The notes beneath the pieces are model-generated. The model was not told the origin of the DNA and ran no database searches. It saw nothing but the letters and a program-made list of their open reading frames with translations. From Bacteroidales bacterium (GTDB lineage: Bacteria; Bacteroidota; Bacteroidia; Bacteroidales; JAAYJT01), in the NCBI GenBank assembly GCA_014860575.1, contig JACZJK010000020.1, positions 1 to 64,000 of the forward strand: 64,000 bases of DNA. Reading direction: 5' to 3'. Of the stretch, positions 1 to 64,000 are shown piece after piece. How positions within the stretch are numbered: the first letter of the stretch is position 1; each line of letters begins with the position of its first letter. Both the position numbers and the translations under genes were made by a program.

Positions 1-92
1 GAGAATTGCTTTACTCAATTTTACAGCATTCAAGGGAAAAATTGTAATAAGATTACTTAGGTTATCCTTGAGCCCATTCCGTTAAGTAGCTT

Positions 93-126
93 GAACCACA
101 TAGACCACATAGATGACACATAGTTT
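93..126. repeat. degenerate short tandem repeat in spacer
   Basis: The word CCACATAGA recurs with variation (accacatagaccacatagatgacacatag). It is one of several low-complexity word families in the spacers of this window. The rest of positions 1-296 holds no gene that I can see, only AT-rich sequence and the promoter at 262-269. Confidence 0.5.
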
Positions 127-261
127 ATACACTGTTTAAAAAACTATGTCAATACAATTCGGCAGAGCGGACAAGTAGTTTCTACTGTGTAGCTATAAGG
201 TGAAAAATTGATTTAATACTTTTCAGAGCAGGCTCAATCTTAAATCTACTATTAAATTGAT

Positions 262-269
262 TAAATTTG
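262..269 (+). promoter_or_regulatory. -7 element of TonB receptor promoter
   Basis: TAAATTTG fits the Bacteroidota -7 consensus TAnnTTTG and lies 27 bases before the ATG at 297. No clear -33 TTTG box is visible, so this is a candidate. Confidence 0.45.
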
Positions 270-296
270 TGCTTCATCATTCATTAGCTATCAATC

Positions 297-2426
297 ATGA
301 GAATAACTGCCTTATTTTTTCTTCTGTTGGCTCAAATTCCGTTTTCCTCAGGCCAATCCCTGCCTGATACCATCATCATATTAAAAGGGATAGAAATCAA
401 AGAAAAAGCTATACAATCCATCCAGCCGATCACCATTATAAAAAGCGACTTGATGGATCGCACCGCTGTTGTGGATATTGGCGAAATCCTTCGATCCCAA
501 CCAAATATCAGCGGCATTCGCCGGGGTGGCTATGCCGTTGACCCTGTTGTACGCGGCTTCCGGTATTCGCAGATAAATATTTCACTTGATGAGGGAATTC
601 ATATCGAAGGCGGTTGTCCGAACCGGATGGATCCGGTGCTGGCGCATATACAGCCCGGAGATATTCAGCGCCTTGAAGTAGCCTATGGCCCATACCAATT
701 CAAGTACGGTCCTGCGCTCGGAAGCAGCATCAGGGTAACAACACGGAAAGAAAATATTTTCTCCTACAGAAAAATACAGGCGACATCGCTAAGCGGATAC
801 GATGCAGGGCGCAACGGATTCAGGCAGCATCTGGCGCTATGGGGTTCTTCAGGAAATACATTTTACCGGGTTTCAGGTGGTTACATGAATTATGGAAATT
901 ACACCGATGGCAATGGCAGGGAGTGGAATTCAGGATTTACAAAATACGGTTTCAGCGCCGATGCAGGCTTCCGGTTCGCAAAACATCAGCAACTTGAATT
1001 GTCATATAAGGGTTCATTTGCAAGGGATGTTCTTTTTCCGGCTTTGCCCATGGATGAAACCGCTGATAATACAAATATTCTTTCCGCTGTTTATACCATC
1101 AGAAACCCTGATCAAACGGATGACCTGATCAAAATTGCCGTGCATCACTCCATGGTGTATCACGAGATGGATAATAGCCGCAGGCCACAATATTCTGCTG
1201 TAGTTCCGCCATACCTGGGACGTATGCAGGCAGTGGCCAAAGTGGATGCCCGCAGTAGTGGCGTCAGGATCACAAAGCAGAAGAAATTGAATAATTATAT
1301 GCTCGAAGGAGGCTATGATATTCATCATACCTATAAGGATGGGAACCGTTTTGTGAAAATGATCATGCAGATGGATGGCCAGGAGTTCATTTCGGAGCGC
1401 ACCGTAAACCTTTGGAAAAGCGCCCGAAGCCTAAACAATGGATTGTTTGCCGGAATTTCAACCAATGGTAAACCATGGCAACTTTCAGCTACTTTGCGAA
1501 CCGATCTGAACCACTCAAATTCCGGTGATACGCTTTTTATCGAAAAGGAAGGGATTATCTATTACGATGCCAAACCTGCAACCCATGCATTCTGGAGTTT
1601 TTCAACCAATGCATCATGGCAGTTTACAGAATATTGGAAACTCTCATTGGGCTTGGGCCGCGGCGTGCGCCCGCCGGATTTATCTGAGCGTTATATTCAG
1701 TTCCTCGCCACAGGTTTTGATCGTTACGATTACCTTGGGAATCCAGAGCTTAAACCGGAAGTCAATTACCAGGCCGACCTCATGTTGGACTATTCCAGGG
1801 AGAATCTTCATTTTTTCACCAACGTTTTCAGGGCCGATATCAGGAATTTCATATCAGGAAAACTCCTTCCACCTTCTGTTGCCCGACCTCAAAGCATGGG
1901 AGCGCCGGGGGTAAAGCAGTTTGAAAATATGAAGCAAGCTATATTTTACGGCTTTGAAAGCGGGCTAAGCGCTGAACCGGTTTCTGGAATGAAAGCTTCC
2001 CTCAATGTAGGCTATACCTACGCTTATTTTCCAGGGATCGAAAAAATACTATTAGAAAACGGACAAGCCGTTGGTACTGAAATGCTGACCAATGATCCGG
2101 TTCCTGAAATGCCGGCACTGGAGTCAAATTTCAGGCTCAGTTATTTGTTTTCCGGCTGGCATCTTGAACCATCTCTTGAAATCCGCGCTGTTGCATCGCA
2201 GAGGCAGGTTTCAGAAGCAAGTTATGAGGCAGTTACGCCGGGCTATATTATTCCAAACATAGGGCTTGCATGGCAGCCTCATAACAACATCAGGATCATG
2301 GTAGGGGTGAACAATCTTTTTAATAAAGCATACTACGACCACCTGAACCGGCGTATAATAGGAACCGGGGAGAATTTTTATGAAGCAGGAAGATCGGTTT
2401 TTGTGAATTTGAAGATTACCATATAA
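297..2426 (+). CDS. TonB-dependent receptor, predicted copper importer (OprC/NosA-like)
   Basis: Outer-membrane TonB-dependent receptor of 709 residues: signal peptide about 1-19, plug domain about 40-150, then a 22-strand type barrel ending in ...VFVNLKITI. The plug carries CPNRMDP (C107, M111), and the barrel carries HSM (284-286) and HEM (289-291). In the Pseudomonas copper receptor OprC the copper site is a CxxxM plus HxM set with about 175 residues between the halves, and the spacing here is close to that. It lacks the N-terminal carboxypeptidase-regulatory-like domain of SusC-type receptors, so it is a metal-type rather than glycan-type receptor. The next gene is an MbnP-like lipoprotein, which supports copper. 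The receptor call is secure; the copper substrate is inferred. Confidence 0.85.
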   Translation: MRITALFFLLLAQIPFSSGQSLPDTIIILKGIEIKEKAIQSIQPITIIKSDLMDRTAVVDIGEILRSQPNISGIRRGGYAVDPVVRGFRYSQINISLDEGIHIEGGCPNRMDPVLAHIQPGDIQRLEVAYGPYQFKYGPALGSSIRVTTRKENIFSYRKIQATSLSGYDAGRNGFRQHLALWGSSGNTFYRVSGGYMNYGNYTDGNGREWNSGFTKYGFSADAGFRFAKHQQLELSYKGSFARDVLFPALPMDETADNTNILSAVYTIRNPDQTDDLIKIAVHHSMVYHEMDNSRRPQYSAVVPPYLGRMQAVAKVDARSSGVRITKQKKLNNYMLEGGYDIHHTYKDGNRFVKMIMQMDGQEFISERTVNLWKSARSLNNGLFAGISTNGKPWQLSATLRTDLNHSNSGDTLFIEKEGIIYYDAKPATHAFWSFSTNASWQFTEYWKLSLGLGRGVRPPDLSERYIQFLATGFDRYDYLGNPELKPEVNYQADLMLDYSRENLHFFTNVFRADIRNFISGKLLPPSVARPQSMGAPGVKQFENMKQAIFYGFESGLSAEPVSGMKASLNVGYTYAYFPGIEKILLENGQAVGTEMLTNDPVPEMPALESNFRLSYLFSGWHLEPSLEIRAVASQRQVSEASYEAVTPGYIIPNIGLAWQPHNNIRIMVGVNNLFNKAYYDHLNRRIIGTGENFYEAGRSVFVNLKITI

Positions 2427-2471
2427 ACCAAAGATATTTGCGATGGACGATTTTTAATTTACGATTTGGTT

Positions 2472-2502
2472 CCCATCGTATCGCTCCCAGCGATCCGATG
2501 GG
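2472..2502. other. hairpin in the spacer between TonB receptor and MbnP-like gene
   Basis: CCCATCGTATCGCT (2472-2485) pairs with AGCGATCCGATGGG (2489-2502) with one mismatch around a CCC loop. No T-tract follows, so it may be an mRNA processing or attenuation structure rather than a classical terminator. The following stretch to 2550 contains the words ccgcataaatt / catcatccgcg, typical of spacer repeats. Confidence 0.5.
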
Positions 2503-2565
2503 TGAAAATCCGCATAAATTAGTCAAATCAGCATCATCCGCGTTCCATTCAGAAACAAAGAAAAT

Positions 2566-3378
2566 ATGAGATCAATACCATTCTTAATCATAATCATCGT
2601 GGCGCTCCTTTTCGGATCATGTAAAAAGGATAAACAAGATGAGGCTACAGCCAGAATACAAATTCAATTTGAACACAAAGTAGATGGCGAACCGCTGATC
2701 AAAGACCAGATGATTTACACCAACGCCGCCGGCAATGTTTATGAGGTTACCGAGGTCATGTATTTCATATCCGACCTCAAATTGCACCGCAACGATGGAA
2801 CCGTTGTTGAACCCGCCACCTGGGACGACATTTATTATGTTGACACCAATATCCCTTCCACTTTTACCTGGAATCTGCCTGGAGATATCCCTGCCGGAAT
2901 TTATGATTCCATCACATTCATTTTTGGCATTTCAGAAGAGAAGAATGAATCATTCATGTTTGTAAATCCACCTGAAGTAAACATGGCCTGGCCCGATATG
3001 TTGGGCGGGGGCTACCATTACATGATGCTCAACGGTTGGTGGCTGGACCCGGATGAGGTTCGAAGATCTTTTAATTTCCACCTGGGCATCGGACAGATCT
3101 ATGAAAGTGATTCTATCACTGGATTTGTACAAAATTACTTCAAGATAAAATTAAACGGCCCCGGTTTCGAAGTAGTAGAAGAAATGTTAATTATAGCCGA
3201 ACTAAGCATGAACATCCAAAACTGGTTCAAGAATCCTCATATTTACGACCACAATCACTGGGGTGGCGCCATCATGCAAAACCAGGCCGCCATGCAAATG
3301 GGTTGTGAGAACGGGATAGATGTTTTTACGGTGGAGTACCAGTTTCCGTTGCAACTGCATCAAATTGCGCTGGAGTAA
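2566..3378 (+). CDS. MbnP-like lipoprotein (putative copper-binding)
   Basis: Lipoprotein of 270 residues: a hydrophobic N-terminus ends in lipobox LFGSC with the acylated Cys at 19, then a lysine/acid-rich linker. The body resembles the MbnP-like domain of Bacteroidota (a beta-rich region with ...VYEVTEVMYFISDLKLHR... near 60-80 and Trp/Met/His-rich segments near 140-165 and 225-245). MbnP of methanotrophs is a periplasmic copper-binding protein usually paired with the dihaem protein MbnH; no MbnH is seen here. It follows the copper-type TonB receptor by 139 bases on the same strand, so it may accept or present copper at the outer membrane. Family assignment is from memory of the pattern; the copper role is inference. 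Confidence 0.7.
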   Translation: MRSIPFLIIIIVALLFGSCKKDKQDEATARIQIQFEHKVDGEPLIKDQMIYTNAAGNVYEVTEVMYFISDLKLHRNDGTVVEPATWDDIYYVDTNIPSTFTWNLPGDIPAGIYDSITFIFGISEEKNESFMFVNPPEVNMAWPDMLGGGYHYMMLNGWWLDPDEVRRSFNFHLGIGQIYESDSITGFVQNYFKIKLNGPGFEVVEEMLIIAELSMNIQNWFKNPHIYDHNHWGGAIMQNQAAMQMGCENGIDVFTVEYQFPLQLHQIALE

Positions 3379-3410
3379 AAGATTAGTGTGAAGGAACTCC
3401 ACGAAAGCAT

Positions 3411-3418
3411 TATTTTTG
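3411..3418 (+). promoter_or_regulatory. -7 element upstream of deiminase-family gene
   Basis: TATTTTTG matches TAnnTTTG, 62 bases before the ATG at 3481. It gives the deiminase gene its own promoter, separate from the copper pair. Confidence 0.4.
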
Positions 3419-3480
3419 CCTTGTAGGCTTACTAAATTGTTTCAATAGTCACAGAGACACCGGGAAAAGGATTTACACCT

Positions 3481-5178
3481 ATGAACCACTTAAAAACCAT
3501 CATTTTCTCCGTAGCATTTGTTCTGTGGCTTATTCCTCAGATTTCACTAGCACAGCAATCCCGCCGCTTCGTAGCCGAATGGGAACCCGCCTGGGGCACG
3601 CTGATCCGCTGGCCACTTGGAATCCCCTCAGATCTTGTGGTTGAACTGGCCACAGACGACAGTCTTTATGTGCTTGTGGCCAACCAAACCCAGAAAACAC
3701 AAGCGATCAACACTTTCTCTTCCTGGAGTGTGAACCTTGATCACTGCCAGTTCATCATTGCACCCACCAACTCGCATTGGACGCGCGACTGGGGACCGCA
3801 TTATGTGTTCAATGAAAATGGTGTTGGTGGAATTGCTGATCCCTATTTCTCTGGTTATCCCTGGGTTCCGGGCTGCAATCCGAAATCAGCGCTGGATTTG
3901 GAAGTAGATTATGAACGCCATATCTACGGTGGTTATGCACTGGATAATGCAGTGAATGCCACACTTGCCGAAAACTTTAATTGCCCCCTCATTTCGTTGC
4001 CGATTTTTCTAACAGGCGGCAATGTAATGGTTGATGGTTTTAAAACGGCCGTTGCCACCCAGCAAATGCTGGATGAAAACTTCCCGGGTTTCAACGAGGA
4101 GCAGTTCAGGCAGATGGCTGCAGATAGCCTGGGGATCTCAAATTTCATCATCGTTGACAACCCTGAAGTTCATGGAATACAGCATATTGATTGCTATGCA
4201 AAATTCCTCGACGAAGAAACCATACTTGTTAAAAAAGTTCCCTTATTTCACCCCGAGTTCGCCTGCTGTGAAGCATTGGCAAATCATTTGGGCAATGAAA
4301 CCAACGCTTTTGGCGAGCCTTATGAGATTGTTCGTGTTTTTTGTGCAAACTACAGCGGGAACAATTCGGCGGCCTACACCAATTCTTTTATTCTTAATAA
4401 AAAGGTGCTTGTACCATTGTTTAATATCCCGGAAGATGAGCAAGCACTCCAGGTTTATGAAGAAGCCATGCCTAGCTATGAAGTCATTGGGTTTTCATGG
4501 GGTTCGTGGTATTACTATGATGCATTGCATTGCCGCACAATGGGCATTTTCGACAGATATATGTTGCGTATTGAACACAAACCCTTGAAAGGAGATCAAA
4601 TATTTGCCGGTTTACCTGTGATTAAAACCAGAATTCATGCCTATTCCGATGCAGGTCTTATCAATGAAGGCCTTAAGCTTTACTGGCGCGAACAGGGTAA
4701 CTTTGGCTGGCAGCAGCAGCCCTTGGTTCCTGTAGAAGGCACTGATTCATTAATGGCAATTATTCCAGGTGCGGAAGTTTCAAAAATCTATAATTATTTC
4801 ATTTCCGCCAGCGATTCTTCCGGGAGGAACGAAACTCATCCAATCACGGCCCCGTTTGCCTACCATACTTTTACTTATGCAGACAACACGACAGGCATCC
4901 ATAAAACAGAACTAGCAGCTGAACTTATTATTTCCCCGAACCCATTCACAGAAATAACCCAAATAATCTTTTACAATAGCGATTCTTCCGGCAGATTGAC
5001 GATATGGACTGCGGACGGAAAGAAGGTCAGGGAATGGAACAACCTTCCACCCGGGGAGAATAAGATTAACTGGGACGGAAAAGATAATAAGTCCAATGAC
5101 ATTAAATCAGGAACTTTTATTGTAGTCTATTCGAATGACAAATTCTCAGTTTCAACAAAATGTTTGCTAACTGATTGA
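3481..5178 (+). CDS. secreted agmatine/peptidylarginine deiminase family protein with T9SS tail
   Basis: Protein of 565 residues with a signal peptide (about 1-25, cleaving near SLAQQ). The middle is the Porphyromonas-type peptidylarginine deiminase / agmatine deiminase fold: TRDWGP near 100-105, GGN at 179-181, HID at 235-237 and the catalytic cysteine in ALHC at 351. The family hydrolyses guanidino groups, releasing ammonia and citrulline or carbamoylputrescine. The C-terminal 80 residues (SPNPF...GTFIVVYSNDKF...) look like a T9SS type A sorting domain, so the enzyme is probably exported and surface-attached or released. Residues about 390-470 form an extra domain, beta-rich by appearance. 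Whether it acts on peptide arginine or free agmatine cannot be told from sequence. Confidence 0.85.
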   Translation: MNHLKTIIFSVAFVLWLIPQISLAQQSRRFVAEWEPAWGTLIRWPLGIPSDLVVELATDDSLYVLVANQTQKTQAINTFSSWSVNLDHCQFIIAPTNSHWTRDWGPHYVFNENGVGGIADPYFSGYPWVPGCNPKSALDLEVDYERHIYGGYALDNAVNATLAENFNCPLISLPIFLTGGNVMVDGFKTAVATQQMLDENFPGFNEEQFRQMAADSLGISNFIIVDNPEVHGIQHIDCYAKFLDEETILVKKVPLFHPEFACCEALANHLGNETNAFGEPYEIVRVFCANYSGNNSAAYTNSFILNKKVLVPLFNIPEDEQALQVYEEAMPSYEVIGFSWGSWYYYDALHCRTMGIFDRYMLRIEHKPLKGDQIFAGLPVIKTRIHAYSDAGLINEGLKLYWREQGNFGWQQQPLVPVEGTDSLMAIIPGAEVSKIYNYFISASDSSGRNETHPITAPFAYHTFTYADNTTGIHKTELAAELIISPNPFTEITQIIFYNSDSSGRLTIWTADGKKVREWNNLPPGENKINWDGKDNKSNDIKSGTFIVVYSNDKFSVSTKCLLTD

Positions 5179-5229
5179 TGAAAAAAAGATTCCAGGCTGA
5201 GTCTTAATTTGATTCCCAATTTCTTATTC

Positions 5230-5241
5230 AGGCAATTGCCT
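5230..5241. promoter_or_regulatory. 12-bp perfect palindrome upstream of DUF134 gene
   Basis: AGGCAATTGCCT is self-complementary and lies about 67 bases before the DUF134 promoter. A second small hairpin follows (TTACTTCC at 5253-5260 with GGAGGTAA at 5269-5276). Either could terminate the upstream transcript or bind a regulator; function unknown. Confidence 0.35.
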
Positions 5242-5307
5242 CTATTCTGATTTTACTTCCCTTAAAAAGGAGGTAATCGTAACAATTTTCTAGATAAATG
5301 TTTATTT

Positions 5308-5347
5308 TGAGCAAATGTTCACTACCTTTGCTGCGAACATTTGCTCA
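5308..5347 (+). promoter_or_regulatory. promoter flanked by a perfect 13-bp inverted repeat (putative operator)
   Basis: TGAGCAAATGTTC (5308-5320) and GAACATTTGCTCA (5335-5347) are exact reverse complements separated by 14 bases. The spacer contains TACCTTTG (5323-5330), a good TAnnTTTG -7 element. A dimeric regulator bound here would cover the promoter. Transcription would begin near 5337, so the ATG at 5298 cannot be used and 5355 is the start. The DUF134 protein made directly downstream is the obvious candidate binder (autoregulation), but this is inference. Confidence 0.7.
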
Positions 5348-5354
5348 TTATATT

Positions 5355-5963
5355 ATGTCGCCAAGAAATAAACGCATACGAAAAGTACTAAATCCACCAA
5401 CAATTAAAGGTTTAAAGCCTTACGGCCCTGATGTTGCTGAAGACAAGACTTCTGCTGTGACCCTGCTTTTTGAAGAATATGAAGCACTCAGGCTATGCGA
5501 TTACGATATGTTCAACCACCATCAGGCCTGCGTGATCATGGCAGTTTCAAGACCAACGTTTACCAGGATCTATGCTTCTGCGCGGCAGAAAATCGCCAAA
5601 ACACTGGTTGAAGGAAGCCAGCTTAGCATTGAAGGGGGCAAAGTATATTTCGACAGCGATTGGTATCATTGCAAGCATTGTACCTGCTATTTCAACAATC
5701 CTGAAAAAGAAAAAAGCATTGAAACATGCCCGCTCTGCAAAAGTTTTGATGTTATCAGTTACGAACCACATGACTCCCTGAAATTTGATGAAGAGAAGCG
5801 CTGTGAGGATATTTGCCTCTGCCCTTCATGCGGTTTTGAGCAAGCACACGAATATGGCAAACCCTGTGGAGGTCAATCTTGCCCAAAATGCAATACACGT
5901 ATGACCCGTAAAGGAACACCAGGGAAGAGAAATCCTAAGCACAAAATCCAAAATCCCAAATAG
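5355..5963 (+). CDS. DUF134 (UPF0251) DNA-binding regulator
   Basis: Protein of 202 residues. The N-terminal half is the DUF134 family: basic start MSPRNKRIRKV, LLFEEYEALRL at 37-47 and a sigma-region-4-like helix-turn-helix about 50-85 (QACVIMAVSRPTFTRIYASA). The second half carries cysteine pairs that look like zinc ribbons (C106/C109/C111, C125/C128, then C150, C154, C156, C159, C171, C176, C179), an extension beyond the basic family. Start 5355 is preferred because the promoter -7 box lies at 5323-5330. DUF134 genes are known to sit beside NifX-like and DUF5320 genes, as here. The last residues (KHKIQNPK) are encoded by a spacer repeat word that has run into the gene end. Confidence 0.85.
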   Translation: MSPRNKRIRKVLNPPTIKGLKPYGPDVAEDKTSAVTLLFEEYEALRLCDYDMFNHHQACVIMAVSRPTFTRIYASARQKIAKTLVEGSQLSIEGGKVYFDSDWYHCKHCTCYFNNPEKEKSIETCPLCKSFDVISYEPHDSLKFDEEKRCEDICLCPSCGFEQAHEYGKPCGGQSCPKCNTRMTRKGTPGKRNPKHKIQNPK

Positions 5964-6000
5964 ATTCAAAGTTCAGAATCAAATAAATTCAAATCAATAG
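5935..6000. repeat. word-like spacer repeat overlapping DUF134 gene end
   Basis: AAAATCCAAAATCCCAAAT followed by ATTCAAAGTTCAGAATC belongs to the same low-complexity family as 42235-42305, 44523-44715 and 56455-56575. It supplies the final codons and the stop of the DUF134 gene. Confidence 0.5.
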
Positions 6001-6021
6001 AAAAGACTTAAAGATAATTTT

Positions 6022-6339
6022 ATGAAAGTAGCCATTACATCAACAGGAAACACACTCGAATCTCAAATTGACGAACGCTTTGGCCGTTGTGTCTTTTTCG
6101 TGATATACGACACCGAAACCAGATCCACCGAATTTTTGCCCAATCCGCATAAAGAGGCTGAATCTGGTGCCGGGCCTGCAGCCGTGCAACTGCTTGCTTC
6201 GCGTGGAGTAAGCAAAATTGTGGCTGGTGAGTTCGGGTTAAAGATTAAATCCTTGCTCGACAGTTTGAAGATTCAAATGATCGTGATCAAAAAGCCTGAA
6301 TTAAAGATTCAGGAAGTCATTGATATGTTAAACACTTAA
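6022..6339 (+). CDS. NifX/NafY-type dinitrogenase iron-molybdenum cofactor domain protein
   Basis: Small protein of 105 residues formed of a single FeMo-cofactor-binding type domain (PF02579 family): start MKVAITSTGNTLESQIDERFGR with the conserved D..FGR...F, then GAGPAAVQLLASRGVSKIVAGEFG near 53-75. The family binds or carries Fe-S/metal clusters; free-standing members occur widely in organisms without nitrogenase. No nif genes are in the window. It is the first gene after the DUF134 regulator, 58 bases downstream, in the same direction. A second member lies at 7713. Confidence 0.85.
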   Translation: MKVAITSTGNTLESQIDERFGRCVFFVIYDTETRSTEFLPNPHKEAESGAGPAAVQLLASRGVSKIVAGEFGLKIKSLLDSLKIQMIVIKKPELKIQEVIDMLNT

Positions 6340-6351
6340 AATGAAATGATT

Positions 6352-6534
6352 ATGCCACACATGAATGAAACCGGACCGGAAGGCAAAGGTTCAGGCACGG
6401 GCCGGAGATTGGGAAAATGCAAGGACCACAACGAAGAAGAGGCGCTCAAGAAATTAAGTAAAGGAATGGGTAAAGGAAGGCAAACAGGAGGTAGTGAAGG
6501 CAAAGGGAAACGCCTTGGAAACAGAATGAAATAA
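6352..6534 (+). CDS. DUF5320-like small Gly/Lys-rich protein
   Basis: Protein of 60 residues starting MPHMNETGPEGKGSGTGRR, sharing the pattern Mp...TGPEG.G..TGRR.G with the next gene and with DUF5320 proteins. The tail is rich in Gly and Lys and has a single Cys (LGKCKDH). Start 6352 is chosen over 6346 because the family begins MP. Function unknown; DUF5320 proteins commonly accompany NifX-like and Mrp-like genes. Confidence 0.65.
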   Translation: MPHMNETGPEGKGSGTGRRLGKCKDHNEEEALKKLSKGMGKGRQTGGSEGKGKRLGNRMK

Positions 6535-6564
6535 AGTTCAACAATCAATAAAAAGGAGGTAATT

Positions 6565-6789
6565 ATGCCTGGATTTGACAAAACAGGGCCTGAAGGCGAA
6601 GGAGCTATGACTGGCCGCCGTATGGGATGTTGTACCGGATATGGTGCAAAACTCAAAAAATCAACTCAATCTGAAAACACGGATGGTCTTTCGGAAAACG
6701 ATAGCCGCAGAGGTTTTGGATTTGGCCGTAGAGGCAGAGGGGGAGGCCGGGGTTTTGGACTTCGAAATCGTTTCAGAGGCGGAGAATAA
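6565..6789 (+). CDS. DUF5320 domain small protein
   Basis: Protein of 74 residues, start MPGFDKTGPEGEGAMTGRR with CC at 23-24, then a Gly/Arg/Phe-rich tail (GFGFGRRGRGGGRGFG) typical of low-complexity, possibly disordered DUF5320 members. A strong purine-rich Shine-Dalgarno-like sequence, AAAAAGGAGG, ends six bases before the ATG, which is unusual in this phylum and supports the start. It appears to be a tandem partner of the preceding mini-gene. Function unknown. Confidence 0.75.
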   Translation: MPGFDKTGPEGEGAMTGRRMGCCTGYGAKLKKSTQSENTDGLSENDSRRGFGFGRRGRGGGRGFGLRNRFRGGE

Positions 6790-6933
6790 AACTGATAAAC
6801 CTTATCAAAACCAGGGAACTGAAGGGTTTATCTTCGAAAGTATTTAGAAAAAATCAGGATTAGTAATTCTATTCCCGAGATGCTTTATTATAAATTCAAT
6901 GAATCGACAATCTTAAACTAAGAAATCAAAATC

Positions 6934-7641
6934 ATGGAAGAACAAGTTTTTACAATGCCAAGAATAGGTGAAAAAGCACCTGAATTCAAAGCCGTTACCA
7001 CACAAGGTGACATTAATTTCCCATCTGACTACAAAGGAAGTTGGGTCATACTCTTCAGCCATCCTGCTGACTTTACACCAGTCTGCACTTCCGAGTTCAT
7101 GACATTTGCCACAATGGAAAAGCAATTTAACGAAGCCAATTGCAAACTGGTTGGACTTTCAGTAGATGGGCTTTACAGTCACATTGCCTGGTTGCGAACC
7201 ATCAAAGAAAAGATAGAATACAAAGGAATGAAAAACGTGGAGGTAATGTTTCCGCTCATTGAAGACATTACCATGGAAGTGGCTAAAAAATATGGAATGA
7301 TGATGCCAGGCGAGAGCAATACCAAGGCCGTTCGTGCTGTATTTGTGATTGATCCCAAAGGCATTGTAAGAACCGTGCTTTATTATCCCTTAAGCCTGGG
7401 CCGTAATTTTGATGAGATGTACCGGATTATTATTGCATTACAAACAGCCGACGAGTTTAAAATTGCAACCCCCGCCGACTGGCGCCCAGGTGATGATGTA
7501 ATCATTTCTCCAGCCGGTTCATGCGGAACAGCAAAGGATCGCATGGAAGGCAAAGAAGAAGGGCTTGATTGTAAAGACTGGTTCTTCTGCACCAAGAAAA
7601 TAGATAAGAAAACTGTATTAGATAGGATACTGAAAAAATAA
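6934..7641 (+). CDS. peroxiredoxin of the Prx6 / archaeal thiol-peroxidase type
   Basis: Thioredoxin-fold peroxidase of 235 residues that reduces H2O2 and organic peroxides. The peroxidatic cysteine is C51 in DFTPVCTSEF. C-terminal cysteines at 213 and 219 (spacing six) match the resolving pair known from Aeropyrum-type Tpx; C197 is extra. Length and C-terminal arm fit the Prx6-like group found in archaea and anaerobes. It lies between the two NifX-like genes, so it probably protects oxygen-sensitive clusters. The first Met is used; an alternative Met occurs at residue 8. Confidence 0.9.
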   Translation: MEEQVFTMPRIGEKAPEFKAVTTQGDINFPSDYKGSWVILFSHPADFTPVCTSEFMTFATMEKQFNEANCKLVGLSVDGLYSHIAWLRTIKEKIEYKGMKNVEVMFPLIEDITMEVAKKYGMMMPGESNTKAVRAVFVIDPKGIVRTVLYYPLSLGRNFDEMYRIIIALQTADEFKIATPADWRPGDDVIISPAGSCGTAKDRMEGKEEGLDCKDWFFCTKKIDKKTVLDRILKK

Positions 7642-7661
7642 TTCATTACGGATTTCATTCA

Positions 7662-7698
7662 AACCAGGCAATCCTGAACCTACAGGTTTGCCGGGGTT
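7662..7698 (+). other. imperfect hairpin between peroxiredoxin and second NifX-like gene
   Basis: AACCAGGCAATCCT (7662-7675) pairs imperfectly with AGGTTTGCCGGGGTT (7684-7698). It may be an attenuator or mRNA stabiliser; no T-tract follows. Confidence 0.4.
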
Positions 7699-7712
7699 AA
7701 AAACAACATTTT

Positions 7713-8084
7713 ATGATAAAAAAAATTGCTATTCCTCTAGAAGACGGCGTATTGTGCCCACATTTCGGCCACTGCCAACAATTCTCGATTATTGAAACCG
7801 ATAGTAACAAAATTACTGCTGAGCATTTATTGACTCCTCCTCCGCATGAACCCGGTTTACTTCCAGCCTGGCTGTCTGAAAAAGGAGTCACTGATGTAAT
7901 TGCAGGCGGCATGGGGCAAAAAGCCATTATGATTTTTAACGATCAGCATATCAATGTTTTTATTGGTGCCCCTATCCGAAATGCAAAAGAACTGGTGAGC
8001 GAATTCCTTGAAAACAAATTGGTGCTTACTGCCAACTATTGCGACCACGAAGGGCATCATGATCACGAAAATTGCAAACACTAG
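7713..8084 (+). CDS. second NifX/NafY-type cofactor-binding domain protein with His-rich tail
   Basis: Protein of 123 residues of the PF02579 family: MIKKIAIPLEDGVLCPHFGHCQQF (the usual FGR is FGH here, with two nearby Cys), GVTDVIAGGMGQKA near 58-71. The C-terminus is a His/Cys-rich tail (CDHEGHHDHENCKH) that could bind zinc, nickel or iron. Its last 26 bases overlap the start of the next gene, implying translational coupling. The tail distinguishes it from the copy at 6022. Confidence 0.85.
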   Translation: MIKKIAIPLEDGVLCPHFGHCQQFSIIETDSNKITAEHLLTPPPHEPGLLPAWLSEKGVTDVIAGGMGQKAIMIFNDQHINVFIGAPIRNAKELVSEFLENKLVLTANYCDHEGHHDHENCKH

Positions 8085-8940
8085 ATCAACTATTGATGAA
8101 AGGTGTGTTCAATGTTTTCTGAAAACATACAAACACCTTTTTCAAAAGTTTAAGGTTGGTGAATCGCAGCAACAGGATTTTATTGAGTTTTTTAATAAAA
8201 CCGTGAAAACGAAGAGCTTCCTCACAACTCCTGAAATTCAGCGAATTCTCAACAAGATTTTTTGCGATATTATTGGGATTTCTGATCCATTTGCCGCAGA
8301 GAAGAAAAGCAGTAATGAAATTGCACTTGATCTTTACGATACCTGGAAACCGAAAGTAGCCACATCTGCAAACCCTTTCGACCTTGCCCTCAGGCTTGCC
8401 ATTGCGGGTAATATTATGGATTATGGAGCAAATATCAGTTTCGATATCCAACAAACCATTACACGTGTGTTGATGGACAACTTTGCTATCGATCATTCAC
8501 AATTGCTGAGGGAAAGAGTATCTGATGCTCAAGATATCTTATATCTGGGTGACAATGCCGGCGAAATTGTTTTCGACAAACTGTTTATCGAAACCATGAT
8601 AAATACTAATGTTACCTACGTAGTAAAAAGCAAACCGGTGCTAAATGATGTGACCATGAAGGATGCCAGCCAGGTGGGAATGTTTGATGTGGCTAGTGTC
8701 ATAACAAATGGATTTGATGCTCCCTCCACAGTGTTGAGCCGTTGCAGTAATGAGTTTTTAAGAATATATGAATCGGCTGACCTGATAATATCAAAAGGGC
8801 AAGGTAATTTGGAAGGGCTATTGCCACATTCCGATCCAAGAATTTTCTTTTTACTGATGGTGAAGTGCGATATTATTGCCAACCGCCTTAACGTAAAAAA
8901 AGGAGATTTTGTAGTTTATAATCAATTTGCTGCAATATAA
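8059..8940 (+). CDS. DUF89 / ARMT1-like family protein
   Basis: Protein of 293 residues from the ATG at 8059; an upstream in-frame ATG at 8008 is less likely because the family starts with a short arm before the Cys pair, here ERCVQC (C16, C19). Signature motifs are YLGDNAGEIVFDK, KPVLNDVTMKDA and ISKGQGNLEG, which form the metal-dependent active site of the DUF89 fold. Members act as phosphatases on damaged or reactive phosphometabolites in other lineages; the CxxC bacterial/archaeal subgroup is uncharacterised. It overlaps the His-tailed NifX-like gene by 26 bases. Confidence 0.85.
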   Translation: MITKIANTRSTIDERCVQCFLKTYKHLFQKFKVGESQQQDFIEFFNKTVKTKSFLTTPEIQRILNKIFCDIIGISDPFAAEKKSSNEIALDLYDTWKPKVATSANPFDLALRLAIAGNIMDYGANISFDIQQTITRVLMDNFAIDHSQLLRERVSDAQDILYLGDNAGEIVFDKLFIETMINTNVTYVVKSKPVLNDVTMKDASQVGMFDVASVITNGFDAPSTVLSRCSNEFLRIYESADLIISKGQGNLEGLLPHSDPRIFFLLMVKCDIIANRLNVKKGDFVVYNQFAAI

Positions 8941-8973
8941 ATCTTTATCAATTAGCCTTCTAAATAAAACATA

Positions 8974-9417
8974 ATGGAAAAGATCAAGATAGGAATCATC
9001 ATCTGCGATCGCTATTCAGCCTGTGCCGGAGGAAAATGCTTTCGCTCCCTGAGAAACCGTGAAGGCGCTTTTGCCACGTATATGGATGTTGATGCTGAAA
9101 TTGCCGGCTTCACCACATGCGGTGGCTGCCCTGGTGGAAATATTGAGTATGCACCTGAAGAAATGAAGAAAAACGGAGTAACCCATATTCACTTTGCCAC
9201 CGGGTTTCTGGTAGGTTATCCACCTTGTCCGTATATGGAACATTTTGAGGAGTTTATTAGCGAAAAGTATGGGATGAAGGTCATTTTTGGTACACACCCC
9301 ATTCCCGAGAAGTATTATTTGACACATATGGCACTCAATACATGGAATACGCCTTTTCTTCAAAGAGCCATCGAACCCGTTTTGCCTGGAAAGGAAATCA
9401 GGTTTAGATATGATTAA
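8974..9417 (+). CDS. CGGC domain protein
   Basis: Protein of 147 residues with the signature CGGCPGGN near 50-57, plus CAGGKC near 17-22 and PPCPYME near 89-95. The many cysteines suggest Fe-S or zinc binding; the CGGC family is linked by name and context to metal or redox functions but has no established activity. It overlaps the next gene (ATG 9410) by eight bases, so it is co-translated with the ferredoxin-Mrp ATPases. Confidence 0.85.
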   Translation: MEKIKIGIIICDRYSACAGGKCFRSLRNREGAFATYMDVDAEIAGFTTCGGCPGGNIEYAPEEMKKNGVTHIHFATGFLVGYPPCPYMEHFEEFISEKYGMKVIFGTHPIPEKYYLTHMALNTWNTPFLQRAIEPVLPGKEIRFRYD

Positions 9418-10303
9418 GTCAAAACACCATATTATTGCCATTGCCAGTGGCAAAGGCGGAACCGGAAAAACTTTCGTGGCCACCAATCTTTTCCATGCTT
9501 TGAAAGAAACCGGGGAAAATGTGATGTTGATTGATTGCGATGCCGAAGCGCCCAATGCGCTGGCTTTTTTTGATTCCCGTCAGGCTGATTGCATCGAAGT
9601 TACACAACAGGTTCCGGTAATTGACTCAGCCAAATGCACTTTTTGTGGGAAATGTCATGAATACTGTGCTTACAATGCAATTTTCATCCTGCCGTCTCTT
9701 GAAATTATTAAGGTAATTGAAGATTTGTGCCATGCTTGCGGAGCGTGCCTGGTTGCTTGTAAGTATGATGCCATTACTCAAAAATCAGTTACATTGGGAC
9801 AGGTTTCGTTGAATTCAATAAATGAAAATGTTAACCTGATAGAGGCCCGCACAAAGATTGGAGTGATGACACCCGTACTGGTGATAAAAGCAGCCATCCG
9901 GCAAATTGATCATCGGAATAATATTGTGATACTTGACTCACCACCGGGAACTTCATGCCCTTTTATTCACACGGTAGCTGCAGCCGATTACGTTGTGCTT
10001 GTTACCGAACCTACTCCATTTGGCCTGAGCGACCTGAAAAGAAGCGTAGAAACTTTGAAGCAAATGAACAAACCATTTGGAGTTATTGTGAACCGGGCCG
10101 GGATCGGAAATAATGAAGTTTACGATTACCTGGAATCCGAGGGGATAGAGCTGTTGCTTGAAATTCCTTTCGACAAAGAAATCGCCCGAATCTGTTCCAA
10201 TGGTGGAATGGTTGTGAACCATAATCCTGCACTGAAACATCAGCTTTTAAAACTCGAACAAAAAATTACGGATAAACATGGAATTGGCCATCATCAGCGG
10301 TAA
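9410..10303 (+). CDS. MinD/Mrp-superfamily ATPase with inserted 2x[4Fe-4S] ferredoxin domain (copy 1)
   Basis: Protein of 297 residues. A deviant Walker A (SGKGGTGKT, about 13-21) and the SIMIBI-class motif DSPPGTSCP near 178-186 identify a MinD/Mrp ATPase. Between them lies a ferredoxin insert with two four-cysteine groups (CTFCGKCHEYC and CHACGACLVAC). Such proteins are known in anaerobes and archaea and are thought to assemble or deliver Fe-S/metal clusters. It overlaps the CGGC gene upstream and the paralogue downstream (26 bases). The pair may form a heterodimer, as seen for similar tandem genes. Confidence 0.88.
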   Translation: MIKSKHHIIAIASGKGGTGKTFVATNLFHALKETGENVMLIDCDAEAPNALAFFDSRQADCIEVTQQVPVIDSAKCTFCGKCHEYCAYNAIFILPSLEIIKVIEDLCHACGACLVACKYDAITQKSVTLGQVSLNSINENVNLIEARTKIGVMTPVLVIKAAIRQIDHRNNIVILDSPPGTSCPFIHTVAAADYVVLVTEPTPFGLSDLKRSVETLKQMNKPFGVIVNRAGIGNNEVYDYLESEGIELLLEIPFDKEIARICSNGGMVVNHNPALKHQLLKLEQKITDKHGIGHHQR

Positions 10304-11141
10304 AGGGGGAACGGGTAAATCGAGCATTGCAGCGGCATTTGCTACCATGGGTTCAAATGTAATCCTTGCAGATTGCGATGTGGATGCGGCCAATTTATAT
10401 TTGCTTTTCAACCCTCCACATGACGAAGAAGAGGTTTTTACCGGCAGCTATAAGGCTGTGGTTGATCAGGAAAATTGTACGCTTTGCAGACAATGTATTG
10501 ATTATTGCCGCTTTGATGCCATTGCAATGGTTAACAACCAGATTAACATTTCTGAAGCTTCCTGCGATGGATGTTTTCTGTGTTCCAGAATTTGTCCGGA
10601 ACAAGCCATCGAAATGATTCAGCATGATAAAAGTAGAATGTATACAGGCAGTTTTCGAGATGGCCGTATGGTTTATGGTTGGCTGGCACCCGGTGAAGAA
10701 AACTCAGGCAAGCTGGTTAATCTGATAAGGGAAAAAGTGAAGAAGCTGGCTCAGCAAAACGGATTATCACACATTATCATTGACGGGCCGCCAGGAACTG
10801 GGTGCCCTGTGATTTCAACCATTACAGGAACCGACAAGGTGCTGATCGTTACAGAGCCAGGCATTTCCGGTTTAAGTGATCTAAAGCGCACCGTTGAACT
10901 GGTTCAGGGATTTAAATATCCGGCAATGGTTCTGATCAACAAATACGACCTCAATCCGGAAATGACTTCGCGAATTGAAGTTTTTTGCGATACTGTCTGG
11001 ATTCCCGTTGTTGGTAAACTGGCTTTCGATCCGCAAATGACAGAAGCCATGCTGAATTGTAAAAGTATTGTTGAGTGGAAGCCGAAGTCAGAAACCAGTA
11101 AAGCATTAAACAGGATCTGGAAAACAATTTTAAATTTTTGA
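10278..11141 (+). CDS. MinD/Mrp-superfamily ATPase with inserted 2x[4Fe-4S] ferredoxin domain (copy 2)
   Basis: Protein of 287 residues, paralogue of the previous gene. Walker A is SGKGGTGKS at residues 7-15, the ferredoxin insert has CTLCRQCIDYC and CDGCFLCSRICP, and IDGPPGTGCP follows near 170. The start ATG lies inside the end of copy 1, so the two are translationally coupled and probably made in equal amounts. The likely role is Fe-S or metallocofactor assembly; the actual client is unknown. Confidence 0.88.
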   Translation: MELAIISGKGGTGKSSIAAAFATMGSNVILADCDVDAANLYLLFNPPHDEEEVFTGSYKAVVDQENCTLCRQCIDYCRFDAIAMVNNQINISEASCDGCFLCSRICPEQAIEMIQHDKSRMYTGSFRDGRMVYGWLAPGEENSGKLVNLIREKVKKLAQQNGLSHIIIDGPPGTGCPVISTITGTDKVLIVTEPGISGLSDLKRTVELVQGFKYPAMVLINKYDLNPEMTSRIEVFCDTVWIPVVGKLAFDPQMTEAMLNCKSIVEWKPKSETSKALNRIWKTILNF

Positions 11142-11143
11142 TC

Positions 11144-12082
11144 ATGATTAGTTTTGGCCCCATACCATCACGAAGATTAGGGAAGAGTCTCGGGATCAAT
11201 AATGTTCCTTCACCAAAGATTTGTTCCTACTCTTGCATATACTGCCAGGTGGGGCTTACAAACAAATTTAGCATCAACAGGGAATGTTTTTATGAACCGG
11301 TTCAGATTTACCGGGAAGTTGAAAAACACCTTCAACAACTCGAAAAAAGTAATCTGCCTGATTATCTGACTTTTGTTGCCAATGGTGAACCAACACTGGA
11401 TGCCTGTTTGGGTGAATCCATACAGATGCTGAAAAATCTCAGAATTCCGGTTGCGGTTATCACAAATGCTTCCCTGATTGGTGATCAGAAGGTAAGGGAA
11501 GATCTAAAGCTGGCAGATTGGGTATCAGTTAAAATTGATACTGCAGATTTCTTTATCTGGAAAAGACTTAACCGGCCACATCACAGTATAGAGTTTAACA
11601 GCTACCTTGAAGGACTATACCGGTTTGCTGCTGAATTTGAAGGCAAACTAGCCACCGAAACCATGTTGGTTGCAGGGATCAACGACAGTACAGCAGCACT
11701 TGAACAAACCGCAGCATTGATCCGCCAGATTCATCCCGGCACTGCCTACATTGCCGTTCCTACCCGCCCTCCGGCAGTGGAGTGGGTAAAAGCCCCGGAC
11801 GAAATGGTTACCAATGAAGCCTACCAAATCTTTAATAAAAAAGGTCTGAAAACAGAACTTATCCTCGGTTTTGAAGGCTCAGATACAGGTTTTACCGGAA
11901 ATGCCAGGGAGGATATTTTGAATATCTGTGCCGTGCATCCCATCAGGGAAGATACCATGCAAAAATTACTGGCAAAGAATCATGCAGATTTCAGTTTGCC
12001 GGAGCAGTTGATTCAGGAACAGAAAATTCGCCAATTGAGCTATAAATCAATGAAGTATTACTTGCGTAAATATGGAGGATAA
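11144..12082 (+). CDS. radical SAM protein (COG0731-like)
   Basis: Protein of about 312 residues. The radical SAM motif is CSYSCIYC (CxxxCxxC) near residue 25-32 and binds the [4Fe-4S] that cleaves S-adenosylmethionine; the preceding FGPIPSRRLGKSLG is typical of the family related to wyosine-type enzymes but lacking the flavodoxin part. FVANGEPTLD near 80 is the GGE-like SAM-binding motif. The ATG at 11144 is preferred to a TTG at 11138. It follows the ferredoxin-ATPase pair directly, so its substrate may be part of the same cofactor pathway; the reaction is unknown. Confidence 0.85.
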   Translation: MISFGPIPSRRLGKSLGINNVPSPKICSYSCIYCQVGLTNKFSINRECFYEPVQIYREVEKHLQQLEKSNLPDYLTFVANGEPTLDACLGESIQMLKNLRIPVAVITNASLIGDQKVREDLKLADWVSVKIDTADFFIWKRLNRPHHSIEFNSYLEGLYRFAAEFEGKLATETMLVAGINDSTAALEQTAALIRQIHPGTAYIAVPTRPPAVEWVKAPDEMVTNEAYQIFNKKGLKTELILGFEGSDTGFTGNAREDILNICAVHPIREDTMQKLLAKNHADFSLPEQLIQEQKIRQLSYKSMKYYLRKYGG

Positions 12083-12086
12083 ACCA

Positions 12087-12617
12087 ATGATAGCAGATGT
12101 TTTAATTTACGGTTCAAGAATACTCCGCCAACATTCAGAGGAAGTTGTAAACAACAATAAGTTGGAGGAGTTTATCAACACCCTCTTTGAAACATTGGAG
12201 AAAAAAGGCGGTATAGGCTTGGCTGCACCCCAAATAGGAGAGTTAAAAAGGACATTTGTCATGGATACCTTCCCTTTGGATGATGAACAGGTTGAAAAAT
12301 TCAAAAGGGTCGTTATCAATCCCTTGATCCTGGCAACAAGTAACGAAACCGTGAGATATTCAGAAGGCTGCCTGAGCATCCCGGACATCTGGGAGGAGGT
12401 TGAAAGACCCAAAGAGATTGAAGTCAGATATCTTGATGAAACATTTGAACCAGTTGAGCGAAAGTTAAATGGCACAGAGGCAAGGATTTTCCAACATGAA
12501 TATGACCACCTGGAGGGCATCCTTTTTATTGACAAGATTCATCCGATGAGAAAAGTCATGATTTCTGGAAAACTGAAGAGCCTTGTTCAAAAAACCAAAA
12601 AGTATCATAGGAGATGA
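12087..12617 (+). CDS. def: peptide deformylase
   Basis: Enzyme of 176 residues that removes the formyl group from nascent N-termini. All three motifs are present: GGIGLAAPQIG (41-51), EGCLS with metal-ligand C95, and HEYDH (137-141). I prefer the ATG at 12087 because GGAGG at 12074-12078 is well placed before it; 12072 is an alternative start. It sits between a radical SAM gene and DUF169 and overlaps the latter by four bases (ATGA), which is an unusual setting for def and suggests a specialised or second copy. Confidence 0.92.
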   Translation: MIADVLIYGSRILRQHSEEVVNNNKLEEFINTLFETLEKKGGIGLAAPQIGELKRTFVMDTFPLDDEQVEKFKRVVINPLILATSNETVRYSEGCLSIPDIWEEVERPKEIEVRYLDETFEPVERKLNGTEARIFQHEYDHLEGILFIDKIHPMRKVMISGKLKSLVQKTKKYHRR

Positions 12618-13222
12618 TAACGGAATTACAGAAAATATTTGGCACAACCTGCATGGGTTTAAAGGTGAATGCAGAAACAGGGTCGGCCCCTGTTTATACC
12701 AAACAAGCACGCTTTTGCGAAATGGTGGGAGAAGCATTTCAAACAACATTTTGCGTGAGCCCTCACCAGGTGAAATGCGCAGGAGCCCGGCGCAGCATGG
12801 GACTGTTAAAGCATGATCCTGAATTGATTGATCACGTTCATGAGGAAAGTGGTATAAAAAAGGCAACCATCGAAAAGGCAATCAATGACATTCCCCGGCT
12901 GAAAAGCCCTCCGGAAAATATTTTGATGGGAATCACTGAAAGCATGGAGAAAACGATACAGCCCGACATGTACATTGTATTTACAACCCCTTTGAAGGTG
13001 ATGCAACTGATGAAAATGTATGCTTTAAAACTGGATGCCTTTCCGGTGATCAAGCCTTATACTTTCATGTCGGTATGTGCCAACGTATTTGTAAACACCT
13101 GTCTGAACCATGTGATCAGCATTTCATTTGGCTGTCCTGAATCAAGAAAGTATGGATTTTTAAAAGAAGACCATGCTGTGGTAGGAATACCTTATGATAC
13201 CTGCTTAAAGCTTTTTGGATAA
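12614..13222 (+). CDS. DUF169 domain protein
   Basis: Protein of 202 residues with the DUF169 pattern (VSPHQVKCAGARRSMGL near 48-64, YTFMSVCANVFVN near 149-161, ISFGCPESRKYGF near 170-182). Six or more cysteines are present, several in the conserved blocks. DUF169 is uncharacterised and common in anaerobes. The start overlaps the deformylase stop (ATGA), so it belongs to the same transcript. No function is proposed. Confidence 0.85.
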   Translation: MITELQKIFGTTCMGLKVNAETGSAPVYTKQARFCEMVGEAFQTTFCVSPHQVKCAGARRSMGLLKHDPELIDHVHEESGIKKATIEKAINDIPRLKSPPENILMGITESMEKTIQPDMYIVFTTPLKVMQLMKMYALKLDAFPVIKPYTFMSVCANVFVNTCLNHVISISFGCPESRKYGFLKEDHAVVGIPYDTCLKLFG

Positions 13223-13262
13223 ATGAAAATTCCTGGAACATAAACTTCTAATAGTATAAAGA

Positions 13263-14078
13263 ATGAGCACAGAAATAGAAAAGATCAAACTTGAAAACGT
13301 AAGAAATGTGATTGTTATCGCCTCAGGAAAAGGAGGTGTTGGCAAATCAACAGTTGCCGTTAACCTGGCCATTTCCCTTGCCAGAAATGGAATGAAGGTG
13401 GCTTTGGTGGATGGAGATATTTACGGGCCTTCGGTTCCAAGAATGTTTGGGATTGAAGATGCCAAACCGGAAGTACGTTCTGATAATGGTAAAGAAGTAT
13501 TTTTCCCAATCGAACGTTTCGGAGTTAAAGTTATGTCAATTGGCTTCTTTATTTCCCGGAACCAATCATTGATATGGCGTGGCCCTATGGCTGCAAATGC
13601 CATTACCCAGCTCATTGAAAACACTGTATGGGGCGATATTGACATATTGATCATTGACTATCCACCGGGAACCGGAGATATCCAGCTCACCACGGTTCAA
13701 AAACTTGAGATTACTGGTGCACTCATCGTTACCACACCCCAGGAAATTGCCCTGAACGATGCACGTAAAGCGGCTTCATTGTTCACGCATCATGATATCC
13801 ATGTTCCAGTGCTGGGTGTCATAGAAAACATGTCGTGGTTCACACCGGCCAAACATCCTGATGAGAAGTATTTCATTTTTGGGAAGGATGGCGGCAAGAG
13901 ACTTGCGGAAGAATTAGGCACAAAACTGCTCGGACAAATACCATTGGTAAAAGAGGTGGGAGAATCAGCCGAGAAAGGTCTCAGTATATTCAGCCAAACG
14001 GATCAAACAGTAATCAAAGCCTTTGACAATATTTCTGAAGGCTTGTTAAAATTTGCATTTCAATCAACTAACAACTAA
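13263..14078 (+). CDS. mrp: Mrp/ApbC/NBP35-type Fe-S carrier ATPase
   Basis: Protein of 271 residues with Walker [11 protein letters not shown] near 21-30, [15 protein letters not shown] near 50-64 and [12 protein letters not shown] near 126-137, the classic Mrp set. It has no N-terminal MIP18 (DUF59) domain, and the usual CxxC after ENMS is replaced by [20 protein letters not shown], so the cluster-bridging cysteines are absent. It still resembles Bacteroidota Mrp proteins in that block. The third Mrp-type ATPase within 5 kb; it starts 40 bases after DUF169. Confidence 0.88.
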
Positions 14079-14101
14079 CTTTTCTATAAACACTATACAT
14101 A

Positions 14102-15457
14102 ATGAAAGAAACAGATGTATTAATTATTGGAGGAAGTGCCGCCGGAATGGTAGCTGCACTAACAGGAAAATCGGCTTGGCCCGAAAAGAAATTCATCATG
14201 GTGAAAAAACAAAAAGAAATGATGGTGCCATGCGGGATTCCCTATATTTTCGGAACGCTCGAAAGCAGCAATCAAAATATAATGCCAGTGGATGCCTTGA
14301 TGGCAAAAGCTGGTATTGAGTCCATCGTTGATGAAGTATTAACCGTAGATAAAGCCGCTAAAAACGTTACACTTGCAAGTGGTGAAATCATTAAATGGGA
14401 GAAGTTGCTTATTGCAACAGGTTCAATACCCGTTAAGCCTATCTGGTTAAAAGGCAAAGACCTTGAGAATGTTTTTGTGATCCCAAAGGATAAATCTTAC
14501 CTTGATGAAATGACTGCCCGGCTCAGCAATCTCAAAAGAGTAATTGTGATTGGAGCTGGGTTTATTGGAGTTGAACTCTCGGATGAGTTGAATAAAGCAG
14601 GGTATGATGTAACCCTCGTCGAGAAACAACCACAAATTCTTAGCCTTGCTTTTGACACAGAACTTTCTGACCGCATCAAAGCATATATATTGGAAAGAGG
14701 TGTGAAGGTAATTGTAGGTGCAGGCGTAAGTGAAGTTTGTGGCAGTGGAAAAGTTGAGAGTGTATTGCTGGAAAACGGCGAGTCAATTCCGGCCGATGCA
14801 GTAATACTTTCCATGGGCTATAAACCCAACACAGAACTGGCAGTTAAATCAGGCATTGAAGTTGACCACGACAGGTTTATTATTATTGACGAATACATGC
14901 GAACACCAACGCCTCATATATTCGCTGCCGGAGATTGTGCACAGAAACGGGATTTTGTTACCCGCAGACGCACTCCAATTATGTTGGCCTCAACAGCTTG
15001 CGCTGAAGCCAGGGTCGCAGGTTTAAATTTGTTCAACATCCACGTTGTGAAAACATTCAGCGGAACCATTGGCATTTATTCTACTTCCATCGGTGAAATT
15101 GGATTCGGAACTGCCGGACTCACTGAAGCTCGTGCAATTGAAGAAGAAATTGCAATTCACACAGGAATATTCGAAGGTGTTGACCGCCATCCATCCAATC
15201 TTCCCGGGGCCCACAAACAATTGGTAAAATTGATTGCAGCTAAATATTCAGGGGTGATCATAGGTGGTGAAGTGATCGGCGGTGAAAGTGCAGGCGAACT
15301 CACCAATGTTATAGGCCTCGCCATTGAAAATCGGATGACCGTGAACAGTCTGCTTACATCGCAAATTGGCACCCATCCTTGTCTTACTGCATCTCCCGCA
15401 GGTTATCCGTTGATCAAAGCAGCCGAGATCATTGCTGCTAAAATGAGACACTGGTAA
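14102..15457 (+). CDS. FAD/NAD(P)-dependent disulfide-type oxidoreductase (CoA-disulfide reductase / NADH oxidase-like)
   Basis: Flavoprotein of 451 residues: N-terminal FAD dinucleotide motif IIGGSAAG (8-15), single redox cysteine C44 in VPCGIPYIFG as in CoA-disulfide reductases and NADH oxidases, NAD(P) motif VIGAGFIGVE near 150-160, AAGDCA near 278-283 for the second FAD contact, and a C-terminal dimerisation domain. It could reduce CoA-disulfide, polysulfide or another thiol. The stop overlaps the next ATG (TAATG). Context with Mrp and sulfur-amino-acid genes favours thiol or sulfur redox; the substrate is not determined. Confidence 0.85.
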   Translation: MKETDVLIIGGSAAGMVAALTGKSAWPEKKFIMVKKQKEMMVPCGIPYIFGTLESSNQNIMPVDALMAKAGIESIVDEVLTVDKAAKNVTLASGEIIKWEKLLIATGSIPVKPIWLKGKDLENVFVIPKDKSYLDEMTARLSNLKRVIVIGAGFIGVELSDELNKAGYDVTLVEKQPQILSLAFDTELSDRIKAYILERGVKVIVGAGVSEVCGSGKVESVLLENGESIPADAVILSMGYKPNTELAVKSGIEVDHDRFIIIDEYMRTPTPHIFAAGDCAQKRDFVTRRRTPIMLASTACAEARVAGLNLFNIHVVKTFSGTIGIYSTSIGEIGFGTAGLTEARAIEEEIAIHTGIFEGVDRHPSNLPGAHKQLVKLIAAKYSGVIIGGEVIGGESAGELTNVIGLAIENRMTVNSLLTSQIGTHPCLTASPAGYPLIKAAEIIAAKMRHW

Positions 15458-15870
15458 TGACAGACAATCAGCATATTTTTTGGTTTCGTGTAGCCTATTC
15501 CGATACTGACCAAATGGGAGTAATGCATCATTCAAACTACCTCAGGTATTTTGAAATGGCACGCTACGAGTTACTCAGGGAAATAGGTATAAGTTATTCA
15601 GAAATTGAAAACGATGGAGTGATCATGCCGGTTATTCAAGCGAATGTTAATTATAAAAAACCTGCTTTTTACGATCAGAGAATCAGGATTGAAACCCGCA
15701 TCGCACTGAATAAAGGACCACGCATCGTTTTTGCTGCTGACATGTTTGATGAAGCGGGAGAAACCATCTGCAAATCAGAGATCGCACTCGCTTATGTTAA
15801 CAAAGTAAACCGGAAAGCCTGCTTTCCACCTTCAATCATAAAATCAAAACTCTTAACTCTTAAAAATTAA
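15457..15870 (+). CDS. acyl-CoA thioesterase (YbgC/FadM hot-dog family)
   Basis: Hot-dog-fold protein of 137 residues with the signature YSDTDQMGVMHHSNYLRYFE at 14-33, containing the acidic catalytic residue and the HxxNY segment. Family members hydrolyse acyl-CoA thioesters in the cytoplasm. It is translationally coupled to the CoA-disulfide-reductase-like gene (TAATG overlap), and four bases separate it from the PLP lyase. The specific acyl group is unknown. Confidence 0.88.
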   Translation: MTDNQHIFWFRVAYSDTDQMGVMHHSNYLRYFEMARYELLREIGISYSEIENDGVIMPVIQANVNYKKPAFYDQRIRIETRIALNKGPRIVFAADMFDEAGETICKSEIALAYVNKVNRKACFPPSIIKSKLLTLKN

Positions 15871-15874
15871 CATC

Positions 15875-17056
15875 ATGGATCACAAAAAATCAGGTTTTAA
15901 CACAAAACTCATCCACGGAGGTGAAATCGAAGATGCATATGGCTCAGCCACAGTGCCTATTTATCAAACTTCCACCTTTTCTTTTGATAGCGCTGACCAT
16001 GGCGCAGAATGTTTCTCAGGTGAACGCAAGGGCTATATTTATACCCGCATTGGCAATCCAACCATTGATGCGTTGGAACGCCAGATTGCCCTGCTCGAAA
16101 ATGGATTTGGCGGCATTGCAGTCGGTTCGGGAATGGCTGCCGTTAACGTTATTTATCAGGGATTGCTTGCAAGCGGTGATCATATGATTTGTTCCGGAGC
16201 TGTTTATGGCCCGAGCCGGGCGGTGATGGAAAATCATTACCCTAAATACAAGGTTGAGAGCAGTTTTGTGAACACAGCCAACCTTGAAGAGGTCGAAAAA
16301 GCTTTCCGCTCCAATACCAAATTGCTTTTTATTGAAACCCCTGCCAACCCAACTATGGATGTTTCAGACATTACGGCTTGTGCAGAAATTGCACACCGCC
16401 ATGGCGCGTTACTGGCTGTTGACAATACTTTCTGCAGCCCTTACCTGCAAAAACCCCTTGACCTGGGAGCCGACATCGTGATGCACTCCATGACCAAGTT
16501 CATCAACGGTCACGCTGATATTGTAGCGGGTATTGTGATCGCAAAAGATCCGGTATTGTATAAGAGCTTAAGGAGCATCATGGTAAACATGGGCTGCAAT
16601 ATGGATCCCCACCAAGCGTATCTGGTGCTGAGAGGTGTAAAAACTTTGGGCATCCGTATTGACCGCGCCACAGAAAGCGCCCAAAAAGTTGCTGCTTTCC
16701 TGGAAGCCCATCCCAAAGTAGCCTGGATAAAATATCCCGGCTTACATTGTCATCCGCAATATGAACTGGCAAGAAGGCAAATGAAAGCCCCCGGTGCAAT
16801 GATCAGTTTTGGTTTACATGGTGGATTTACTGCGGCAAAATCGCTGATGGACAATGTGCATCTTGCCTTGCTGGCTGTTTCATTGGGTGGGGTTGAAACT
16901 TTGATCCAGCACCCGGCATCCATGACACATTCAAAAGTTTCTGTTGAACACAAAATTAAGGCTGGAATTACTGATGACTTGGTACGTTTGGCGGTGGGCA
17001 TTGAGGATGTGGATGATATTATTGAAGACCTGAATGCTGCACTCAAGAAATCTTGA
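15875..17056 (+). CDS. Cys/Met metabolism PLP enzyme (methionine gamma-lyase-like)
   Basis: Fold-type I PLP enzyme of 393 residues. The PLP lysine is K208 in SMTKFINGHAD; other family blocks are YTRIGNPT near 51-58, GSGMAAV near 83-89 and ETPANPTMD near 151-159. Sequence blocks favour methionine gamma-lyase or O-acetylhomoserine sulfhydrylase over cystathionine gamma-synthase. The VYGPS stretch has no cysteine where bacterial methionine gamma-lyases usually have YGC, so substrate preference is uncertain. Products would include thiols or H2S, fitting the sulfur/Fe-S theme of the block upstream. Confidence 0.85.
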   Translation: MDHKKSGFNTKLIHGGEIEDAYGSATVPIYQTSTFSFDSADHGAECFSGERKGYIYTRIGNPTIDALERQIALLENGFGGIAVGSGMAAVNVIYQGLLASGDHMICSGAVYGPSRAVMENHYPKYKVESSFVNTANLEEVEKAFRSNTKLLFIETPANPTMDVSDITACAEIAHRHGALLAVDNTFCSPYLQKPLDLGADIVMHSMTKFINGHADIVAGIVIAKDPVLYKSLRSIMVNMGCNMDPHQAYLVLRGVKTLGIRIDRATESAQKVAAFLEAHPKVAWIKYPGLHCHPQYELARRQMKAPGAMISFGLHGGFTAAKSLMDNVHLALLAVSLGGVETLIQHPASMTHSKVSVEHKIKAGITDDLVRLAVGIEDVDDIIEDLNAALKKS

Positions 17057-17112
17057 AATTCCTTCTTTGGAGCTTAATTTTGAGGTTCTAATTTTTATTG
17101 AATATCATAATT

Positions 17113-17628
17113 ATGCAAGGCTATATTCATGTTTACACCGGTAACGGAAAAGGCAAAACCACTGCTGCCTTAGGATTGGCTTTGCGTGCGGCAGGTGCCG
17201 GCAAAAAGGTTTTCATTGCCCAGTTTGTAAAAGGCATGCACTACGCTGAACTGGATGCCCTGAAACGGTTCGAACCTGAAATAACACTGAAGCAATACGG
17301 CCGCGATTGCTTTATCAGGCATGAACCCCAGGAAGAGGATTTCGCTCTTGCAAAACAGGGATTAGCAGAAGTTGCTGAAAAAATCAGATCGGGATTGTAT
17401 GATGTGGTGATCTTGGATGAAGGATGTATAGCTTTGTATTACAAACTATTCTTGCTGAGCGATTTACTGGATATTATCATTTTAAGGCCTGAATCCATGG
17501 ATATTGTGATTACAGGCCGATATGCTCCACCTGAACTTATTGAGGTGGCTGACCTGGTTACTGAAATGAGAGAAGTGAAACATTATTATCAGCAAGGCGT
17601 GGAAGCCAGGGAGGGTATTGAGTTTTAG
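17113..17628 (+). CDS. cobO: cob(I)alamin adenosyltransferase (CobO/BtuR type)
   Basis: Protein of 171 residues that transfers the adenosyl group of ATP to cob(I)alamin. The P-loop is GNGKGKTT at 10-17, right at the N-terminus as in CobA/CobO; VVILDEGCIALYY near 97-109 replaces the usual VILDE(I/V)N segment and VITGRYAPPELIEVADLVTEM near 140-160 is typical. ATG at 17113 is preferred to a TTG at 17098. It may supply adenosylcobalamin to B12-dependent enzymes elsewhere; no other cobalamin gene is seen here. Confidence 0.9.
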   Translation: MQGYIHVYTGNGKGKTTAALGLALRAAGAGKKVFIAQFVKGMHYAELDALKRFEPEITLKQYGRDCFIRHEPQEEDFALAKQGLAEVAEKIRSGLYDVVILDEGCIALYYKLFLLSDLLDIIILRPESMDIVITGRYAPPELIEVADLVTEMREVKHYYQQGVEAREGIEF

Positions 17629-17787
17629 GTTGCGGTCCCAATCGGAGGTAAAAACATAGAAATAATCGAAAGCATTCAATTGATTGAAGACGTGGACATG
17701 GTTGATGGCACAACGCTTCTTGACAATAATCCCTTTGTTCTATCTTTTGATGTTCGCAAAATTTTAAAAGCCGGCTCGCTCAGTTGA
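17629..17787 (+). other. open stretch after cobO, possible gene remnant
   Basis: A 52-codon open stretch begins immediately after the cobO TAG in the same frame and ends with TGA at 17785. Its translation (...LIEDVDMVDGTTLLDNNPFV...) looks protein-like in composition, but it has no start with a convincing signal and I do not recognise it. It may be the tail of a decayed gene or chance. Confidence 0.2.
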
Positions 17788-17800
17788 AAAGGAAACCTTA

Positions 17801-17848
17801 TTTAAACTGGTCGTGCCGACGGAAGGTTCGGCAAATAGCCTGTTTAAA
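17801..17848. repeat. nested inverted repeat upstream of ccoI
   Basis: TTTAAACTGG (17801-17810) pairs with CCTGTTTAAA (17839-17848) with one mismatch, enclosing a second perfect stem TGCCGA (17814-17819) / TCGGCA (17828-17833). The 48-base hairpin ends 13 bases before the ccoI -7 box, so it could be a regulator site or a terminator-like boundary between cobO and ccoI. Confidence 0.55.
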
Positions 17849-17861
17849 CCACCATAATGGT

Positions 17862-17869
17862 TACTTTTG
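17862..17869 (+). promoter_or_regulatory. -7 element of ccoI promoter
   Basis: TACTTTTG fits TAnnTTTG and lies 54 bases before the ccoI ATG. A short dyad AACCACCATAATGGTT (17847-17862) overlaps its upstream edge. Confidence 0.5.
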
Positions 17870-17922
17870 CCGCCGCCAGGTTTTTATTGCTGAAGTTCTA
17901 AATTCAAATCTTCATCAATCTC

Positions 17923-20313
17923 ATGAGCCAATTAGTGTGCGAGCATTGCGGGGCTGATTGCGGTTCAAGCCCAGTTGTATGGAACGCTAAGCAGTTTTGC
18001 TGCTACGGCTGTAAAACGGTCTATGAAATCCTGCACGAAAAGGACCTGGGTCAATATTACGATATCCAGCCTGCACCAGGCATCAGAATTGAGAACCCGC
18101 AGCAACTAAAGAAATTTGCCTTTCTCGATAACCCGGAAATTGCCGAAAAACTTATTGGGTTCAAAGATGGGAACACTTCAAAAACAACTTTTTTTATTCC
18201 CACCATCCATTGTGCCTCCTGCATCTGGTTGCTCGAACACCTGAATACACTTCATCCGGGAATTACATTTTCGGATGTGAATTTTCCTAAAAAGGAAGTG
18301 CATATCACTTTCAACAACGATCAGCTTACAATCAGGCAATTAGCAGAATTGCTCTCGGCCATACATTATGTTCCTGAAATTACCCTCGACAGGCTAGAAA
18401 CCAAGAAACCAGGCAAGACCAATCGCAGTTTGCTGATCAAAATCGGGGTCGCATCATTTAGTTTCCTGAACATCATGATGTACAGCTTCCCTGAATACCT
18501 CCCGGGAGGCGATTTGCTGGAGCAGGATTTTAAGGATATTTTCGGATGGCTTAGCTTTTTCCTGATCCTGCCTGTGGTTTTTTACAGCGCCAATGATTAT
18601 TATTTGTCAGCATGGAAAGGATTAAAGCACAAAATAATCAGCATTGATGTGCCTATCACCTTGGGCATTCTGGCATTGTTTCTCCAAAGTAGTTGGGAAG
18701 TATTTAACGGCAACGGCATTGGTTATATGGATTCGCTGGCTGGCTTGATCTTTTTTCTTCTGATAGGCAAATGGTACCAGGAAAAAACTTACCAGGCCTT
18801 GTCGTTTGAACGCAACTATAAATCTTATTTCCCGGTGGCTGTGACACGGATTGATGGTGTTGACGAAAGCATTACATTGATCAGTGAATTGCGCAAAGGC
18901 GACCGGATCCTGGTTCGAAACATGGAGCTGATACCTGCCGATGCCCGAATTGTAAAGGGAAAGGGAAACATTGACTATTCGTTTGTTACTGGTGAAGCAC
19001 TGCCGGTTCCCAAAAATGAAGGAGATTTCATTTATGCCGGAGGCAGGCAGGTGGGCAGTTCAATTGAACTGAATATTGAAAAAGAAGTTGAGCAGAGTTA
19101 TCTCACACAACTCTGGAACCAGAAAAGTTTCAGGGATGAAAAATCTTTACTGAAAACCCACGTGAATATGGTGAGCCATTATTTCACCATAGCGGTTCTC
19201 ATGATTGCTTTCACGGCATTTTTTTATTGGTTGCAAAAGGATTTGTCTACCGCTGTGTATGTTTTTGCTTCCGTGCTCATCATTGCCTGCCCCTGCGCAT
19301 TGGCGCTAACAGTTCCTTTCGCTTTTGGGACCACCATGCGGGTTTTTGGCCGTCGGGGTTTCTATCTTAAAAAAACCGATGTTGTTGAGCAGATTTACCG
19401 AACCAATTCGATTGTGTTTGATAAGACCGGAACCATCACCATTAACCGCGAAGTTGATGTGAAATTTCAGGGTGCGGATCTTTCCTCTGAAGATAAGAAC
19501 CTATTGCATTCCCTTGTAAAGCACTCGTCTCATCCCCTCAGCATCACACTGAAAGAGTTCCTAAAGGATCATCAAGCCATCGAACCAGACAGCTACGAGG
19601 AAATTCCCGGGATGGGAATTACAGGCAAATTTGGAGAAGTAAGGATCAATATTGGTTCGAAACAATTCGTTACCGGAACCTCTGACGATATCAGCATTAC
19701 CGAAAGCCGGGTTTATATTAGCATTAATAACCAGATGAGAGGGCATTTTTCGATCAGCAATGTTTACCGCGATGGGCTGAAGGAAGTTATTGCCAGGCTT
19801 GGTAAAAAATATCAACTTCACCTGATCTCGGGCGATAATGAAGCCGAGAAACAACGTTTGACATCTATTTTTGGATCCAGTGCAAGCATTCATTTTAATC
19901 AAAGTCCTACGGATAAAAAAGCTTATATCATGGAATTACAGAACCGGGGTGAAAAAGTGCTTATGATCGGCGACGGCTTGAACGATGCGGGCGCCCTGGC
20001 GGCAAGCGATACAGGCATTACCATTGCCGATGATGTGTTCAGTTTTTCCCCTGCCTGCGATGCCATCATGTCCTCATCCATGTTCGGGCAACTTGATCGC
20101 TTTATTGCATTCACACGCAGCAGTTTCGCAGTGGTCAGATCCAGTTTTGTGATTTCCCTCATCTACAATTTGGTTGGGCTTTCTTTTGCCGTTTCGGCCA
20201 TGTTATCTCCATTGATTGCTGCCATCCTGATGCCCCTCAGTTCTATCACTGTGGTTGCATTTGCTACTTTATCGGTTAACTGGCTCGCAAAACGCAAACT
20301 TCCGGTTTCGTAA
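17923..20313 (+). CDS. ccoI: copper-translocating P1B-type ATPase, CcoI/FixI type
   Basis: Membrane copper pump of 796 residues for cbb3 oxidase assembly. Domains in order: N-terminal cysteine-rich metal-binding region (CEHCGADC near 6-13, CCYGCK near 26-31) typical of cbb3-linked ATPases, a heavy-metal domain with CASC at 97-100, transmembrane segments from about 170, the CPC metal site at 456-458, phosphorylation site DKTGT at 500-504 and hinge GDGLNDAGALAASDTG near 685-700. The cbb3 structural genes follow, which supports CcoI rather than a detoxifying CopA. Full length for the family. Confidence 0.93.
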   Translation: MSQLVCEHCGADCGSSPVVWNAKQFCCYGCKTVYEILHEKDLGQYYDIQPAPGIRIENPQQLKKFAFLDNPEIAEKLIGFKDGNTSKTTFFIPTIHCASCIWLLEHLNTLHPGITFSDVNFPKKEVHITFNNDQLTIRQLAELLSAIHYVPEITLDRLETKKPGKTNRSLLIKIGVASFSFLNIMMYSFPEYLPGGDLLEQDFKDIFGWLSFFLILPVVFYSANDYYLSAWKGLKHKIISIDVPITLGILALFLQSSWEVFNGNGIGYMDSLAGLIFFLLIGKWYQEKTYQALSFERNYKSYFPVAVTRIDGVDESITLISELRKGDRILVRNMELIPADARIVKGKGNIDYSFVTGEALPVPKNEGDFIYAGGRQVGSSIELNIEKEVEQSYLTQLWNQKSFRDEKSLLKTHVNMVSHYFTIAVLMIAFTAFFYWLQKDLSTAVYVFASVLIIACPCALALTVPFAFGTTMRVFGRRGFYLKKTDVVEQIYRTNSIVFDKTGTITINREVDVKFQGADLSSEDKNLLHSLVKHSSHPLSITLKEFLKDHQAIEPDSYEEIPGMGITGKFGEVRINIGSKQFVTGTSDDISITESRVYISINNQMRGHFSISNVYRDGLKEVIARLGKKYQLHLISGDNEAEKQRLTSIFGSSASIHFNQSPTDKKAYIMELQNRGEKVLMIGDGLNDAGALAASDTGITIADDVFSFSPACDAIMSSSMFGQLDRFIAFTRSSFAVVRSSFVISLIYNLVGLSFAVSAMLSPLIAAILMPLSSITVVAFATLSVNWLAKRKLPVS

Positions 20314-20352
20314 AAATGCAGCCTTATTTCCGGGCTTGAATGAAAAACCTTT

Positions 20353-20381
20353 CACTCCAGCTATTTAGAATTTACCTGAAT
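20353..20381. repeat. direct repeat copy 1 in ccoI-ccoS spacer
   Basis: CACTCCAGCTATTTAGAA with following TTTACCTGAAT matches the copy at 20790-20819 with about three changes. The pair brackets roughly 410 bases of structured noncoding DNA. Confidence 0.55.
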
Positions 20382-20789
20382 CAAGGCAGGTCGGCGCCAG
20401 CATCCCGATAGGTTTTATCCGTCAGACCGCTTACTTCGACCAGGCTCAGCACAAGCGAAGCAGTCGGACGGGTAAGCAAAACGTATGCGAAGTGCTAAAC
20501 GGCATTATAAAAACTCCGTAGCAATACAAGGAAGGTTTTGCAGGGTAAGCACTGAGAAAGCTACCAGACTAAATTACGAAGACAAACGCTTGCATTTCTC
20601 AGTGCGGGCCTTGCGCCAGCAGCAAGCAGAGTGCCGTGGTGAACACAATACTATGAAAAACAAATGTTATCCGCGGAACGGTTCGTGCTGCGCGGCCATA
20701 ACCTGACGTAGTATTCAAGGAGTTTTTATAAAGCCTTGAACTTTTTGTAACTTTTTGGTTCAAGCCAAAAAGTTTGTTAGTGCATTTTC

Positions 20790-20819
20790 CACTCCGGCTA
20801 TTTAGAACTTATCTGAATT
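20790..20819. repeat. direct repeat copy 2 in ccoI-ccoS spacer
   Basis: CCACTCCGGCTATTTAGAAC and following TTATCTGAAT repeats the element at 20353-20381. It lies just upstream of the ccoS promoter. Confidence 0.55.
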
Positions 20820-20852
20820 AGCTGGCGCTTAACATAGTGTGAAATCTTTATA

Positions 20853-20860
20853 TATTTTTG
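20853..20860 (+). promoter_or_regulatory. -7 element of ccoS-ccoNO operon promoter
   Basis: TATTTTTG fits TAnnTTTG, 37 bases before the ccoS ATG at 20897. Its position rules out the upstream alternative start at 20858. Confidence 0.5.
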
Positions 20861-20896
20861 TCTCAGTTTCTAGCAAACAGGAGCAACAATACTGAA

Positions 20897-21085
20897 ATGT
20901 CTGCCATCATTTTTCTAATCATCATTGGGATCATTGTAGCCGCCGGTTTTCTTGCAGCCTTTATATGGGCTGTGAAAAGCGGGCAGTACGATGATGATTA
21001 TTCTCCATCGGTAAGAATGCTTTTTGAGAAGAAACCAAAGCAAGATATACAATCAGAAGAGGTTCAAACAGAAAAACAACAATAA
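20897..21085 (+). CDS. ccoS: cbb3 oxidase maturation protein CcoS
   Basis: Small membrane protein of 62 residues: one transmembrane helix (about 3-25, IIFLIIIGIIVAAGFLAAFIW) followed by SGQYDDDYSPSVRMLF, the conserved CcoS tail. It is needed for haem/copper insertion into cbb3 oxidase in other bacteria. ATG 20897 gives the usual family length. It is 15 bases upstream of ccoNO. Confidence 0.9.
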   Translation: MSAIIFLIIIGIIVAAGFLAAFIWAVKSGQYDDDYSPSVRMLFEKKPKQDIQSEEVQTEKQQ

Positions 21086-21100
21086 CAAATTCATACCTGT

Positions 21101-23242
21101 ATGGAGCTACAAAAGTTTACCTACGATAACAAAATCTCGCGCCTGTTCCTGAATGCCACTGTTTTTTGGGGCATCATAGCAGTACTTGTGGGATTAACAA
21201 TAGCTATTGAACTGGTGGTTCCCTTGCTAACCAATGGGGTTTCATTTCTTTCATTCGGACGGTTAAGGCCATTGCATACCAATGCAGCCATTTTTGCCTT
21301 TGTTGGAAATGCAATTTTCATGGGGATTTACTATTCTTTACCCCGCTTGCTCAAGACGCAGATTTACAGTCAGACGCTGGGGCTGATCAATTTCTGGGGC
21401 TGGCAGTTGATCATAGTGGCAGCGGCTGTTTCGTTACCGCTTGGTATCACAGTTGGAAAAGAATACGCCGAACTGGAGTGGCCGATTGATATAGCTATTG
21501 CTGTTATCTGGGTCGTGTTTGGCCTGAACCTGATCATGACCACTGTAAAGCGAAGGGTCAAACATATCTATGTTGCCATCTGGTTTTACATCGCCACCTT
21601 TGTTACGGTGGCTGTATTGCATATTGTGAACTCAATCAATATACCTGTTTCATTACTAAAGAGTTACCCGGTTTATGCAGGCATTCAGGATGCGCTGGTG
21701 CAATGGTGGTATGGCCACAATGCAGTTGCTTTTTTTCTGACCACACCTTTTTTAGGGCTGATGTATTATTTTGTACCCAAAGCTGCGAACCGCCCCGTTT
21801 ATTCCTACAGGCTTTCCATTATCCATTTCTGGTCGCTGATTTTCCTTTACATCTGGGCTGGGCCACACCATTTGTTGTATTCTTCTTTGCCTGATTGGGC
21901 TCAGGCATTGGGTGTAGTATTTTCCGTGATGCTCATAGCGCCATCCTGGGGTGGAACAGTGAATGGCCTGCTTACCTTGCGTGGTGCATGGGATAAAGTG
22001 AGAAGAGACCCGGTTCTAAAAATGTTTGTTGTAGCTATTACAGCTTATGGTATGGCAACTTTTGAGGGGCCGTTGCTTTCGTTCAAAACCGTAAATGCAC
22101 TCAGCCATTTCACTGACTGGACCATCGCGCACGTTCATATTGGCGCGTTAGGCTGGAACGGTATGCTCACTTTTGGAATGATTTACTGGCTGATGCCCAG
22201 GTTGTATAAAACCAAACTATGGAGCGTGAAGATGGCCAACGCTCATTTCTGGCTGGCAACCACCGGTATGCTTTTCTTTGCTGTTCCACTGTATTTTGCC
22301 GGCATCACCCAAAGCCTGATGTGGAAAGAGTTTACGGAAGAAGGGTTTTTGAAGTACCCCAATTTCATGGAAACAGTGGTGCAGATTCTGCCCATGTATA
22401 TCCTTCGCATTTTTGGCGGAACCTTATACGTCACTGGTATTGTATTGCTGATAATAAATGTGATCAAGACGGCCGGGATTGGGAAGTTTGTCCGTTTTGA
22501 AGATGACCAGGCACCTGCTCTGAACCCTGAAACCCTCACCGATCGCGGTCACCGGGGACTTGAATCCAGACCGGTGCAATTTACGATTCTTGCATTGTTT
22601 GTAATTCTTGTTGGAGGGATCGTACAGTTTGTACCTATGTTTATGATCAAATCAAATGTTCCTACCATTGAAGCCGTGAAACCTTACACTCCGCTTGAGT
22701 TGCATGGCCGCGACATTTATGTGCGGGAAGGATGTTACAATTGTCACAGTCAGATGGTGCGGCCATTCAGATCGGAAGTTGAACGCTATGGCGATTACTC
22801 CAAAGCCGGGGAAGTTGTCTATGATCATCCTTTCCAGTTTGGTTCCAAACGAACCGGACCCGACCTGGCAAGGGCAGGAGTGCCGGGCAGTCTTGTGAAT
22901 AAACCAAACTCATGGCATTTTACCCATTTTGACGATCCGCAAAAACTCATTCCCCAATCCATTATGCCGCCTTATCCCTGGCTCTATAAACGTGATCTGG
23001 ATGTGAGCACAACGGCAAAAAAAATCAGGGTAATGCAGTCATTGGGCGTTCCATATCCTGAAGAATATGATAAAATCGCCAATGAAGATCTTATGCAGCA
23101 AGCCAAAGTCATTGCCGATGGACTGCGCACTGATGGGTTTGAAAATGTGGATGGGAAAAAAGAAATTATTGCCCTCATAGCCTACATTCAAAGGCTTGGT
23201 CTGGACATCCACAGAACAGGAATTAACACAGAATCAAATTAG
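21101..23242 (+). CDS. ccoNO: fused cbb3 cytochrome c oxidase subunits I and II (CcoN-CcoO)
   Basis: Protein of 713 residues. Residues 1-about 470 are CcoN: H59 in RPLHTNAAIF (low-spin haem), WWYGHNAV near 204-211 (CuB), PHHLLY near 254-259 (CuB) and HVHIGALGWNG near 345-355 (haem ligands). Residues about 490-713 are CcoO: one membrane anchor, then a cytochrome c domain with CYNCH at 545-549 and a downstream Met ligand region near SIMPPYPW. CcoN-CcoO fusion is the usual Bacteroidota arrangement. It is the catalytic core of the high-affinity terminal oxidase, indicating microaerobic respiration. Confidence 0.95.
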   Translation: MELQKFTYDNKISRLFLNATVFWGIIAVLVGLTIAIELVVPLLTNGVSFLSFGRLRPLHTNAAIFAFVGNAIFMGIYYSLPRLLKTQIYSQTLGLINFWGWQLIIVAAAVSLPLGITVGKEYAELEWPIDIAIAVIWVVFGLNLIMTTVKRRVKHIYVAIWFYIATFVTVAVLHIVNSINIPVSLLKSYPVYAGIQDALVQWWYGHNAVAFFLTTPFLGLMYYFVPKAANRPVYSYRLSIIHFWSLIFLYIWAGPHHLLYSSLPDWAQALGVVFSVMLIAPSWGGTVNGLLTLRGAWDKVRRDPVLKMFVVAITAYGMATFEGPLLSFKTVNALSHFTDWTIAHVHIGALGWNGMLTFGMIYWLMPRLYKTKLWSVKMANAHFWLATTGMLFFAVPLYFAGITQSLMWKEFTEEGFLKYPNFMETVVQILPMYILRIFGGTLYVTGIVLLIINVIKTAGIGKFVRFEDDQAPALNPETLTDRGHRGLESRPVQFTILALFVILVGGIVQFVPMFMIKSNVPTIEAVKPYTPLELHGRDIYVREGCYNCHSQMVRPFRSEVERYGDYSKAGEVVYDHPFQFGSKRTGPDLARAGVPGSLVNKPNSWHFTHFDDPQKLIPQSIMPPYPWLYKRDLDVSTTAKKIRVMQSLGVPYPEEYDKIANEDLMQQAKVIADGLRTDGFENVDGKKEIIALIAYIQRLGLDIHRTGINTESN

Positions 23243-23249
23243 CAGCAAC

Positions 23250-23477
23250 ATGAGACTGGCACGAAGCGTACTCGATGATATTGCAGGTCTGGAAATCTAT
23301 GCCATCATTGGGATTCTTATATTCTTCACATTTTTTATTTTCCTTGTTATCTGGGTAATCCGGATGAAAAAACGTAAGGTGGAAGAATATAGCCGAATGC
23401 CGCTAGAGAGCGATGAAGATGATGATTTTTCAGGAACCGAAGATGAAACTGATATTGAGAAAACAAACAACAAGTAA
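23250..23477 (+). CDS. ccoQ: CcoQ-like small membrane protein
   Basis: Protein of 75 residues with one transmembrane helix (about 14-37, EIYAIIGILIFFTFFIFLVIWV), a basic stop-transfer segment RMKKRK and an acidic tail. Position between ccoNO and ccoP matches CcoQ, which stabilises the oxidase. The ATG at 23250 is eight bases after the ccoNO stop. Sequence identity of CcoQ is weak in general, so the call rests on topology and place. Confidence 0.75.
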   Translation: MRLARSVLDDIAGLEIYAIIGILIFFTFFIFLVIWVIRMKKRKVEEYSRMPLESDEDDDFSGTEDETDIEKTNNK

Positions 23478-23478
23478 G

Positions 23479-24087
23479 ATGACAACAGATAAAATACCCA
23501 ACGAAGAGCCTCAGGAAGATTATGAATACGATACCCTGACCAATGACCGGCTGCTCAAAGATCATGAGTATGATGGGATCAGAGAACTTGACAATTCCCC
23601 GCCATCATGGTTCAACCTTCTGTTTATAGTAACCATAGGGTTTGCAATAATTTACCTTTATACGCTGTGGATGTTCAAGCCCACGGGTTTGGTTCAGGAG
23701 ACAGAATTTGCCAAAGAAATGGCCCAGGCCAGCAGCATAAGATCGGCTGAGCCGGATGCAGGCAATTTTGAATTTGCCTTGCTGGATGATGAAAAATCAC
23801 TGGCAAGCGGAAAACAAACCTATGATAATATTTGTGCCGTTTGTCACCTGGTGGATGGGGGAGGGCTGGTAGGGCCAAACTTCACCGACAATTACTGGAT
23901 TCACGGCAATTCCGTTGAAGATATGTTTAAGATTGTAACCGAAGGCGTGATAGAAAAGGGTATGATCCCTTACCGCGACCAGCTCTCGCCACAGCAGCGC
24001 CTCGAAGTAATCGGCTATATTCTTGAAAAACTTGTAGGAACACAACCGGCAAATCCCAAAGCGCCCGAAGGCGAGATTTATGAGTAA
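23479..24087 (+). CDS. ccoP: cbb3 oxidase cytochrome c subunit CcoP (single haem)
   Basis: Protein of 202 residues from ATG 23479: an acidic N-terminus with YDGIRELDNSPPSW (the CcoP N-domain), one membrane helix about 45-67, then one cytochrome c domain with CAVCH near 120-124 and the Met ligand in KGMIPY near 164-169. Proteobacterial CcoP has two haem sites; only one is present, as is common in Bacteroidota. The gene starts two bases after the ccoQ stop. Confidence 0.92.
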   Translation: MTTDKIPNEEPQEDYEYDTLTNDRLLKDHEYDGIRELDNSPPSWFNLLFIVTIGFAIIYLYTLWMFKPTGLVQETEFAKEMAQASSIRSAEPDAGNFEFALLDDEKSLASGKQTYDNICAVCHLVDGGGLVGPNFTDNYWIHGNSVEDMFKIVTEGVIEKGMIPYRDQLSPQQRLEVIGYILEKLVGTQPANPKAPEGEIYE

Positions 24088-24104
24088 ATAAATACAGTTG
24101 GTTT

Positions 24105-24290
24105 TGTTTCATTCTTACTAAGAATCAAAACCCCTAAACGCATAACCCTATCAACCATGAACCTCGAACCTTGTAACTTGAAAAAATAATATAACATATA
24201 ACAATAGAACAATAGAACATTCGAATTATGAATCCCGAACCAGCAACCAGCAACCCGTAACCGGCAACTAACTCCTAGACCCCCTAAACC
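24105..24290. repeat. word-like spacer repeats between ccoP and ccoG
   Basis: Low-complexity tract with AACAATAGAACAATAGAAC, then ATTCGAATTATGAATCCCG, and CAGCAACCAGCAACC words. The AGAACATTCGAATTATGAA block recurs almost exactly at 60658-60676, and related words occur inverted at 30000-30075. Confidence 0.6.
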
Positions 24291-24336
24291 CTCCAAACAC
24301 ATCTACCAACCCTCGCTCCCTATCTACATTCAATCC

Positions 24337-25770
24337 ATGGAAGATCAAGGTTCAACATCAGAAAGCAGGCATGGCAAACCTTACTTCAAGGATATGCTGC
24401 AAACCATTGACGAAAGTGGTGGCAGGCGATGGATTTTCCCGAAACGCCCTAAAGGCAGGCTCTATACATTCCGCTGGCTGGTTGCAATTCTGTTGCTGGG
24501 ATTTCTATTCATTGCTCCATTTGTTTCATACAATGGCGAACCTTTCATGCTGATGAATGTGCTTGAACGAAAGTTCATCATTTTCGGTCAGGTTTTCTGG
24601 CCACAAGATTTCCATCTGCTGGTGCTCTCAATCATAGCCCTCATCATCTTCATTATTCTTTTCACAGTAAACTTTGGCAGGGTTTTCTGCGGCTGGGCTT
24701 GTCCGCAAACTATCTTCATGGAGTTTGTTTTCAGGCAAATAGAATACCTTATTGAAGGCGATAGCAACAAACAAAAGAAACTGGACAAACAACCCTGGGA
24801 TCTGGAAAAAACCTTTAAAAAAAGCCTCAAGCATGTTGTGTTCTTCGGCATGGCTTTTTTGATCACTAATGTATTCCTTGCTTATCTCATTGGCGGAAAC
24901 AGATTGGGAGAGGTCATCAGCAGCGGGCCGCTTGCAAATTCCGGACTATTTCTAGCAGTTTTCGTTTTTGCCTTAGCTTTTTACGGAGCGTACGCGTTTT
25001 TCCGTGAACAGGTTTGCATTATCGTTTGCCCTTATGGCCGGCTGCAGGGCGTGCTGCTTGATGAGAAATCTGTTGTGGTGGCCTATGATTATAAGCGTGG
25101 CGAACCAAGGGCTACTTTGAAACCGAATCAGAACAAACTGGAAACCGACAAAGGCGATTGCATTGACTGCCATAACTGTGTAGCCGTTTGCCCAACGGGG
25201 ATCGACATCCGCAACGGTACCCAACTTGAATGTATCAACTGCACCGCCTGCATTGATGCCTGCAACCAGGTAATGGATCGCATTAAACAGCCACGGGGGC
25301 TTGTACGGTACGATTCAGAAAAAGGGATTTCAACCGGCAGCAAAAAATTCCTGAATGCCCGCTCAACTGCCTATTCGGCTTTTCTGTTTGTGTTGCTCTC
25401 GATAATCAGCACACTTTTCATTATCCGTGGCGATGTGGAAGCCACGGTTTTACGCATTCCTGGTTCCATTTACCAGGAATATGGCCCCGGAAATTACTCC
25501 AACATCTACAAGATACAACTGGTGAACAAGGCAAATGCTGATATGCCCATTAGCCTCAGCTTGATTTCTCATGAAGGAGAGATTAAATTTATCGGAAATG
25601 AGTTAACCGCGCAAAAAGGGAAAGTCACAGAAGCCAATTTTATGGTTGTAATCAGTCAGGAACTGCTAACTGCAAGCAATACACCGATACAGATAGGCAT
25701 TTTCTCTGACAATAAGCAAATTGACGTTTACAAAACAAACTTCCTGGCTCCCGAAAGCCTGGATAAATAA
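24337..25770 (+). CDS. ccoG: cbb3 oxidase accessory ferredoxin-like protein CcoG (RdxA/FixG)
   Basis: Membrane Fe-S protein of 477 residues implicated in copper(II) reduction for cbb3 assembly. It has several hydrophobic segments in the first 230 residues, with FCGWACPQT near 111-119, then two [4Fe-4S] sites: CIDCHNC from C275 with VCP at 285, and CINCTACIDAC from about 297. The C-terminal part after a membrane helix near 345-365 is an immunoglobulin-like FixG domain. Standard length and order; followed by fixH. Confidence 0.94.
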   Translation: MEDQGSTSESRHGKPYFKDMLQTIDESGGRRWIFPKRPKGRLYTFRWLVAILLLGFLFIAPFVSYNGEPFMLMNVLERKFIIFGQVFWPQDFHLLVLSIIALIIFIILFTVNFGRVFCGWACPQTIFMEFVFRQIEYLIEGDSNKQKKLDKQPWDLEKTFKKSLKHVVFFGMAFLITNVFLAYLIGGNRLGEVISSGPLANSGLFLAVFVFALAFYGAYAFFREQVCIIVCPYGRLQGVLLDEKSVVVAYDYKRGEPRATLKPNQNKLETDKGDCIDCHNCVAVCPTGIDIRNGTQLECINCTACIDACNQVMDRIKQPRGLVRYDSEKGISTGSKKFLNARSTAYSAFLFVLLSIISTLFIIRGDVEATVLRIPGSIYQEYGPGNYSNIYKIQLVNKANADMPISLSLISHEGEIKFIGNELTAQKGKVTEANFMVVISQELLTASNTPIQIGIFSDNKQIDVYKTNFLAPESLDK

Positions 25771-25795
25771 ACGGTTCTGCAAAAATGATACACCC

Positions 25796-26242
25796 ATGAA
25801 GATACAATGGAATTGGCCCACCAAGCTGGTAGTGGCCATGGCGGCATTTATGCTGATGATAATATCTTTGGTAGTCTTTATGTTTCAGCAGGATATAAGC
25901 CTCGTTGAAAAGGATTATTATCCCCGTGGCCAGGCTTACCAGGAAATGATTGACATGGTTCAGAACACCGTTCCATACGCCAATGATATTATTGCGAAAG
26001 TTGAAATTAACGAGGTCCATATTGCTTTCCCTGCTTTTTTCCGACCCGAAAAAGTAGAAGGTCAGGTACATTTCTACAGTCGCATAAATGATGCGAATGA
26101 CCGCTTTGCTAATCTGAACCTAAACGAAGATGGCGTTTTTATTTATCCTGTCGACGGATTCAAAGGAAGGTTCATCCTTAAAATTTCATGGCAGCAGGAT
26201 GGAATTGACTATTACACTGAAAAAGACATTAGCATAGAATAA
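25796..26242 (+). CDS. ccoH: FixH/CcoH family protein
   Basis: Protein of 148 residues with an N-terminal membrane anchor (about 12-33) and a periplasmic beta domain; VEKDYYPRGQAYQEM near 39-53 is the typical FixH segment. It is required for assembly or stability of cbb3 oxidase. Start 25796 puts a short basic stretch before the helix. It follows ccoG by 25 bases. Confidence 0.88.
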   Translation: MKIQWNWPTKLVVAMAAFMLMIISLVVFMFQQDISLVEKDYYPRGQAYQEMIDMVQNTVPYANDIIAKVEINEVHIAFPAFFRPEKVEGQVHFYSRINDANDRFANLNLNEDGVFIYPVDGFKGRFILKISWQQDGIDYYTEKDISIE

Positions 26243-26245
26243 AAA

Positions 26246-26989
26246 ATGTTTGACCTCTACACAGCACTGACCATCGGCCTTATCGGAAGTTTACATTGCA
26301 TCGGCATGTGCGGCCCCATTGCCGTTGCCCTGCCTTTGGGCAACCGCAGTGTTGGCGACCGCGCCTTGGGTGGATTGCTCTATAATTTGGGTCGCACCAT
26401 TACCTACGGCATGATGGGAGCCATATTCGGCCTGCTTGGAAAAGGAATTGAAATGGCCGGCTTTCAGCAATGGGCTTCAATATTATTAGGCGTGGTCATG
26501 ATCATGAGCGTTTTCTTTCCATTTATTTTCAAGGGGCAGTTCAACACCGAATCGCTGGGACAAGGCATTACCAGGAAACTGGTTCAGAAACTGAGAACAT
26601 TGTTCAGCAACCACGCCAAACACAATCTCCTGCTCATCGGACTGCTCAACGGCTTGTTGCCTTGTGGTTTGGTTTATGTGGCAATAGCCGGGGCCATCAA
26701 CACAAACGATGTTGTTGCCGGTGTGTTTTTCATGATCGCTTTTGGCCTGGGAACCATTCCTTTGTTGTTAAGCGTCTCGCTGCTGGGCAATATGATCGGG
26801 CAGGCAATGAAGAGAAAATTAGCTAGGATCATACCGGTTTTTATCGTTGTGCTCGGCATCATTTTCATTCTAAGGGGAATGTCGCTGGGGATTCCCTATA
26901 TCAGCCCGAAAAGCAAAATGCTGACACCAGATAAGGAAATAGGAACTTCCGGCGCTTGCTGCGGCAGTGGTGAAACATTGGCGCTCTGA
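26246..26989 (+). CDS. TauE/SafE-type membrane protein of the cbb3/copper cluster
   Basis: Polytopic membrane protein of 247 residues with about six helices. The first helix contains HCIGMCGP near 17-24, a conserved Cys/Met/His set proposed to handle metal (copper) in proteins of this group that accompany FixGHIS genes. GLLPCGLVY near 133-141 is the second half-repeat. The C-terminus ends SGACCGSGETLAL, a CC pair that could bind metal. Three bases separate it from fixH. Older annotation calls it a sulfite exporter, but its place indicates copper delivery. Confidence 0.82.
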   Translation: MFDLYTALTIGLIGSLHCIGMCGPIAVALPLGNRSVGDRALGGLLYNLGRTITYGMMGAIFGLLGKGIEMAGFQQWASILLGVVMIMSVFFPFIFKGQFNTESLGQGITRKLVQKLRTLFSNHAKHNLLLIGLLNGLLPCGLVYVAIAGAINTNDVVAGVFFMIAFGLGTIPLLLSVSLLGNMIGQAMKRKLARIIPVFIVVLGIIFILRGMSLGIPYISPKSKMLTPDKEIGTSGACCGSGETLAL

Positions 26990-26998
26990 GGGTTTTTC

Positions 26999-27060
26999 CC
27001 GGATATAGTTGTGATGCTGTGACGCAGTGATGCAGTGAAACTGTTTTAGTTGCTTGTACT
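26999..27060. repeat. spacer repeat of the TGATGCAGTGA word family
   Basis: TGTGATGCTGTGACGCAGTGATGCAGTG resembles tracts at 28935-28965, 43965-44000, 44765-44815 and 56370-56392, some in the opposite orientation. Confidence 0.5.
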
Positions 27061-27181
27061 TTTGATTCATTCCAACTTGCGAATGCCAACACTTCCCCAT
27101 AGGCTTTTTCCTGAAACGAAGAATATAGTACCTCAGCAAAGCGTTAATTCAATTACATTTGTTCCCCTAACCCATCCCATC

Positions 27182-28354
27182 ATGAAAAAAACAATTGTTC
27201 TTATTCTGATTGCCCTGTTTTTTACCTTCCTGCCAAGGGCCAATGCTAACCCTTTTCCTCCGCATTGTATGCAACCGGTCATCTCAGAGCTGTATTTTTC
27301 TGAACCGGGAACCTGGACGCTTGAAGTGCATTTCCTCTCCTGGGATGTCGGATATTTAGTGTTTGACAGCATAATCATGTACTCCCAAACAAGCCGGGTA
27401 AAAATCCGGAGTACAAATAAAGAATTATCTTCAAAAGGCTATCATAAACAACTATATTATTCAGTAAATTATCCTGATTTCTACCTCGATCAGGATCAGG
27501 ATACGCTGACACTGGTGGCCTATTGGAGCGTTGAGTCAGGGCCTCCGATATCATTCACCCACTCACTCGCCTATGGCTATCCCGATTGCTTTATCCCGTT
27601 TGTTTATCCCGGTCAAAGCATTTGCAGCCGGATTGATGAGTATGGATTCCCGACGGATTACTTTTATAAAACAAACTCACCTACCATCGGTGCAGTGAAC
27701 AATTTTATTGACGCAACGGCTACCGTAACAGGTAAAATATACGATATGAACGGACAATTGATTACCTGGGTTCCGGAATGTCACAGTCTGGCTTTGACTC
27801 AGAATATTGAATGGATTTTTATACAACCAGATTACACATTTTATTTCGATTTCATGGGTATGACCATTGACAGTGCAGGAAACTTTGCAACAGAGCTTGC
27901 AGCCCATCAATCGGCAATCACAAAGATTACCCGTTTGATCGGAGAGTGCGACCCTAATGGAGCCTTAGTCTTTCAGGATATAACAGTTGCTACTGTTCCG
28001 TTTAACTTCGAACCAGGCGATATATTGGATACCGATCTACATCTAACCGGAAACGGGTTTTTGGTTGGATTGCCAGTGGAATTGCCTGCACAAACAAAGA
28101 TGAGCGTTGTTGTCGCACCAAATCCGTTTTCCGATATCACACAACTCTACCTTGAATCCGATGAAGGTTTATCGGACGTTACTGTGCATATTTATAATTT
28201 GTCCGGAAGTATTGTGAAATCTTATAAGTTGCCACAGGGTGAGAAAACCATGCTCAATGTCAGGAAATCCGATCTTGGCGCTGCAGGCGTTTATTCGTAC
28301 ACTGTGCAAAGAGAGGGCAATTTGTTAAGAAGCGGAAAACTGGTATGCAATTAA
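27182..28354 (+). CDS. secreted T9SS-sorted protein of unknown function
   Basis: Protein of 390 residues from the ATG at 27182, which places a clear signal peptide (MKKTIVLILIALFFTFLP, cleavage near ANANP) at the start; upstream in-frame codons are spacer. The final 85 residues (VVVAPNPFSDITQLYLE..., GVYSYTVQREG) are a T9SS type A sorting domain. The middle is beta-rich with no motif I recognise, containing two or three Cys near 200 and 270. The stop overlaps the next gene, so the pair is co-expressed. Confidence 0.75.
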   Translation: MKKTIVLILIALFFTFLPRANANPFPPHCMQPVISELYFSEPGTWTLEVHFLSWDVGYLVFDSIIMYSQTSRVKIRSTNKELSSKGYHKQLYYSVNYPDFYLDQDQDTLTLVAYWSVESGPPISFTHSLAYGYPDCFIPFVYPGQSICSRIDEYGFPTDYFYKTNSPTIGAVNNFIDATATVTGKIYDMNGQLITWVPECHSLALTQNIEWIFIQPDYTFYFDFMGMTIDSAGNFATELAAHQSAITKITRLIGECDPNGALVFQDITVATVPFNFEPGDILDTDLHLTGNGFLVGLPVELPAQTKMSVVVAPNPFSDITQLYLESDEGLSDVTVHIYNLSGSIVKSYKLPQGEKTMLNVRKSDLGAAGVYSYTVQREGNLLRSGKLVCN

Positions 28355-28926
28355 GAACCAATATCCTTCTTTTTTTACTGTTGTTAAGCTGTTTGAGCGT
28401 TCATAGCCAACGGCTCGATTTTTTCCGGGAAGATTTAACCTTTCAGCTTGATTCAACCAATTTTACCGTATCCGGGCAGTATTATTTCAGAAATAATTCA
28501 CTCAGTCAGCAGCGCAGCTTGATCAGCTATCCGTTGCCACGGCTTGCTGATGGACCTTTATTTGATACTATAATGGTTTTCAGCGAAGAGAACCTTGCAA
28601 TTCCTTTTCAATTGCATGACACATTGATTTCTTTTGAAATCCAGATGCAGCCCGGATCGGAAAAACAAATCACAATTATTTACAGCCAGCGGCATAACGG
28701 CAATTATGCGAAGTACATCCTGACCACAACCAAATATTGGGGAAAGCCCTTGCAATTAGCAGAATTCAAGTTGGTGGTCCCTCCTTATATCAACATTCTA
28801 TCCTGCTTTGAACCGCCTGATAAAATCAGTGAATTTGAAGGCACAAGCATTTATCACTGGACAAGGCAAAATTTTATGCCAGCAAACGATTTTGAAATCT
28901 GGTTTGAGATCATCCAAACAAAGTGA
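28345..28926 (+). CDS. exported protein of unknown function
   Basis: Protein of 193 residues with signal peptide (MQLRTNILLFLLLLSCLSVHSQ, cleavage near residue 22). The mature part is predicted beta-rich, with one Cys near 153, and shows no recognised family. It overlaps the T9SS protein upstream by ten bases, which is the only clue: the two may work as a secreted pair. Confidence 0.65.
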   Translation: MQLRTNILLFLLLLSCLSVHSQRLDFFREDLTFQLDSTNFTVSGQYYFRNNSLSQQRSLISYPLPRLADGPLFDTIMVFSEENLAIPFQLHDTLISFEIQMQPGSEKQITIIYSQRHNGNYAKYILTTTKYWGKPLQLAEFKLVVPPYINILSCFEPPDKISEFEGTSIYHWTRQNFMPANDFEIWFEIIQTK

Positions 28927-28966
28927 TTCGGGAACTGTATCACTGCATCACTGCATTACATCAACA
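28927..28966. repeat. spacer repeat (CACTGCAT words)
   Basis: TATCACTGCATCACTGCATTACATCA runs across the convergent gene ends and supplies the last codons of the threonine aldolase gene (the ...VDVMQ tail). Confidence 0.45.
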
Positions 28967-29988
28967 CTTCCCAAAACTTCCACCACATACTCCACCATCG
29001 CATCATCAATATCAAGGTGGGTGACCATGCGGATGCTGTTGTGGTCGAACTGGACCGTTAAAATTCCTTTTTCTTCCAACTTCTGAACCAGATCGGGAAC
29101 CCTGATTTCGTCCGGAACCAGGAAAATGACAATATTGGTTTCAACCGGCAAAATTTCTTTTACCCATGATTGACCTGACAGTGCTTCAGCAATTTGTTTT
29201 GCCCTTTGGTGGTCGTCTTTCAGGCGCTCAATATTGTGATCCAAAGCATAAATTCCTGCTGCCGCAAGATAGCCGGCCTGCCGCATACCTCCGCCAAAAG
29301 CCCTGCGGAATCGCCTTGCTTTATGAATAAATTCTTTTGAACCGCTGAGCATTGAACCCACCGGGGCGCCAAGTCCTTTGGAGAGGCAAATTGAAATAGA
29401 ATCAAAAAGTTGGCCGTAATCAAGCGCAGTTTGATCTGTGACTGCCAGCGCATTGAACAAACGCGCGCCATCAAGATGATAACGCAATCCGTGTTTTTTG
29501 CATACTTTTCCGATTTCAAGCAGTTCATTCCAATCCCATACCGATCCGCCACCCTTGTTCACTGTGTTTTCAACTGAAACCAGGCTGGTACTCGGATAGT
29601 GCACATCATCGGGATTAATATTGGCAAGTACATCTTTTGCTGTGAACCTACCGCGATTTCCGTAAAGCAATCTTACCGAAGCGCCTGAGTTCAGGGCAAT
29701 GCCACCACCTTCATAGTTGTAAATATGCGATAACCTGTCGCATATAACTTCATCGCCCGGAACAGTATGTACCTTGATGGCCAGTTGATTGGTCATAATC
29801 CCCGAAGGGCAGAATATCGCCGCTTCATGCCCGAAGAGGGCGGCAACTTTTGTTTCCAGGGCATTCATACTCGGGTCTTCACCCCAAACATCATCACCCA
29901 CGGCTGCATTGAACATGGCATCCAGCATGGCCGGAGTGGGTCTTGTAAGCGTATCGCTGCGGAGGTCAACTTTCTTTGTTTTATTCAT
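28948..29988 (-). CDS. ltaE: low-specificity L-threonine aldolase
   Basis: PLP enzyme of 346 residues that cleaves L-threonine or L-allo-threonine to glycine and acetaldehyde. Motifs: RSDTLTRPTPAML near 10-22, HLDGARL (171-177) and the PLP lysine K204 in LSKGLGAPVGS. Full family length. The C-terminus is encoded by a spacer repeat word. It is isolated from its neighbours by repeats on both sides. Confidence 0.92.
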   Translation of the reverse strand: MNKTKKVDLRSDTLTRPTPAMLDAMFNAAVGDDVWGEDPSMNALETKVAALFGHEAAIFCPSGIMTNQLAIKVHTVPGDEVICDRLSHIYNYEGGGIALNSGASVRLLYGNRGRFTAKDVLANINPDDVHYPSTSLVSVENTVNKGGGSVWDWNELLEIGKVCKKHGLRYHLDGARLFNALAVTDQTALDYGQLFDSISICLSKGLGAPVGSMLSGSKEFIHKARRFRRAFGGGMRQAGYLAAAGIYALDHNIERLKDDHQRAKQIAEALSGQSWVKEILPVETNIVIFLVPDEIRVPDLVQKLEEKGILTVQFDHNSIRMVTHLDIDDAMVEYVVEVLGSVDVMQ

Positions 29989-29994
29989 TTTAAT

Positions 29995-30100
29995 AATTCA
30001 AGATTCAAAATTCGTGATTCAAGATTCCTATTCTATGGTTCTATTGTTCAAATGTTCTATTATTCTATTGTTCGGATTCCTCAGGTGTAAGTTGCTGGTT
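29995..30100. repeat. spacer repeat, inverted AGAACAATAG family
   Basis: TTCAAGATTCAAAATTCGTG followed by TTCTATTGTTCAAATGTTC and TTCTATTATTCTATTGTTC is the reverse-complement orientation of the tracts at 24200-24240 and 60640-60830. With 30101-30420 it fills the 436-base gap before the aminotransferase gene; no gene is seen. Confidence 0.55.
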
Positions 30101-30101
30101 T

Positions 30102-30161
30102 CTTGTTACTGATTGCTTGTTGCATGATTTGGGTCATACAATTGTCATTCGGTTGTCATAC
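30102..30161. repeat. 60-base direct repeat, copy 1
   Basis: This 60-base unit (core GATTTGGGTCATACAATTG) recurs at 30190-30249 with four substitutions; period 88 bases. Further partial units (GTTGTC, GTCATAC) continue to about 30295. Confidence 0.8.
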
Positions 30162-30189
30162 TTTGTTGTTGGTTACTGGTTGCTGATTG

Positions 30190-30249
30190 CTTGTTACTGG
30201 TTGCTTGTTACATGATTTGGGTCATACAATTGTTATTCGGTTGTAATAC
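30190..30249. repeat. 60-base direct repeat, copy 2
   Basis: Second copy of the unit at 30102-30161 with four mismatches. Internally the unit itself is built from GTCATAC/GGTTGTCATAC words. Confidence 0.8.
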
Positions 30250-30295
30250 ATGGCCATACGGTTGTCGAATGTGGTCATACATTGTCATACAGTCG

Positions 30296-30420
30296 TCACC
30301 TTCATTCTCCTTTTCTCCATTTCTCCTTGTCTCTTGATTCTTGTCTCTTGTCTCTTGTCCCTCTTCGTCTCCAAGTCCCCCAATCTCACCTTCTCTTCTT
30401 CCCATTTTCTCATTTTCACG
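30296..30420. repeat. pyrimidine-rich word repeat
   Basis: CTTGTCTCTTGATTCTTGTC and similar TCTCTTGTC words form a C/T-rich tract on the plus strand, the same family as 56455-56575 and, inverted, 44523-44640. Confidence 0.55.
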
Positions 30421-30424
30421 AAAA

Positions 30425-31603
30425 CTAAGCTCTGTCAGCATACGCCTTCCTCAACTGTTCCAATGCTTTTACAATCACCGCCCTCGGGCATGCAAGATTC
30501 ATGCGCATAAACCCTTCTCCTCCCGGCCCGAAGCTAGCTCCTTCACTCATTGCAAGTCCGGCTTTTTGGATCATAAATTCTTTCAATTTTTCATCCGAAC
30601 CAAAACCCAGGTTCCGGCAATCCAGCCAGAGCAGGTACGTTGCCTCCAGCGGAATAGGTTTGATTTGCGGTAAAAAAGTCTCCAGATAATCTATAACAAA
30701 CCTGCAATTGTCTTTCACATATTCCAGCATCTGATCCAGCCAATCGTCGCCATGTGTATATGCAGCCTCGGTGGCCACATTGCCAAAAAGATTGCCCAAA
30801 CCAACATGCACCTGATCCAGAATTTTATCGTATTTCTTTTTGAGTTCGGGATTGGAAATGATAACGGCAGAGGTTGCCATTCCCGCCAGGTTAAAAGTCT
30901 TGCTGGGCGCGACTGTCGTGATGGTCTGGTTCGCAATCTCTTCAGATAAAGAAGCCATTACCATGTGTTTATAAGGCGGTATGGCCAGGTCGGCATGGAT
31001 CTCATCTGACAGGATCAGGATATTTTGTTTCAAACAGATTGAAGCCAACTGGTTCAGTTCATCTTTTGTCCAGGCACGCCCAACAGGGTTATGCGGATTG
31101 CAGAGTAAAAGCATTTTGGTCCGGGAAGTAATCTTTGACTCAAGGTCTCCGAGATCGAAATAATACCGCCGGTTTGTGTATTTCAACTGGTTATGAACCA
31201 GCGTCCGTTTGTTGTTTTCGACAGCGCTGAAAAACGGGAAATAAACCGGTGGCTGAACGATGATCTCATCGCCGGGTTCGGTAAAGCCCATCACAATCAT
31301 GTTCATGGCCGGTACAACGCCCGGACTGAAAGCCATCCACTGCTTTTTAATTTCCCAGTTATGCCTGCGTTTGAACCAGTTGATGATAGCCTCCTCATAT
31401 GACGGAGGGCGAATCGAATAGCCATAAATTTCGTGTGAAGCCCTTTCCTTCACTGCGTTCACAACAAAATCCGGGGTTTTAAAATCCATGTCGGCCACCC
31501 AGAGCGGGATCAGATCGGCAGAGCCAAAAAAATGATCAAGAAGGTCGTATTTTACACAGGAAGTGTTGTGGCGCGGGACAATTTCATCGAAGTTGTAAGT
31601 CAT
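30425..31603 (-). CDS. MalY/PatB-type PLP aminotransferase (putative cystathionine beta-lyase)
   Basis: Fold-type I PLP protein of 392 residues. Features: VADMDFKTP near 37-45, CNPHNPVGRAW near 168-178 and the PLP lysine K235 in APSKTFNLAG. The MalY/PatB group cleaves the C-S bond of cystathionine or related cysteine conjugates, releasing thiols. Full length. Start MTYNFDEIVPRHNTSCVKYD is typical. Nineteen bases separate it from the response regulator upstream. Confidence 0.88.
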   Translation of the reverse strand: MTYNFDEIVPRHNTSCVKYDLLDHFFGSADLIPLWVADMDFKTPDFVVNAVKERASHEIYGYSIRPPSYEEAIINWFKRRHNWEIKKQWMAFSPGVVPAMNMIVMGFTEPGDEIIVQPPVYFPFFSAVENNKRTLVHNQLKYTNRRYYFDLGDLESKITSRTKMLLLCNPHNPVGRAWTKDELNQLASICLKQNILILSDEIHADLAIPPYKHMVMASLSEEIANQTITTVAPSKTFNLAGMATSAVIISNPELKKKYDKILDQVHVGLGNLFGNVATEAAYTHGDDWLDQMLEYVKDNCRFVIDYLETFLPQIKPIPLEATYLLWLDCRNLGFGSDEKLKEFMIQKAGLAMSEGASFGPGGEGFMRMNLACPRAVIVKALEQLRKAYADRA

Positions 31604-31622
31604 GCTCCTGGTTTTTGCAGGT

Positions 31623-32792
31623 TCAGAAGTTCGTTTTCAGAGGCTGGGCATATTTGCGGATATCATCGTTGCTGATGTTCTGATCGCACAAAATTGCGAG
31701 CCGTTCGACAACATTGCGCAATTCCCGGATATTTCCGGTCCATTGAATCTTCTTTAATGATTCCAGGGCTTTTTCATCGAACTGCATCAGCGGCTTGGCC
31801 ATGCTCTGGCATATTTCGGCAAGGAAATGGTTCGCAATAACCGGAATATCATCTTCACGCTCGTTGAGGGTTGGCACATGAATAACTATCACAGCCAGGC
31901 GATGGTAAAGGTCTTCGCGGAAATTTCCTTTCTCAATTTCTTTTGGGATGTCTTTGTTGGTGGCCGCAATTACACGCACATCCACCGGGATGTCTTTTTC
32001 GCCGCCCACGCGCATGATCTTGTTTTCCTGCAATGCACGCAGCACCTTGGCCTGGGCAGAAAGGCTCATATCACCGATTTCATCCAGGAAAAGCGTGCCG
32101 CCGCTGGCTTGCTCAAAATCGCCTTTCCGTTGTTTGATGGCCGAGGTAAATGAACCTTTTTCGTGGCCAAACAACACGCTTTCAATTAGTTCGGAAGGAA
32201 TGGCGGCGCAGTTGACTTCAACAAACGGCCCCTGTGCCCGGTTGGAGAGTTCATGCAGCCATCGTGCAACAAGTTCTTTTCCGGTTCCGTTGGCGCCGGT
32301 AATCATTACCCGTGCATCGGTGGGCGCCACCCGCTCAATCATGGCTTTTATTTCATGCATGGCCGGCGATTCGCCAATCATATCATAGGTTTTGCTCACC
32401 TGTCGCTTGAGGGCTTTGGTTTCGGTAACCAGCGTTTGCCGTTCCTGCGCATTGCGGATGGTTACCAGCAGGCGGTTCAGATCCAGGGGTTTTGTGATAT
32501 AATCGTAAGCGCCTTTTTTAACGGCTTCCACAACGGTTTCAACGGTTCCGTGGCCGGAAATCATCACCACCGGAACATCGGTAAATTTCATGAGTTGTTC
32601 AAGCACTTCAATGCCGTCCATGCGGGGCATTTTGATATCGAGCAGGATGAGGTCGTAGCGGTTATTCCTGGTTTTTTCAAGCGCTTCCTGGCCTTCGGCG
32701 GCTTCGTCTACCTCAAACTTTTCGTATTCCAGAATTTCTCTCAGCGTATTGCGGATACTTTTCTCATCATCAACAACAAGGATCTTGGTCAT
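31623..32792 (-). CDS. NtrC-type response regulator lacking the C-terminal DNA-binding domain
   Basis: Protein of 389 residues: receiver domain 1-120 with phosphoacceptor D52 and K101, then an AAA+ sigma-54 interaction domain with Walker A GANGTGKE (166-173), Walker B FLDEIGD near 235-241 and arginine-finger segment NIRELRNVVERL near 355-366. The usual GAFTGA loop that touches sigma-54 reads GSFTSA (213-218), and the protein stops about 20 residues after the AAA+ domain, so the Fis-type helix-turn-helix is missing. This form is known to me from other Bacteroidota and may regulate without specific DNA binding. No histidine kinase gene is adjacent. Confidence 0.9.
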   Translation of the reverse strand: MTKILVVDDEKSIRNTLREILEYEKFEVDEAAEGQEALEKTRNNRYDLILLDIKMPRMDGIEVLEQLMKFTDVPVVMISGHGTVETVVEAVKKGAYDYITKPLDLNRLLVTIRNAQERQTLVTETKALKRQVSKTYDMIGESPAMHEIKAMIERVAPTDARVMITGANGTGKELVARWLHELSNRAQGPFVEVNCAAIPSELIESVLFGHEKGSFTSAIKQRKGDFEQASGGTLFLDEIGDMSLSAQAKVLRALQENKIMRVGGEKDIPVDVRVIAATNKDIPKEIEKGNFREDLYHRLAVIVIHVPTLNEREDDIPVIANHFLAEICQSMAKPLMQFDEKALESLKKIQWTGNIRELRNVVERLAILCDQNISNDDIRKYAQPLKTNF

Positions 32793-32808
32793 GGTTTAAA
32801 TTTTGGGA

Positions 32809-32816
32809 CAAAGATA
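32809..32816 (-). promoter_or_regulatory. -7 element of NtrC-like regulator gene
   Basis: CAAAGATA on the plus strand reads TATCTTTG on the minus strand, a good TAnnTTTG, about 17 bases upstream of the ATG. Confidence 0.55.
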
Positions 32817-32966
32817 GGGAATGTGGGGGGAGCTTCAAGGGAGGGTTATCGCTCAAGCCTTATTCCTGAAACTAATCTTACGCTTGATCGCTTAAAGAAA
32901 AGAAGTTATTAATCCAAGCTTGAATGTTACCAGAGAATTAGTTCCCGGAATTTTGCTCATTATATG

Positions 32967-33545
32967 TTAATTCTTGTTTTGGTTTCTTTTGTCTATTCTG
33001 GCTTTTGTCATTCTTTCCCTTAAGCCTCCTTCATTTAAAAAAATAGTTTCCAATGATTTAATCTGTTGTGCTAACAAATAGCTAACGATGTGAATAAGAC
33101 ATATCATTGAATTGGCACAAATTTCGGGTTGTTCATGTTCTATTGCCTTCCGGTAGGTTTCATAGTTGGCATTTGGCGTTTTGTTTATTTCCCTGAACCT
33201 GGTTGTAAGTTTGTGCTCTTTATCCCAGATTGGAAGCTTTTGTGTTCTGAGAAAATCCTGGAAGTCAATTTTAAGTTCTTCTAAAGATGCCCGTGCAACG
33301 TTGGTCAATTTAATTTCCATTTCTTTCGAAGTGCCTGAAGCCATGCTGGCTTCAACAATATTCTGTTTTCCGCTTCTTGCTGCCTGCACCATTTGATCAA
33401 TGGTACGGTCATATTTTTTTAAGAACCTTTTTGTAAAGTATATAGTGCCATCATAAATGATTTCCGCTTTTTGATAGGTTATCAAATTCTGATAGCCACC
33501 GTGTTTTGGTATAAAGCCATCGGAATTTTTAGCATTCTCATTCAT
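32967..33545 (-). CDS. four-helix-bundle protein with suffix domain (S23/IVS-like)
   Basis: Protein of about 192 residues from the internal ATG at 33545 (an upstream ATG at 33602 would add 19 residues encoded by a GTCCC/GTCTC repeat). The segment GGYQNLITYQKAEIIYDG... through ...EELKIDFQDFLR is the four-helix-bundle family first seen in 23S rRNA intervening sequences, here with the C-terminal suffix region (HEQPEICANSMICLIHIVSYLL). Related bundles act as nucleic-acid-binding accessory proteins (Avd) of diversity-generating retroelements. No reverse transcriptase is nearby. Function unknown. Confidence 0.8.
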   Translation of the reverse strand: MNENAKNSDGFIPKHGGYQNLITYQKAEIIYDGTIYFTKRFLKKYDRTIDQMVQAARSGKQNIVEASMASGTSKEMEIKLTNVARASLEELKIDFQDFLRTQKLPIWDKEHKLTTRFREINKTPNANYETYRKAIEHEQPEICANSMICLIHIVSYLLAQQIKSLETIFLNEGGLRERMTKARIDKRNQNKN

Positions 33546-33635
33546 TTTATTCTCTTTTATTTTTTTCTTGAGACTTTTAGGGACTTTTGGGACTATTGCC
33601 ATGTCGCAACTGTCTCTAAAGTCCCAATTCTTTTT

Positions 33636-35297
33636 CTAATTCTTTAAAAGCTTTGATGTAAAGGTTCTCCCATTTTCATGAACAACGGTAATAATATACG
33701 AACCTTTATCAAGGTGGGCAATAGAGATGTGTTTCATTTCTTCGCTTATGAAAGTTGGTTCAACAACCAACATTCCCATGGTGTTTCGCACACAAATAGT
33801 AGCACCCCTTGCGTTGGATACTGTAAAAGATATTCCTGCAGGGTTTGGGTAAATAACAGGGACAGGCGTCATTAAACTAATCAGATAAGTCGGGATAAGT
33901 GTAATGTCAATTGTCAGTTTTTCCCGCACCACGGTAAACTCATTATTTTCAACAGGATAACCATCCACGCTTATGGTGTAAGTATAAGTACCATTGGCCA
34001 GGTCTATAATTGCAATTCCCGATTCGTTGGTCCATGCTGAATCAGCTGTGTTTTCAATTGAAATCATGATATTCTGCATCGGAAAACCATCCTCGTCATG
34101 GACAACAAAAGTTACAGGATTTGTTGCGCTGGATACGATATCGGCAACCACACCTTCAAAAACAGTGAGGTTGTAGGGGAATTGCTCTGGCAAATTGTAC
34201 CAGCCGTTCATGCTTCCACCCCAGCCCATGTTGATCCTGAAAAAACCATCGGCGCTGTAACCGTCACAAACAACATTATGGCCACTTTGCCAATTGGCGT
34301 CAACTACGGCAAGCAAAACCGGGTTAGCTGACTGAATGTTTTCTATCATTTTCTGACGAATCTCGTCGTTTGAATACGTGTGGTCTAGCAATACCGACTC
34401 CGTAAAACCAAATTTCTGAAAAGCATCAAAAGCCTGGTTCACACCAAAAGTTCCTGAAGCAGAAGGTGAAAATACTGAACGGCATGCAAAAGCAGCGGCA
34501 AGTGAAAGGGCGGCCATATCCTCAACTTCAAGCGTTTCGTAGTCAAGCATTTTGGCCTCTATATCCACTAGAAAGTCATTTATGGAATTGAAAGAGAGGA
34601 AGTCGTAGGTTTCCCATGCATCATCAATCCAAAATGACTGGTTATAGTTATGGTAGTACCTGTCAGTAACTCCAAACTGAGTCTGCTGAAGGTCACGGTG
34701 GTAATACAGGATTTGTGAAATAGCTGTTGCGGGGCAGCCAACGAGTGTACGTTGGCCGGTAGCCAGGTGCACGGGGCAGAAAATATTATAGGGATAGTTC
34801 TGGCTCCAGTTTGTCTCGGTCCAGCCCCCGGAGCTTGTGGTGCCGGCAGGCGGCCAGTATTGAACAAGCCGTTTCTCAACATTGGCAGCCGAATACCTTT
34901 GCCAATCTGCAGCAATTTGTTGTTTATATTCAACTGAAAACTGACCGTAATGATCCAGCCGTTTTGCAAGGTCAGCGCGTAAAATACTCTCCAATGGGCC
35001 TGTTGAGTTATATTTCCCGCTTGTGCTGTAATATATGACGGGATTAAGACGCTTGTCAGCCGCCACAACAACAAAACCGTTACGATCTCCCTGAAAAACA
35101 TATGCCAGCCTAAGGCTTTCATTGTATGTCAGGAGCTCAACTGCATCATCATAAAGCGCTATCTCATAATCAGATGACCTGAAAAAATTGACCGCAATTG
35201 TAAATGCTTCATGCCGGTCAACTTTGGTTTCTTCAGCGCTGCCAGTTTTGAAAACAAACAGCAATGCAGCTAAAAAAAGCAAGGTAGAGGTTTTCAT
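33636..35297 (-). CDS. C10-family (streptopain-like) cysteine protease with T9SS tail
   Basis: Protein of 553 residues from the ATG at 35297, which begins a signal peptide (MKTSTLLFLAALLFVFKTGS). A pro-region precedes the catalytic domain with Cys188 in GCPATAISQILYYH and His340 in SGHNVVCDGY, followed by INMGWGGSMNGWY, all diagnostic of the C10/streptopain family. After the protease comes a beta domain and a T9SS type A sorting domain (YPNPAGISFTVSNA...SYIITVVHENG). It is probably a secreted digestive protease. ORF extension to 35348 is unlikely. Confidence 0.9.
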   Translation of the reverse strand: MKTSTLLFLAALLFVFKTGSAEETKVDRHEAFTIAVNFFRSSDYEIALYDDAVELLTYNESLRLAYVFQGDRNGFVVVAADKRLNPVIYYSTSGKYNSTGPLESILRADLAKRLDHYGQFSVEYKQQIAADWQRYSAANVEKRLVQYWPPAGTTSSGGWTETNWSQNYPYNIFCPVHLATGQRTLVGCPATAISQILYYHRDLQQTQFGVTDRYYHNYNQSFWIDDAWETYDFLSFNSINDFLVDIEAKMLDYETLEVEDMAALSLAAAFACRSVFSPSASGTFGVNQAFDAFQKFGFTESVLLDHTYSNDEIRQKMIENIQSANPVLLAVVDANWQSGHNVVCDGYSADGFFRINMGWGGSMNGWYNLPEQFPYNLTVFEGVVADIVSSATNPVTFVVHDEDGFPMQNIMISIENTADSAWTNESGIAIIDLANGTYTYTISVDGYPVENNEFTVVREKLTIDITLIPTYLISLMTPVPVIYPNPAGISFTVSNARGATICVRNTMGMLVVEPTFISEEMKHISIAHLDKGSYIITVVHENGRTFTSKLLKN

Positions 35298-35600
35298 TTT
35301 TTTTAATTTGATTTGACACAAGAATATGGATTTCTGCCCTGATATCACGCTGGCCTGAGGCGCCAGTAATTAGAGCATAAATTTACTACCATTTTGTTTA
35401 GGTCAAGCGCAATTAAAAATCGAAACACTCCAATTAGTTTCCAAAAAATTAGCATAGTTAAAAGCAGACAATAATAGCTTAACAGCCGCTTACTCATTAT
35501 AGTCAGTGCCCGTCCTGGCAAAAGCAAAAACCTGCCTCGCCGGCAGGTTTGCAATCCAAACTCGTAAATCAGAAGAAACCCAGGAATGGGCAAGTGCAAA
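35298..35600. other. intergenic region between C10 protease and korB
   Basis: No gene supported: the 84-codon minus-strand frame here is low quality. It holds the korAB terminator (35528-35550) and presumably the protease promoter, which I cannot place with confidence. Confidence 0.5.
35528..35550 (-). terminator. intrinsic terminator of korAB
   Basis: AAACCTGCC (35528-35536) pairs perfectly with GGCAGGTTT (35542-35550) around TCGCC. On the minus strand the stem is followed by TTTTTGCTTTTG. It lies 50 bases past the korB stop. Confidence 0.75.
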
Positions 35601-36638
35601 CTAAATCTCCCAGGTATCGCCGCTGCTCAGCAGGGCGTCAACATTTTTAATTGGGGAGTTTGCCTTGGCATACTCGTTCTGCTCAACAACCAGGTCATCA
35701 TAGGTTGCAAAAACAGCCGATCGGATCACACCCATGGCTACAGGATAATATGGCGGTTTCATTTTCGCAAGCATCAGGTGCAGCGTGGGGTCTTTTTCAT
35801 ATTGATCATGAACCAGCAGATCATTTTCAGTAACGCCATTTTCACCCAGCTTAACTACTTCCAGTTTAACACCGTTCAAACGGATGCCTTTGTCTTTGTT
35901 TGTTCCGAAGATCAGGGGCTCGCCGTTACGAAGGAAAATCTGTTGATCATCGCGCATATCTCTTGCAGTTACCTGCTCGAAAGCCTTATCGTTGAAAATG
36001 ATACAATTTTGCATGATCTCAACAATAGAAGTTCCATCATGGCGTGCAGCTTCAAACATGACTTCGGTTAACATCTTCAGGTTGTTATCGGCAGCGCGGG
36101 CAAAAAAAGTTCCCTGGGCGCCAAGTACCAGTTCGCCGGGGTTAAACGGATGCTCAATGGTTCCGTACGGTGAAGTTTTCGTTTTTGAACCCATGGGCGT
36201 GGTAGGTGAATATTGACCCTTGGTCAACCCATAGATTTCATTATTGAAAAGCAGGACATTGATGTCAATGTTGCGGCGTATGGCGTGGATGAAATGGTTT
36301 CCGCCGATGGCCATGGAATCGCCGTCGCCGGTTGCGACCCAAACGCTCAGGTGAGGATTGGCGATTTTAATTCCGGTAGCAATGGGCAAAGCCCTTCCAT
36401 GAATGCCATGAAATCCGTAGGTGTTCAGATAATAAGGAAACCTGGAGGAACAGCCGATTCCGGAAACGAACATAAAGTTCTCCTTGCGGTATCCGATCTT
36501 CGGAAAAACATTGGCTACTGCGGCAAGGATGGCATGGGCTCCGCAACCGGGACACCATTTTACCATCTGGTCGCTGACAAAATCTTCCTTACTCAGCGGG
36601 ACATCGGTTCTTTTAACGGTTGTATTTTCGATTTTCAT
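35601..36638 (-). CDS. korB: 2-oxoacid:ferredoxin oxidoreductase beta subunit
   Basis: Protein of 345 residues from the ATG at 36638, which overlaps the korA stop by four bases. It binds thiamine diphosphate and a [4Fe-4S] cluster: CPGCG (29-33), GDGDSMAIGGNH near 111-122 and NNEIYGLTKGQYSPTT near 140-155. With the alpha subunit it converts a 2-oxoacid, probably 2-oxoglutarate, CoA and ferredoxin to acyl-CoA, CO2 and reduced ferredoxin, or runs the reverse carboxylation. The substrate is inferred from subunit architecture. Confidence 0.9.
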   Translation of the reverse strand: MKIENTTVKRTDVPLSKEDFVSDQMVKWCPGCGAHAILAAVANVFPKIGYRKENFMFVSGIGCSSRFPYYLNTYGFHGIHGRALPIATGIKIANPHLSVWVATGDGDSMAIGGNHFIHAIRRNIDINVLLFNNEIYGLTKGQYSPTTPMGSKTKTSPYGTIEHPFNPGELVLGAQGTFFARAADNNLKMLTEVMFEAARHDGTSIVEIMQNCIIFNDKAFEQVTARDMRDDQQIFLRNGEPLIFGTNKDKGIRLNGVKLEVVKLGENGVTENDLLVHDQYEKDPTLHLMLAKMKPPYYPVAMGVIRSAVFATYDDLVVEQNEYAKANSPIKNVDALLSSGDTWEI

Positions 36639-38485
36639 TTTTCCTCCAGAATTTGAGTGAATTTTTCTTTTAGTTCGTGAACCATGAATGGCAGGCACTG
36701 CACCTTATTGAATAGCTGATAGGTAAATTGCGGATGTTGCATTCTGAGATAACCTGCAAACTGTCCCATATTTTGCTCACAAACAACAATCTTTTTGAAA
36801 CCCTTGAAAACATCGGCAGTGTTTTTAGGCAATGGCATGATATAGTGGAAATGGGCATGGCTTATATTAGCGCCTTCTTCTCTCATTTCCTGAACCGCGG
36901 TCAACATGGAGCCTGCCGTGCTTCCCCAGCTTACAACGAGCAAATCGCCGCTGGGATCGCCGGTAATTGTTTGTTCGGGAATATAATCAGCAACCTTGTC
37001 AACTTTTTCCTGCCTGAGCTTAATCATCAATTCATGATTCAGCGGATCGGTAGTTACATTACCGTGAATGTTTTCTTTTTCAAGTCCGCCAATCCTGTGG
37101 CGCAAACCTTCTGTTCCGGGCAAAGCCCATTTGCGAGCCAGGGTAACCGGGTTGCGTTCGTAAGGCTTGAAAGCCGTGTTGGGTTCGGCAATAGGAGGGT
37201 TTATTTCAGGCAGGTCGGCCACTTTTGGTATTTTAAAAAGTTGCGAACCGTTACCCAGGTTTCCATCAGTAAGCAGCAATACAGGGGTCATATGTTCCAT
37301 GGCCAGTTTAGCGGCCATAAAGGCATAATCAAAGCAATTGGATGATGAAGATGCAGCAAGAACAATCATCGGGCATTCCCCGTTGCGGCCATACAAAGCC
37401 TGCAGCAAATCGGATTGTTCTGATTTGGTCGGCAGCCCTGTGGATGGCCCTCCGCGTTGAACGTTCACGATCACAAGAGGCAATTCAGTCATTACTGCCA
37501 GCCCCATGGCTTCACTTTTCAATGATAAACCGGGTCCGGAAGTAGTTGTAATAGCTAGTGAACCGGCATAGGCGGCGCCGATGGCAGAGCAAATTCCGGC
37601 AATTTCGTCTTCGGCCTGGAAAACCCTTGCACCAAGATATTTATGCTTGGCAAGGTCCATCAGGATCTCGGTGGCGGGTGTAATGGGGTACGAACCCAAA
37701 AACAATGGTCTTCCCGAACGTTCGGATGCAGCAAGAAAACCCCAGGATGTAGCAACGTTTCCGGTAATATTGCGGTAGCGGCCCTTGGGCAGCTCGGCGG
37801 CAGGAACATCAATTTTGGATTCAACAATTTCAATGGTTTCGGCATAATTGTAACCGGCGCGCAACACTCTTTCGTTGGCTTCAATAATATCGGGGCTGGC
37901 CTTAAATTTCTTCTTCAGAAATGAATAAGTGCTGTCGAACCCAATGTCAAAAATGAACAACATCATTCCAAGTGCAAACATGTTCCGGCTTTTATCCGCA
38001 ATTTTTGATCCCAGCCCCAGTTCCTTAATGCTTTCCTTTGTAAGTGTTGAGATGGGTGCATCAACAAGGTGAAAAACTTCGAGGCTGCCATCATCGAGCG
38101 GATTGCTTTTATAGCCTGCTTTTTCAATAGCTTTTTCTTCGAAGGCATCTTTATCAACAATGATGGTGGCGCCTTTTTTTGCCCATTTCAGGTTGGCCCG
38201 CAACGAGGCTGGGTTCATGGCAACAATCACATCGCATAAATCGCCGGAGGTATGAATTTTTTTATGACCGATATGCACCTGGAATCCTGAAACACCTGCA
38301 ACAGTATTGTGGGGCGCGCGGATCTCGGCGGGATAATCCGGAAATGTTGCCAGGTCTTTTCCGGCAATAGCGGCTGCTTCCGAAAACAAGGTGCCGGTTA
38401 GCTGCATACCATCGCCGGAGTCACCGGCGAATTTTATAACTACATCATCTCTGCGGATTATGTTTTTAACCTTGGTATTGCTCAT
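36635..38485 (-). CDS. korA: 2-oxoacid:ferredoxin oxidoreductase alpha subunit (gamma-alpha fusion)
   Basis: Protein of 616 residues with the gamma domain first (FAGDSGDGMQLTG near 19-31, PDYPAEIRAPHNTVAGVSGF near 49-68) and then the alpha/pyrimidine domain (GSYPITPATEI near 260, QAEDEIAGICSAIGAA near 287, TSGPGLSLKSEA near 313, RGGPSTGLPTKSEQSDL near 342). The fused gamma-alpha form is typical of 2-oxoglutarate-type KorA. Strand-opposed to the ferredoxin at 38859, which is a plausible electron acceptor. Confidence 0.92.
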   Translation of the reverse strand: MSNTKVKNIIRRDDVVIKFAGDSGDGMQLTGTLFSEAAAIAGKDLATFPDYPAEIRAPHNTVAGVSGFQVHIGHKKIHTSGDLCDVIVAMNPASLRANLKWAKKGATIIVDKDAFEEKAIEKAGYKSNPLDDGSLEVFHLVDAPISTLTKESIKELGLGSKIADKSRNMFALGMMLFIFDIGFDSTYSFLKKKFKASPDIIEANERVLRAGYNYAETIEIVESKIDVPAAELPKGRYRNITGNVATSWGFLAASERSGRPLFLGSYPITPATEILMDLAKHKYLGARVFQAEDEIAGICSAIGAAYAGSLAITTTSGPGLSLKSEAMGLAVMTELPLVIVNVQRGGPSTGLPTKSEQSDLLQALYGRNGECPMIVLAASSSSNCFDYAFMAAKLAMEHMTPVLLLTDGNLGNGSQLFKIPKVADLPEINPPIAEPNTAFKPYERNPVTLARKWALPGTEGLRHRIGGLEKENIHGNVTTDPLNHELMIKLRQEKVDKVADYIPEQTITGDPSGDLLVVSWGSTAGSMLTAVQEMREEGANISHAHFHYIMPLPKNTADVFKGFKKIVVCEQNMGQFAGYLRMQHPQFTYQLFNKVQCLPFMVHELKEKFTQILEEK

Positions 38486-38510
38486 AGTTAATGGCTGAAT
38501 TAGTTTCGTG

Positions 38511-38518
38511 CAAAAGTA
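38511..38518 (-). promoter_or_regulatory. -7 element of korAB operon
   Basis: CAAAAGTA reads TACTTTTG on the minus strand (TAnnTTTG), 26 bases upstream of the korA ATG. Confidence 0.55.
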
Positions 38519-38809
38519 CTTGTTTTATTTGTTCAGCTAGGGGCAAAGGCATACATTTTTTCAATGTCCTGACGCTGTCGTTGGAGCAGTGTTCAGCAAC
38601 CACAGCAACTGATTTTCAGGGGAACATTTTCGTGATTTTAAAATGCCACCTACTCCGAACCTTGTGTTGAAGCGGTTTTGGCAATGCCGGTCTTGCGGTT
38701 TCAACCATAGGTTCAGAAAAGGCTGATTGTGAATTTCAAAAGCTTGGAACAGGCATAATTTATAACGGTTCTAAAATACAAAAAGCCATTTTACCATAAC
38801 ATTTAATGC

Positions 38810-38817
38810 TATATTTG
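38810..38817 (+). promoter_or_regulatory. -7 element of ferredoxin gene
   Basis: TATATTTG fits TAnnTTTG, 42 bases upstream of the ferredoxin ATG at 38859. Confidence 0.55.
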
Positions 38818-38858
38818 CAGTCGAATTTATTATTTCAAACGAAAAAAAAACAACAGCT

Positions 38859-39026
38859 ATGGCTTACGTAATTAATGATGACTGCACAGCATGTGGAACA
38901 TGTATAGACGAATGTCCGGTTGATGCAATTTCTGAAGGCGATATCTACGTTATTGATCCGGATATCTGCACCGACTGTGGTGCCTGCGCCGATGTTTGCC
39001 CGGTGGAAGCAATACACCCGGAATAG
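38859..39026 (+). CDS. 2[4Fe-4S] ferredoxin
   Basis: A 55-residue protein starting MAYVINDDCTACGTCIDECP with a second site CTDCGACADVCP, i.e. two complete CxxCxxCxxxCP motifs of a clostridial-type ferredoxin. It carries low-potential electrons. It has its own promoter and terminator and sits divergently from korA, so it probably serves 2-oxoacid:ferredoxin oxidoreductase. It is short enough to be missed by automatic gene calls. Confidence 0.95.
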   Translation: MAYVINDDCTACGTCIDECPVDAISEGDIYVIDPDICTDCGACADVCPVEAIHPE

Positions 39027-39054
39027 CATTCCCGGTTGAATACCACAACATATG

Positions 39055-39081
39055 AGCCCATCTTTGACGGTGGGCTTTTTT
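39055..39081 (+). terminator. intrinsic terminator of ferredoxin gene
   Basis: AGCCCATC (39055-39062) pairs with GGTGGGCT (39069-39076), with one T-G pair, followed by TTTTTTA. Confidence 0.75.
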
Positions 39082-39153
39082 ATTGGGCTTTCAGAACCTT
39101 TTATTGACGTTCTTTGTTTAGCTTGCGTTAACAAAGCTTAATACAAAAGCGTT

Positions 39154-39161
39154 TATCTTTG
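39154..39161 (+). promoter_or_regulatory. -7 element of sucA
   Basis: TATCTTTG fits TAnnTTTG, about 95 bases upstream of the sucA ATG. Confidence 0.5.
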
Positions 39162-39255
39162 TAAATGCTGAATTTTATAATTGGTCGGATTTCCGATCAG
39201 CAATCAAAAACGAATAAAAGAACTATTTGACTTATAAACGGGTAGACCCATAACT

Positions 39256-42057
39256 ATGGAAAAACACTCCTATTTGTCGAATGCCGAACCCAGCGCCATT
39301 GAGCAATTATTTGAGCAATTCCTGAAAGACCCAGCTTCCGTTGATGAAGGCTGGCAAAGGTTTTTCGAAGGCTTTGAGTTCGCACGCAAATCATATTCTG
39401 AACCTCAACCCGAAAGCTATCTTTTACCCAAAGAGTTTAAAGTAATTAATCTCATAAATAATTACCGGCAACGGGGTCACCTTTTTACTAAAACGAACCC
39501 GGTTCGCCAACGCCGCCAGTATTCCCCAAACCTGGATATTGAAAACTTTGGCCTTGCCGAAACCGATCTGGACACGATGTTTGAGGCTGGCAGCGAGATT
39601 GGCATCGGAAAAGCAAGTTTACGAGAGATAATTGCCCACCTGCAGCATACATATTGCCAATCCATTGGCGCCGAATTCTTTTTCATCCGCACCAAGGAAA
39701 TTTTTGAGTGGCTGAGAAATAAAATGGAAACCTCACGCAATACACCCAAATTCAGTGTTGAGGTGAAAAAAACCATGTTGCGCAAACTGGCCAGGGCGGT
39801 ATTTTTCGAGAAATTCATCCACCGCAAATTTACAGGCCAAAAGAGATTTTCGCTCGAAGGCGCCGAATCACTTATTCCGGCCCTTCATGCCGTAATAGAG
39901 TATGGTTCGGAAATGGGCATACAGGAATTTGTTTTGGGAATGGCGCATCGCGGACGGTTGAATGTATTGACCAATGTCATGCAGAAATCCTATCAGGACG
40001 TTTTCAATGAGTTCCTCAACAAGCAATTTGAAGATGAATCGGTGTTGGGCGATGTAAAATACCATCTGGGTTTCACATCCACCTTCGAAAGTGGCAACGG
40101 TAACAAGAGCATGTTATCACTTTGTCCAAATCCTTCTCATCTCGAAGCCGTAAATCCCGTGGTGGAAGGCATAGTGCGTTCGCGCATTGATACCGAATAC
40201 AATGGCGATCAAAGCAAAATCATTCCAATTCTCATTCATGGCGATGCATCCATTGCCGGGCAGGGAATTGTTTATGAATTACTGCAAATGTCAGGTTTGC
40301 AGGGCTATAAAACCGGAGGAACCATTCATCTTGTAATCAATAATCAAATCGGTTTTACAACCAATTACCTTGATGCAAGAACCAGCACCTATTGCACCGA
40401 TGTAGCCAAAACAACTCAATCACCTGTTTTTCATGTCAACGGCGATGATGTTGAGGCATTGGCCTATACGGTCCGGATGGCGATGGAGTTCAGGGCAAGG
40501 TTCCATAAAGATGTTTTTATTGATCTGCTTTGTTACCGGAAATACGGGCATAACGAAGGTGACGAACCCAGGTTCACACAGCCCATTCTTTACAAAATTA
40601 TTGAGAAACACCCCGATCCATATAGCATTTATTCAGAAAAACTCATCAATGAAGGTGTGATCACCAAAGAAGAAGCCCTTGAAGTGGAGCACGAATTCAA
40701 TGAGTTACTTGAAAAAGAACTGGCGGCATCGCAGAGTGCACAGAAATCAAAATTATATTTGTTTTACGAACACCTCTGGACCGGCATTAGAAAGTCAACA
40801 CTTGAAGATTTCAGTTACAGCCCTGAAACGGCTGTTACAAAGGAGACTTTACTGAGGATCGGAAAAAAAATCACCGAAAAACCCCCCGACAAAGAATTTT
40901 ACCGCAAGATCATAAAGTTGTTGGATGAGCGGCGGGCTATGCTTGAAAAAGATGGTAGCCTTGACTGGGCTATGGGCGAGTTGCTTGCCTACGGAACCTT
41001 GCTTGACGAAGGTTATCCCGTAAGGCTTAGTGGACAGGACACCCAGCGTGGCACTTTTTCGCATCGTCATTCGGTGCTCACTATTGAGGGATCGGAAGAA
41101 AGATATGTTCCTCTAAATAACATCAGTGCGAACCAGGCCAGGTTTGATGTTTTTAATTCGCCGCTGTCAGAATATGGTGTGCTTGGCTTTGAATATGGTT
41201 ATGCGCTTGCTTCACCCAATACGCTTACCATCTGGGAAGCGCAGTTTGGTGATTTTAACAATGGTGCTCAGATAATTATTGATCAGTATATCAGCAGCGC
41301 AGAGGAAAAGTGGATGGTAATGAACGATCTGGTCATGCTGCTGCCTCATGGCTATGAAGGACAAGGCCCTGAGCACAGCAGCGCCCGCATGGAACGCTTC
41401 CTAACCCTCTGTGCAGATTATAATATGCAGGTAGCAAACTGCACAACGCCGGCCAACTTTTTCCATTTGCTGCGAAGGCAGTTGCACCGTGAAATCAGGA
41501 AACCCCTGGTTGTGTTCACGCCTAAGAGCTTGCTCAGGCATCCGAAATGTGTTTCAACATTGGAAGACTTTACCCAGGGTGGGTTTAAGGAGGTGATTGA
41601 TGATGAACAGGCCGATCCCGGAAAGGTGAGGCGCGTGGTGTTGTGTTCTGGAAAAGTTTATTATGAGCTTGTTGAAGAACGCGAAAAAATGGAACGATGG
41701 GATACCGCTATCATCAGGTTGGAGCAACTTTACCCTTTCCCTGAAAAGCAGATTCAGGAAATTCTTTCAAAGCATCTTTTAGCTGAGACTTACATCTGGG
41801 TTCAGGAAGAACCAGTGAATATGGGAGCCTGGAGTTTTATTTCACGACGCCTGCCGGGCTACAACCTGATTGTTGCTGCACGGCCTGAAAGTGGAAGTCC
41901 CGCAACGGGTTCAATACATTTGCATAATCTCAGGCAACGCAAGATCATTGAAAAAGCCTTTGGTGAGTGTAATTGTCCACGTTCGGGCGCTGTCTGCAAA
42001 ATGATTTGTGCTCCCAAAGAGTGGAGGCCGGCGATGACGGTGGCAGAAAAAGAGTAG
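39256..42057 (+). CDS. sucA: 2-oxoglutarate dehydrogenase E1 component
   Basis: Thiamine-diphosphate enzyme of 933 residues, full E1o length. The N-terminal arm (SNAEPSAIEQLFEQFLKDP...VDEGWQRFFEGF) docks to E2; GMAHRGRLNVL near 229-239, HGDASIAGQGIVYE near 328-341 and NNQIGFTT near 361-368 are TDP/Mg2+ motifs; SGQDTQRGTFSHRH near 593-606 is in the transketolase-like domain. It decarboxylates 2-oxoglutarate for succinyl-CoA formation in the oxidative TCA cycle. E2 follows after a 385-base repeat-filled spacer; E3 is not in the window. Confidence 0.94.
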   Translation: MEKHSYLSNAEPSAIEQLFEQFLKDPASVDEGWQRFFEGFEFARKSYSEPQPESYLLPKEFKVINLINNYRQRGHLFTKTNPVRQRRQYSPNLDIENFGLAETDLDTMFEAGSEIGIGKASLREIIAHLQHTYCQSIGAEFFFIRTKEIFEWLRNKMETSRNTPKFSVEVKKTMLRKLARAVFFEKFIHRKFTGQKRFSLEGAESLIPALHAVIEYGSEMGIQEFVLGMAHRGRLNVLTNVMQKSYQDVFNEFLNKQFEDESVLGDVKYHLGFTSTFESGNGNKSMLSLCPNPSHLEAVNPVVEGIVRSRIDTEYNGDQSKIIPILIHGDASIAGQGIVYELLQMSGLQGYKTGGTIHLVINNQIGFTTNYLDARTSTYCTDVAKTTQSPVFHVNGDDVEALAYTVRMAMEFRARFHKDVFIDLLCYRKYGHNEGDEPRFTQPILYKIIEKHPDPYSIYSEKLINEGVITKEEALEVEHEFNELLEKELAASQSAQKSKLYLFYEHLWTGIRKSTLEDFSYSPETAVTKETLLRIGKKITEKPPDKEFYRKIIKLLDERRAMLEKDGSLDWAMGELLAYGTLLDEGYPVRLSGQDTQRGTFSHRHSVLTIEGSEERYVPLNNISANQARFDVFNSPLSEYGVLGFEYGYALASPNTLTIWEAQFGDFNNGAQIIIDQYISSAEEKWMVMNDLVMLLPHGYEGQGPEHSSARMERFLTLCADYNMQVANCTTPANFFHLLRRQLHREIRKPLVVFTPKSLLRHPKCVSTLEDFTQGGFKEVIDDEQADPGKVRRVVLCSGKVYYELVEEREKMERWDTAIIRLEQLYPFPEKQIQEILSKHLLAETYIWVQEEPVNMGAWSFISRRLPGYNLIVAARPESGSPATGSIHLHNLRQRKIIEKAFGECNCPRSGAVCKMICAPKEWRPAMTVAEKE

Positions 42058-42442
42058 CTTTGTTTGTTTGAATGTGTGGATGGTTAATGGGTTGAGTGGT
42101 TAATTAGTGGAGTGGTAGTTTAATGGAGTAATGGAGTGTTGGAGTAATGGGTTCTAGAGGCTGAGCTTTTCGAAGCCAGAAGTAATAGGTTGGTGGAGTA
42201 TTGTAATTATTGATTCAAAATTACAGATTTAAGATTTGTTTGAACTTTGGATTTTGATTTTTGGAATTTGGGGCTTGGAATTTAGGACTTGGAATTTGGG
42301 ATTCGGTGGCTGCTAGTCGAAGCCAGGAATAGTGGAGTAATGATTCTATGTAGTTCAACACTCCATCACTCCATTACTCCAACATCTGAGCCTTGAGAAA
42401 GAAACGTGTTCGTAATAACTATAGAGTAAAAATATTAATCTG
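42058..42442. repeat. repeat-filled spacer between sucA and sucB
   Basis: It contains TGGAGTAATGGAGTG words (42110-42150) and their reverse complement (ACTCCATCACTCCATTACTCC, about 42358-42378), G/T-rich GGAATTTGGG words (42235-42305), and two REP-like cores GGCTGAGCTTTTCGAAGCC (42160-42178) and GGCTGCTAGTCGAAGCC (42308-42324). No gene seen. Confidence 0.6.
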
Positions 42443-43750
42443 ATGATTATTGAGATTAAAGTTCCCAGTCCGGGCGAATCAATTTCTGAGGTGCAACTGG
42501 CTTCATGGCTTGTTAGCAATGGCGCTTTCGTTGAAAGAGATACCGATATTGCTGAGATAGATTCCGACAAAGCTACACTCACTATCAATGCTCCTGAGAG
42601 TGGTGTAATCAGCATTGAGGTTCAGGCCGGCGAATCGGTGGAGGTGGGCGCTGTGATTGCCAGAATAGACACTTCGGCTGTGCCTGAAAAAGGTTCGAAA
42701 CCAAAGGAAAATACGAAAACAGAGAATAACACCAAAGAAGAAAAACCTGAACAAAAGCCTGTTGAGGCCGAACCAATTCATGAGAAAGCAAAACCAGCTG
42801 ATTCAAAAACATCAGGCGCTGAAAAGTCTTCACTGCCAGAAAATATCCAGGTAAATATTTCTCCGCTGGCCCGCAAGCTCATGCAGGAAAACAAGCTCGA
42901 AGCCGATGAAGTTGCAAACCACTTTCTAAATCTTCGCATTTCAAAATCAGATGTTGAAGAATATATTGGAGCTAGGAAATCATCGCCGGCAAAAGAAAGC
43001 AGCACAGTGAAACCTGGGTCAAGAGATGTTGAACGCAAAAAGATGAGCACCCTGAGGTTAAAACTTGCCAAACGCCTGGTGGCCGTAAAACAGGAAACCG
43101 CCATGCTCACAACTTTCAATGAGGTGAACATGAGCAAGGTAATGGCCATGCGCGATAAATACGGTCCTGCGCTTAAGGAAAAATATGGTTTCAGTTTTGG
43201 CTTTGTCACTTTCTTTGTAAAGGCTGTGGCCGAGGCGTTGAAGCATTTCCCGCAGGTAAACGGCATGATTGATGGCGATGAAATGGTTTATCATAAATAC
43301 GTTGACATTGGCATAGCCGTGAGCGCTCCAAAAGGACTTGTTGTTCCTGTGATCCGTAACGCCGAAAGCCTCACACTTGATCAGATTGAAAAAAACATCA
43401 AGGAACTGGCTGCCAAAGCAAGGGATAATAAAATCACGCTAGAGGAGATGACCGGAGGAACCTTTACAATTACTAACGGCGGGGTTTTTGGCTCTATGCT
43501 TTCAACGCCCATTCTCAACCCTCCTCAAAGTGCGATCCTTGGCATGCATAATATCGTGGAGCGGCCTGTTGCCGTAAACGGAAAAGTTGAAATCCACCCG
43601 ATTATGTACGTTGCCCTTTCCTACGATCACCGTGTGATTGATGGCCGCGAATCCGTCGGCTTCCTGGTAAAAGTAAAAGAAATGATTGAGGACCCGGTGA
43701 AGATGTTATTTGAGGGGAATGATCCGGAAAAACAACTTTTGAACCTATAA
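42443..43750 (+). CDS. sucB: dihydrolipoamide succinyltransferase (2-oxoglutarate dehydrogenase E2)
   Basis: Protein of 435 residues. Residues 1-78 form a lipoyl domain with the lipoylated lysine K43 in EIDSDKATLTI, then a Lys/Glu/Pro-rich linker to about 130, a peripheral subunit-binding domain (ISPLARKLMQENKLEADEV near 140-158) and the catalytic domain ending in SYDHRVIDGRESVGFL with the active-site His and Asp. It transfers the succinyl group to CoA. It is on the same strand as sucA. Confidence 0.94.
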   Translation: MIIEIKVPSPGESISEVQLASWLVSNGAFVERDTDIAEIDSDKATLTINAPESGVISIEVQAGESVEVGAVIARIDTSAVPEKGSKPKENTKTENNTKEEKPEQKPVEAEPIHEKAKPADSKTSGAEKSSLPENIQVNISPLARKLMQENKLEADEVANHFLNLRISKSDVEEYIGARKSSPAKESSTVKPGSRDVERKKMSTLRLKLAKRLVAVKQETAMLTTFNEVNMSKVMAMRDKYGPALKEKYGFSFGFVTFFVKAVAEALKHFPQVNGMIDGDEMVYHKYVDIGIAVSAPKGLVVPVIRNAESLTLDQIEKNIKELAAKARDNKITLEEMTGGTFTITNGGVFGSMLSTPILNPPQSAILGMHNIVERPVAVNGKVEIHPIMYVALSYDHRVIDGRESVGFLVKVKEMIEDPVKMLFEGNDPEKQLLNL

Positions 43751-43959
43751 AATTATTTAAACAGGATTCAAAATTCCACATTCATGATTCAAGATTGAGT
43801 CCGCAGCGAAAGGTGTTCGTTAGCCACGAATGAACGAATAATTCAATCCAAAATGCTAGTATTCACTGATATCATATGAACATATATTTCAGACAATCTT
43901 AAAAATAATACTTTTTCGGGGCAGATTCAATATTACGCTAGAATAAATAAATGATTGCA

Positions 43960-44003
43960 GACTCAGCTACTGTATCACAGTATTACTGCATCACATCAGC
44001 ACA
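43960..44003. repeat. spacer repeat (ATCACAGTATTACTGCATCAC words)
   Basis: Member of the CACTGCATCAC family, ending six bases before the gamma-carbonic-anhydrase ATG. The rest of 43751-44009 holds further AATTC/GATTCAAGATT words and no gene. Confidence 0.45.
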
Positions 44004-44009
44004 AAATAT

Positions 44010-44522
44010 ATGGCACTAATCAAATCCGTCCGTGGCTTCACGCCTGCTTTTGGCAACAACTGCTTCCTTGCCGATAATGCTACCGTTGTTGGTGAAGTCA
44101 TCATGGGAGATGACTGCAGCGTTTGGTTCAATGCCGTGGTTCGCGGCGATGTTCATTATATAAAAATTGGCAACATGGTGAACATCCAGGATGGTGCTAT
44201 CATACATTGTACCTACCAGAAAGCGCCGGTAAATATTGGTAACAATGTTTCCATTGCACACAAGGCTATCGTACACGGCTGCACCATTCATGACAATGTG
44301 TTGATTGGTATGGGCGCCATCATCATGGACAATGCCGTGATTGAAAGCAATTCGATGATCGCTGCCGGGGCTATTGTGCTCGAAAATACCATTGTAAAAA
44401 GTGGCAGTGTTTATGCCGGCATTCCGGCTAAAAAAATCAAAGACATTGACAAAAACCTTCTTGAAGGCCAGGTGCAGCGAATCGCAAAGAGTTATGTGAT
44501 GTATGCGGGATGGTACAGGTAG
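44010..44522 (+). CDS. gamma-carbonic anhydrase family hexapeptide-repeat protein (YrdA/PaaY-like)
   Basis: Left-handed beta-helix protein of 170 residues, built of hexapeptide repeats (VVGEVIMGDDCSVWFNAVVRGD, IHCTYQKAPVNIGNNVSIAHKAIVHGC in pieces). Metal-ligand histidines are in the segments IIHCT near 64-68, AHKA and VHGC near 82-91. Members bind zinc or iron as trimers; some are carbonic anhydrases, others acyl-CoA or ferripyochelin-type proteins, so activity is uncertain. Confidence 0.88.
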   Translation: MALIKSVRGFTPAFGNNCFLADNATVVGEVIMGDDCSVWFNAVVRGDVHYIKIGNMVNIQDGAIIHCTYQKAPVNIGNNVSIAHKAIVHGCTIHDNVLIGMGAIIMDNAVIESNSMIAAGAIVLENTIVKSGSVYAGIPAKKIKDIDKNLLEGQVQRIAKSYVMYAGWYR

Positions 44523-44820
44523 GAAGTTTTAAGTTCAAAGCCCCAAATTCAAAGAGCCAAGAACCAAGAACCAAGAGACAAGTCACAAATTCAAAGAGCC
44601 AAGATCCAAGAATCAAGAGCCAAGACCCAAACTCAAAGATCAAAGCCCAAATTCCAAATTCAAAAAAGCTGTCGTTTGTTGATTTACGAATCTTAAATCT
44701 TGAATTTTGAATTAATAATTCCACAATTCCACAACTCCACAACTCCATTACTCCATTATTCCAAACAGTATCACTGCATCACTGCATCACAGCACTACTG
44801 CAACACAGCATCACAAAACT
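44523..44820. repeat. long purine-rich word-repeat tract
   Basis: Words such as CCAAGAACCAAGAACCAAGA, ATTCAAAGAGCCAAGA and later ACAACTCCACAACTCC, CACTGCATCACTGCATCAC occupy most of the 401-base gap between the carbonic-anhydrase-like and peptidase genes. At least three word families are joined here. No gene seen. Confidence 0.65.
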
Positions 44821-44923
44821 TCAGCGGATAAACTAATTGTGTCAATTTGGCGTTGATTACGGTGAAAGCAAATTTGGCAAATGGTTTGATTAATTGAACA
44901 TCTCACTTAATACTTAAAGAAAA

Positions 44924-45604
44924 ATGCCCATAATCTGGATTATATTTATTGGTTTCATGATTTTGAGCTGGCTCATCGGACAGCGGTTAAAATCAAAATT
45001 CACTGCCTTTTCTAAAATACCTATCAACTTTGGGCTTAGCGGTAAAGAAATTGCCGAGCGCATGCTCCGCGAAAGCAATGTTGAAGGTGTGAACGTGGTT
45101 TCGGTTCCCGGCAAGTTATCTGATCACTACAATCCTGCGAACCGAACCGTGAATTTAAGTCCCGAGGTATACAATGGTCGCAGTGTTGCAGCAGCTGCGG
45201 TTGCAGCACACGAATGTGGCCATGCCGTGCAGCACGACCGCGCCTATGCGTGGTTGCAGATGCGCTCTCAACTTGTTCCGGTTGTAAGCATTACTTCAAA
45301 ATGGGTACAATGGGTTTTACTGGCAGGCATTTTACTGGTTCAAACCATGCCAGGAATTTTACTGGCAGGTATCGTTTTATTTGCATTGACAACACTCTTT
45401 AGCTTTATCACACTTCCGGTTGAAATTGATGCCAGTCGCCGCGCCCTTGTTTGGTTAAGCAGCACCGGTGTTACCAACCGCGAAACCCATCCCAAGGCAC
45501 AGGAAGCTTTACGCTGGGCAGCTTACACATATGTAGTGGCTGCACTGGCTTCACTGGCGACTTTGCTGTATTACATCATGATTTTTATGGGAAGAAGGGA
45601 TTAA
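44924..45604 (+). CDS. membrane zinc metallopeptidase (YugP family)
   Basis: Protein of 226 residues with an N-terminal membrane helix (IIWIIFIGFMILSWLIG), zinc motif HECGH (residues about 97-101) within AAHECGHAVQHD, two further helices near 130-165 and one at the C-terminus. Typical YugP/DUF-type neutral zinc peptidase length. Physiological substrate unknown; membrane protein quality control is likely. Confidence 0.88.
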   Translation: MPIIWIIFIGFMILSWLIGQRLKSKFTAFSKIPINFGLSGKEIAERMLRESNVEGVNVVSVPGKLSDHYNPANRTVNLSPEVYNGRSVAAAAVAAHECGHAVQHDRAYAWLQMRSQLVPVVSITSKWVQWVLLAGILLVQTMPGILLAGIVLFALTTLFSFITLPVEIDASRRALVWLSSTGVTNRETHPKAQEALRWAAYTYVVAALASLATLLYYIMIFMGRRD

Positions 45605-45663
45605 TGATCGTGTAACTAAAAAAAGTTTGAGGTTCTTAATTGAGAGAACCTAGACATTGATAA

Positions 45664-45700
45664 CAATGAGGCTATTTCTAAACCAGAAATAGCCTCATTG
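45664..45700. terminator. perfect hairpin after YugP-type peptidase gene
   Basis: CAATGAGGCTATTTCT (45664-45679) pairs exactly with AGAAATAGCCTCATTG (45685-45700) around AAACC. The following T-run is weak (CCATTTTAAAT), but the 16-bp stem and position support a terminator. Confidence 0.7.
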
Positions 45701-45763
45701 CCATTTTAAATCATGCTTAGGATTAAATTTTAAGATGTTGATAGATTTTTCAACAATGTTATA

Positions 45764-45771
45764 TATATTTG
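45764..45771 (+). promoter_or_regulatory. -7 element of adhesin-like gene
   Basis: TATATTTG fits TAnnTTTG with a TTG at 45738-45740 as possible -33 contact. It overlaps the TTG that would be the upstream start codon at 45769, so the ATG at 45820 is the true start. Confidence 0.6.
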
Positions 45772-45819
45772 TTCGACATTCCAATCGTGTTATTGTATTA
45801 CCCATCAAACCTATTCACG

Positions 45820-48800
45820 ATGAAACACAAAAACCTATCCCTCGCTTTTACAACTTTCATTGTTGCCTTCATCGCTTTTGGAAATATTCCAACCAATGCT
45901 GGTGAAACTAATGGATCGAACAATCAGTTTTTTATTGAAAACAAAGGCCAATGGCCTGATGAGGTTCGTTTCCTGACAAAAATTGCGGGAATGAACGCCT
46001 GGATCACAAACAATGGAGTTGTTTACGATCACTTTATTATTGAACGCAATTACGAACCCTCCGATTTACTGAATTTGCCTGTCCACGAAAAGCGAATGGC
46101 CGAAATGGAGAACACCACAATTAAGGGGCATGTTGTGAAAATGAACCTTGAGGGCGCTGACCAAAACGCCGCAAGCGCCGGAATTGACAAACAGCCGGGT
46201 TACTATAATTATTTCAAAGGCAATGATCCGGAAAAATGGGCCAGCTATGTGCCGCTTTACGGACAAATTGAAATCCATGAGGTTTATGAAGGCATCAATG
46301 TTAAATATTACTTTGATGGCGGTTTGTTGCGCTATGATTTTCATGTGAAAGCCGGGGCGGATATCAACCAGATACGATTCAGCCTCGAAGGCCCGGCCGC
46401 TTTGAAAATCAACGAAAACGGCGAACTAATAATTGAAACCAGCCTGGGCGAAGTCATCCACGGCCAACTCTACGCCTACCAGTTTATCAATGGTGCAGAA
46501 AAAGAAGTCACCTGTCATTTTCTAAAGAACACCGATGGCACACTTGGAGTCGTAGCAGAAAATTATGACCCTGACAAAGACCTGGTAATTGACCCGCTGG
46601 TGTTTTCGACGTATTTGGGAGGGAATGCATTGGATGCTTATCCTTCAATTGCTTTGACTCAGGATGGTTCTATAATTATTGCTGGACAAACCATTTCAAC
46701 TAATTTCCCTGCAACAGCAGGAGCTTACCAAACGGAAAAAAATGACGACTTTGATATTTTTATTTCGAAGTTGGATCACACAGGGTCAATGTTGATTTTT
46801 TCAACTTTTCTTGGTGGAGGTCAGCGTGAGGAACACCCCAAAATGGTATTGGGACAAGATGAAAGTATATTTATTACCGGATCTACACAATCATCCGATT
46901 TTCCTGTCACAAATCAAGCTTTCCAGACAACGAATCCTGGAGGTTCATCTGCGTTCGTAACCCGGATGAGTGCAACAGGAACATCCTTAACCTATTCAAC
47001 TTATTTAGGCGGAAATGGAAATGACTACGGTAAGGCTATTGTTGTTGATCAAACCGGAAATGCTTATATAACCGGAGGTTCATTATCATATTCTGGTTTT
47101 CCAACCACACCTGGAACAATTCATTATCAATATGGCACTTTATTCGTAGCCAAGCTAAACCCCACAGGCACAGGTCTTATTTATAGTGCAATATTTGCCG
47201 AAGCTGAAGGCCAAGATATTTCTATTGATGCGCTTGGTAATGCTTATCTGACAGGAAGTGTATCTGCAGGAGGACACTTTCCAATCACACCTGGTGCATT
47301 CCAAACATTACCAAGTCCAGCCTATTGGCCTGCTTTTGCCCTGGTTGTCAATCCAACTGCAACTGCCGTACTCTATTCAACCTATCTAACAGGAAGTAGT
47401 ACGGATTATGGCCGAACAATTAGAATTGCATCCAACGGAGACATCGTCGTTGGTGGTTTCACCTGGTCCACCAACTTCCCAACTTCACCAGGATCGTTTC
47501 AACCTGTAGGAAATGGGCATGACGCATTTATTATCAGGCTTAATTCCAGTTGTACCCAAATGGTTTGGGGAACTGTTCTAAGTGGAAATGGAATAGAACA
47601 ATTATTTGGAATGGAGCTTGACGACAATGACAATGTTATAGTCACTGGCCACACAGGCTCTTATGATTTTCCCGTAACCACAGATCAATTTATAGGTAAT
47701 GATGGATTTTATGAAGCCGTATTTGTCAGTAAACTTTCAAATAACGGATCTGAGTTGTTTTATTCAGCCCTGCTGTCAAACTATTCATTTTCATCCACGT
47801 CAGGCCGTGATGTTAAAGTAGATGCGGATGATAATATCATTGTAGCCGGAATAACGGGTCCGGGGTATCATATAACCAATGGTGCATACCAGCAAACATT
47901 TGGTGGAGGCTCTTGGGATATATTTATTACATCAATAATGCCGGTTAATTGCCAAACTGTATGCAATGTAAGTGTGATTAACCATGTTAGCTGTAAAGGT
48001 GGTGTTGATGCCCAGGCTCAATCAATTCCTGCAGGTGGAATTCCACCCTACACGTATGTATGGAGCGATGGACAGACAAGCGCCATTGCACTAAACCTTG
48101 CTGCCGGCACTTATACGGTAACAGTAACCGACTCCATCGGTTGCACCGCAACAGAAAGCATTGTGATTGAGGAACCATTGTTACTCGTTTTCGACACCAT
48201 TGTTACAGGCCCGGCAAGTTGCTCTAATTCGGCAGATGGAACTGCAATTGCTATTACATCAGGTGGAACACCTCCATATTCTTTTGAGTGGAGTAATGGT
48301 GAGTACGGAAATTCAGCCCAAAGCCTGGAGGTCGGTGAGCATTTTGTAGTCGTAACGGACAATAATGGTTGCATGGATAGTATCAGTTTTACAATTGGAC
48401 ACATACCAGCCCCGGTTCCTGAAATAGTAAATATTCAGCCAACAAGTTGTATTGGTAGCCAGAATGGGTCGGCCATTGCCACAAGCACAGGCGGAACCCC
48501 GCCTTATCAATTTTCCTGGAGCAATGGTGAAACCGGAGATACGGCTGTTGCACTCGCTGTTGGTAATCATTTTGTAGTTGTAACTGATGCCAACGGGTGT
48601 GAAGAAACTATCAGCTTCAGCATCGGGCATGTCCCGGTTCCCGTTCCGGAAATAGTAAGCACCCAAGCTGCAAGTTGTGCAAACAGTCTTGACGGTGTTG
48701 CAATTGTTGAAGGTTCGGAAGGAACTCCGCCTTATACTTTTGCCTGGAGCAACAGCGAAACCGGTGATATGGCTGTTACTTTGCCGATTGGGGAAAATAC

Positions 48801-49695
48801 CGTAACTATTATTGATTCAAATGGGTGCGAAGAAACTATTAGCTTCAGCATTGACTACATCCGGCCTTACGATGGGGAGCTGATTTGCGCGGTTACGGTA
48901 AATCCGGAAACCGGTAACAACACCATTCTCTGGGAAAAGACTGAGAATGTGCGAACCATAGCATATAATATTTACCGGGAAGGCAGCGCAAGCGGTGTTT
49001 ATGAAATGATTGGCTCCACGCTTTTCTCTGAGCCTTCTGTGTTTACAGATACATTAGCAAATCCTGCACAACAAAGTTACCGCTACAAACTGGCCGTGGT
49101 TGATTCATGTCAGGAAGAATCGGGTTTAAGCTCGTTGCATAAATCCATACATTTATCAATGAATGTGGGTGTGAATAATGAGATCAACCTTTTATGGACG
49201 CCCTATGAGGGATTTAACTATCCTACCCATTATATTATGCGAAGCATCGATAACAGTCCTTATCAGCAAATTGGGTTGGTTCCATCAACAAACCTGTCGT
49301 TTACCGATGTTGCCCCACCAACAGGCTATAAAAAATACATGGTTGAAATTGATATGCCGGAAGATTGTAGTTTAATGAAAGATGGCTTAAAAATTCACTC
49401 GAATACTGTAATTCATGAACCATCAGGAATTGGAAATCTGGCAGGCAAAGTTGGGTTCATGATCTATCCCAATCCCGGCGATGGTTTGTTCACACTTGTT
49501 TTCCAAGCACCAGTTTACGAATCCGATTTAACGATTACAGTTTTTGATCTGCTTGGCAGTATTCTTCACACACAGGAAATTATTTCCGGCAGCCTTGACG
49601 TTAAACTTAACATGCAACATCTGCCAGGAGGCATTTATTATCTGCGGGTTGCTGGTTCAAATATTTCCGGCAGTGTGAAGATGATCAAACTATGA
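45820..49695 (+). CDS. giant secreted SBBP/SprB-repeat protein with T9SS tail
   Basis: Protein of 1291 residues with signal peptide (MKHKNLSLAFTTFIVAFIAF). Residues about 35-250 form the N-terminal domain common to Bacteroidota SBBP proteins (FIENKGQWPDEVRFL). About 260-700 are beta-propeller SBBP repeats (unit like TYLGGNGNDYGKAIVVDQTG). About 711-1016 hold four SprB-type repeats of about 75 residues (GGTPPYxFxWSNGE...GNHFVVVTDANGC). Then come fibronectin-III-like segments and a T9SS sorting domain (IYPNPGDGLFTLVF). It is probably a cell-surface adhesin or gliding-type protein. Flanked by strong terminators. Confidence 0.9.
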   Translation: MKHKNLSLAFTTFIVAFIAFGNIPTNAGETNGSNNQFFIENKGQWPDEVRFLTKIAGMNAWITNNGVVYDHFIIERNYEPSDLLNLPVHEKRMAEMENTTIKGHVVKMNLEGADQNAASAGIDKQPGYYNYFKGNDPEKWASYVPLYGQIEIHEVYEGINVKYYFDGGLLRYDFHVKAGADINQIRFSLEGPAALKINENGELIIETSLGEVIHGQLYAYQFINGAEKEVTCHFLKNTDGTLGVVAENYDPDKDLVIDPLVFSTYLGGNALDAYPSIALTQDGSIIIAGQTISTNFPATAGAYQTEKNDDFDIFISKLDHTGSMLIFSTFLGGGQREEHPKMVLGQDESIFITGSTQSSDFPVTNQAFQTTNPGGSSAFVTRMSATGTSLTYSTYLGGNGNDYGKAIVVDQTGNAYITGGSLSYSGFPTTPGTIHYQYGTLFVAKLNPTGTGLIYSAIFAEAEGQDISIDALGNAYLTGSVSAGGHFPITPGAFQTLPSPAYWPAFALVVNPTATAVLYSTYLTGSSTDYGRTIRIASNGDIVVGGFTWSTNFPTSPGSFQPVGNGHDAFIIRLNSSCTQMVWGTVLSGNGIEQLFGMELDDNDNVIVTGHTGSYDFPVTTDQFIGNDGFYEAVFVSKLSNNGSELFYSALLSNYSFSSTSGRDVKVDADDNIIVAGITGPGYHITNGAYQQTFGGGSWDIFITSIMPVNCQTVCNVSVINHVSCKGGVDAQAQSIPAGGIPPYTYVWSDGQTSAIALNLAAGTYTVTVTDSIGCTATESIVIEEPLLLVFDTIVTGPASCSNSADGTAIAITSGGTPPYSFEWSNGEYGNSAQSLEVGEHFVVVTDNNGCMDSISFTIGHIPAPVPEIVNIQPTSCIGSQNGSAIATSTGGTPPYQFSWSNGETGDTAVALAVGNHFVVVTDANGCEETISFSIGHVPVPVPEIVSTQAASCANSLDGVAIVEGSEGTPPYTFAWSNSETGDMAVTLPIGENTVTIIDSNGCEETISFSIDYIRPYDGELICAVTVNPETGNNTILWEKTENVRTIAYNIYREGSASGVYEMIGSTLFSEPSVFTDTLANPAQQSYRYKLAVVDSCQEESGLSSLHKSIHLSMNVGVNNEINLLWTPYEGFNYPTHYIMRSIDNSPYQQIGLVPSTNLSFTDVAPPTGYKKYMVEIDMPEDCSLMKDGLKIHSNTVIHEPSGIGNLAGKVGFMIYPNPGDGLFTLVFQAPVYESDLTITVFDLLGSILHTQEIISGSLDVKLNMQHLPGGIYYLRVAGSNISGSVKMIKL

Positions 49696-49732
49696 ACCGA
49701 AAACAATTCAAAAAAAACACCTATTCAAAAAC

Positions 49733-49769
49733 AAAACGAGGCTGCCCCGCAATGAGGCAGCCTCGTTTT
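49733..49769. terminator. bidirectional intrinsic terminator
   Basis: AAAACGAGGCTGCC (49733-49746) pairs perfectly with GGCAGCCTCGTTTT (49756-49769) around CCGCAATGA. A-rich on the left and T-rich on the right, between convergent genes, so it can stop both strands. Confidence 0.9.
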
Positions 49770-49788
49770 TTATGATTTCTTTTGTTGG

Positions 49789-50310
49789 CTACTGAATGTT
49801 TAACTTTTTCTTTACCAGCGGAAGTATATCATCGCTTGGGTCAGAATAAAGCAACAGTCCTTCTGAGCTATTGAAAACGTAGGTGTAACCGTTTTCTTTG
49901 GCTACATCACTTACAGCCTGGCGGGCTTTATCAATGATCGGTGTTGTCAGTTCAAGCTCCTTTTGTTGCAAATCCTGTTCTGCTTGTGTGCGGAAATCTT
50001 CCATACGGGTTTGAATATCCATGATTTCGCGTTCCTTATTCTGGCGGATCAGGTTCGACATAGTGGCCATATTGGCTTGGTAATCCTGGAGTTTTGTCTG
50101 ATACTCATTGGTCATGCTGGCAAAAGTATCCTGCAGGTCTTTGGTGTATTGTTCAAAAATCGTTTTGATTGAGTCCTGACCCGGCATAGCGGCATACAAT
50201 ACAGCAAAATCAATATGGCCAAATTTGGCTTTCGACTGAGCCGAAACATTGAGTGTGGTAAAAACCAACACACTTAAAGCAATAAAAATTAGTCCTTTTT
50301 TCATTTTCAT
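49789..50310 (-). CDS. OmpH/Skp family periplasmic chaperone (copy 1)
   Basis: Protein of 173 residues with signal peptide (MKMKKGLIFIALSVLVFTTLNVSAQ). KFGHIDFAVLYAAMPGQD follows, then a long coiled-coil of Gln/Lys/Glu (about 50-140) as in Skp, which holds unfolded outer-membrane proteins. It ends the envelope operon next to a second copy. It has its own -7 box (50349-50356). Confidence 0.88.
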   Translation of the reverse strand: MKMKKGLIFIALSVLVFTTLNVSAQSKAKFGHIDFAVLYAAMPGQDSIKTIFEQYTKDLQDTFASMTNEYQTKLQDYQANMATMSNLIRQNKEREIMDIQTRMEDFRTQAEQDLQQKELELTTPIIDKARQAVSDVAKENGYTYVFNSSEGLLLYSDPSDDILPLVKKKLNIQ

Positions 50311-50348
50311 TCGTAAATTAAATATTTGTTTTTCTGATTAATAAACTG

Positions 50349-50356
50349 CAAAAGTA
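50349..50356 (-). promoter_or_regulatory. -7 element of ompH-like gene
   Basis: CAAAAGTA reads TACTTTTG on the minus strand, 39 bases before the ATG, giving the last chaperone gene a separate promoter. Confidence 0.5.
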
Positions 50357-50416
50357 GACAATTAATAACATTTCAAAAACCCTGTTTAGCGATCTGACCG
50401 GGCGGATTGAGAATTC

Positions 50417-50968
50417 TTAGAAAGCATATCCCATCTTAGCCAGCACTTCTTCGCTGATGTCGAATCGCGGATCGGTGAAAAGCATAGAAACACTGCCGGC
50501 TTTATCAAAAATTATGGCATAATTGCCAGCAGCTGCCACTTCCTCAAGGGCGGTGTAAATTTTTTCCTGGATAGGCTTGATGAGTTCTTCGCGCTTTTTG
50601 AATAAATCACCACTTTGTCCGAACCGCTTTTGCTGCAATTCTTTTACTTCCTTTTCCTTGGTAACGATCTCTTCCTCACGCTTGCGTTTCATTTCTTCGG
50701 GAAGCAAGATCACTTCGTTCTGGAAAGTGCGGTAAAGACTTTCGATTTCAGCAAACTTCGCCTCAATCTCTTTTTGGTACTCAACGGTTAAGGCATCAAT
50801 ACGGGTTTGAGCGCTATTATACTCAGGTACGTTTTCAAGGATATAACTGGTGTCAACGTATGCGAACTTCTGTGCCTGGCTTGTGAACCCAAAAACCATA
50901 AAGGTAGCTGCAACCAACAATGTGATCATGTTGGATTTCTGGTTGGTTAACAAAGAATATGCTTTCAT
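50417..50968 (-). CDS. OmpH/Skp family periplasmic chaperone (copy 2)
   Basis: Protein of 183 residues with a signal peptide ending near SQAQ (about 32), FAYVDTSYILENVPEY and a coiled-coil of heptads (KEIEAKFAEIESLYRTF..., EEIVTKEKEVKELQQK). Paralogue of the neighbouring gene. Bacteroidota commonly carry two such genes directly after bamA. An alternative start is the internal Met14. Confidence 0.88.
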   Translation of the reverse strand: MKAYSLLTNQKSNMITLLVAATFMVFGFTSQAQKFAYVDTSYILENVPEYNSAQTRIDALTVEYQKEIEAKFAEIESLYRTFQNEVILLPEEMKRKREEEIVTKEKEVKELQQKRFGQSGDLFKKREELIKPIQEKIYTALEEVAAAGNYAIIFDKAGSVSMLFTDPRFDISEEVLAKMGYAF

Positions 50969-51063
50969 GATAAATTTCTCCTAAAATTAGATGTTAAAAA
51001 TATTTTCGACAACAGCGCATAAGCAAACTTCCTGCCAAATTTGAAAATTATTAGTTTTCATAG

Positions 51064-53697
51064 CTAATCAATGGATTGGTTGATCGAGAAATGGAACTGT
51101 CCTTTATTGGCTGATGGCATTCCGGGTATTGGGTCGAACCCATAACCCCAGTCGAGGCCTAACAAACCGAACATGGGCAAAAATACCCTTACCCCAACAC
51201 CTGCCGAGCGTTTGAGATCAAAAGGATTAAACTCGCCGAAGTTACGCCAGGCGTTGCCTGCTTCGGCAAAACCCAGAACATAAATCGTTGCACTTGGATT
51301 AAGTGATAAAGGATATCTGACCTCCACGGTGTTCTTATTATATATAGTGGCTCCGATATTCTCGTTATTGTAACGGCCTGGTGTGAGTGATTGGTCGCTA
51401 TACCCACGGAAGGCGATGATTTCGCGCCCGTCGAAGTTGTTGTAACCCGAAAGGCCATCGCCACCTACGAAATAGCGTTCGAAGGGTATGGTGCCAATAT
51501 CGTTGTTGTAATGCCCAAGAAAACCGTATCGTGATCGCACACTAAGAACCAGATCTCCAACAATTGCCTGAAACCATGACGAGTTGATGTTCCACTTATG
51601 ATATTCAAGCCATTTAAACTTGTCTTTATCAGCCATTCCATCATAGTTTTTATTGCTGAAAAGACTATATGGCGGTGTGACTGTGAGTGCAACGGTGAAA
51701 TCGGAACCTCCGCGCGGGTAAATCGGCTGATCAACTGATTTTCGTCCAAATGTTACCCCGTAGCTGATGCTGTTAAAATCACCGGTACCGCCACCGACGG
51801 GGAGAATATTGGCATAGTTAAATAATGAATAGCGTTGCAGGGACATGGTTTGTATAAGCACAAAAAAGTCGTCGGGCCATTGTAAACGTTTTCCAAGCAT
51901 CACTGAGAACCCATCCTGTTTGAACGATCCAAACTGCGGATTGCTCTTTGCAACACCTGTTGTAAAAGTTGAGTGATAGTAAGAAACACTAAGGGAGTTG
52001 GGCTTTTTCCCACCCAGCCATGGCTCAGTAAATGAGGCGCTGTAGCTTATGTAACCCCGGCCGAAGGATTGCATCCGCAGGCTGAGTTTCTGCCCGTCGC
52101 CGCCAGGAATTGGCCGCCAGGCATCGCCTTTGAATAAATTCCGTGTCGAAAAATTATTGAACGATAAACCCAGGGTGCCAATGATACGCCCATAGCCCCA
52201 GCCACCCGACAATTCGATTTGATCAGCGGAGGTTTCTTCCACTTCATAAATAAGATCAACAGTTCCTTCGTCGGGGTTGGGAATGGGAACCGGGTTTATT
52301 TTTTCGGCGTCAAAATATTTTAATTGAGCCAGGTCGCGTGTGGATCGTATAATATCGGTACGGTTGAATAGCTGGCCGGGCCTGGTTCGCAACTCACGGA
52401 TAACAACATGGTCATTTGTTCTTGTGTTGCCCTGAATCGAAACATTATTGATGGTTGCCTGCTTGCCCTCAAAAAGGCGCATTTCAAGGTCAATGGTATC
52501 GTTTTCAACCCGCACTTCCACTGGGGTGACACGGAAAAATAAATACCCGTCGTCGAGGTAAAGGGAACTGATGTCAAGGCCTTGCGGATTATACATCAGG
52601 TTTGTTTCAAGTATTTTCTGGTTGTAGATATCCCCTTTATTGATACCCAGAACGGTGCTAAGCACTTCTGTGCTGTATTTGGTATTGCCTATCCATCTGA
52701 TATCGCCAAAATAGTATTGCGGGCCTTCATCAATTTTTAAGTCAATAGCTACAAAATTTTTGCCGGTTCGATAAACGGAATCAGAGATGATCCGTGCATC
52801 GCGATAGCCTAACTCATTGTATTTACTGATCAGGTTGCGTTTATCGGTAGCATAATCATCCTGGATCAAACGGGAAGATTTTAGAATTCGGGGCCTGATA
52901 TCTTCACTGAAAGCGTCTACTATTGCTTGACCAATGCCTTGTACATCGAGCCGCAGCGCAGATTTTCCAACATTCCGTATCAACGGTTCCATGCTGTCGA
53001 AAGGCTTAACTATCCCGCGCTCCTTGGTATCTTTGAGTTGCCGTTTTGCCTTTTTATCTGATAATGCATGATTGCCATCAATGTTGATGGTTTCGATACG
53101 GATGCGGCTTTTCTTATCAATGTTGATGATAAGTTCAACTTGGTGAATGGCAGCAGTGTCGGGAATAGAAGTGATGTCTACTTCGGTGTTCATATAGCCT
53201 TTACTGCTGAAATGATTTTTGATGATGTTTTCGGTTCTGATGATCAGATGGTCTGTTACAACATCATTGCGAACCAGTTTTATTTTGTCGCGCATATCAT
53301 CGGCTTCAGCTTTTCTTACGCCACGAAAGCTGAACCTGCTCAAACGCGGCCTTTCTTTCATGTGAAGGTTGAGGAAGATCAACTCACCTTCTACCCGGCT
53401 TGCGGTAATGCTAATATTTTCAAACAAACCCTGCAGCCAGAGTTTTTCTATAGCATCGCGGATTCTGTCGCTTGGAACTTCGATTATATCGCCTACGCTT
53501 AGTCCGGAAAGCACGATGATTACACCATGATCGAGATATTCAACACCGCTTACTGTGATTCCACCTATTGTATAGGTTGCAGGCCTGGTATAATTGATTT
53601 CAGGGAGTTCAGAGCCGATCAACACCTGTGATAACGCTGCCGGAGGGCCAATAAAGGATAGTACCAGGCAGATAGAACAAATTAACCTCAATTTCAT
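51064..53697 (-). CDS. bamA: outer membrane protein assembly factor BamA
   Basis: Omp85 protein of 877 residues: signal peptide to about 24, POTRA domains about 40-440 and a 16-strand barrel in the C-terminal 400. The conserved barrel segments are VEVRYPLS and VGVRVFLPMFGLLGLDWGYGF near 835-857 (a form of the RGF/GxD lid region) and the last strand ends in ...FHFSINQSID. It inserts beta-barrel proteins into the outer membrane. It overlaps the uppS stop by four bases. Confidence 0.93.
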   Translation of the reverse strand: MKLRLICSICLVLSFIGPPAALSQVLIGSELPEINYTRPATYTIGGITVSGVEYLDHGVIIVLSGLSVGDIIEVPSDRIRDAIEKLWLQGLFENISITASRVEGELIFLNLHMKERPRLSRFSFRGVRKAEADDMRDKIKLVRNDVVTDHLIIRTENIIKNHFSSKGYMNTEVDITSIPDTAAIHQVELIINIDKKSRIRIETINIDGNHALSDKKAKRQLKDTKERGIVKPFDSMEPLIRNVGKSALRLDVQGIGQAIVDAFSEDIRPRILKSSRLIQDDYATDKRNLISKYNELGYRDARIISDSVYRTGKNFVAIDLKIDEGPQYYFGDIRWIGNTKYSTEVLSTVLGINKGDIYNQKILETNLMYNPQGLDISSLYLDDGYLFFRVTPVEVRVENDTIDLEMRLFEGKQATINNVSIQGNTRTNDHVVIRELRTRPGQLFNRTDIIRSTRDLAQLKYFDAEKINPVPIPNPDEGTVDLIYEVEETSADQIELSGGWGYGRIIGTLGLSFNNFSTRNLFKGDAWRPIPGGDGQKLSLRMQSFGRGYISYSASFTEPWLGGKKPNSLSVSYYHSTFTTGVAKSNPQFGSFKQDGFSVMLGKRLQWPDDFFVLIQTMSLQRYSLFNYANILPVGGGTGDFNSISYGVTFGRKSVDQPIYPRGGSDFTVALTVTPPYSLFSNKNYDGMADKDKFKWLEYHKWNINSSWFQAIVGDLVLSVRSRYGFLGHYNNDIGTIPFERYFVGGDGLSGYNNFDGREIIAFRGYSDQSLTPGRYNNENIGATIYNKNTVEVRYPLSLNPSATIYVLGFAEAGNAWRNFGEFNPFDLKRSAGVGVRVFLPMFGLLGLDWGYGFDPIPGMPSANKGQFHFSINQSID

Positions 53698-54449
53698 TTT
53701 TGTTTACACTTTATAAGTTGTTCGCTCACTTTCCCGAACCGCCTCTCACGGTTTTGATAGTCAATGATGGCTTCATACAGGTCGTCTTTCCGGAAATCGG
53801 GCCAGAGTTTTGTTGTAAAATACATTTCGGTGTAAGCGCTTTGCCATAGCAGGAAATTACTGATGCGGTACTCACCGCTTGTACGTATCAGCAGCTCAGG
53901 GTCGGGAATGCCTGCCGTAGTCAGGTTTGCGGCAATCGTTTCCTGGCAGATATCGGATGGTTTAAGAACACCATCTTTTATCTGCTGGGCCAGTTGCTTA
54001 AAGGTTTCTGTAAGCTCCCAGCGACCACTGTAACTCAGCGCCAGCATAAGATCCATCCTTTTGTTGCCGGATGTTTTCTTAATTGCTTCCAGTAATTCAT
54101 CCCGGCAACGACTATCAAGTGAATTCAGGTCGCCAATTGCCTTAAGCCTTATATCATTGTCTGACAGCGTTTTTGTTTCCTGGTTAATGGTTTGAACCAG
54201 CAAATGCATCAATGCTTCAATTTCGGTAGCCGGGCGTTTCCAGTTTTCAGTTGAAAAGGCATACAGGGTCAGATATTTAATTCCGATTTCGGCGGCAGCT
54301 TCAGCGGTTTCCCTTACTGATATTACACCTTGCTCATGCCCGAAAATCCGATGCTCTCCTCGCATTTTTGCCCAACGGCCATTTCCATCCATGATGATGG
54401 CAATATGCTGTGGTAATTGGTCGGGGTTTATTTTTTCTTTTAGGCTCAT
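53694..54449 (-). CDS. uppS: isoprenyl (undecaprenyl) diphosphate synthase
   Basis: Cis-prenyltransferase of about 251 residues. The catalytic Asp is in IIMDGNGRWA near residue 17-26; YLTLYAFSTENWKRP, LALSYSGRWE and IRTSGEYRISNFLLWQ are the other family blocks. It makes the lipid carrier for peptidoglycan and surface polysaccharides. I prefer the ATG at 54449 (MSLKEKI) to that at 54467. Translationally coupled to bamA. Confidence 0.95.
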   Translation of the reverse strand: MSLKEKINPDQLPQHIAIIMDGNGRWAKMRGEHRIFGHEQGVISVRETAEAAAEIGIKYLTLYAFSTENWKRPATEIEALMHLLVQTINQETKTLSDNDIRLKAIGDLNSLDSRCRDELLEAIKKTSGNKRMDLMLALSYSGRWELTETFKQLAQQIKDGVLKPSDICQETIAANLTTAGIPDPELLIRTSGEYRISNFLLWQSAYTEMYFTTKLWPDFRKDDLYEAIIDYQNRERRFGKVSEQLIKCKQK

Positions 54450-54520
54450 CTTGCTAATTGCCGTCATCCAAAATAACGGATAAAATACAAATACACCGTG
54501 TTTTATATTGTTAAGTAATG

Positions 54521-55315
54521 TTAAAACCGCACCCTGTCCGGTTCATCGCAGTTTGCCTTTCCCTTGAAGTTAATCCTGAATACCACCGACAGGCCGGCAA
54601 AACTATACCAATCATTATCTTTTGAATTTCCCCGCTGCATTCCTTCCGTGTAATTTCCTGATGGGTCGAAAGGGGCAACAGGTTGTGGGTTCAGGTCAGC
54701 ACCAATGCCCAATGCCTGTGATGAATAGGTTGTGCTCACATCATCGAGGTAATCCGTAGTTGTTTTTCGCATGCCCCACTCTAATGTCAGGCCAATTTTG
54801 CTGGTAAGGCTATATTTTAATCCGATGCCAAATGGAAACGTCATAGCAAACTGTGAGTAAGAGTTGCCTTCGGTTTGCAGTTCGCGCAGGCTGTATTGCG
54901 TGCCACCGTAAGTTGCCTGCGGATCGAACATAAATGCTCCGACTCCGCCGAAAATGTAAGGAGTAACATAGTTGTGGCTGCTTCCGGTAAAGTAATCCAA
55001 AAAGTTAAACTCCATCATTACTGACAGTTCATAAATGTCGGATTCAAAATTGATGGCTCTTTCTTCACGGTATTTGGTTAATAGATCGTCGCCTATAACC
55101 AGTCCTCTTAACAGGTTGGCTTTCACAGCAACCCTGTTATTAAAGTTATACCTGTAAACCAAACCATAGGCTGGTTGTATAAGTTCGAAAGGCTTATCAG
55201 GATTCAGATCTCCCATATAATAAGATACCCCACCAAAAGCCCCGAGTTCAATTTTCTGTGCATTTGATGCATAAAAAATGCTGGCAAGGAGCAGTGCTAC
55301 AAGATATTTTTTCAT
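54521..55315 (-). CDS. DUF6089 outer-membrane beta-barrel protein
   Basis: Protein of 264 residues with signal peptide (MKKYLVALLLASIFYASNAQ) and a barrel starting KIELGAFGGVSYYMGDLNP, the typical DUF6089 opening. The body has alternating hydrophobic strands and a C-terminal VVFRINFKGKANC... segment. In this phylum the gene lies between nadK and uppS, as here. Function unknown; probably outer-membrane. Confidence 0.85.
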   Translation of the reverse strand: MKKYLVALLLASIFYASNAQKIELGAFGGVSYYMGDLNPDKPFELIQPAYGLVYRYNFNNRVAVKANLLRGLVIGDDLLTKYREERAINFESDIYELSVMMEFNFLDYFTGSSHNYVTPYIFGGVGAFMFDPQATYGGTQYSLRELQTEGNSYSQFAMTFPFGIGLKYSLTSKIGLTLEWGMRKTTTDYLDDVSTTYSSQALGIGADLNPQPVAPFDPSGNYTEGMQRGNSKDNDWYSFAGLSVVFRINFKGKANCDEPDRVRF

Positions 55316-55376
55316 TTTATTTTGAGGGCGCTAAATTACCACTTTTATCTTCACAACAAAGGGTAACGGGTTTGAT

Positions 55377-56255
55377 TCAGTTCCTTATGTCCTGACCCCA
55401 GCTCAGCTTCTCGCGAATGGTGCGAAAGAAGTATTGATCTTTCATCTGAAGAAGGTTGATGCGGAAGTTGGCCTTGCGCACCAGAAGTTCAGTTTCCGGA
55501 TGTATCACCTCTGAGCGGGAATCAAGGCTCACAAGATATTCTTTTTCACGACCCTCTACCTTGATGCGGATAATGCTTTTATCGGGAATAACGACAGGCC
55601 TTACGGTTAAATTGTGTGTGGCAATTGGTGTGATTACGAAATTAGCAGCATCGGGTGCGATGATTGGGCCATTGCATGATAATGAATAAGCGGTTGATCC
55701 GGTAGGTGTGGAAATGATCAGTCCATCGGCCCAATAGGCATGCAGGAATTTCTCATCCACATAAACATGGATCAGAATCATGGAGGATGTATCTTTCTTA
55801 TTAATGGTGAGTTCATTCAATGCAAAGTTCAGTTCGCCAAAAAGATTTCCGGAAGTTTCAAGGCTGAGCAATTCCCGTGAATCCAGCACATATTCACCGC
55901 TGACGATTGCATCAATAGCCGGAATAATATCTTTTTTTGAGATGCTTGATAAAAATCCCATTCTGCCCAGGTTGATACCCATAACCGGTATACCTGAATC
56001 GCGCACAAGTGTTAGTGTGTCAAGCAGCGTACCGTCGCCACCGATTGAAAAGAGAAAGTCAGCTTTATCCTTCAGCACATCCTTGCTTGTGAAAAGTGCC
56101 GGATTGTCACCCAGATCAATCTCAGATCGCAAGACTTCATAAAAAGGCTTGTAAATTATGTAGCTGATCTGGTGATGGCTGAATCTTTCAAACAATGGTT
56201 TAAGGCAAGCGATGCCTTCGCTATCGGCTGATTTCCCGTATAATGCTATTCTCAT
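55377..56255 (-). CDS. nadK: NAD kinase
   Basis: Enzyme of 292 residues that phosphorylates NAD to NADP. GGDGTLLDTL (near 73-82), NELTINKKDTSSM near 149 and TPTGSTAYSLSCNGP near 182-196 are the family motifs. Start MRIALYGKSADSEG is typical of Bacteroidota NadK. First gene of the nadK-DUF6089-uppS-bamA-ompH run; upstream is a 315-base repeat-filled gap. Confidence 0.94.
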   Translation of the reverse strand: MRIALYGKSADSEGIACLKPLFERFSHHQISYIIYKPFYEVLRSEIDLGDNPALFTSKDVLKDKADFLFSIGGDGTLLDTLTLVRDSGIPVMGINLGRMGFLSSISKKDIIPAIDAIVSGEYVLDSRELLSLETSGNLFGELNFALNELTINKKDTSSMILIHVYVDEKFLHAYWADGLIISTPTGSTAYSLSCNGPIIAPDAANFVITPIATHNLTVRPVVIPDKSIIRIKVEGREKEYLVSLDSRSEVIHPETELLVRKANFRINLLQMKDQYFFRTIREKLSWGQDIRN

Positions 56256-56328
56256 ACGCTTATTTGGTTAAATGTATGCAAGGGATTGATAGTGCAAGAT
56301 TACGAAAAATTGTTTTGTTGTGTGATTT

Positions 56329-56575
56329 GTCGATTGGTCAACTGGTCAACTGGTCAATTGGTTGATTGGTTGCAGTGATGCAGTGATGGAGTGTTGTACT
56401 AAGTACCAGGATTGCGGACTTCAGTTTTTGCCAACTGTTATTTGCCAACTGCCAACTTTTTTCTTGGGATTTTGAATTTTGGACTTGGGTCTTGGTTCTT
56501 TTCTCTTTTCTCTTGATTCTCGTCTCTTGTCTCTTGGGTCTTTGATTTTGAGACTTGGGATTTGGGACTTTCAAA
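56329..56575. repeat. word-repeat tract between nadK and Omp85-like gene
   Basis: It begins with GGTCAACTGGTCAACTGGTC, passes through GCAGTGATGCAGTGATG, and ends in C/T-rich TTGTCTCTTGGGTC and GACTTGGGATTTGGGAC words. It reaches the stop codon of the Omp85-like gene. Together with 56256-56328 it leaves no space for a gene. Confidence 0.65.
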
Positions 56576-58064
56576 TGGGCGCCAGGAAGTGCACGAAGAA
56601 ACCGTATTCACCGAAATGGTTCACAGAGTATTCCATCCGCATGACCCGATCATAGTATGTTACCACATCAAAACCTACTCCATTTCCCCAGAGCAAACGG
56701 TTGGGCAACTGGTTCGCAGAATTATCGTTTCCGGGTTCGTAAACAAAACCAATGTCGGAATGAATGCCCAGAAAAAGTGACAAATGTAATTTGCTGAATT
56801 TTTCCGACCTGATAAATGGCAATTGAATGACAACCGGCTTAAGGATTTGATATTTAAGATTTGTTTTCAAGAGGCCTGCATGCGTTCCATCCACAACATA
56901 ATACTCGTACCCCCTTACAAAATCATACATATAGCCGAGTGAACGGCTCATAAAATAAGGTTGTTCGGAAGAAAATGAGAGCTTTGCTGTAGCACCCGTC
57001 AGCAGATACCATCGCTCGTGTAATGGAAGGTAACGTTTATAACTTGAACTCACATTGAGAACATTCAGCTTGCTGTTCTGCAAAATTCCAAGTCCGTGTT
57101 TTGAGACTACCAGGTCGTAGTAATAACCTGAGGTAGGGTAATATTTCAGGTTGCGGTGATCGCTGCGGAATTCATACACCAGGCTTAGGAAACGTGGCGA
57201 TGTATTGTTGTTAATATAAAAATCAGGATTTAGACTGTAAATTGTATCAGTAAAATGAAATTGACTGAATTGCAGTAAAAGACTGTGGCTTTGATGGATT
57301 TGGGGGCGAAAAAACAAACTGCCATTAACAATAAAATCCCTCATGGTATATTTTCTGGGGTCATCAAAATATACAAGCAGGTCGTTGCTGGTGGCATAAG
57401 CGAGTTCATGCCTGCGGCTAAAAGAAAAACCCAGTCCAAAGCCCAGCGTTTGCGCCTTGTTTAAATTGGGCTTAAGGTAGTTCAGTGCAAAAGCCTGGCT
57501 GTAACCTGCCAGCACAAGCGCCTGGAGCAATTCACGACGCCCGCGGAAATTATTGTGGTTCAGAAAGATGCCGTAGTTGAGTCGCGAAAAATCCCGACTT
57601 TCCCACCACTCATTGAAGTTGCGGTCGGCAAGTTCAACCACAGGGATTGGCCATATATACCATCTTTCAACAAAGCGGAAAGTGATATCAATAATATTTG
57701 CGTTGCCTTCGCGTACTGATGTTTCAATTTCAACAAAATTGAAAAGTGATGTGTTAAGCAGGTTTTGCCTGCTTTGGATCAGGAATTCCGACCAGTTATC
57801 GGAAGAAATTGAATCATTGCTGCGGAATAAGATTTCGCGGTAAATAATGCCCGGTTGCGTAATCTTATTTCCAACCAGACTGATGGTTCCCACAGTAATA
57901 TATGACGCTTCCTGAGTTTCTTGCGGTTCATTACTCAAAGCATCTGCATTGATACTAAAAGCAATAATGAACGACAGGAGCAGGGTTGAAAAGGGGAAAT
58001 TATTTGCAGGATTTACCCTGAGATAGCGTAGACTGAACAGCATGATTACGGAAGTTCGGTTCAA
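56571..58064 (-). CDS. Omp85/TamA-like outer-membrane protein with short POTRA region
   Basis: Protein of 497 residues: N-terminal signal region within the first 45 (hydrophobic NNFPFSTLLLSFIIAFS), one POTRA-like domain about 55-135 (VGTISLVGNKITQPGIIYRE...), then a C-terminal barrel of about 350 residues ending ...HFGEYGFFVHFLAPI. Too short for BamA; perhaps a patatin-less surface-antigen or TamA-like translocator. It overlaps the CBS gene by four bases and appears inserted between CBS and nadK. Confidence 0.78.
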   Translation of the reverse strand: MNRTSVIMLFSLRYLRVNPANNFPFSTLLLSFIIAFSINADALSNEPQETQEASYITVGTISLVGNKITQPGIIYREILFRSNDSISSDNWSEFLIQSRQNLLNTSLFNFVEIETSVREGNANIIDITFRFVERWYIWPIPVVELADRNFNEWWESRDFSRLNYGIFLNHNNFRGRRELLQALVLAGYSQAFALNYLKPNLNKAQTLGFGLGFSFSRRHELAYATSNDLLVYFDDPRKYTMRDFIVNGSLFFRPQIHQSHSLLLQFSQFHFTDTIYSLNPDFYINNNTSPRFLSLVYEFRSDHRNLKYYPTSGYYYDLVVSKHGLGILQNSKLNVLNVSSSYKRYLPLHERWYLLTGATAKLSFSSEQPYFMSRSLGYMYDFVRGYEYYVVDGTHAGLLKTNLKYQILKPVVIQLPFIRSEKFSKLHLSLFLGIHSDIGFVYEPGNDNSANQLPNRLLWGNGVGFDVVTYYDRVMRMEYSVNHFGEYGFFVHFLAPI

Positions 58065-58723
58065 ACGTTCAGATAAGTCATCAGTTGATCATAACGGTCT
58101 TTCAGGTCGTCGTAATAGGAAGCTTCTCCGTAAGTGGCTTTAATAATATAGTTGTAACGGTTAAAGGTTTGCAGTATCGGGCCAAGTTCCATGCGGTTGA
58201 TCTTAATGGAAATTTCCATCAGGGTGCTTTCAGGAACCGAGGTGATAAACATGCTGAGGATGGTGGCATCGTTTGATTCAATGATCTGGGTGATCTCGGA
58301 TAAGGAATAATCAGTATAGTTCCGCTCCAGCACAATCACTGAACCTGGATTTTGAATCGAAGCTATTGAGGCAAAACTTTGCATCAGCCCTTCTAATGTT
58401 ATCACACCAACATACTGGTTTTTATCATCCAGCACCGGAAGCAGGGTGAGTTTATGCTCGGAAAACAAATTTAATACTTCAAAAACATGACGAAGCTCGT
58501 CAACGTAAGGTTTTGGAAGGGTTAACGCATGCGAACCGATGGCTTCCTCAAAGTGGCTATTGCCATAGATGTCATCTTCTGAAAGCAGGCCAATATATTC
58601 CGAACCATCCACCACCGGCAAATGTGCAACCCTGAACTCATCCATCCAGCTTAGGGCCTGTATAAAAGTGTCGTCCGGTCTTACCGGCAAAATGGCATCT
58701 GAAATCAGGTCTTTGGCGATCAT
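58061..58723 (-). CDS. CBS-domain protein
   Basis: Protein of 220 residues with two CBS motifs in tandem (about 1-60, LISDAILPVRPDDTFIQAL..., and about 70-130) and a C-terminal part of about 75 residues that resembles an ACT-like fold (SLSEITQIIESNDATILSMF). CBS pairs bind adenine nucleotides and sense energy state. It is the first gene of the minus-strand envelope block, in the position conserved in this phylum. Confidence 0.85.
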   Translation of the reverse strand: MIAKDLISDAILPVRPDDTFIQALSWMDEFRVAHLPVVDGSEYIGLLSEDDIYGNSHFEEAIGSHALTLPKPYVDELRHVFEVLNLFSEHKLTLLPVLDDKNQYVGVITLEGLMQSFASIASIQNPGSVIVLERNYTDYSLSEITQIIESNDATILSMFITSVPESTLMEISIKINRMELGPILQTFNRYNYIIKATYGEASYYDDLKDRYDQLMTYLNV

Positions 58724-58748
58724 TGAGGTGTATTTGGGTTTTATTATG

Positions 58749-58756
58749 CAAACCTA
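58749..58756 (-). promoter_or_regulatory. -7 element of CBS/envelope operon
   Basis: CAAACCTA reads TAGGTTTG on the minus strand (TAnnTTTG), 26 bases upstream of the CBS ATG. Confidence 0.55.
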
Positions 58757-58779
58757 ACACTTTTGAACCACATGCAGCC

Positions 58780-58955
58780 TTCTACCAATATTTTGTTCCT
58801 GGCGGAGAGGATGTCTCAAAACGTTAAATCTTGTCATCCTGAACGAAGTGAAGGATCTCATTTGTCTGTATGCTAGATTCTTCTCCGCCGCGGCGGATCA
58901 AAATGACAAAAAAGCAAACTCCCAAGTTTTGAGACAGCCTCCGTTATTGGTAGAA
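58780..58955. mobile_element. MITE-like palindromic element in divergent promoter region
   Basis: Outer arms TTCTACCAATA (58780-58790) and TATTGGTAGAA (58945-58955) are exact complements; inner arms AGGATGTCTCAAAACGTT (58808-58825) and AAGTTTTGAGACAGCCTCC (58924-58942) pair closely. Inside is a further stem: GTCATCCTGAACGAAGTGA with AGGATCT, opposed by AGATTCTT and ATGAC. No coding capacity. I cannot define a target-site duplication. Confidence 0.65.
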
Positions 58956-59077
58956 AAAATTAGCCCACGCAAATCTTAAACCCGCCAGAGGCGGGCGACT
59001 TATCTCCTGTATTTCAGAATAATCATGCTATTTCACCCGGACTTGATGTTTTTTAAATTTAACACTCACCCTTCACT

Positions 59078-59085
59078 TAACTTTG
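59078..59085 (+). promoter_or_regulatory. -7 element of FAD-dependent protein gene
   Basis: TAACTTTG fits TAnnTTTG, 27 bases before the ATG at 59105. Confidence 0.55.
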
Positions 59086-59104
59086 CAACTTATTTCTATT
59101 GACT

Positions 59105-60643
59105 ATGGGTTTCAAACAAATAACTGTTAAAGTTGCTACAGACTACAACGAAGAGTCATTGCGTAAGATCATTGGCAACAATCTCGGGATCAGAAAGTTT
59201 TCTTTCCAGGTTGAAGGCAAAAGCCTGGATGCCAGGAACAGAAGCCGTATACACTGGCTGCTGCAAGTAGCAGTAGTTTCTGATGAACTCAAAGGAGGAG
59301 AAATACCCCGCGTTGAATCACTTAAAATCCCTTACCGCAAATGGCAAAAAGAAATTCTGGTGGTGGGCAGCGGCCCGGCTGGGTTTTTCTGCGCGTTTGT
59401 GTTGCAAAAGGCGGGGTTCAACACCACATTGATTGAGCGCGGTTCGGAAGTATTGAAAAGGAGCCGCAGCATTTTAAGTTTCGAGCGCAATGCTGATTTT
59501 GATCCAATAAACAATTATGCTTTCGGCGAAGGCGGTGCGGGAACTTTCTCGGATGGCAAGCTTACTTCGCGATCCAAACATATTTCCCTGGAACGTCAGT
59601 TCATTCTTTCGAGCTATATCCAGGCCGGTGCACCTGATGAAATTGCTTATATGACTTATCCTCACCTTGGAACCGACAACCTGAAGAAAATTGTTAAGTA
59701 CCTGCGAACCGAGTATGAAAACCTTGGTGGGAAAATGATGTTTGAAACTATGCTTGAAGATATTCGGGTGAAAGATGGCAAAGTAACCGAAGCAATCACT
59801 TCAGCGGGAGTAATTCCGCTTGATGCATTATTTATCGCCCCCGGCCATTCGGCTTACGAGACTTACCGCATGCTTATGCGCCGTGGTGTTGCTTTCCGAA
59901 CCAAGAATTTCGCCATTGGCAGCCGCATGGAACACCCGCAGGAAATCATCAACCTGGCGCAATGGGGCAAGGCAAAATTACCGGGAGTGAAAGCTGCAGA
60001 ATACCGGCTGACTTCCCAGGCGGATGGTAAGCACCAGGTTTATTCTTTTTGTATGTGCCCGGGAGGCATGGTTGTTCCGGCAACGGCTTATGCCGGATCA
60101 AACATTGTAAACGGCATGAGCTATTTTAAACGCGATGGCCGTTTTGCCAATGCCGCCTGCGTTGCAGGCATACACCCCGATGAGCTTGCCGGAAAAGAAC
60201 TCACACCTTTTGAAGCCCTTGACTGGCTTGGAAATCTTGAAAAGCATTTTTTTCAATATTCTAAAGGCTATGCTGCGCCAGCCTGCAGCATCAATGATTT
60301 TATTGAAGGGAAGAGCCGCAAATCTAACCTTGAAAGCAGCTTCCCGCTGGGATTGAAACCAGCGCCTTTGTGGGAACTCCTGCCCAAAAATGTAGTCAAA
60401 GCAATGCGCGCCGGCCTGATTGATTTTTCCAGAAAAATGAAAGGTTTTGAAACCGGCAATCTTATAGGCCTCGAAAGCAAAACCTCATCGCCCATTCAGG
60501 TTATCCGGGAAGCAGGCGGATTATGTTTAGGTTTTGAGAACCTTTATCTGATAGGCGAAGGCAGCGGCTATGCGGGAGGGATCATTTCGAGTGCAGCGGA
60601 TGGGGTGAAGGCGGGGATGGGGCTTTTAGAAAAGGAACAGTAG
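59105..60643 (+). CDS. FAD-dependent dehydrogenase family protein (COG2509-like)
   Basis: Flavoprotein of 512 residues. An N-terminal domain of about 80 residues (with RNRSRIHWLLQV) precedes the Rossmann FAD motif VVGSGPAGFFCA near 80-91; EGGAGTFSDGKLTSRSK near 140-156 and GEGSGYAGGIISSAADG at the C-terminus are characteristic. It belongs to a widespread uncharacterised family. ATG 59105 preferred to a TTG at 59099. No partner gene is evident. Confidence 0.85.
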   Translation: MGFKQITVKVATDYNEESLRKIIGNNLGIRKFSFQVEGKSLDARNRSRIHWLLQVAVVSDELKGGEIPRVESLKIPYRKWQKEILVVGSGPAGFFCAFVLQKAGFNTTLIERGSEVLKRSRSILSFERNADFDPINNYAFGEGGAGTFSDGKLTSRSKHISLERQFILSSYIQAGAPDEIAYMTYPHLGTDNLKKIVKYLRTEYENLGGKMMFETMLEDIRVKDGKVTEAITSAGVIPLDALFIAPGHSAYETYRMLMRRGVAFRTKNFAIGSRMEHPQEIINLAQWGKAKLPGVKAAEYRLTSQADGKHQVYSFCMCPGGMVVPATAYAGSNIVNGMSYFKRDGRFANAACVAGIHPDELAGKELTPFEALDWLGNLEKHFFQYSKGYAAPACSINDFIEGKSRKSNLESSFPLGLKPAPLWELLPKNVVKAMRAGLIDFSRKMKGFETGNLIGLESKTSSPIQVIREAGGLCLGFENLYLIGEGSGYAGGIISSAADGVKAGMGLLEKEQ

Positions 60644-60830
60644 AACAATGGAACAGTAGAACATTCGAATTATGAACCCGGAAAAAAGCGGCAGTAGGCA
60701 GCGGCAGCAGCAGTCCACATTTAGTCGAATCTCTCTTAACCCGGAACTTTGAACATTGAACCTCGAACAAATAATAGAACAATAGAACAGTAGAACAATT
60801 GAACAATAGTATAAAAGAACAAAAGAACAT
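60640..60830. repeat. word-repeat spacer between two flavoprotein genes
   Basis: GGAACAGTAGAACAATGGAAC, AGAACATTCGAATTATGAA, and later AACAATAGAACAGTAGAAC, all of the family also found at 24200-24240 and inverted at 30000-30075. It explains the spurious upstream start at 60799 of the next gene. Confidence 0.65.
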
Positions 60831-60834
60831 CTTG

Positions 60835-62097
60835 ATGCCTGAGAAAAATAGACAAACCACCTATGATGTAATTGTGATTGGCGCCGGCGCGGCTGGCTTG
60901 ATTGCGGCAGGCCATGCCGCACAGCAGGGCGCAAAGGTAGTTTTACTGGAAAAAATGCGGAGGGCGGGGCGCAAGCTGCTGATAACCGGCAAAGGGCGTT
61001 GCAACATCACCAACAATTCCCCGAAATCTGTTTTTTATAAAAATATTTTCCCGCAGGGCCGGTTTTTACAACATGCTTTTGATGCGTTCTTTACTGAAGA
61101 TATTCTGAAGATCATGCACGACCAGGGCGTGGAAACCACCACCGAACGCGGAGACCGGGTTTTTCCTGTAAGCAACCTGGCAGCCGATGTGGTGAACGCC
61201 CTTATAAGCTGGATGGGCAAAAAGAATATCGAAACCATGTATGAAGCCAGAGTCAGTGGATTGCTCATTGAAGAAAATGCAGTTGTTGGAGTTCGAACTT
61301 TGGTGAATGGAATCAGTAAAGAGTTTTTTGGCAAAAGAGTTATCATCTGCACTGGTGGCAAATCTTATCCTGCAACCGGCTCCACCGGTGATGGTTATGC
61401 GTTGGCAAAACAGGTGGGTCATACCATCAATGAAGTAAGACCGGCGCTTGTACCCCTGGTTACCAAAGGCGATATTGCCGAGAAACTTCAGGGACTTGGA
61501 TTGAAAAACGTGAATGCCGTGGTTTGGGTCAACGGAAAAAAGGCTGCTGAAGAATTTGGCGAACTGATGTTTGCGCATTACGGCCTCAGCGGGCCAATCA
61601 TTCTCACACTCAGCCGACATGTTGTGGAAGAGTTATACAAGAATCACAAAGTCGTAATTGGCATTGATCTGAAACCGGCGCTTGATGAAAAGAAACTGGA
61701 TGTCCGTCTTTTGCGCGATATCAATGAACATGGCAAAAAACAGCTTGAAAATATTTTCAGGCTTTGGTTACCGGCCAAATTAATCCCCGTTTTTCTTGAA
61801 CAACTTGAAATGGATGGCAACAAACTCTGCCACCAGGTAACAGCAAAGGAACGTCGAAAAATATTGCTGCTGATGAAAGACTTCAGGTTTGAAGTTACAG
61901 GTCATCCGGGGTTTAAAGAAGCTATCATTACTTCAGGTGGTGTGAACCTTACCGAGATCAATCCAAAAACAATGGAATCAAAACTGGCCCCCAACCTGTA
62001 TTTTGCTGGCGAAGTCGTTGACCTTGACGGAACCACAGGGGGATTTAATTTGCAGTTGGCGTTTTCCACGGGTTGGCTGGCGGCGGAACTAAGTTGA
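60835..62097 (+). CDS. NAD(P)/FAD-dependent oxidoreductase, HI0933/YhiN family
   Basis: Flavoprotein of 420 residues from the ATG at 60835 (the upstream ATG at 60799 is in a repeat). DVIVIGAGAAGLIAAGHAA near 12-30 binds FAD; GRKLLITGKGRCNITN near 55-70 is the family signature; CTGGKSYPATGSTGDGY near 182-198 and GEVVDLDGTTGGFNLQ at the C-terminus. It is widespread and of unknown substrate. Confidence 0.88.
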   Translation: MPEKNRQTTYDVIVIGAGAAGLIAAGHAAQQGAKVVLLEKMRRAGRKLLITGKGRCNITNNSPKSVFYKNIFPQGRFLQHAFDAFFTEDILKIMHDQGVETTTERGDRVFPVSNLAADVVNALISWMGKKNIETMYEARVSGLLIEENAVVGVRTLVNGISKEFFGKRVIICTGGKSYPATGSTGDGYALAKQVGHTINEVRPALVPLVTKGDIAEKLQGLGLKNVNAVVWVNGKKAAEEFGELMFAHYGLSGPIILTLSRHVVEELYKNHKVVIGIDLKPALDEKKLDVRLLRDINEHGKKQLENIFRLWLPAKLIPVFLEQLEMDGNKLCHQVTAKERRKILLLMKDFRFEVTGHPGFKEAIITSGGVNLTEINPKTMESKLAPNLYFAGEVVDLDGTTGGFNLQLAFSTGWLAAELS

Positions 62098-62106
62098 AGA
62101 AGGATG

Positions 62107-62131
62107 TTGCCGGTGCCTGAGCTTGTCGAAG
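62107..62131. repeat. REP-like hairpin (CCTGAGCTTGTCGAAGG core)
   Basis: GGTGCC and GGCACC arms enclose TGAGCTTGTCGAA. The same core appears, degenerate, at 42160-42178 and 42308-42324, and a cousin at 20430-20450. It sits between convergent genes and may act as a weak terminator. Confidence 0.6.
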
Positions 62132-62147
62132 GCACCACTTGGAATTA

Positions 62148-64000
62148 TTACCTGCTGCTATCTTTTGTTATCTTCCCAATCACCCACTTCTCAATCTCAA
62201 CCAATACAAACACTGCAAGCCCTGCTCCAAGTGGATAAAGCCAGTAAGCGGCGCCAATGGGGGAGGTGTTGAAGAAAGTGTTCATAAAAGGAGCATACAC
62301 AAACAGCATTTGCAGGAGGATGAGCGCGCCTGTGGCGATGAATGCATATCTGTTGTTGAAGAAATCCTTCCCCAGGCTGGGCGATTTGATGGACCGGCAA
62401 TTGAAAAGGTAAAACAACTGTCCGGCTACAAGAGTGTTCACAGCGATAGTTCGTGCAGCAACATCGTCGAGGCCGCTGTTGCGCATCAGGTTGAAAACGA
62501 CCAGGGTCAGACCGCCAATTAGTATTGAAACAAAGGAGATCCGCCAAATAAACAATTTGCCGAGGATCGGCTCATCTGATTTTCGTGGATGTCGTTCCAT
62601 TACCTTGTCTTCCATAGGTTCGAAGGAAAGCGCAAGGGCAAGCGTAATGGCAGTCACCATATTTACCCACAAAATTTGGGCAGGGGTAATAGGCATGATG
62701 ATGCCAAGCACGATAGCCGACATCAGAACCAGCGCTTCAGCGCCATTGGTTGGCAGGATGAATAAAAGCGCTTTGCGGATATTATCATACACAGTCCGGC
62801 CTTCTTCGATAGCGTTTACAATGGAAGCGAAATTATCATCGGCCAGTACCATTTCTGAAGCATCTTTCGTAACTTCTGTTCCTTTTATGCCCATGGCAAT
62901 GCCAATGTTTGCCTTTTTCAGTGCCGGGGCGTCGTTCACGCCATCGCCGGTCATGGCAACGAGTTTGCCATTTTCCTGTAGGGCTGTTACAAGCCGCAGT
63001 TTATGTTCGGGACTGGTTCGTGCATACACATCATATTCTTTCACAACCTCCCTGAGTTGGTCATCGCTTTTTTCTTCCAGTTCCTTGCCGGTAATTACTT
63101 TGTCACCGTCGCCTATGCCAATTTCCTTGCCGATGGCTTTGGCCGTGATAGCATGATCGCCAGTGATCATTTTAACTTCCACCCCTGCTGCTTTACATTC
63201 TTTGATCGCTTCAATGGCTTCTTCGCGGGGAGGGTCAATGATACCTATCAAACCAAGAAAAACCTTATTGCTCTCAAGGTCATCCTTTTCCAGCTCTTTC
63301 CTGTTTTTGTCCGTTACATTGAAAGCCGCTGCCAGAAGCCGCTGTCCTTTTGCTGCCACTTCTACCATCTTTTTCTCCCAGTAGTCGTTGTCAATATCTT
63401 GTTCGCCATCAGCAGTATATTGTTTGCTGCACATTTCAAGCAGCCGTTCCGGGGCGCCGGTCATGAAAATGATCACATCATCATCTACCTTGTTTAGTGT
63501 GGCCATATATTTATGATCCGATTCAAACGGAATGCTGTCAATGCGTTCGGGCTTGAAATCTTTCAAACCGGCTTTATAACTCATTGTAAGCGTAGCGCCC
63601 TCAGTGGGTGTACCGGTCAGCTTCCATTTGCCTTCATCATCCTTGCCGATCTCAGAATTATTACTGGTTCGAACGGTTCTCAACAATTGCCATAAAACCT
63701 TTTCCTCTTCCGGACCAACTTCCTTGTTGTTGTGCATGAATTTGCCTTCGGGTTCATAACCCGTGCCTTCCACATGGTATTCCTTTTCGGCAGTAATAAT
63801 GGTTCGGGCCATCATCTCGTTGCGTGTAAGGGTTCCTGTTTTGTCAGAGCAGATTACGTTCACCGCACCCAGGGTTTCAACCGATGGCAAGCGCCTGATA
63901 ATGGCATTGCGTTTGGCCATGCGCTGCACACCCATGGCGAGGGTGATGGTCATAATAGCCGGCAAACCTTCCGGGATTGAGGCTACTATCAGGCCGATGG
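62148..64000 (-). CDS. P2-type cation-transporting ATPase, C-terminal part (truncated by window end)
   Basis: Partial protein: the reading frame stays open to base 64000 and begins upstream of it (IPEGLPAIMT, the PEGL motif, is encoded near 63960-63985). Visible are the phosphorylation site SDKTGTLTRNE, MTGDGVNDAPALKKANIG and a C-terminal block of about six membrane helices with the cation-ATPase C-domain. PEGLPA and NDAPAL fit calcium/sodium P2A-type pumps rather than heavy-metal pumps. The ion cannot be assigned. The N-terminal actuator domain lies outside the window. Confidence 0.9.
   Translation of the reverse strand, partial: IGLIVASIPEGLPAIMTITLAMGVQRMAKRNAIIRRLPSVETLGAVNVICSDKTGTLTRNEMMARTIITAEKEYHVEGTGYEPEGKFMHNNKEVGPEEEKVLWQLLRTVRTSNNSEIGKDDEGKWKLTGTPTEGATLTMSYKAGLKDFKPERIDSIPFESDHKYMATLNKVDDDVIIFMTGAPERLLEMCSKQYTADGEQDIDNDYWEKKMVEVAAKGQRLLAAAFNVTDKNRKELEKDDLESNKVFLGLIGIIDPPREEAIEAIKECKAAGVEVKMITGDHAITAKAIGKEIGIGDGDKVITGKELEEKSDDQLREVVKEYDVYARTSPEHKLRLVTALQENGKLVAMTGDGVNDAPALKKANIGIAMGIKGTEVTKDASEMVLADDNFASIVNAIEEGRTVYDNIRKALLFILPTNGAEALVLMSAIVLGIIMPITPAQILWVNMVTAITLALALSFEPMEDKVMERHPRKSDEPILGKLFIWRISFVSILIGGLTLVVFNLMRNSGLDDVAARTIAVNTLVAGQLFYLFNCRSIKSPSLGKDFFNNRYAFIATGALILLQMLFVYAPFMNTFFNTSPIGAAYWLYPLGAGLAVFVLVEIEKWVIGKITKDSSR

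Follow-up and report, generated by a model that had tools for sequence, protein, structure and literature searches.

The perfect inverted repeat surrounding the putative promoter of the DUF134 gene in the 64-kb stretch of DNA analysed here (the window) is likely to be a pair of operators, through which the DUF134 protein would negatively regulate its own synthesis and that of the operon downstream. Such a mechanism would be ordinary. What appears to be new is the identity of its parts, a pair of operators for autoregulation by DUF134 together with a candidate code for their recognition. Pfam still gives no function for DUF134, and among open-licence papers we found no title pointing to a binding site for this protein. 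With a predicted operator and a residue-to-base code, the family becomes directly testable. They also offer a handle on the timing of orange-protein/NifX-type protein production and provide site predictions for relatives, including the copies found on enterobacterial plasmids.

The DUF134 gene and its putative operon

The DUF134 gene (5355-5963, + strand) encodes a protein of 202 amino acids that belongs to family PF02001 by the curated cut-off (71.7 bits, cut-off 27) and combines a sigma-region-4-like helix-turn-helix, whose recognition helix spans about residues 66-86, with a Cys-rich C-terminal part. The longest open frame would start at 5298; we discarded this start, which would precede the -7 box, and homologues begin at the MSPR/MPRP position. 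Further upstream, a long frame at 3481-5178 resembles, by eye, a secreted agmatine/peptidyl-arginine deiminase with what we take to be a sorting tail.

Downstream on the + strand, the DUF134 gene is followed by a gene for a NifX/orange-protein-like (Nitro_FeMo-Co) protein (6022-6339; PF02579, 59.8 bits), two genes for DUF5320 proteins (6346-6534 and 6565-6789; PF17253, 35.8 and 44 bits) and a second NifX/orange-protein-like gene (7713-8084; PF02579, 60 bits). Two genes for MinD/ParA-type ATPases with ferredoxin motifs (9410-10303, with CbiA, ParA and Fer4 matches, and 10278-11141, with ParA, CbiA and Fer4 matches) are probably part of the same transcript. The window therefore contains NifX-like and MinD/ferredoxin ATPase genes together, the combination by which an orange-protein (orp) gene cluster was recognised. 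Similar neighbourhoods recur among 213 DUF134 loci, with the reservation that these loci are of unequal length and include some genes more than once: a NifX-like gene is found close to DUF134 in 162 of them, on the same strand downstream in 145, MinD/ferredoxin ATPases occur in 69 and DUF5320 genes in 68. In addition, DUF134 is fused to a Nitro_FeMo-Co domain in all four of the long proteins scanned (L179, L185, L190 and L191), which were picked for their length. Members of the orange-protein family bind metal-sulfide clusters, according to PMC6345978. The fusion of DUF134 to NifX-like domains in some proteins hints at a metal-cluster signal, so that the system may respond to the state of a metal or iron-sulfur cluster.

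Two palindromes around the -7 box

The sequence-only reading had described a perfect 13-bp inverted repeat flanking the -7 box of the DUF134 gene, and both elements are present: TGAGCAAATGTTC (5308-5320) forms the exact reverse complement of GAACATTTGCTCA (5335-5347), with 14 bases between the arms, and the -7 box TACCTTTG (5323-5330, + strand) lies in this interval. The box is of the TAnnTTTG type of the Bacteroidota, given in PMC7366714 as the -7 consensus of their primary sigma factor. The original picture of one dimer bound to one 13-bp dyad was not supported, however. Each arm alone is a near-palindrome of the form GARCANNTGYTC, so that we read the feature as two operators, and the double site is missing in many of the closer homologues (see below). 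Operator 1 (TGAGCAAATGTTCA, 5308-5321, no strand assigned) is separated from the -7 box by 1 bp and carries the palindrome that is conserved upstream of DUF134 genes. Operator 2 (CGAACATTTGCTCA, 5334-5347, again strandless) probably covers the predicted transcription start and lies 7 bp ahead of the DUF134 start codon. The two share the form TGARCANNTGYTCA, with centres at 5314.5 and 5340.5, 26 bp apart, and they are the only exact matches to GARCANNTGYTC in the window (0.26 expected; two matches are reached in 4 of 100 shuffles). A nearby palindrome, AGGCAATTGCCT, which had been proposed as a second site, was rejected as a second operator, since it occurs in 1 of 310 loci, namely as the window's own copy.

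The window contains three places (5308, 45664 and 49733) at which 13 bp are repeated perfectly in inverted orientation around a loop of 0-20 nt, and none of 12 dinucleotide shuffles contains any. The other two, a perfect 16-bp repeat with a 5-nt loop (45664-45700) and a perfect 14-bp repeat with a 9-nt loop (49733-49769), are perhaps intrinsic terminators, as judged by eye from their stems.

Conservation of the palindrome and its register

PF02001 matches were obtained in 19 of 41 near genomes and in 129 of 247 genomes of the order, a set that overlaps with many of the 41. From these, we assembled 134 loci, comprising 26 from the near-genome search, 28 further order-level loci and 80 order-level loci taken in list order among the matches listed. 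After omission of L025, which has no DUF134 domain, and of a second half-domain row of L024, and with L118 contributing two genes, the final set comprised 134 upstream regions from 133 loci. Start codons were set to the ATG nearest the domain start, by which a few sites may be lost.

The sequence-only reading had put the repeat forward as a direct candidate for a DUF134 site and had named its absence upstream of orthologues as grounds for abandoning that idea. The comparison did not refute the proposal: a palindrome with the consensus TGAACATATGTTCA (at most two mismatches, within 130 bp upstream) precedes 107 of the 134 order-level DUF134 genes, against 3.2 expected from shuffles and 2 of 134 in a coding control, leaving 27 regions without one at this threshold. 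That the inverted repeat arose by chance is, given this conservation and the absence of comparable repeats from all 12 shuffles, extremely improbable, and we found no point in its support. With a looser score, a site was assigned in 112 of the 134 loci, and in 70 of these 112 the motif TAnnTTTG begins exactly 1 bp past the palindrome. DUF134 genes thus have a conserved palindromic candidate operator over their own promoter, as is characteristic of autoregulated repressors, the promoter itself being assigned by consensus only.

Pairing of palindromes is less widespread. Of 28 pairs of palindromes found at up to two mismatches, 16 have a spacing of 26 bp. Among the 68 closer homologues (at least 50% identity over 100 residues, window counted), 22, including the window, have a double site at 26 bp with up to three mismatches, as compared to 0.02 under the null model, and 46 lack it by this criterion. 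This distribution also bears on the idea that the repeat works at the RNA level, forming a hairpin that attenuates or terminates transcription. A transcript containing both arms would indeed be strongly folded (-19.9 kcal/mol). However, the -7 box would then sit in the loop, which places the left arm upstream of the likely transcription start; in addition, the pair is absent from the same 46 homologues, and Rfam gave no match at the gathering score in window positions 5000-5700. We therefore regard a role in RNA as very improbable.

The fixed register of operator 1 upstream of the -7 box could also be read in favour of activation, with DUF134 binding its site and, like a sigma-region-4 domain, assisting the polymerase where the promoter has only a poor -33 box. 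The predicted sigma-region-4-like fold is consistent with this idea, and the nearest TTTG upstream of the window's -7 box is 13 bp away, a gap shorter than the usual spacing. By contrast, the probable position of operator 2 over the start site is more usual for repression, as is the inclusion of a -35-like TTGACA in the palindrome of the Bacillota. On balance, activation appears unlikely.

Co-variation between helix residues and operator bases

Comparison of the relatives suggests which DUF134 residues read which DNA letters. In the order-level set (112 sites), 17 loci have G at base 4 in both half-sites, and every one of them encodes Ala or Gly at position 70; this state is found in none of the 89 loci with Thr or Ser70 and is lacking in 5 of the 12 loci with Ala70. 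Base 3 is C in six loci, all with Ser67 (13 Ser67 loci in total), and in none of the 87 with Pro67. Ranked by z in this set, residue 70 leads for base 4, residue 73 leads for base 3 with 67 second, and the top columns for the core bases 6 and 7 (49 and 1) lie outside the helix.

We widened the set by adding the best 80 of 572 named loci, the phyla to which a Spirochaetes record and a Dehalococcoidia record belong (DUF134 matches in 36 of 130 and 22 of 131 genomes, respectively), and nine plasmid loci hand-picked from 189 matching records, which gave 274 regions, 260 of them distinct and long enough. A strict site was defined by a CANNTG core and at least five of seven pairs, a central TA counting half a point. 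Such palindromes were found in 114 of the 260 regions, with 14.1 expected from mononucleotide shuffling, and not in the other 146; by source, they occur in 61 of 132 order-level, 27 of 73 named, 10 of 30 Spirochaetota, 8 of 16 second-phylum and 8 of 9 plasmid regions. The residue-to-base code rests on these 114 sites, in which the letters at bases 1-4 are free beyond palindromicity.

In the widened set, base 2 is G in 179 of 212 half-sites of Arg71 proteins and T in all 16 half-sites associated with Asn, Ser or Ala71, which stem from eight loci, seven of them plasmid-borne; 9 of the 17 loci without Arg71 lack a strict site. G at base 4 accompanies Gly or Ala70 in 41 of 46 half-sites and Gln in 11 of 20, compared with 12 of 122 for Thr and 6 of 36 for Ser. 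C at base 3 accompanies Ser67 in 8 of 20 half-sites as opposed to 4 of 158 for Pro67. The window's protein has Pro67, Thr70 and Arg71, and two of its own four half-sites carry G at base 4 despite Thr70, so the code is to be understood as a tendency. Furthermore, the palindrome of the Bacillota contains a -35-like TTGACA, so that their T at base 2 may be set by the overlapping promoter element.

The ranking of columns depends on the measure. Scaled by shuffles over the 114 sites, base 2 has its top column at 71, base 3 at 67 and base 4 at 70, all at the start of the predicted helix 66-86; by unscaled mutual information, base 2 puts 67 first and 71 falls outside the top seven. When one member was kept per 70% identity cluster (80 clusters), 71, 70 and 67 were the best of 100 columns for bases 2, 4 and 3, with median p values of 1.5e-6, 2.4e-8 and 4.6e-5, respectively. 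With 60% clusters (54), the values were 3.3e-6, 1.2e-7 and 0.024, 67 now ranking fourth for base 3. With 50% clusters (22), 71 dropped to fifth place (p 0.013), 70 to second (0.0021) and 67 out of the top six (1). The co-variation thus fades under strict redundancy removal. On a tree built without the helix columns, the base-4 trait changes four times and residue 70 seven times, providing one and two independent pairs on supported branches, too few for a sign test to reach significance. Taken together, these sequence comparisons reasonably support co-variation for bases 2 and 4, with weaker support for base 3.

Sites in other phyla and on plasmids

DUF134 is present in both bacteria and archaea, as seen in control genomes, and related palindromes with a CATATG core lie ahead of some of the DUF134 genes that we examined outside the phylum. 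The plasmids of Roseburia and Selenomonas carry TTGACATATGTCAA, Treponema has CTGACAAATGTCAG, and Enterobacterales plasmids have pairs resembling TTGGCATATGCCA. Within the Spirochaetota, TGGGCATATGCCCA accompanies a Gly70 helix, TTAGCATATGCTAA the helix sequence SRQTLGN and TGCACATATGTGCA SRSTFSR, a strict site being absent from 20 of the 30 loci examined. The Cloacimonadota site is again TGAACATATGTTCA.

DUF134 matches occur in 189 plasmid records. On Enterobacterales and Vibrionaceae plasmids (L245, L248, L249 and L250), DUF134 is paired with a NifB/NifX gene, with a PaaI thioesterase gene nearby in three of the four loci and Dps and ArsR genes in one.

Sites elsewhere in the genomes

The pattern TGARCAWWTGYTCA occurs at 124 sites in 129 DUF134-positive genomes (11 for the reversed control) and at 42 sites in 118 DUF134-negative genomes (10 for the reversed control). 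The excess in the negative genomes, some of which are incomplete so that DUF134 may have been missed, is what could be expected if another regulator bound the palindrome and DUF134 were merely a conserved member of its regulon. Two genomes in which DUF134 was not detected fit this idea: in G105, an operator lies upstream of a DUF5320 gene (L233, 1053), and in G021, a palindrome is located 111 bp ahead of a MarR-like gene (L232, 1013), which implies that similar sites may serve other regulators. On the other hand, the columns that co-vary best with bases 2, 3 and 4 are mostly residues of the DUF134 recognition helix, and other phyla pair other palindrome flanks with other DUF134 helices. Recognition by a different regulator is accordingly improbable.

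We inspected 20 loci away from known DUF134 matches, chosen among the matches listed with strong ones favoured and with DUF134-positive and DUF134-negative genomes both represented. These loci hold 22 sites, of which 9 fall within open frames, although the short frames of L217 and L227 are perhaps not real genes. Among the matches listed, the 13 sites outside frames precede DUF5320 genes in five cases, one of them the L233 site of G105, pyridine-nucleotide oxidoreductase genes in two, genes for DUF134-like proteins (by eye) in two, and genes for a ferredoxin, an aminotransferase, a MarR-like protein and a protein without Pfam match in one case each. The two oxidoreductase sites (L215, 2625; L226, 5304), from two genomes, lie ahead of pyridine-nucleotide-disulphide oxidoreductase genes near DUF5320 genes. 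The window's own genome has 17 matches to GARCANNTGYTC, compared with 5 for the reversed control. Two of them are the operators described here, and a check of 9 of the other 15 for a regulon placed all nine inside open frames.

Proposed mechanism

Collectively, the conservation of the palindrome, its fixed placement relative to the promoter, the co-variation with the helix and the recurrence of sites ahead of similar kinds of genes elsewhere suggest that DUF134 is probably both the binder of the operator pair and a negative autoregulator. We infer that DUF134 binds as a dimer, that it represses and does not activate, that the operon is transcribed as a unit, and what signal releases the protein. 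In this view, a dimer would dock on TGAACATATGTTCA with one recognition helix, part of the sigma-region-4-like helix-turn-helix, in each half-site. At operator 1, it would occupy the stretch immediately upstream of the -7 box, and at operator 2, it would probably lie over the transcription start, such that bound protein would exclude RNA polymerase. The outcome would be negative autoregulation of DUF134 and of the NifX/DUF5320/MinD-ferredoxin operon, with release perhaps governed by the state of a metal or iron-sulfur cluster. Either a NifX-like partner or the protein's own Cys-rich C-terminal part would act as the sensor. More tentatively, and with some doubt on our part, it is conceivable that DUF134 proteins are phylum-spanning sigma-region-4-like repressors that use a simple code, in which residues 71, 67 and 70 read bases 2, 3 and 4, respectively, on either side of a CATATG core, and employ NifX/orange-protein domains, fused or adjacent, as metal-cluster sensors.

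Comparison with known systems

The AlphaFold2 model of the window's DUF134 protein (mean pLDDT 76, pTM 0.47) predicts helices at residues 39-50, 55-61 and 66-86, with a block pLDDT of 93-97 over residues 41-80 and less certainty elsewhere. A sequence search for a solved structure of this protein yielded an unconvincing best E value of 0.063. In Foldseek, no match reached E 0.001, and the first-ranked one was an unrelated MCM (probability 0.41). The predicted helix-turn-helix superimposes on region 4 of E. coli SigmaE bound to -35 DNA (PDB 2h27, 2h27_D; 0.7 A over 46 columns) with a probability of 1.00 but an E value of 0.11. A Pfam scan of the window's protein gave no Sigma70_r4 match at E 0.001, and one relative, L191, passes the cut-off of this family (24.5 versus 24.1 bits). 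Unlike a sigma factor, DUF134 has palindromic sites and does not constitute a whole sigma protein. The DNA-binding domain of DeoR with its operator (PDB 7bhy) shows a similarly short helix-turn-helix match (0.7 A, 40 columns) at a weak E value of 0.24, and the Pfam scan revealed no sequence link between DeoR and DUF134.

A functional parallel is provided by DVU2106 and the orp operons of Desulfovibrio vulgaris, in which a regulator likewise lies beside orange-protein genes. The main texts of PMC3897727 and PMC6345978, in which the term DUF134 does not occur, describe the NifX-like Orp8, Orp3 and Orp4 with ferredoxin motifs, and MrpORP, and they report that palindromic DVU2106 sites overlap its own promoter, leading to negative feedback. 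The two regulators differ in kind, DVU2106 being, in these texts, a sigma-54 activator, whereas DUF134 is predicted to be a small sigma-region-4-like protein.
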